IMG/VR virus record: IMGVR_UViG_3300020204_000471
Coordinates: 1-20,149 of that record
DNA from: a virus
Reading direction: 5' to 3' (one strand)
Length of the DNA: 20,149 nt
Translations under genes and position numbers: made by a program
The notes under the pieces: generated by a model
The model's database searches: none
The model's input: the letters and a program-made list of their open reading frames with translations, nothing else
Told to the model about the DNA's origin: nothing
Part shown: piece by piece, positions 1 through 20,149 of the stretch
How positions within the stretch are numbered: the stretch's first letter is position 1
Layout: the number at the start of each line of letters is the position of its first letter

Positions 1-185
1 TATTGGTCTACAACGAAATTATCTAACGGGGCATTTTCTTCTCGATGTGCCCACTCAAGGCAAAAATCTTTAATTTTATAATCGTTTAATGAACTGTGAC
101 CCCACATTCTAACAAAAGCAGAGGCAGCAAATTGATACCTCTCCTTAGTGTGCGGTGCCATTCCCCTTGTAATCTTTGGAGTCAT
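1..185 (-). CDS. Small conserved protein, 3' end outside window
   Basis: The first 61 codons are visible and the stop lies beyond the left edge. The start is well fixed: a strong Shine-Dalgarno sequence (GAGGAGG) sits 5 bases before the ATG. The protein begins MTPKITRGMAPHTKERYQF and is mixed charged and aromatic, with no signal peptide or membrane segment in the visible part. Its first 41 bases overlap, in another frame, the end of the 40-residue membrane protein at 145-267, and its ribosome binding site lies inside that gene, so the two are probably translationally coupled. I do not recognise a function. It belongs to the string of tiny genes downstream of gnd. Confidence 0.75.
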   Translation of the reverse strand, partial: MTPKITRGMAPHTKERYQFAASAFVRMWGHSSLNDYKIKDFCLEWAHREENAPLDNFVVDQ

Positions 186-267
186 AATATCCTCCTCGTG
201 TTCCGAAGTAAAGTGTAGATAGCACAAATGGTATTGAAACAAATAGTAATGCTTTTGCTAATAACAT
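145..267 (-). CDS. 40-residue single-span membrane protein
   Basis: The protein has an N-terminal hydrophobic segment (about residues 2-21) followed by a short hydrophilic tail, FGTRGGYYDSKDYKGNGTAH. The ATG shares a base with the stop of the gene upstream (TAATG junction), which supports a real, coupled gene despite the small size. The end overlaps the next gene by 41 bases out of frame, and that gene's ribosome binding site encodes its Arg-Gly-Gly. Tiny membrane proteins with this Gly/Tyr-rich tail are, from memory, recurrent in T4-like cyanophages. The function is unknown. An inner- or thylakoid-membrane location is inferred from the hydrophobic helix. Confidence 0.72.
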   Translation of the reverse strand: MLLAKALLFVSIPFVLSTLYFGTRGGYYDSKDYKGNGTAH

Positions 268-434
268 TACGCAAATACTCCTGGAATATAATCGATTCTT
301 TCACGAATCTCATCCAAAATAACTCCATATTCTCTAAATCTTCTATCACCAGCAATGAAACATCTTTGTCTCATCCATACTGCATCTGCAAGTAATTTAA
401 GTTCATAGTCTGAAAAATCTTTGTATCGGTCCAT
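267..434 (-). CDS. 55-residue hypothetical protein
   Basis: This small soluble charged protein begins MDRYKDFSDYELKLLADAVW and ends IDYIPGVFA. It is probably mostly helical. The ribosome binding site AGGAGT lies 6 bases before the ATG and overlaps the stop codon of gnd (TAG in TAGGAG), so translation is likely coupled to gnd. Its own stop overlaps the start of the following 40-residue membrane gene. No domain is recognised. The compact arrangement with gnd suggests one transcript. Confidence 0.75.
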   Translation of the reverse strand: MDRYKDFSDYELKLLADAVWMRQRCFIAGDRRFREYGVILDEIRERIDYIPGVFA

Positions 435-444
435 TTAAAAACTC

Positions 445-1479
445 CTATCTTACGTGATGTCCACCAAACATATAACGCATACCGTTCAAAACTTTGACTG
501 CGAAAGTGCCCAGATTGCGTGAATTAAATCTCTCAAAAAGGGCAGTAGTAATGACAGGAGCGGGTACACCAAGGTCCACAGCGGCAGAAACAGTCCAACG
601 ACCCTCACCACTATCGGAAACTCCTCCAGAGAACTGTTTAAGTTGACCATCATTCCGTAGAACATCAGCGGTAAGGTCAAGTAACCAACTACCAACAACA
701 CTACCCCTACGCCACAACTCAGCCACCTCAGCAACATCAATATCATAGCAATAACTTTCTGGATCTGCCATTGGGGCAACTTCTGCATCTCCTTCTCTGA
801 CATACTGAGCACCTGCATTAGCATTATTAATAATATTAAATCCTTCGGCATATGCTTGCATAATACCATATTCAATTCCATTATGAACCATCTTTACAAA
901 ATGTCCCGCACCAGGACCACCACAATGCAACCAACCATGCTCTGCAGAGGTTATGTCCGAGTCAAATTGAGTCCTGGGGGCAGCGTCGATTCCTGGAGAG
1001 AGGGCATCAAAAATGCTCGCACAAGTGGCGACCGCAGTATTTCCGCCACCAACCATAAGACAGTATCCACGATCCAGACCGTAAACACCACCAGAAGTAC
1101 CGCAATCAATATATTGGACACCCAACTTTGCCAGACGTTCTGCTCTTTTCCGACTGTCTTTAAAATTGCTATTGCCATGATCAATAATAATATCACCTTC
1201 ACTACAATATCGTAGTAACTCATTAATCGTCTCCTCTACTGTTTCTGCAGGAACAACCATCTGAAAGACCCCTGGTTGCTTATGACCTTCTTTGTTTCTC
1301 TTAACTACTTTAACAAGATTTTCAATATCAGTTGTAATTCCATTAACAAATCCCTTTTCAAAGGCTTCATTTGCTTTTTCATAATTCCTCCGATAACCCC
1401 AAACTTCTATGCCTGCTTTCATCATGCGGCGAGACATTCCTTCGCCCATTCTTCCTAATCCAATTAGTCCTACTTTCAT
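445..1479 (-). CDS. gnd: 6-phosphogluconate dehydrogenase, decarboxylating (phage auxiliary metabolic gene)
   Basis: This enzyme oxidises 6-phosphogluconate to ribulose-5-phosphate and CO2 with reduction of NAD(P)+, in the oxidative pentose phosphate pathway. The 344-residue protein has an N-terminal Rossmann fold with GLGRMG at residues 6-11. The substrate-binding loop is DCGTSGGVYGL, and the catalytic Lys and Asn lie in HFVKMVHNGIEY. The length fits the short bacterial Gnd form rather than the about 470-residue form. I place the start at the internal ATG 1477-1479, preceded by GGGAGAGAATT, because the Rossmann motif then sits where the family has it. The open frame continues 19 codons upstream into a zwf-like remnant (separate entry). 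Cyanophages often carry gnd, and it is thought to redirect host carbon metabolism towards NADPH and ribose-5-phosphate for nucleotide synthesis. That role is family knowledge, not visible here. Confidence 0.93.
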   Translation of the reverse strand: MKVGLIGLGRMGEGMSRRMMKAGIEVWGYRRNYEKANEAFEKGFVNGITTDIENLVKVVKRNKEGHKQPGVFQMVVPAETVEETINELLRYCSEGDIIIDHGNSNFKDSRKRAERLAKLGVQYIDCGTSGGVYGLDRGYCLMVGGGNTAVATCASIFDALSPGIDAAPRTQFDSDITSAEHGWLHCGGPGAGHFVKMVHNGIEYGIMQAYAEGFNIINNANAGAQYVREGDAEVAPMADPESYCYDIDVAEVAELWRRGSVVGSWLLDLTADVLRNDGQLKQFSGGVSDSGEGRWTVSAAVDLGVPAPVITTALFERFNSRNLGTFAVKVLNGMRYMFGGHHVR

Positions 1480-1536
1480 AATTCTCTCCCTTCTACAGAA
1501 ATCTCCAGTTGCTCCAAAAATTACTATATTTTTCAT
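1480..1536 (-). pseudogene. zwf: Remnant of glucose-6-phosphate dehydrogenase N-terminus fused in frame to gnd
   Basis: The 19 codons before the gnd start read MKNIVIFGATGDFCRRERI. This closely resembles the first residues of glucose-6-phosphate dehydrogenase, whose hallmark is (V/I)-(I/V)-F-G-A-T-G-D-L-A-x-R-K-L. Nothing else of that enzyme is present, since gnd begins immediately and in frame. The remnant's ATG lies 4 bases after the stop of the preceding gene, where a normal gene would start. zwf and gnd are neighbours in several cyanophages. I therefore infer that a zwf gene once stood here and was deleted down to its first codons. The stretch may still be translated as an N-terminal extension of Gnd, though gnd has its own ribosome binding site inside the remnant. 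Confidence 0.55.
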
Positions 1537-1540
1537 TCGT

Positions 1541-1726
1541 TTACCAATCGTCGTTTTCTTCGTGATCCCCGTTAAGTTCTCTTAGATAGTCAGTCCACCA
1601 TTGTGGGTCTTTTTGCATTTTCCAATTTGGCACTTCTTTTCCATGTTCAAAGTACCAATCTTGTATTGCTTTTTCTATAATATCTTTTGTTTCAATAATC
1701 CTCTGTCTCCTCATCAGCGTCTGCAT
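1541..1726 (-). CDS. 61-residue hypothetical protein, Trp-rich and acidic at the C-terminus
   Basis: This small soluble protein has a helical basic start (MQTLMRRQRIIETKDIIEKA) and a Trp- and acid-rich end (PQWWTDYLRELNGDHEENDDW). The open frame extends further upstream, but the ATG at 1724-1726 is chosen because a perfect GGAGG lies 6 bases before it. That site is inside the end of the upstream 63-residue membrane protein, which this gene overlaps by 35 bases out of frame. No domain is recognised. It is the last tiny gene before the zwf remnant and gnd. Confidence 0.7.
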   Translation of the reverse strand: MQTLMRRQRIIETKDIIEKAIQDWYFEHGKEVPNWKMQKDPQWWTDYLRELNGDHEENDDW

Positions 1727-1883
1727 ATGCATCCTCCAAGTAAGGTCCGTGTGGTCGTTTGGCATCTTCTCTGACATACTTTGCCTCAGATACACTTGTA
1801 GATAACCATAAAGATAGTTTCATTATTATGTAGATAATTGCTAGAGGCAAAAAACATAAGGTAAGAATAAGTGCGTGTTTCAT
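1692..1883 (-). CDS. 63-residue membrane-anchored protein with acidic tail
   Basis: A hydrophobic N-terminal stretch (about residues 4-30) is followed by a hydrophilic, strongly acidic C-terminus that includes DAYADADEETEDY. This is the layout of a small anchor protein with a soluble tail. The ATG overlaps the stop of the 29-residue gene upstream (ATGA), and no Shine-Dalgarno sequence is visible, so translation is probably coupled. The end overlaps the next gene by 35 bases. The function is unknown. Confidence 0.7.
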   Translation of the reverse strand: MKHALILTLCFLPLAIIYIIMKLSLWLSTSVSEAKYVREDAKRPHGPYLEDAYADADEETEDY

Positions 1884-1969
1884 TGTGGGTATGCGTGATT
1901 AAGTCCCCAGATAATAAAAAGTCCAATGACCCCAAATATAGTCATTGTACTAAAAAGTAAGTTTGTCAT
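1880..1969 (-). CDS. 29-residue membrane peptide
   Basis: The peptide begins MTNLLFSTMTIFGVIGLFII and ends WGLNHAYPQ, essentially one membrane helix. Despite its size it looks genuine. Its start overlaps the upstream stop (TAATG), its stop overlaps the downstream start (ATGA), and a good GGAGG lies 9 bases before the ATG. It exactly fills what would otherwise be the only gap in this cluster. No function can be assigned. Confidence 0.65.
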   Translation of the reverse strand: MTNLLFSTMTIFGVIGLFIIWGLNHAYPQ

Positions 1970-2091
1970 TACGAACTACCTCCTTCTTTGATACCGTAAA
2001 CATATCCAATAATAAGACCACACATAAACACAATAAAAATCAAAATTTGTTTTGTGAGGAACTCAATAAGTTCCTGCCATTCCATCGTCAT
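1969..2091 (-). CDS. 40-residue single-span membrane protein
   Basis: The protein starts with an amphipathic segment (MTMEWQELIEFLTKQ), has a hydrophobic helix (about residues 16-34) and ends GIKEGGSS. The frame is open further upstream, but the ATG at 2089-2091 is preceded by GAGG at 6 bases and leaves only a 29-base overlap with the previous gene. The codons of its Gly-Gly carry the ribosome binding site of the next gene. The function is unknown, and it is part of the cluster of overlapping membrane mini-genes. Confidence 0.65.
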   Translation of the reverse strand: MTMEWQELIEFLTKQILIFIVFMCGLIIGYVYGIKEGGSS

Positions 2092-2371
2092 CTTCGTCCT
2101 CATAAGTAGAGGGTTCCTCAAAAAGTTCATCCATTTTTTGTTGAAGAACTCTGCGTTGCAGTTGTTCTTCATCTTCTTCTGTAAATCTAATCACAAGTAA
2201 CGGGTCTCCTGGTTTAACATCGTTCATTTCTGGGTGTTTAACTTTTGGACTTTTCGTATACCCATTTTGAGCATTCATAATCATCCAACCTTGTACAATC
2301 ATTGATAGGGCTATACCAATAAGTATCACCCAAGGGACTAAAAATATTATGGGAGTGTAATTTTGAGCCAT
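2063..2371 (-). CDS. 102-residue membrane-anchored protein with acidic cytoplasmic tail
   Basis: The start at MAQNYTPIIFLVPWVILIGI is chosen because the first membrane helix (about residues 7-32) follows directly. The longer open frame would add 26 residues that overlap the upstream gene. After the helix comes a charged domain with KPGDPLLVIRF (53-63), a coiled-coil-like segment (64-85), and a very acidic end (YEDEDDD). No good Shine-Dalgarno sequence is visible. The start lies 25 bases inside the preceding gene, so coupling is likely. From memory, homologues with this N-terminus are conserved in cyanophage genomes without known function. Confidence 0.75.
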   Translation of the reverse strand: MAQNYTPIIFLVPWVILIGIALSMIVQGWMIMNAQNGYTKSPKVKHPEMNDVKPGDPLLVIRFTEEDEEQLQRRVLQQKMDELFEEPSTYEDEDDDGMAGTY

Positions 2372-2550
2372 GGTAGTAGGGGTGGAATAACTCCAATAAG
2401 CCTTAATAGTCCTTCGGCAAATAAAGCGAGAACTAACCAACCAACGCACATAGAAATAATGGAAGCATTTCTATTGTGCCTTCGTATAGCAGCATCAATC
2501 ATCTCCTGGACTTCAGTTCTTGTAATAAATTCTTCTTGCTCATGCATCAT
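2347..2550 (-). CDS. 67-residue membrane protein with amphipathic N-terminus
   Basis: The soluble N-terminus (MMHEQEEFITRTEVQEMIDA) is acidic and helical and leads to a basic patch (RRHNRN). A hydrophobic helix follows at about residues 31-58, and the C-terminus is Pro/Leu-rich. GGAG lies 7 bases before the ATG, and the start overlaps the upstream stop by an ATGA junction. No domain is recognised. It is consistent with a small inner-membrane protein translated together with its neighbours. Confidence 0.72.
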   Translation of the reverse strand: MMHEQEEFITRTEVQEMIDAAIRRHNRNASIISMCVGWLVLALFAEGLLRLIGVIPPLLPWLKITLP

Positions 2551-2696
2551 TTTTCATCTCCAAGAAACTTTGCAAGTGGGTCAACTTTAGTTTTCACTAT
2601 TGCACAAGCTCTTTTGTAAAACATATTGTTTGTATTGCCAGACTGTTCAAAGATTTCCTTTATCTTCACCCAATTGTCGTAGGTGCGTTGATCCAT
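2547..2696 (-). CDS. 49-residue basic hypothetical protein
   Basis: This soluble, Lys-rich protein begins MDQRTYDNWVKIKEIFEQSG and ends KTKVDPLAKFLGDEK. Its last codons encode the ribosome binding site of the next gene (GGAG in CTT GGA GAT), and its stop overlaps that gene's start. The 105 bases before it (2697-2801) hold no gene and are very AT-rich, so a promoter for the membrane-gene and gnd operon probably lies there, but no box matches well enough to annotate. No function is recognised. Confidence 0.65.
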   Translation of the reverse strand: MDQRTYDNWVKIKEIFEQSGNTNNMFYKRACAIVKTKVDPLAKFLGDEK

Positions 2697-2801
2697 AGAG
2701 TTAAGATTGAATACTATGAATAATACTAGTTATATTACTCAACATCTTCATATAAGAAGTTTGTGTTGATACAAAAATATATATTAAGAGAATATTAATT
2801 T

Positions 2802-3053
2802 TTAACGAATTTCAAAATCTAACTTTCTAATTTTTCGATTTCTTCTTGCTTCTTGGTACAGTAAATCCTCTTTTGTTAGAACATTTTTAGAGTCTTTAGA
2901 TTTATTCAAACTAATTATTTCTACTAGAGAAAGGTCTACTGCACTGATTTTTTCATTTGTAATTGTAGTCAAATTAGCACATCCACAACACTTTGTTTGT
3001 GTTGAATGAGCTTCCAACTCTGTATTACAATTTTTGCATCTTACTTTTAACAT
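2802..3053 (-). CDS. 83-residue zinc-ribbon-like protein
   Basis: The N-terminal third has a CxxC pair (MLKVRCKNCNTELEAH, Cys6 and Cys9) and a second cluster, TKCCGC, around residues 21-25. This is the pattern of a small zinc ribbon. The remainder is charged, with a Lys/Arg-rich end (EARRNRKIRKLDFEIR). From memory, proteins with this start are common in T4-like cyanophages, with no known role. Nucleic-acid or protein binding is an inference from the ribbon. The gene lies directly downstream of tRNA-Gly, and the ATG has only a weak purine-rich AAAGAA before it. Confidence 0.72.
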   Translation of the reverse strand: MLKVRCKNCNTELEAHSTQTKCCGCANLTTITNEKISAVDLSLVEIISLNKSKDSKNVLTKEDLLYQEARRNRKIRKLDFEIR

Positions 3054-3078
3054 TTCTTTATTCTATGTAACAACAATA

Positions 3079-3149
3079 ATCGGACAACGAGGATCGAACT
3101 CGTGATTTCAACTTGGAAGGATGACGTGTTACCTCTACACTATGTCCGC
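3079..3149 (-). tRNA. tRNA-Gly, anticodon UCC
   Basis: The 71 bases fold as a tRNA. The D-stem is GTGT/ACAC with the GG loop, the anticodon loop is CTTCCAA (anticodon TCC at positions 34-36), the variable loop has 4 bases, and the T-arm is ACGAG-TTCGATC-CTCGT. The acceptor stem pairs at positions 2-7 (CGGACA/TGTCCG). Two defects stand out: position 1-72 is G-A, and position 30-40 in the anticodon stem is T-T. CCA is not encoded. The tRNA would read GGA (and perhaps other GGN) codons and supplement the host pool for the AT-rich phage genome. Confidence 0.9.
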
Positions 3150-3165
3150 AATAATAATTAACAAG

Positions 3166-3192
3166 GGGGGAGAATCTACAACAAACTCCCCC
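3166..3192 (-). terminator. Intrinsic terminator after the lysozyme-like gene
   Basis: A 7-bp perfect stem (GGGGGAG/CTCCCCC) has a 13-base loop. On the minus strand it follows the lysozyme stop by about 15 bases and precedes a T-rich run (TTGTTAATTATTATT) that leads into the tRNA. The T-run is interrupted, so it may terminate only partly, or it may instead act as a processing boundary for the tRNA. Confidence 0.55.
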
Positions 3193-3207
3193 ACTATATT
3201 CAGTTTG

Positions 3208-3873
3208 TCAAACTTCTACCGTAATCAGTTTGTTAGCATATTCATTGGCATAATATGTACGTGAACCATGAATACCCCAACCAATCCAACTGTACGCATA
3301 GTCCATGTAACGATTGATAGATTTTCCAGGAGTTTTCATTCTATCTTCAATTCGTTTCCATTGAACTTCATTGGTCAGATAACGAAGTTGCGTATCGAGA
3401 GTTGATGGAGAACCACCATATCTCTTAGCAAAATCACCCAATCCATAATAACGATTGGCAGATGTCCATTGAATCAGACCATAACCACGTCCGCAGTGAT
3501 GGTACTGAGTCTTACTACCACCTTCACAAATATTAGGCACGAACATAGATTCCTGCTTAATATTCCCTAGGATGGTAGCTAGGGCGTTTCTGTCTTTGAT
3601 TCCTTGCTGTTGAAAATAATCTACAGCAAGTTGTTCATGTTCTGAACACCCTTTACAAATTAGCCTTTTCTCTTTTGGCTTTTCGGGAGCAACCTCTCGG
3701 ATTGCTGTCTTCTTTTCATCTACAAGATTCATTTCTTTAATCTCATTCAAGGATATTTTTTGCTCCACTGGTGGAGGTGATCCTTGCATCTTGTAGTTGA
3801 CGAATGGCAGTGTTGCCGCATTGGTTGTAACCGTTGCCAGAAGAGGCAGGGCTACAGTAAAGATGTTTTGCAT
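3208..3873 (-). CDS. Secreted phage tail-lysozyme-like peptidoglycan hydrolase
   Basis: The 221-residue protein has a signal-peptide-like N-terminus (MQNIFTVALPLLATVTTNAA, cleavage probably near residue 20), a Lys/Glu/Pro-rich linker (about 30-72) with a CKGC pair, and a C-terminal catalytic domain. ATILGNIKQES (99-109) with Glu108, the GRGYGLIQWT segment (128-137) and the LDTQLRYL helix (159-166) match the phage tail lysozyme fold (Phage_lysozyme2). The likely role is cleavage of the glycan of host peptidoglycan during entry or lysis, and export is inferred from the signal sequence. A structured leader and a promoter-like TATAAT precede the gene and a terminator follows. No Shine-Dalgarno sequence is visible. 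Confidence 0.82.
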   Translation of the reverse strand: MQNIFTVALPLLATVTTNAATLPFVNYKMQGSPPPVEQKISLNEIKEMNLVDEKKTAIREVAPEKPKEKRLICKGCSEHEQLAVDYFQQQGIKDRNALATILGNIKQESMFVPNICEGGSKTQYHHCGRGYGLIQWTSANRYYGLGDFAKRYGGSPSTLDTQLRYLTNEVQWKRIEDRMKTPGKSINRYMDYAYSWIGWGIHGSRTYYANEYANKLITVEV

Positions 3874-3895
3874 TAAAATTAATTGAACTCTACAT

Positions 3896-3944
3896 CCGTA
3901 TAGAGAAAGCGCACTTCCCCTTTCTCAAGGGGCAATCTCCACGG
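3896..3944 (-). promoter_or_regulatory. Structured RNA leader upstream of the lysozyme-like gene
   Basis: Nested complementarity is seen: outer CCGT/ACGG, middle GAGA/TCTC, and an inner perfect hairpin CCCCTT-GAGA-AAGGGG, separated by small internal loops. The element lies in the 131-base gene-free stretch between the 65-residue gene and the lysozyme-like gene, 23 bases before its ATG. No T-run follows, so it is unlikely to be an ordinary terminator. It may control translation or mRNA stability of a potentially toxic gene. The fold was judged by eye. Confidence 0.45.
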
Positions 3945-3979
3945 CTCTAATTTCACTTCAAAATCTCATAATATATTTC

Positions 3980-3985
3980 ATTATA
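3980..3985 (-). promoter_or_regulatory. Probable -10 box (TATAAT) for the lysozyme-like gene
   Basis: A perfect TATAAT lies about 107 bases before the lysozyme-like start, in the gene-free stretch. The expected -35 position has only TTAAGT, a weak match. The box is followed by the structured leader at 3896-3944. It would fit a host-sigma promoter, but the AT-rich background makes this uncertain. Confidence 0.4.
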
Positions 3986-4004
3986 AGTGATTATTTATTT
4001 TGAC

Positions 4005-4202
4005 TTAAAAATCGCAAAAATAACCACTTATATACCCAAGAGAAATTACTTCAAGATTTTCTTTTTGAATTACCCAATCTCGAATCTCACTATAGACACT
4101 TTCAGCATCTTTAATTCGACCCTCATCACACAATTCGTGCATACGATTAATATGCTGCTCAATTAGTGTGTTGCAAACTTTTTTAACTTTTAGGTCATTC
4201 AT
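4005..4202 (-). CDS. 65-residue hypothetical protein
   Basis: This small helical, charged protein begins MNDLKVKKVCNTLIEQHINR and ends VISLGYISGYFCDF. Its start overlaps the end of the GIY-YIG-like gene by 8 bases, so the two are probably co-translated. No membrane segment and no domain are recognised. The segment DEGRIKDAESVYSEIRDWV resembles a helical repeat, but this is too short to classify. Confidence 0.62.
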   Translation of the reverse strand: MNDLKVKKVCNTLIEQHINRMHELCDEGRIKDAESVYSEIRDWVIQKENLEVISLGYISGYFCDF

Positions 4203-4626
4203 TAAAGTAATCCTTCCGATAGTATCTTCCTAGGACATTAGAATTATAATACGCAGGAGTCCCATCGTCAAGTGCCTCAGTCAAGACGTTATTTACAAAG
4301 AGTTGTCTGGTTTCTTCATAGTTGCATTTTCCTTTTGTCTTATGGAGGCTAAGTATTCTTCTGTCACAGGATGCTTTTCCCCAAGTGTTAACATCTGCTT
4401 TAAGTTCTGGACAGGATCCGTAATACTTTTTCCAATCAGACTCTGACTTAACTTTTCTAGATTTTCCTGTTGGTTTGCGGAAACTCCAGAAATACTTTCG
4501 ACCAATATAACTACGACCAGTTTGACGGCAATGTATGAAATATACAAAACCAAAATAATCTTGAATATCAGAAGACTCAAAAATTTCCCCATTGTAGATC
4601 CAGGGATTCTCATAACTCATAACCAT
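4195..4626 (-). CDS. GIY-YIG-like endonuclease family protein
   Basis: The 143-residue protein carries GFVYF (residues 26-30) followed ten residues later by YIGRK (40-44), which is the GIY...YIG signature with the conserved Arg43. A candidate catalytic Glu lies in CNYEETRQLF (105 or 106) and an Asn in AYYNSN. Similar free-standing proteins are annotated in T4-like phages as SegE-like nucleases. The WIYNG start and SDWKKYYGSCPELKADV segment look like that family. It may nick DNA as a homing-type nuclease or serve as a domesticated nuclease. The start could be Met1 or Met3, and neither has a clear Shine-Dalgarno sequence. A CTAAATA box lies shortly upstream (about 4644-4650). Confidence 0.72.
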   Translation of the reverse strand: MVMSYENPWIYNGEIFESSDIQDYFGFVYFIHCRQTGRSYIGRKYFWSFRKPTGKSRKVKSESDWKKYYGSCPELKADVNTWGKASCDRRILSLHKTKGKCNYEETRQLFVNNVLTEALDDGTPAYYNSNVLGRYYRKDYFNE

Positions 4627-4697
4627 TAGTTTACTTTGAGCTATTTAGAACCTAGAATAATCTTGAAACTCCACAGAGTTATTTTACTCATAAAAAA

Positions 4698-4718
4698 ACA
4701 CCCCCGTCAAGAGGGTGT
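4698..4718 (-). terminator. Rho-independent terminator after the 569-residue virion protein
   Basis: The minus strand reads ACACCCTCTTGACGGGGGTGT: a stem of ACACCC with GGGTGT and one further pair past a mismatch, around a small loop. Seven T residues follow immediately. It lies 23 bases after the stop of the large gene. Confidence 0.85.
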
Positions 4719-4741
4719 AGAATTTTGTTGGGATTTAAAAA

Positions 4742-6451
4742 TCAACGACCGAAATTTGGTCCAGGATTTCTATTTTTATTTTCAAGATTTTTAGCACCTT
4801 GCTGCATAACTTGAGAACGAGTTTGACCTCCCCTTTCTGCTGCAGATCCACCACCTGCACCATAGGTTGTTAATCTACCACTATCATTGCGACTTGCTGG
4901 TTTTGCAAATGGTGAAGATGCAGTTGGTCCTGGTTTTGGAGTTGGTTTTGCTGACTGCATCTGTGCTGCTCTGCTTGCACGAGCCTTATCTCTCAATCCA
5001 CCAAACCACTCTCCAGGTGCTTCAAGAAGAATTTCTTCCAACCATTTATCACTCATATTTTCAATGATTACATTTGCATCATTTAGAGTTTCTGCAAAGT
5101 TGTTCTCTAGAAGATACGATACTACAATCTCATAAATTTGATACTCTTCACCCAGTTGCTTCTTCTCTTTTGGTGTTAAAGTTCCAGCAGACATTGCAGA
5201 ACTTCTTGCTGATTGTAGGTCTCTATCAGAACCTTCAACCTTAGCAGCATAACCTCTAAGACTTACTCTAGGTTTATCTCTTACTGAACCTCTTCTTGAT
5301 GATGCAAGACCTCTTAAAGTTCTACTTTGATTCTCTTCTCTCTTCTTTCTATCCTCTGAAGACTCATCACGTTTGTGCTTGATATAGGGACGGGCAGCAC
5401 CTCTTTCTGCTGCTTCGATGGTCTTATCTACACTACCAGAACGTTTGAATGCTTTGGAACGTGCTGCAAGTTCCTTACGGGTTGCAATCTCACCTTCTTT
5501 ACCAAGTTCCTTACGCATTCTAGTTGCTTCATCTAGTTCATACTCTTCATTGTATTCTTTGTTTTTAACTGCTGCGATTGCTTCTGCTCTTGACATTCCA
5601 GATGCAATCATTCTTGCAATTCTTACATCTGCAAAGTCATTATCACCATCTTGGTCTTGGTCTTTTTTCTTTCCTTCATAGATTGAGGAATATAAGTTCG
5701 AAACATCCTTGATTGTTGACATAGTTCCCCATTCGAATGAACTCATCACCGCACCTGGTTTTTTGATTGGTGACGTTGAAGGTGTTGGTTTTGCTTGCTG
5801 TGCTTGTTGTGCTGCAAGAGCACTACCAGCAGGTGCTGGTTTATTTAGTACTTCTGGTTTATTTGCTGCTTCTACATCCTTTCTAACACTTGTAATATTA
5901 GCACCAGTTACATTTGCACCTTGCTGTCTCATTTGAGATGCCTTCTGCATGTCCCTCAACTCTGCAGCTTGCTGAGACATCTTACTTTGTCCCGTTCCTT
6001 TCTGAGTTCCATCAGAATTTACTTTTGCAGCAAGTTTTGGATTTGCTGCTGCCCAGGTTGCTTTTCCTGTTGCTTCTGCTCCTTTTATATCTCCAGACTT
6101 AATCTGAGACTTATAAACATCAAGTCCACCTTTGATTTTTTGTGCAGTTGTTGCATTCGCAGGTGACGATGTTCCTGGTTTTGCAGGTTTAACAGAAGTT
6201 GGTTTTGCCCCAAGAGCAGTAGCAGCAGTTGGACCTGCTAGATTTCTAGCAGTTGCCTGAAGACCTAATCTATTTGCAGTCTCTCTACTTCTAGCAAATA
6301 TATCTGGTTTTGATGTTGTCGGTTTTGCCTTTTCTGGTCCTGCTGGTTTGTTATCACCTGGACCATCCCAAAGTGGTTCGTCTCTCAAAGGAGCTTCATT
6401 AATAATACTTTCATATAAATTTTTAACCGCACCAAAATCTTCCTTATTCAT
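4742..6451 (-). CDS. Large modular probable virion (internal head) protein, 569 residues
   Basis: The sequence is low-complexity and rich in Ala, Lys, Pro and Gln, with several conserved modules, as in cyanophage structural proteins. The N-terminus contains SIINE-AP (residues 15-21), which resembles a T4 prohead-protease site (I-x-E before a small residue). Residues 15-235 are a Pro/Ala/Lys linker region. A second module starts at Met244 (MSTIKDVSNLYSSIYEG, site after Glu259). It is followed by an Asp-rich, calcium-loop-like DQDQDGDNDF (264-273) and a short helical module, VRIARMIASGMSRAEAIAAV. A basic region (310-435) leads to a helical module, IYEIVVSYLLENNFAETL, ending in ILLEAPGEW (474-482). 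Virion packaging is inferred. GATAAATA and AATAAATA boxes lie upstream. Confidence 0.7.
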   Translation of the reverse strand: MNKEDFGAVKNLYESIINEAPLRDEPLWDGPGDNKPAGPEKAKPTTSKPDIFARSRETANRLGLQATARNLAGPTAATALGAKPTSVKPAKPGTSSPANATTAQKIKGGLDVYKSQIKSGDIKGAEATGKATWAAANPKLAAKVNSDGTQKGTGQSKMSQQAAELRDMQKASQMRQQGANVTGANITSVRKDVEAANKPEVLNKPAPAGSALAAQQAQQAKPTPSTSPIKKPGAVMSSFEWGTMSTIKDVSNLYSSIYEGKKKDQDQDGDNDFADVRIARMIASGMSRAEAIAAVKNKEYNEEYELDEATRMRKELGKEGEIATRKELAARSKAFKRSGSVDKTIEAAERGAARPYIKHKRDESSEDRKKREENQSRTLRGLASSRRGSVRDKPRVSLRGYAAKVEGSDRDLQSARSSAMSAGTLTPKEKKQLGEEYQIYEIVVSYLLENNFAETLNDANVIIENMSDKWLEEILLEAPGEWFGGLRDKARASRAAQMQSAKPTPKPGPTASSPFAKPASRNDSGRLTTYGAGGGSAAERGGQTRSQVMQQGAKNLENKNRNPGPNFGR

Positions 6452-6487
6452 CTTACCGAGGGTAGTAAAAAGTACTCTTTATAAATA

Positions 6488-6506
6488 TATTTATTCTTTA
6501 TTTATC
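6488..6506 (-). promoter_or_regulatory. Candidate late promoter boxes for the 569-residue gene
   Basis: On the minus strand two near-consensus T4-type late boxes follow each other: GATAAATA (6499-6506) and AATAAATA (6488-6495), 37-55 bases before the start codon. Each has one mismatch to TATAAATA, in the first base. They lie in the short gap between two genes. Confidence 0.45.
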
Positions 6507-6519
6507 CTTAGTACTATTA

Positions 6520-6924
6520 TTAATTAGTACAATCAATTACCCAAGGAGCACAAATTCGCATCTCTCCACCAAGCAGTTTTTGTGCCTCACTGCCATCTGG
6601 TGCTTTCTCAACATACTTTGGTTTATATCTTTTATTAGACTCAGCAATGATACGGTCATACTCAGGTGTGACTTCATCAATTGCTCTGGTTACATCTCTC
6701 TCAGCCCTACGCTTTACTTGGTTAGGGTCTTGAAGAATAAGTTCATTAAGAATAGTTTGTGGGAAATATTTTCTTTGAATCTCGTCCAGTAAGTCCCATA
6801 GTCCATTTTCGGATACTCCTGTGCATTGAGATAATGTAGATATTACTATAGAACAAATCACACTTACAACAATGATTTGTTTTTTGTCTGGTTTTTTATT
6901 TCCAAATGAAAAATTAAACTTCAT
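6520..6924 (-). CDS. 134-residue membrane-anchored or exported conserved protein
   Basis: The N-terminus is basic (MKFNFSFGNKKPDKKQ), followed by a hydrophobic helix (about residues 17-33) and TLSQCTG, and then a soluble domain. The Cys after the helix resembles a lipoprotein cysteine, but the -1 residue is Gln, so the lipobox is poor. The soluble part includes LWDLLDEIQRKYF and ERDVTRAIDEVTPEYDRIIA. It ends in a Cys-containing tail, RICAPWVIDC. I recall similar proteins as conserved hypotheticals in cyanophages. A role at the cell envelope is inferred only from the anchor. The start has no Shine-Dalgarno sequence and lies inside the 11-codon ORF 6914-6949, which may couple its translation. 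Confidence 0.72.
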   Translation of the reverse strand: MKFNFSFGNKKPDKKQIIVVSVICSIVISTLSQCTGVSENGLWDLLDEIQRKYFPQTILNELILQDPNQVKRRAERDVTRAIDEVTPEYDRIIAESNKRYKPKYVEKAPDGSEAQKLLGGEMRICAPWVIDCTN

Positions 6925-6949
6925 TATAAAATTCTAAAAAAGTTTTCAT
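6914..6949 (-). CDS. 11-codon ORF encoding a capsid-targeting-like peptide
   Basis: The ORF reads MKTFLEFYNEV then stop. It begins 1 base after the stop of the 822-residue gene and overlaps the start of the 134-residue gene. The peptide matches the N-terminal capsid-targeting sequence of T4 internal proteins (M-K-T-Y-x-E-F-I-x-E-A) at the Met, Lys, Thr, aromatic, Glu, Phe and Glu positions. It may be the remnant of a lost internal-head-protein gene, or a leader peptide that couples translation to the next gene. Chance cannot be ruled out for so short an ORF. Confidence 0.4.
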   Translation of the reverse strand: MKTFLEFYNEV

Positions 6950-6950
6950 A

Positions 6951-9419
6951 TCACTTTGCTGGTTTTGGTGGTTTTGCTGGTGCTGCTGGTTTTTGTAATG
7001 CTTGGAAACTTCTGTTTCCTTGTGCATCATACTTAACAGAACCTTTTACTCCACCCAAAGTTGCTCCATAAGACTGTCCAACTTTTGCTTTTCCTGCTTT
7101 AACTTGATTAACACCAGCATTACCAATGTTTGCACGAATCATTCTCTGACCCTTATCACCATAGGTTGCAGTTCCTTTTTTACCACCAACAGTGACATCA
7201 TATGCTTTATTTGTAGTTACTTTTTGCTGCTTACCTGCAATATTTGTTGCGGTTATAACTTTATTTGGTTTTGTGTCAGATGGACCTGCTTTACCAGTTC
7301 CTTCTTGTGGTGGAGTATTTCCAACTTTTGGTTTCGATCTCAATGCTGCCATTCCTGCTGCTTGAACTTGCTGTCTATTCATTCCTGGTTTTAAAGCTAA
7401 AGCAGCATTTCCACCACCAGCACGGAAGGCAGCATCACCACCTCTTCCAGAATCTGCAGTTATTGATGGTTTTGCTTTTGCTTTTTCTGGTCCTGCTGGT
7501 TTTGGTGCTTTGTCCATACTATCTACATGAGAAAATCCAGTACTTGATTTTCTAACACCAGCACGAACAGAAGGCTCAGCAGACTTTTCTGCAGATGGTG
7601 CAAGATATTCCCCTGCAGATTTAGCAGTATTGGAAACTTTAGTAACAAATTTTCCCATATTACTATCCCAAAATTTTGCCTGCCCTCCAGGTGCTTCAGA
7701 AATGAACTGCTTCCAATATTCATAAGCAGTCATTTCCTCACCCATATTCTTTCTTGCTTTCTTTCTAGCACGTTGCTTTTCCTTGGTAGTCTTTTGTGGT
7801 CCACCAGTGCTTCCACCCTTTGTTGCTTGGAAAGAACGAACCCTTGATTCTCCAGAACTATCTGGTGCAACCATATGAGTTTTGATTGTTTTTGATGTTG
7901 GATTATCTTGCTTTTCTTTCTCAAATGCCTTATGGACTTTAGCAGCATCATCATACATATGGGTAGTCTTAGCACCACTTTGCTTTGCTACTGCATTAGC
8001 AACATCAACTTTTTTCTTACCAATATCACCACCTCTCATTCCACCAGTATAATGAATATTAGACTTTTCTACATCAATTCCGTGCTTCTTTAGATGTCCT
8101 TGGAATTCACTTGGATTATCAAACTTTGAACGAGCAGTAATCAAGTGAACGTTTTGTCCTCTTGCTTGCTTTCTCTTGATATCTTTAATTACTTTTTTAT
8201 TTGGACTTGAAGTTTTAGAGAATGTCTTAGCACTCTGGAACTCACTAAAATCATACTTATGTCCTGGTTTTAGTTTATGGGTATTGAATTCTTGATTACT
8301 TAAACTCTGAACTCTCTTCCCAGATTCATCATTTACGTGAACCTGAACGTTTGGTTTTCCTTTTTTACCGTGCCCAAAAAGGGTTTCATCAACATCATAT
8401 GCGTGAACTGTTGTCTTCTTTCTAGTTCCTCTTGCCTTTTCTTCAATATATTCTTCTAGAATTACTGAAGTGAACTCATCACTAATGTGCTCAAACATTA
8501 CTTCTGCTGCTTCATAGTCTTCTGCATAATCAGCAGCAACTAACATTTCAATAATATAATCATAAGCATCATCAAAGTCAAATGATTGATTTAGTTGCTT
8601 CATTGCATCATTAAGTGCATTGTTGCGTTTCTGAATTCCATATGCAGCACCAGCAATGCCTGTTCCTGGATTCTTAATTTGTTTGCCTTTATTTGCTGCA
8701 TCCACTCCAGACTTTGCTGCTTGTTTTGCTCTATTAATTGCCATCCCTGCAAGTGCGGCACCACCTAGAGCAAGTCCACCAGCAACTAGAGGAGCAACCT
8801 CATCGAGTTGCTCACCTTCTGGTTCAAATGAATTTGCCATTGCTTGCTTGCGGATGGTTGCAAAGTAAATTTGAGTTCCTCTTTCCTTTCCGTATTGGTC
8901 TATCATACTCTTCTTCATTGCTGAAGTGTCATACTTATTCTTAAGTTTCTTCTCTTTTTTAATTTCTGAAGAGGTCATTTCTCTTTCTGCAATATATTCT
9001 TCCTTTTCAAACTCTTGATAAAATGCAGCAGCCTCTCCGTGTCTACCTTCTTTAGTTGATTTTTTACTCATATCCAGAAGTTCCCTTTTAGAATATTTGT
9101 GTCCTTTAAGAATAGATGACATCTCATCTTTACTCATACCTTTTGCTTCATCAACCATTTCACCATCTAGTTCATAACTAGCAACTTGCATTCCTGCTTT
9201 TGCTTTTGCTAGTGGAAGTTGTGGACCAGTTCTTTTTAAAAACTGTTCTTTTTCATTTGGATTGTCAGTCCTTGATCCTTTATTATATAACTTCTGAGTC
9301 TTCTGTGCATCTTTATGCCCAGGTCCAATATCAAAACTTGCCTCAGAAAGGAGAGTCCCCTTTGTTTCAGAAACTTTAATTTGGGTATATAAGTCTTTTA
9401 TATCGTTAATGCTGGACAT
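6951..9419 (-). CDS. Large modular probable virion protein with embedded HAD-phosphatase-like domain, 822 residues
   Basis: The N-terminus MSSINDIKDLYTQI is followed by LLSE-A (23-27), which fits a prohead-protease site. Next come a module with YGKERGTQIYFATIRKQAM (176-194), a Gly/Ala-rich hydrophobic helix (208-230), and a helical module FDDAYDYIIEMLVAADYAED (282-301). Residues 335-515 form a HAD-like domain: motif I is DVDET (342-346), motif II is LITAR (Thr428), the Lys is at 468-470, and motif III is MYDDA (Asp490/491). A second head-like motif, MTAYEYWKQFISE-APGG, starts at Met563. The end is a Lys/Pro/Ala linker with two 25-residue repeats. A phosphatase acting on nucleic acid or nucleotides is plausible, since all HAD motifs are present, but the substrate is unknown. 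It is driven by the late promoter at 9442-9449. Confidence 0.72.
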   Translation of the reverse strand: MSSINDIKDLYTQIKVSETKGTLLSEASFDIGPGHKDAQKTQKLYNKGSRTDNPNEKEQFLKRTGPQLPLAKAKAGMQVASYELDGEMVDEAKGMSKDEMSSILKGHKYSKRELLDMSKKSTKEGRHGEAAAFYQEFEKEEYIAEREMTSSEIKKEKKLKNKYDTSAMKKSMIDQYGKERGTQIYFATIRKQAMANSFEPEGEQLDEVAPLVAGGLALGGAALAGMAINRAKQAAKSGVDAANKGKQIKNPGTGIAGAAYGIQKRNNALNDAMKQLNQSFDFDDAYDYIIEMLVAADYAEDYEAAEVMFEHISDEFTSVILEEYIEEKARGTRKKTTVHAYDVDETLFGHGKKGKPNVQVHVNDESGKRVQSLSNQEFNTHKLKPGHKYDFSEFQSAKTFSKTSSPNKKVIKDIKRKQARGQNVHLITARSKFDNPSEFQGHLKKHGIDVEKSNIHYTGGMRGGDIGKKKVDVANAVAKQSGAKTTHMYDDAAKVHKAFEKEKQDNPTSKTIKTHMVAPDSSGESRVRSFQATKGGSTGGPQKTTKEKQRARKKARKNMGEEMTAYEYWKQFISEAPGGQAKFWDSNMGKFVTKVSNTAKSAGEYLAPSAEKSAEPSVRAGVRKSSTGFSHVDSMDKAPKPAGPEKAKAKPSITADSGRGGDAAFRAGGGNAALALKPGMNRQQVQAAGMAALRSKPKVGNTPPQEGTGKAGPSDTKPNKVITATNIAGKQQKVTTNKAYDVTVGGKKGTATYGDKGQRMIRANIGNAGVNQVKAGKAKVGQSYGATLGGVKGSVKYDAQGNRSFQALQKPAAPAKPPKPAK
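6999..7205 (-). repeat. Two 25-residue repeats in the C-terminus of the 822-residue protein
   Basis: Residues 739-763 (AYDVTVGGKKGTATYGDKGQ...) and 783-807 (SYGATLGGVKGSVKYDAQGN...) align over their whole length with the pattern Y-x-x-T-(V/L)-G-G-x-K-G-(T/S)-x-x-Y-(G/D). They start 44 residues apart. They look like short beta-rich units, perhaps a binding or trimer-like tail, divergent at DNA level and therefore not recent copies. Confidence 0.65.
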
Positions 9420-9441
9420 TCTTATACTCTAGTTTTTTAGT

Positions 9442-9449
9442 TATTTATA
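9442..9449 (-). promoter_or_regulatory. T4-type late promoter (TATAAATA) of the 822-residue gene
   Basis: A perfect TATAAATA lies 22 bases before the ATG. It directly continues the T-run of the nrdB terminator (TTTTTTTATAAATA). In T4, gp55-type late sigma recognises this box alone, without a -35 element. Confidence 0.8.
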
Positions 9450-9455
9450 AAAAAA

Positions 9456-9469
9456 GGGGCATATGCCCC
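9456..9469 (-). terminator. Palindromic terminator after nrdB
   Basis: GGGGCATATGCCCC is a perfect 14-base palindrome followed on the minus strand by seven T. It lies 6 bases after the nrdB stop and closes the primase-nrdA-nrdB block. The T-run merges with the late promoter of the next gene. Confidence 0.88.
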
Positions 9470-9475
9470 CGAAAA

Positions 9476-10660
9476 TTAAAGTTGGAAACCAGCAAAAGTA
9501 TCTTTTTTCAAATCTTGTTTAATACCACCAACAACATATGATTCAACCTCTGTTTCTTGTGGAGCAACTTGAAGCCCCTTAGAAGAAATCCAATGCTCAG
9601 TCCAAGGAAGTGGATTGTTTTTTGCGGGAATATCATAGATTGGTTTAATTCCAATTGCTTTCATACGACGATTTGCAATCCACTCAACATATTGATGAAG
9701 GAGTTTATCATTCAATCCAATCATAGAACCGTCTTTAAATAGATATTGAGCCCATCTTTTTTCCTCATCCACACAATTTTCAAAGGAAGTTTTTACCCAT
9801 TCCTCTTCCTCTTTAGCAATTTGTTGCATTTCTGGATCATCCCCTTCACGCCACTTATTGAGGATGTTTTGAGTAATGACAAGGTGCTGATTTTCGTCTC
9901 TTGCGATGAGAGAGATAATTTTAGCGGATCCCTCCATAAGCTTAAGTTCTCCGAACGCAAAACTGCAAGCGAACGAGACATAAAACCTGATACCTTCGAG
10001 AATGTTGACATTTGCAATAGCACGATAAAGTTTTCTTTTAAGTTCCATTCTTCCCTCTCTAGCATATCCAGCACCTTCTTGTGCAAACAACCAATCATTT
10101 GAGATGCCATATTGCTGTGCAGAATTGATAAAATCATCATACGCACCAGTAACGGAGGTAGATCTTTCTAAAATTTTATCATTAGATAAAATTGAATCAA
10201 ATACATCAGAAGGATTTGAATATATATTCTTAATAATATAAGTGTATGAACGAGAGTGAATCATTTCCATGAATTCCCAAACAGTCATACATGCCTCTAA
10301 CTCTGGCAGTGAGCAGTAAGGAATGAATGCCATACCAGGACCACGACCCTGAACAGAATCTAGAAGAATCTGATACTTCAAATTAGAAGTAAAGATATGC
10401 TTCTGTTCAGGACGTAATGTTTGATAATCAGCACGATCTTTCTGGAGGGAGACCTCTTCAGGTCTCCAAAAGTATCCTAGTTGTTGAGTAGTTAGTTTTT
10501 CAAAAATTGGATACTTGTATGAATCATATCTTTGAACACCCAATGGTTTTCCAAAAAACATTGGTTGTTTTTTAACATCATATTCTTCTGTATTGAATAC
10601 TGTCATTCCATTAATACCAGTTGACTCATTCTGGTTAACTCTAAATTTTACATGATTCAC
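9476..10660 (-). CDS. nrdB: Ribonucleotide reductase class Ia, beta subunit
   Basis: NrdB houses the di-iron centre and tyrosyl radical that NrdA uses to reduce ribonucleoside diphosphates. All metal ligands are visible: Asp101 (LLDSVQG), Glu132 and His135 (EMIHSRSY), Glu222 (NILEGIRFY), and Glu256 and His259 (ARDENQHL). The radical Tyr is Tyr139. The C-terminal FAGFQL tail, which binds NrdA, is intact, so the enzyme should be active. The start shown is a GTG with AAGGAG 9 bases upstream, overlapping the nrdA end by 20 bases. An alternative is the ATG at 10604-10606 (MTVFNTEEYDV), which gives a protein closer to the usual start but has no good ribosome binding site. It is probably co-transcribed with nrdA. 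Confidence 0.95.
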   Translation of the reverse strand: MNHVKFRVNQNESTGINGMTVFNTEEYDVKKQPMFFGKPLGVQRYDSYKYPIFEKLTTQQLGYFWRPEEVSLQKDRADYQTLRPEQKHIFTSNLKYQILLDSVQGRGPGMAFIPYCSLPELEACMTVWEFMEMIHSRSYTYIIKNIYSNPSDVFDSILSNDKILERSTSVTGAYDDFINSAQQYGISNDWLFAQEGAGYAREGRMELKRKLYRAIANVNILEGIRFYVSFACSFAFGELKLMEGSAKIISLIARDENQHLVITQNILNKWREGDDPEMQQIAKEEEEWVKTSFENCVDEEKRWAQYLFKDGSMIGLNDKLLHQYVEWIANRRMKAIGIKPIYDIPAKNNPLPWTEHWISSKGLQVAPQETEVESYVVGGIKQDLKKDTFAGFQL

Positions 10661-12941
10661 AATCTTCTTCTCCTTCGGAACTTAAAATTTCTGCGATTAA
10701 ATCGTCTGCTGATTTTTTATCCTCCTTTACTTCATCAGTCTTAATATCATATGTATTCTGGTAATAAGATGTCTTCCATCCATACTTATATGTCTTCAGG
10801 AAGTCATTTGCCATAACACTTACTGGAACTTCATTATCGGGATAATTCTCTGGGTTGTAACTCCAGTTTCCAGAAATTGCTTGGTCAAAGAACTTTTGCA
10901 TTACAGAAACAACATTGATATAACCATTATTATTAGGCATGTCCCAAAGAAGAGTGTAATGATTTTTAAGATGTTGGTATTGAGGTACAATCTGTTTGAG
11001 TGGACCCTTCTTCGATTTCTTAATGGACAAGTATCCTCTAGGTGGTTCGATTCCATTGGTTGCATTTGACACAACGGAACTGCTCTCCGATGGCATCTGT
11101 GCGGACAGTGTTGAGTGTCTGAGACCATATTCCAGAATTGATGCTCTAAGACTTTCCCAATCATGTTGCAATCCAATAGAAGTAATTTCGTCTACATCTT
11201 TTTTATAAGTATTAATTGGAAGAATTCCCTGCGAATATTTGGTCCTATTAAAATATTCACATGCTCCTTTTTCTTTTGCAATCTCATTAGATGACTTCAA
11301 AAGGAAATACTGGAATGATTCAGAAAGACCATGAACAGCATCCCATGCCTCTTGAGAATCGTAGTCAAATCCAAGTTTTGCCAAATAGTGTGCAAGACCA
11401 ATAAAACCAACTCCAAGAGAACGACGTGCCTTTGTAGACTTTTCAGCAGCAATAACAGGATACTGCTGATAATCAATCAACTCTTCTAAACCACGAACTG
11501 AAAGATCGCAAAGTTCTTCAAACTCCTCATCATCTTTTACTCTACCAACATTTACTGCACTAAGAATACAAAGAGCAATTTCACCATTTGGATCATCAAT
11601 ATGATTCAGTGGTTTTGTTGGGAGAGTAATTTCTTGACAAAGATTGCTCATTTCAACTTTATCGAGGAATGAAGAGTGTGAATTGCAATGGTCAATATTC
11701 ATAATATAGATTCGACCCGTTTCCGCACGTTCTTTAAGAAGATTAAGGATAAGTTCTTGTGCTTTAATAGTTTTTTTCGGAATGGACGAATCCTTTTCAT
11801 ATGCCATGTAGAGCTCATCAAAAGCAGGGAGTCCAAAGTTAGGATAAAGTCCAGGTACATCATGTGGGGAGAATAACGTAATCTCACCGTCTTGAATAAA
11901 TCTTTCATAAAACAACTTACTGATTTGAATCGAATAATCAAGTTTACGAACACGATTATCTTCGGTTCCCTTGTTATTTTTAAGAACTAGAATATCTTCT
12001 ATTTCTTGATGCCAAATGGGAAAGTGAACCGTAGCTGATCCACCTCTGATGCCATTTTGAGTGCAGCATCGGACAGTTGCCTCAAACTTTTTGAGAAATG
12101 GGACAACACCTGTGTGTTGCACTTCTCCACCTCTGATTTTAGAGTTGATGCCACGGATTCGACCTGCGTTGATACCGATACCCGCCCTTTGTGCAACGTA
12201 TCTGCCAATAGCCATATCAGAGCTAAAGATAGAATCGAGGGTGTCATCAGAGTCAACAAGAACACAACTAGCAAATTGTCTAAGTGGTGTTCGCACTCCT
12301 GCCATGATGGGAGTGGGGATGTTGATTTTGTGCTTTGAGATTGCGTCATAGTACCTCCTGACATATGACATTCTAGTTTCTTTTGGATATTGAGAAAAAA
12401 TAGTTGCTGCAATCATCATGTACATAAACTGTGGTGTCTCATAGACTTTGCCACTGCTTCTATCCTGCACGAGGTACTTATCAACGACTTGACGTAGACC
12501 TGCATAAGTGAACAAATAGTCACGATTATGATTGATGTACAAACCAAGTCTGTTAATTTCTTCATGAGTATAGTCTTGCAAGATTTTTTCATCATATATG
12601 CCCAACTCTACGCATTTTTGAATATGTGTAAGGAATGTTGGATGGTCTTGAATTTTACCATAAAGTGACTTTCTTACAGAGAATAAAAGAAGTCTTGCTG
12701 CAACAAATTGATAATTTGGATTTTCCAAATCAATCAAATCAGAAGCAGATCGAATCAGAATTTCTTGAATCTCTGCAGTAGTAATTCCATCATAAAATTG
12801 AATACCAGACTGCATCTCAACCTGTGACGCAGATACACCAGCCAAATCTTTACATGCTTCATCCACCATCAAATGTAGTTTATTGAGGTCTAAACCTTCA
12901 ATGGACCCATTTCTTTTAATTACCTTTGTACCGTTGCTCAT
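10641..12941 (-). CDS. nrdA: Ribonucleotide reductase class Ia, alpha subunit
   Basis: This is the catalytic large subunit, converting NDPs to dNDPs with NrdB and a thioredoxin- or glutaredoxin-type reductant. The 766-residue protein starts with an ATP-cone (KVIKRNGSIEGLDLNKL). The active-site residues are present: Cys226 (FASCVLVD), Asn433-Cys435-Glu437 (NLCQE), Cys458 (IALCILSAVNVG), the radical-relay pair Tyr-Tyr (TSYYQNTYD), and the C-terminal redox pair CESCKI. The ATG at 12939-12941 is chosen because it forms an ATGA overlap with the primase stop. A TTG 4 codons upstream also extends the frame. Together with nrdB it supplies dNTPs for phage replication. Confidence 0.96.
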   Translation of the reverse strand: MSNGTKVIKRNGSIEGLDLNKLHLMVDEACKDLAGVSASQVEMQSGIQFYDGITTAEIQEILIRSASDLIDLENPNYQFVAARLLLFSVRKSLYGKIQDHPTFLTHIQKCVELGIYDEKILQDYTHEEINRLGLYINHNRDYLFTYAGLRQVVDKYLVQDRSSGKVYETPQFMYMMIAATIFSQYPKETRMSYVRRYYDAISKHKINIPTPIMAGVRTPLRQFASCVLVDSDDTLDSIFSSDMAIGRYVAQRAGIGINAGRIRGINSKIRGGEVQHTGVVPFLKKFEATVRCCTQNGIRGGSATVHFPIWHQEIEDILVLKNNKGTEDNRVRKLDYSIQISKLFYERFIQDGEITLFSPHDVPGLYPNFGLPAFDELYMAYEKDSSIPKKTIKAQELILNLLKERAETGRIYIMNIDHCNSHSSFLDKVEMSNLCQEITLPTKPLNHIDDPNGEIALCILSAVNVGRVKDDEEFEELCDLSVRGLEELIDYQQYPVIAAEKSTKARRSLGVGFIGLAHYLAKLGFDYDSQEAWDAVHGLSESFQYFLLKSSNEIAKEKGACEYFNRTKYSQGILPINTYKKDVDEITSIGLQHDWESLRASILEYGLRHSTLSAQMPSESSSVVSNATNGIEPPRGYLSIKKSKKGPLKQIVPQYQHLKNHYTLLWDMPNNNGYINVVSVMQKFFDQAISGNWSYNPENYPDNEVPVSVMANDFLKTYKYGWKTSYYQNTYDIKTDEVKEDKKSADDLIAEILSSEGEEDCESCKI

Positions 12942-13939
12942 ACTCGTTTCCAACCAATAAGTTTTGCTTTTGCTTCTAATCCCATAAAGGTATTTTCTTT
13001 TACAATTTTGTTGACATCAATGCCTTTAAGTATCATATCATTGATATCCTTTTCTGTTAAATCATTAGGCCAAATTACAATAGGAAATTTCAAGTCAATT
13101 ACTTTTTCCATTCTCTGAACAATCTGCTTGTTGCGTTTTTCATTATCATAAACCATCACAAAATCCGATTCAAAGTTACTAATGAAAAACATGTAGTCAA
13201 TGTCTGCTCCAACCATAGCAATTGCATTATCTAAAAACATACTATCGATTGGTCCCTCAACGACATAAACAGTTTTAGTATAGTCTGCTTTATCTAAACC
13301 ATATATTTTTGGATGGTTGTCGTCTAGGATAATTGTAATGTATTTAACTTTTGAATTCTTATTCAGACTGCGACCTTGAAACCCAAAGATTTTTCCGTGA
13401 TTGATAAGAGGGATAATGATTCTTGGTTCGTCGTTGTCTAAATTATCGAATGTATGCTTCTGAGTGTTTGTCCACTCTTTGAAGTTTTGACAAAAATACA
13501 AATCACGAAAATATTCTTGTGGAATTTTTCTGTTCTCTAGATATTGTCTTGCCAAGTGTTCTTTATTTAGTTCTGCTATGGTTGGTAGGTCAAAAGACTT
13601 TTTTGAAAAATCAGGTTTTTCAAACTTAAATTCTGGTGTCTTTGTCTGACTTCCCTTTCCAGTTAGACCATTCTTATATCTTTCCATTACATACTGGTCA
13701 TACAAGACCGTATCCATGTCTTTCAGGAAGTTCGTAAACGTCCTAGATACTCCACAGTTATGGCACTTAAAATTATAGTCATTCTTTAATTTGTAAATAT
13801 ATCCTCTTGCTTTACTCTTTGTCCTTTGACTATCCCCACAATAAGGGCAACGAAAATTGTAAAGACCTTCTTTTTTCTTAGTGAATTTATGCAGACGGGA
13901 TGAAACCAACCCGATATATTTGGAATCAATAAAACTCAT
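12938..13939 (-). CDS. 61: T4 gp61-type DNA primase
   Basis: This protein would synthesise RNA primers for lagging-strand DNA synthesis with the gp41-type replicative helicase. The 333-residue protein has an N-terminal zinc ribbon (CPYCGD at 31-36, CHNCG at 59-63). A linker follows, then a TOPRIM domain: VVEGPID (226-232, Glu228), VYDNEK (263-268, Asp265) and a later Asp-rich EKDIND (296-301). The length matches T4 gp61 (about 340 residues). Its end overlaps nrdA by four bases, so primer synthesis and dNTP supply are translated together. The start has AAGGTG somewhat far upstream (13 bases), inside the end of the preceding gene. Confidence 0.9.
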   Translation of the reverse strand: MSFIDSKYIGLVSSRLHKFTKKKEGLYNFRCPYCGDSQRTKSKARGYIYKLKNDYNFKCHNCGVSRTFTNFLKDMDTVLYDQYVMERYKNGLTGKGSQTKTPEFKFEKPDFSKKSFDLPTIAELNKEHLARQYLENRKIPQEYFRDLYFCQNFKEWTNTQKHTFDNLDNDEPRIIIPLINHGKIFGFQGRSLNKNSKVKYITIILDDNHPKIYGLDKADYTKTVYVVEGPIDSMFLDNAIAMVGADIDYMFFISNFESDFVMVYDNEKRNKQIVQRMEKVIDLKFPIVIWPNDLTEKDINDMILKGIDVNKIVKENTFMGLEAKAKLIGWKRV

Positions 13940-13951
13940 TTGAAATGGGGT

Positions 13952-14383
13952 TCACCTTGCTCTCTCTATGCTACTCGGATATTGGGCAGGTGTCAATTGC
14001 GAATTGCCTAAAAATTTGGGAACAAAGGCATTTATTATGGTGATTAATACAACAGCAACAGCAGCAACTCCACCAACTTGCCATCTAAACTTAATTAATT
14101 CTTCTATTTTTTGTTCTATTTTCTCAAACTTTTTATTTATTTCCTGATGTTCTTTCTCATTTTCTTCTTTAATCTCATCAATCATTCTCACAAGAAGTTC
14201 ATCAGTTTTAATACTTTGCTCAATTCTCTCATCATGCTTTGCAAGAATTGTAGCAATGCGATTATTGCCTTCTGATATTTTTTCAACCGCCGTTTCTAGT
14301 TTTGTAAGCATTTCACGAGATAAATCCTCGTAAATACTGAGTTTAGATTCAAGAACTGCTAATTTTGATTCCTGAGAGAACAT
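13952..14383 (-). CDS. 143-residue coiled-coil protein with C-terminal membrane anchor
   Basis: Residues about 1-95 form a long charged helix with heptad character (KLAVLESKLSIYEDLSREML, then KISEGNNRIATILAKHDERI, then the Glu/Lys-rich segment to KIEELIKFRW). One hydrophobic helix follows (about 102-123), with a short Pro-containing tail outside it. From memory it belongs to a family conserved in many T4-like cyanophages with this same ISEGNxRIATILAKHxERI core. The layout (coiled coil plus a single tail anchor) could suit a membrane-adaptor or holin/spanin-related role, but nothing shows this directly. It lies between small late genes and primase. Confidence 0.75.
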   Translation of the reverse strand: MFSQESKLAVLESKLSIYEDLSREMLTKLETAVEKISEGNNRIATILAKHDERIEQSIKTDELLVRMIDEIKEENEKEHQEINKKFEKIEQKIEELIKFRWQVGGVAAVAVVLITIINAFVPKFLGNSQLTPAQYPSSIERAR

Positions 14384-14387
14384 TTTA

Positions 14388-14591
14388 CTATGGTTTCCAA
14401 AGTTTACGATACCCTTTCCCGTAAATATATTTCTTTGTTTTTCTTCCCGTTAATTTTACTGGAGGATTTCCTGGGTCTGATTCTGGTGTTCCAGCAATCT
14501 TCCCGCCACCAACATTGTTTGTTGGCAATGCAGAGAGGGACATTTCCTCTCTTATATAATTTAAAATTTTATCCAGTAAATCTTTTTTCAT
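14388..14591 (-). CDS. 67-residue conserved small protein, Gly/Pro-rich centre and basic tail
   Basis: A helical N-terminus (MKKDLLDKILNYIREEMSLS) leads to NNVGGGKIAGTPESDPGNPP, then to a basic end, TGRKTKKYIYGKGYRKLWKP. From memory, the GGG-IAG-x-P-E-x-D-P-x-P-P-V and KKKYIYG-G-x-RKxW blocks recur in short cyanophage proteins placed beside the following DUF-type gene. The ATG directly abuts the upstream stop, so the two are probably co-translated. The function is unknown, and a minor virion role is possible because the C-terminal motif is seen in virion protein tails. Confidence 0.7.
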   Translation of the reverse strand: MKKDLLDKILNYIREEMSLSALPTNNVGGGKIAGTPESDPGNPPVKLTGRKTKKYIYGKGYRKLWKP

Positions 14592-14963
14592 TTAAATAGT
14601 ATCTAATTGTTTCATACAATCTAAATCAATATCAACATCATGTATGTTAGTATGTGGATATTCTGGAAGTCTATCAAGGTACACTACGAAGGTTTTTAAA
14701 ACTCCCCAAAATTCTTTGTCTATTTTGTAAAACAGTAAAGGAGTAGCAGCATCACCGAAAACGTTATAAAGAATAATAAAATGATTAATCAGAAGATGAA
14801 CTTTTAGTTCACCTTCTTTCTTATATCTTCTTAGTAATTTCTTTATCCATTTGAACCTTTTCAAATCATCATAAAAATCTTCTTTGGTCACTGCCTGAGG
14901 ATTTTCGTAATGCTTAATTGCAAAGAGAAGATAATTGTCTTCGTTCAATTCATCAAATCTCAT
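14592..14963 (-). CDS. 123-residue conserved T4-like phage protein (DUF7207-like)
   Basis: The protein begins MRFDELNEDNYLLFAIKHYE and continues with EEDFYDDLKRFKWIKKLLRR-type helices, LKVHLLINHFIILYNVFGDA, and an aromatic segment LLFYKIDKEFWGVLKTFVVY. I recall this pattern as a family conserved across cyanophages and other T4-like phages, always of about this length and without known activity. It has no signal, membrane segment or catalytic motif. It lies between the 172-residue probable structural gene and the small Gly/Pro-rich gene, with 10 and 0 bases between. Confidence 0.8.
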   Translation of the reverse strand: MRFDELNEDNYLLFAIKHYENPQAVTKEDFYDDLKRFKWIKKLLRRYKKEGELKVHLLINHFIILYNVFGDAATPLLFYKIDKEFWGVLKTFVVYLDRLPEYPHTNIHDVDIDLDCMKQLDTI

Positions 14964-14973
14964 ATACTATAAA

Positions 14974-15492
14974 TTATGGTAGAAGCTTGCTGTCGTCTGC
15001 TGCATCACCACCTGCTCCTGTAGTTCCAGCAACTCCAGCAGTAATTCCAGACATTGCTACAAGAACTTCATGCTTAACTCTTAACCTGCCATGTGTATCA
15101 ACGTAGGTATGAATACCAACCCATCCACCATGTGCTACAGAGTAAGCAGTTGTATGTGCTACAGCAACTTCATCATTAGATACACCATAAATCTCCGTAG
15201 ATCTATAGTTTGAATCAAACAAGGTATACTTTGGTCTTTGAGATGCTATCCACTGTTGTTCAGAGATTGCAGCACCACTGAGGTACTGTGTAGATGCAAT
15301 TGAAATAACAGTATTTGAAGTAATACCAGATACTACAGCTTGTCCAAAAGTATTACCAGTTCCAATGGAAATTACATCACCCACACTCAATGCAGTGAAA
15401 GTAGTACCAGTTCCAGTTACAGTTTTTGTAGCATAATTAACTGCAATTGTACCAGCAGAATAAACGTCGTCTTTTTTACCCCAGAGTGCCAT
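14974..15492 (-). CDS. 172-residue beta-rich probable virion protein
   Basis: The protein begins MALWGKKDDVYSAGTIAVNY, and an alternating Thr/Ser/Val/Gly sequence (TKTVTGTGTTFTALSVGDVI) suggests a beta-barrel or sandwich with a GTGTTF motif, followed by KYTLFDSNY and HGGWVGIHTYVDTHGRLRVK. The C-terminus is a flexible Gly/Ala stretch. From memory, proteins with the MALWG start and a GW-V-G-x-x-T-Y-x-D-x-H-G-R-x-R-V-K segment are conserved in T4-like cyanophages and found in virions. The exact position in the particle is not known to me. A perfect late promoter lies upstream. Confidence 0.72.
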   Translation of the reverse strand: MALWGKKDDVYSAGTIAVNYATKTVTGTGTTFTALSVGDVISIGTGNTFGQAVVSGITSNTVISIASTQYLSGAAISEQQWIASQRPKYTLFDSNYRSTEIYGVSNDEVAVAHTTAYSVAHGGWVGIHTYVDTHGRLRVKHEVLVAMSGITAGVAGTTGAGGDAADDSKLLP

Positions 15493-15525
15493 CTTGTTCT
15501 TTTCCGTAAAAAAATTTCCTAAACT

Positions 15526-15533
15526 TATTTATA
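15526..15533 (-). promoter_or_regulatory. T4-type late promoter (TATAAATA) of the 172-residue gene
   Basis: A perfect TATAAATA lies 33 bases before the ATG, immediately after the terminator stem at 15535-15561. It drives the 172-residue gene and probably the genes down to primase. Confidence 0.8.
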
Positions 15534-15534
15534 A

Positions 15535-15561
15535 AAGGGGTAAGGTTGCAATTTACCCCTT
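15535..15561 (-). terminator. Terminator after the small hydrophobic gene pair
   Basis: A 9-bp stem, AAGGGGTAA/TTACCCCTT, has a 9-base loop. The stop codon of the 51-residue gene lies inside the stem, and the following TTTT is shared with the late promoter TATAAATA. Confidence 0.72.
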
Positions 15562-15708
15562 CTTCAAAATTACCTTTAAAAAGTTAGTTATTAAATCAAG
15601 TAAACCATTTTCTTTGAATCTTTTTGTTTTTGCTAACCACTCAGAGGCAGTCAACAAAAGACCAAGAGCAATGGTTATTCCCCAATTAGTCACAAAACAA
15701 GTAATCAT
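15553..15708 (-). CDS. 51-residue membrane protein
   Basis: The sequence is MITCFVTNWGITIALGLLLT, then ASEWLAKTKRFKENGLLDLI, then a basic helical end (FLKVILKKG). It has a hydrophobic segment at about residues 9-22 followed by basic residues, so one membrane helix is likely. The ATG overlaps the stop of the 57-residue gene (ATGA). From memory, small cyanophage proteins with WLAKTKRF after a helix are widespread. A role in holin-type membrane disruption would fit size and topology, but it is a guess. Confidence 0.7.
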   Translation of the reverse strand: MITCFVTNWGITIALGLLLTASEWLAKTKRFKENGLLDLITNFLKVILKKG

Positions 15709-15878
15709 ACTTGTGGTGTAAAGAGTTTATCTTTTACAAGAGTAAGTACTACATCATCAATGCTATTATCAGTTGACTTCACATACTTAGTTAAAAGTTC
15801 AATAACAAGATTTTTAACTGCTGGATGTGTCGCAATTTGAATTAGAATTGGTTTTACAACCGCTACTACTGCGCCCAT
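15705..15878 (-). CDS. 57-residue amphipathic/hydrophobic small protein
   Basis: The sequence begins MGAVVAVVKPILIQIATHPA and continues VKNLVIELLTKYVKSTDNSI. It is rich in Val, Leu and Ile with spaced Lys, suggesting two amphipathic helices and then a DDVVLTLVKDKLF helix. It has a good ribosome binding site (GAGG, 6 bases before the ATG), unlike most late genes here, and a GATAAATA box upstream. It is coupled to the 51-residue membrane gene. The function is unknown. Confidence 0.72.
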   Translation of the reverse strand: MGAVVAVVKPILIQIATHPAVKNLVIELLTKYVKSTDNSIDDVVLTLVKDKLFTPQV

Positions 15879-15905
15879 GATAATCCTCTTAGATTGGACT
15901 AAAAA

Positions 15906-15913
15906 TATTTATC
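15906..15913 (-). promoter_or_regulatory. Late promoter-like box (GATAAATA)
   Basis: The box has one mismatch to TATAAATA and lies 27 bases before the 57-residue gene, in the 56-base gap after the 537-residue gene. The spacing is like that of the perfect boxes in this window. Confidence 0.55.
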
Positions 15914-15934
15914 TAATTAACACTAATTTAACAA

Positions 15935-17548
15935 TTACCACTTAACTTTGTTTGCCCAATATGCGGCACTCATCTTTCCCCTTGCAATATTTTTTGCGTG
16001 TCTTGTTTGAAATTTATGACGACGACTTGCATATGCTTTAGATTCACCTTTCTTTTTTGGTGAACCCTTAACTCCAAGTTGCCCGAAACGGATTAACTTT
16101 TCTTCACCACCTTCACATGCCTTTACAACGTGAGATTTTCCAGTTTCACCAGAACCATGTGCTTGTGCTTTTGGTTTATTGCACTTCATGTTGTCCTTAT
16201 CGACTCCCTCACCAATAATACCATTAATTAATTGAGAGTTTTTTCTTCTTTTTTGATTTTCAAGTGCTTTTAGAAGCATAAGGATAAGAATTTTTTTCTT
16301 ATCCATTTCTTCACTCATAACTTTTTCTTTTTTTTTCTTTTTCTTTTTTGGTTTTTCTGGATTCATATTCAATTCTCTCATTCTTTTAAGAAAAGATTTT
16401 GTTGCAGATGAAGAAGAATCACTTGGTAAGTTCATCTCAGATTTTGAATGTTGACGAAACATATCATCCTCATATGATTCACTTTGCATATATTCAGAAG
16501 CAGTATCAATATAGTCTGCTGCTCTTGTGATTTTAGATTGAACCCAAGCAGGAAGTTGCGTATCTGCTTTCTTCACTTTCTTGCGAAGTGCTTTAATTGC
16601 TCTTTCCATTTGATCTAACTCAACGTTAGCCATATAACCTTCATCATCTTTCTTATGACCACTTTCAATTTCTTTATGGTCCTCCATTACACTTGGATTC
16701 ATTTCAATATTATTTTTTCCTTGCATAATATCAATAATTTTTTTCTTTTCAACTTTATTCATTTTATCGTCAACTTCAAATAAAAATTCTTCTCTCCAAT
16801 TTGAGTACTCTTCCATTCTAGTTTTTATAAGTGCAGATTTTAATGCAGGATTTCTTCTTGCTCTTTGCCCTAGACTCATACCAGTTCCTCTTTGTGGAGC
16901 AGGTGGTGCTTGATATGGTGCTCCACCTGCAGGACCAATTTTTTTAGAAGCAGGAGGAAGTCTCTTTGTTGAAGGTACTAATTTTTTCCTTTCTGGTGTT
17001 CCAGGAAGTTGTCCTTTCACATCTCTTCCTGCTCCATCAGAGTTTGGTCTTTGATCTCTAGTTTTTGGTCTTCCTGGTTGTCCTGGTTCTTTTTTAGCAT
17101 TTTGACTTTCTAATGCTTTCTTCTCTGCCTCTTTTCTTTTTTTACGAGACTCCAATCCATGATGTGCAGCTTTAGCAAGTCCAAATGCTAATGACCCAAG
17201 ATTCTCAACTGCTTTTCCATGGGCAGTAAGATCCGCATCTTTATAACTAATTCTTTGAATATTTGTTTTAGATAATGCTTCTTTTGCTTTTGCTTTATCT
17301 TTTTCACCAGCATCTTTTGCTTTTTCTATCTGTCTTTTCTTTTGATCTTCGTACTTTTGCTTTTTAAACTCAAGTTGTTGTTTTAAATACTTTGTGTATG
17401 CACTTTCGTTTTTTTTATTTTTACTTTTCTTTTTTGTAAGTTCGTCTAATACTTTTTGGGCAGCTTTTCTTTTTTTTGCCGAAAGTTCTTTTTTATTAGA
17501 TTTTTCATCTTCTTTTGATTCAAAAATATACTTTTCCCAGTAAGTCAT
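15935..17548 (-). CDS. Very basic modular probable virion protein, 537 residues
   Basis: The protein starts MTYWEKYIFE-S, which resembles a short T4 targeting peptide with an I-x-E cleavage site after Glu10. A Lys/Glu-rich coiled-coil-like region (11-150) and a Pro/Gly/Lys linker (150-235) follow. A second head-like motif begins at Met245 (MEEYSNWREEFLFE-V). Residues 303-355 (YMANVELDQMERAIKAL, then AWVQSKITRAADYIDTASEYM) match a helical module seen in many phage proteins. After a poly-Lys run (402-407), the C-terminus (454-537) carries MKCNKPKAQAHGSGE, KSHVVKACEGGEEKLIRFGQ and GKMSAAYWANKVKW, a domain I recall as DUF5872-like. The strong positive charge suggests DNA contact inside the capsid. 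It has a late promoter just upstream. Confidence 0.72.
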   Translation of the reverse strand: MTYWEKYIFESKEDEKSNKKELSAKKRKAAQKVLDELTKKKSKNKKNESAYTKYLKQQLEFKKQKYEDQKKRQIEKAKDAGEKDKAKAKEALSKTNIQRISYKDADLTAHGKAVENLGSLAFGLAKAAHHGLESRKKRKEAEKKALESQNAKKEPGQPGRPKTRDQRPNSDGAGRDVKGQLPGTPERKKLVPSTKRLPPASKKIGPAGGAPYQAPPAPQRGTGMSLGQRARRNPALKSALIKTRMEEYSNWREEFLFEVDDKMNKVEKKKIIDIMQGKNNIEMNPSVMEDHKEIESGHKKDDEGYMANVELDQMERAIKALRKKVKKADTQLPAWVQSKITRAADYIDTASEYMQSESYEDDMFRQHSKSEMNLPSDSSSSATKSFLKRMRELNMNPEKPKKKKKKKEKVMSEEMDKKKILILMLLKALENQKRRKNSQLINGIIGEGVDKDNMKCNKPKAQAHGSGETGKSHVVKACEGGEEKLIRFGQLGVKGSPKKKGESKAYASRRHKFQTRHAKNIARGKMSAAYWANKVKW

Positions 17549-17575
17549 TTAAGTTAAAAAGTACCCGTTATATCT

Positions 17576-18733
17576 TTATTTATAGTTTTTAGTAGAAACT
17601 GAGGACTTTTTATTTCTACCAACTAAAAAATTTTTAACTTTTTCTCCAGGTGTAACAGATTGAACATACTCCCTATATTCATCTGTTCCAATCTCATACA
17701 CCTCTCTAACATCTTTTAACCAACTCTTAAACATAAGATTGTCTTCCGTTACGCAAATCAAGTAATTTGCACCTCTTCTAATTATTTTTCCAACTAATCC
17801 ACTATTTACATTTTCAACAAAAGTCCCAACACCAAAAAGATTATTATTTTTATAATTCCACCTCAATCCATCGTAATCAAACTCTGGTTCTATTCTCCAT
17901 GCCTCAGTAGATTCACTAACACTCATGGACTTTTTAAGAGTATTAAAGAGTTCTTTTTTCTCTCCTGGGTCCATTGATGTAGGCAATCCAGCCCCAAATT
18001 TATAAAAATCATTCATAGCAACAGCAGCTTTCATTAAAGCAGAAGAACCAGGTGATTCCACTTCACTATCTGGATCTTTTACTCCTGCGGTGATTACTTC
18101 CAAATTGGCAAATTCATATCCCTGTCCTTCTGCTTTATGCACTAAACTTTGAAATTCACCGAGTCTTTCTTGACCTACAACTAATACGACATCACTATAC
18201 CCATCACCATAAAGAGATTCAAGAATATCAAATATAGTTTTTGCATCTTCATTATCAATGATATAATCACCATATTCAGGAAACATAGATTTCATATACG
18301 AAATCTTTAATGTAGGATTTAAAGGATTGGAAGTAGAATCTTGAATTCTGCTTGGATAGATTCTATATTCAAATCCTCTACGTTTTGCTTCAGAAAATCC
18401 TGCTTTTAATAATTGCTGATGATTTTTTGATGGTGGGTTAAATCTACCAATAACAACAACCACACCCTTTGCTTCTTGAGGTTGTTCTTCTTGCTCTGGA
18501 GAGGTATTTACCTGCTGTGATTGTTTTATTTCCTCTCCTGGTACTCCATCTTTAGACGTAGTATCTCCCTGACCGTAGAATTTCAACTTACCATTAACAG
18601 TTTTCGCTACAAAATTTCCTTGTTTGTCGTACCAATCCCCATGACCGTTACCGACAAGTCCACGATTCTTTGCTTCGGTAGATGCCAAGGTCTCTACTGC
18701 TTCTCTGAAAAAATTAGCAAAACTCTTCATCAT
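17576..18733 (-). CDS. Nucleotidyltransferase-domain protein with targeting-like N-terminus, 385 residues
   Basis: The N-terminus MMKSFANFFREAVETL resembles the T4 capsid-targeting sequence (cleavage would follow Glu11, though the -3 residue is Phe rather than Ile or Leu). Residues about 25-55 hold GNGHGDWYDKQGNFVAKTVN. The central domain (89-245) is a cytidylyltransferase-like fold: VVVVIGRFNPPSKNHQQLL (91-109), with Asn104-His105 in place of the (H/T)xGH motif, a VVLVVGQE strand (182-189) and SPGSSALMKAAV (227-238) in place of the ISSTxxR motif. A C-terminal KOW-like beta domain (300-345) includes VGKIIRRGANYLICV. The Arg of ISSTxxR is not obvious, so catalysis is uncertain. It could attach or activate a nucleotide in the injected cargo. 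Both ATG codons of MMKSF are usable as starts. Confidence 0.8.
   Translation of the reverse strand: MMKSFANFFREAVETLASTEAKNRGLVGNGHGDWYDKQGNFVAKTVNGKLKFYGQGDTTSKDGVPGEEIKQSQQVNTSPEQEEQPQEAKGVVVVIGRFNPPSKNHQQLLKAGFSEAKRRGFEYRIYPSRIQDSTSNPLNPTLKISYMKSMFPEYGDYIIDNEDAKTIFDILESLYGDGYSDVVLVVGQERLGEFQSLVHKAEGQGYEFANLEVITAGVKDPDSEVESPGSSALMKAAVAMNDFYKFGAGLPTSMDPGEKKELFNTLKKSMSVSESTEAWRIEPEFDYDGLRWNYKNNNLFGVGTFVENVNSGLVGKIIRRGANYLICVTEDNLMFKSWLKDVREVYEIGTDEYREYVQSVTPGEKVKNFLVGRNKKSSVSTKNYK
17577..17584 (-). promoter_or_regulatory. T4-type late promoter (TATAAATA) of the 537-residue gene
   Basis: A perfect box overlaps the last two codons and stop of the upstream gene (TAT AAA TAA). It lies 28 bases before the ATG. 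A coding end doubling as a promoter shows how compact the late region is. Confidence 0.78.
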
Positions 18734-18748
18734 TACTTAGTTTTTAAA

Positions 18749-18756
18749 TATTTATA
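18749..18756 (-). promoter_or_regulatory. T4-type late promoter (TATAAATA) of the nucleotidyltransferase gene
   Basis: A perfect TATAAATA lies only 15-18 bases before the start codon and just before the stop of the upstream gene. By the T4 spacing the leader would be about 10 bases, too short for a normal ribosome binding site. Confidence 0.78.
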
Positions 18757-18760
18757 ATTG

Positions 18761-19687
18761 TCAATCGATCTCCAAAATAATTGAGTTTGCCGTAACGTTG
18801 GTTGTTTTTATTGCAGTTCCTTGTATTATTGCATCTTTTAACTTTTTTGGAAGTTGTTCTTTCTCTCTTATTTGAACTCTTGCACCAATATCAGATTTTG
18901 ATAATGATTTGGAAAATATTCTCAAAAATCCATCTTTAGTTCTTAAAAAATTTCCCCTATTGTCTTTCAAAGAAAACAATTGGTCCGCTCTCCTTTTTCT
19001 AATCACAAGATATAATGTTTCCCCAGATTTAACCATTTTATTTGTGCTCAAAATATCACAATCATTTATGGTTATAGTTTTTGCTTGAGTGTCAGTAGAA
19101 AATGAATTTGCACTACCATTCAAAATGTAATAATTAATTGGACCACCAACATTGGCAGCAGTAAATATCTCCAATCTCATACTATCTGGTATCTTAATAT
19201 AAACATCAGGTATTACCACTGAAAGCAGTTTATCGTATTCATTTTTAATTTTTTCTTCTGTTGATTTATCTAAGGGTGCATTTGCAGGATTTTTTTGTAT
19301 GTCTGCAATTAAATAATTACCAATTCTATTCATTGCCTGGTCTTTATATGGTTTAAAGTATGAATTAAGTTCGGTTGCTACTTTTCTTAAAACTTTATTC
19401 ATCCATAATTTCATTTCTATATCATCCACAAAACTTTTAAGCCCAGCACCAGCAAAATTAATAGGATTATGTTGTTTGCAAGAAATTTTATAGTTAACCC
19501 CAGAAGAAGTTGATACAATTAAATCTGCTGCTGATTTGTCACCCAAAAAATCTTCAATTAAACTAGATACATCTCTAATTTCAAACCCATTCCTTCCTTT
19601 TATTATTACTGGTCCTCCAGCAGCAATAATAAATTTGTTAACTTCTCTCAATATATTAGTTTCTTGCGCTGATCTATTCCCCGACAT
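18761..19687 (-). CDS. 308-residue protein of unknown function, possible nuclease-like fold
   Basis: I recognise no family with confidence. The N-terminal part (MSGNRSAQETNILREVNKFI) is followed by GDKSAADLIV (49-58) and, after a short turn, NYKISCKQ. A core of Asp, beta strand, then S-x-K is reminiscent of the PD-(D/E)XK nuclease arrangement, but the acidic residue before the Lys is replaced by Ser-Cys. The middle (95-165) is helical and charged, and the end is beta-rich (RKRRADQLFSLKDNRGNFL, then ARVQIREKEQLPKKLKD). No membrane segment is present. It is preceded by a terminator whose loop holds a CTAAATA box, and it ends just before the late promoter of the next gene. Confidence 0.65.
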   Translation of the reverse strand: MSGNRSAQETNILREVNKFIIAAGGPVIIKGRNGFEIRDVSSLIEDFLGDKSAADLIVSTSSGVNYKISCKQHNPINFAGAGLKSFVDDIEMKLWMNKVLRKVATELNSYFKPYKDQAMNRIGNYLIADIQKNPANAPLDKSTEEKIKNEYDKLLSVVIPDVYIKIPDSMRLEIFTAANVGGPINYYILNGSANSFSTDTQAKTITINDCDILSTNKMVKSGETLYLVIRKRRADQLFSLKDNRGNFLRTKDGFLRIFSKSLSKSDIGARVQIREKEQLPKKLKDAIIQGTAIKTTNVTANSIILEID

Positions 19688-19695
19688 TAAAAAAT

Positions 19696-19724
19696 CCCCA
19701 TTTTCTTTTATTTAGAAAAAGGGG
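19696..19724 (-). terminator. Terminator between the 62-residue gene and the 308-residue gene
   Basis: CCCCATTTTCT pairs with AGAAAAAGGGG (ten pairs, one A-A mismatch) around a 7-base loop. On the minus strand six T follow directly, reaching the ATG of the next gene. The loop contains CTAAATA, a late-box variant. Confidence 0.72.
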
Positions 19725-19734
19725 ATTGAAATCA

Positions 19735-19923
19735 TTATTCTTTTCCTAATACTTGATTAATTGCATCATCAAGATCAGTAATAACCTCACGGATATCAAA
19801 AATACGAGGAGGAACAGTATTCACATCAATAGTATAACCTTTTTGTGAATCAAACAGGACTTGACGAACCGCAGCAGCAGAACGCACATCCATTTTAATT
19901 GTTACTTTTTTTTCTTTAGTCAT
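19735..19923 (-). CDS. 62-residue conserved small protein
   Basis: The sequence begins MTKEKKVTIKMDVRSAAAVR and continues QVLFDSQKGYTIDVNTVPPR, then a helix, ITDLDDAINQVLGKE. From memory, close relatives with the VTIK-x-DVR-x-AAAVRQ-x-LFD core occur throughout cyanophages, usually placed among replication and nucleotide genes. The function is unknown, and a small DNA- or protein-binding role would be a guess. The start overlaps the upstream stop (ATGA), with GGAAG nearby as a weak ribosome binding site. A terminator follows. Confidence 0.75.
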   Translation of the reverse strand: MTKEKKVTIKMDVRSAAAVRQVLFDSQKGYTIDVNTVPPRIFDIREVITDLDDAINQVLGKE

Positions 19924-20108
19924 ATTTCTTCCAAATAATATTTCATGTGTGAAAAGTTTTTATCTTTATCACGAATTGTTTTTCCACGAAATCTAAAAAG
20001 TTTTTTGTTTCCTTCGTCAGATACAACCCACATTACAGGTCCTTGTGATGTGTTTTGGAACATAAACTTTGCTTTTTCTGGAGCAATAAAAGATGTTAGT
20101 GTTTTCAT
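19920..20108 (-). CDS. 62-residue hypothetical protein
   Basis: The protein begins MKTLTSFIAPEKAKFMFQNT and has a compact beta-rich middle (GPVMWVVSDEGNKKLFRF). Its end is basic then aromatic (RGKTIRDKDKNFSHMKYYLEEI). GGAGG lies 4 bases before the ATG, which overlaps the stop of the gene upstream (ATGA). No domain is recognised. It is cotranslated with its two neighbours. Confidence 0.72.
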   Translation of the reverse strand: MKTLTSFIAPEKAKFMFQNTSQGPVMWVVSDEGNKKLFRFRGKTIRDKDKNFSHMKYYLEEI

Positions 20109-20149
20109 AATGCCTCCAATTTTTGTTTTACAGATTCTGGTGTTGCTTT
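20105..20149 (-). CDS. C-terminal end of an unidentified protein (5' end outside window)
   Basis: Only the last 14 codons and the stop are visible (KATPESVKQKLEAL). Its final codons carry the GGAGG of the next gene, and its stop overlaps that gene's start. This is too short to identify. Confidence 0.6.
   Translation of the reverse strand, partial: KATPESVKQKLEAL

Follow-up and report, generated by a model that had tools for sequence, protein, structure and literature searches.

An eleven-codon reading frame in a T4-like cyanophage as the probable scar of a lost gene with a capsid-targeting type of leader

Genes and reading frames at the locus

The DNA analysed here, called the window throughout, is a stretch of 20,149 nucleotides from a T4-like cyanophage (IMG/VR record IMGVR_UViG_3300020204_000471). 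The upstream gene (6951..9419, minus strand) encodes a protein of 822 residues with an N-terminal leader, MSSINDIKDLYTQIKVSE, that resembles a capsid-targeting leader (CTS); it contains a DVDET..LITAR domain, HAD-like by motif and with a weak match to a PHROG polynucleotide kinase, and carries an internal leader-like motif, MTAYEYWKQFISE, directly followed by APGG and a swapped segment. The downstream gene (6520..6924, minus strand) is intact and encodes a 134-residue protein of unknown function belonging to PHROG 3316. It is common in cyanophage contigs, where its neighbours are usually different, among them the contigs of more distant relatives; in many of the loci L013-L080 the 134-like gene starts right after a terminator-like hairpin (GGGGAGT..ACTCCCC-TTT) that itself holds the Shine-Dalgarno-like GGGGAG. 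Next in the cluster is a gene of 569 residues (4742..6451, minus strand) with the CTS-like leader MNKEDFGAVKNLYESIINE before an alanine, and at 17576-18733 a gene of 385 residues with PHROG cytidyltransferase matches begins with the leader-type N-terminus MMKSFANFFREA.

The feature under study is a mini-ORF of eleven codons, MKTFLEFYNEV (6914..6949, minus strand), read from the sequence itself. Past the last codon (AAG) of the 822-residue gene the minus strand runs TGA T ATGAAAACTTTTTTAGAATTTTATAATGAAGTTTAA, which places the ATG of the mini-ORF one base beyond the upstream stop; the ATG of the 134-residue gene (6924) lies inside the mini-ORF in a different frame. The reading frame, the one-base spacing and the overlap with the next gene, all described in an initial annotation of this DNA, are borne out by the minus-strand sequence.

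T4-type phages use a short leader to pack proteins into the head, from which they are ejected into the host, and several known cases act against host defence. The T4 leaders have the form M-K-T-aromatic-x-E-F and end at a glutamate cleavage site. The T4 internal proteins carry propeptides of 10-19 residues, and ten residues of IPIII suffice for targeting; within that leader residues 4 and 7 are the most important for targeting, and 8 and 10 for processing (PMC9026906). The CTS motif M-K-[TS]-[FY]-x-x-[FY] is present at the N-terminus of the mini-ORF, as it is at 27 distinct N-termini of the cargo family described below. First-order Markov random sequences with the dinucleotide composition of the window are expected to yield 0.14 Met-starts of the type M[KR][TS][FYW]xx[FYW] per window, both strands counted. 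Two occur in the actual sequence, the mini-ORF and MKSFANFFREA of the 385-residue gene, and the leader match of the mini-ORF exceeds chance. The prohead protease site, for which the T4 motif L/I-x-E before a small residue was taken for comparison, is absent from the mini-ORF, which reads Y-N-E-V, and the Y-E-E-A found at the cleavage position in two intact relatives (L087 and L089) is only a relaxed form of it.

An intact gene at the same junction in relatives

With the last 116 residues of the 822-residue protein as query, four contigs with a matching junction were found, all of which have a full gene there, of 201 residues in L087 and in L086 (identical in that stretch), 195 in L089 and 199 in L088. 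Three distinct relatives (L086/L087, L089 and L088/L104) thus carry an intact gene of 195-201 residues, which in two of them opens with MKTFLEFYEEAS, again a single base past the upstream stop. The initial annotation had suggested that a gene for a packaged protein was lost and only its targeting leader remained, and had proposed to look in related phages for a full-length gene beginning MKTFxEF at this very place; precisely such a gene is present in the closest relatives. The first 23 bases of this cargo gene counted from its ATG (ATGAAAACTTTTTTAGAATTTTA, aligned to 6927..6949 on the minus strand) are identical in the window and in L086, L087 and L089, and this identity in three contigs with the intact gene settles the homology of the mini-ORF. 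At its 3' end the cargo gene overlaps the start of the 134-residue gene in the same three contigs.

Aligned to these relatives, the window lacks one clean block of sequence, which opens at codon 8 of the cargo gene and closes near the start codon that follows. The distance from the start of the cargo gene or mini-ORF to that of the 134-residue gene is 25 bases in the window, 602 in L087 and 585 in L089; the net loss is 577 bp by comparison with L087 and 560 bp by comparison with L089, neither a multiple of three. The same two contigs place the deletion junction at 6925..6927 (minus strand), where TTTTA is joined to TAATGAAG. Residues 1-7 and two bases of codon 8 are inherited from the cargo gene; four junction codons then carry the frame to a stop within the 134-residue gene, 8 bases past its start. 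Glu10, one of the seven matches to the T4 consensus counted earlier in eleven positions, does not descend from the leader: like Val11, it is written by DNA at and behind the junction (..TA joined to TAATGAAGTTTAA). The homology at the junction itself amounts to at most about two bases; an AATTTT repeat of 6-7 bases lies close by but out of register, and the longest exact repeat by the breakpoints is 6-7 bases. The junction also creates a perfect -10 hexamer, TATAAT (6923-6928, minus strand), which overlaps the start codon of the 134-residue gene and is probably a product of chance. Beyond the leader, no further cargo remnant was found elsewhere in the window.

The lost protein and its genomic home

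The cargo family was aligned from 32 relatives, 14 of the close branch and 18 of S-PRM1-like and other branches. Its leaders mostly follow the form MK[TS][FY]xxFCx[ED]A, with 27 distinct forms, and its core conserves D-x-G-x-F-G and a following Asp. Modelled from this alignment, including the S-PRM1-like branch, the cargo has a predicted double-psi beta-barrel fold with a mean pLDDT of 78.8; an alignment of 15 close sequences had given a poor model (pLDDT 57.7), which was set aside. The best PDB match by Foldseek is 4avr (PA4485; E 3.6e-6, TMt 0.77), and other structural matches include part of a baseplate protein of cyanophage A-1(L), kiwellins, expansins and RlpA-like phage proteins. According to this model the lost protein combined a T4-style CTS with an RlpA-like double-psi beta-barrel behind it. 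At the level of sequence the match is suggestive: the Pfam lytic-transglycolase/PF03330 profile is matched below its curated cut-off in 5 of the 32 members (best E 0.041) and not at all in the rest, so membership of the RlpA family is not claimed. Searches of Pfam, PHROG and PDB sequences with a single cargo protein gave no match, nor did PDB profile searches with the cargo alignments; the 3D-domain (PF06725) and DPBB_1 (PF03330) are absent from the window itself, and no cellular relatives of the cargo were found in GTDB contigs. In L254, L257 and L255 the cargo core follows short leaders of other kinds, namely FSEFINEA, FKEFVTES and MKTFNEFIKET, each before a glutamine.

The major capsid and tail-tube genes flank the cargo gene in S-PRM1, in DSL-LC03 and in most of the more distant contigs, and these copies are mostly preceded by CTAAATA, which closely resembles the late promoter NATAAATA reported for S-PM2 (PMC2984593). 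The head-gene locus and the late-promoter-like motifs belong to the copies between capsid and tail-tube genes and do not extend demonstrably to those at the window's junction. The lost cargo was probably a packaged late head protein, and by analogy with the T4 internal proteins we infer that it would have been targeted to the head, cut by the prohead protease and packaged. Contigs bearing it at the window's junction have one copy each and are fragments; as the window is a fragment too, the same phage may have another copy at its capsid locus.

Origin and possible use of the remnant

The direction of change was read from a tree built on 205 residues of the upstream gene, a segment that corresponds to the DVDET domain; contigs L089, L086 and L087 appear in it as L122, L126 and L129, respectively. 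The window is sister to L122 (SH-aLRT 95), L126 and L129 come next, and all three have the cargo gene; since its sister carries the gene, loss on the window's own branch is the simplest history. With high confidence, the mini-ORF can be regarded as a deletion scar, the front end of a lost gene of about 195-201 residues. The ancestor would have had the 822-residue gene, the cargo gene of about 195-201 residues and the 134-residue gene in a row, the cargo gene starting one base past the first stop and its own stop overlapping the start of the third gene. The DNA beginning with codon 8 of the cargo and reaching roughly to the 134-residue start codon would then have been lost, either by deletion or by recombination with a neighbour lacking the cargo, with at most about two bases of homology at the junction; seven leader codons would have stayed behind, prolonged by four junction codons up to a chance stop. 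At several other loci the 134-like gene follows the upstream stop after 2 bases or overlaps it, with neither cargo nor mini-ORF, and in L124, L132, L139 and L159 it starts at a TAATGA that resembles the window junction; loss through recombination with a cargo-less genome is therefore as possible as a simple deletion.

The converse history, with an original mini-ORF behind which the relatives acquired a cargo, would fit the patchy presence of cargo at this junction but is the least probable reading, because such a leader heads the cargo family in nearly every locus with a known N-terminus, including the capsid locus of other phages, and because the window nests, with moderate tree support, among cargo-bearing contigs. 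It is also very unlikely that the population has the full cargo gene and that the assembly wrongly joined its flanks. The window is a metagenomic contig and no independent contig spanning the junction was found, L032 (IMGVR 3300020220_002869) being identical to window positions 2523-6828 over 4,306 bp and ending about 100 bp short of it; but such a collapse needs a shared word of assembly length, and misassembly is improbable because the intact relatives share at most 6-7 bases at the breakpoints. A targeting function of the eleven residues on their own, as a minimal peptide, would agree with the sufficiency of the first ten residues of IPIII and the key role of positions 4 and 7 (PMC9026906), both Phe here. 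This is nevertheless highly improbable, as a leader without cargo brings nothing into the head and the scar accounts for the peptide; moreover, no other eleven-codon, leader-only MKT[FY]xEFxxE ORF was found in IMG/VR, where 12 of 12 matches to the pattern read Trp rather than stop. A DNA scan of IMG/VR for the exact peptide MKTFLEFYNE likewise gave no match and hence no second copy of the remnant.

A further proposal concerns use and is compatible with an origin as a scar: the remnant may be kept or used as a translational coupler, ribosomes finishing the 822-residue gene, restarting one base on, stopping 8 bases past the 134-residue start and restarting there. In the initial annotation this rested on the missing ribosome binding site of the 134-residue gene, and indeed neither its start nor that of the mini-ORF is preceded by a Shine-Dalgarno match, which makes coupling plausible, although the same is true of many genes in the window. 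The overlap of the cargo stop with the 134-residue start in intact relatives points the same way, as does the unbroken chain of abutting reading frames that the scar maintains over its 25-base gap. On the other hand, cargo-less relatives have the 134-like gene 2 bases past, or overlapping, the upstream stop without any mini-ORF, other relatives start it after the hairpin, where coupling is not evident, and the mini-ORF occurs in one genome only; we consider retention or use as a coupler rather unlikely. If the mini-ORF is a deletion scar, as we favour, translation probably still passes through it, while the remnant by itself most likely does nothing and would have no packaging role today.

Leaders as possible exchange joints for head cargo

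The initial annotation had further regarded the junction as a possible cargo exchange site. At the junction itself only the presence or absence of one cargo family is seen and no swap of different cargoes, but one gene upstream the idea finds a better case. Most relatives of the 822-residue protein (most rows of L123-L175) end with EEM[ST][AS]YEYWKQFI[DK] and a stop, a leader-like tag at the end of the protein and not at its start. The leader-like motif instead runs on as ..FISE before APGGQAKFWDSNMGKFV.. in the window and as ..FINE before ASDPKKDVGARMG.. in L087, and the two proteins rejoin further on. The segment APGG..FWDSNMG.. stands behind YEYWKQFISE in the window and behind unrelated leaders of the form MNK..LxALxxLY..LxE in other phages, and behind both it is joined exactly at the predicted cleavage glutamate; the loci available for this comparison are window 6951-9419, L087, L144, L153, L158, L204 and L205.

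These sequence comparisons support a putative exchange of cargo at a leader boundary one gene away from the mini-ORF. It is a tentative generalisation, which we hold somewhat more doubtful than not, that the CTS leaders of T4-like cyanophages serve as joints for the exchange of head cargo, with recombination adding or removing cargo segments at or near the boundary between leader and cargo. If so, leaders would outlive and swap their cargoes, and the window would show two steps of the process, a stripped leader (6914-6949) and the swap of the APGG segment; the cargo repertoires of cyanophages would then be readable from any contig by a scan for leaders, with or without cargo.

Comparison with known systems

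In the literature searched, capsid targeting and cyanophages appear together only in a review of T4. In the present case a leader can be linked to a cargo family of recognisable fold, to the place which this family usually occupies beside the capsid gene, and to the loss of the cargo from one lineage. Like IPI, IPII and IPIII of T4, the lost gene had a short N-terminal leader of the same form before a variable cargo, and the T4 genes are dispensable and polymorphic (PMC9026906, PMC3012670, PMC12373910); unlike them, the leader in the window stands without cargo, and the lost cargo is a predicted RlpA-like beta-barrel that has its place in the capsid operon of other cyanophages and was presumably packaged. 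The predicted fold, the D-x-G-x-F-G motif and the Asp are shared with RlpA-like double-psi beta-barrels (PF03330; 4avr; expansin and barwin folds), from which the lost cargo differs in its phage capsid leader and in a PF03330 match that is below threshold or absent.

The closest parallel to the event is laboratory-evolved T4, in which ipIII was lost in three populations in compensating deletions, with rearrangements between microhomologies, and the evolved phage no longer infected one host strain (PMC9391042). In both cases a CTS-bearing internal-protein type of gene was lost; in contrast to the T4 deletions of 0.7-6 kb (PMC9391042), the loss in the window is natural, comprises about 0.57 kb and has its breakpoint within the gene, with the leader codons kept. 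A breakpoint inside the leader is unusual and informative: the loss of internal-protein genes is a type of event already known from T4, and the window is an unusually clear natural example of it.
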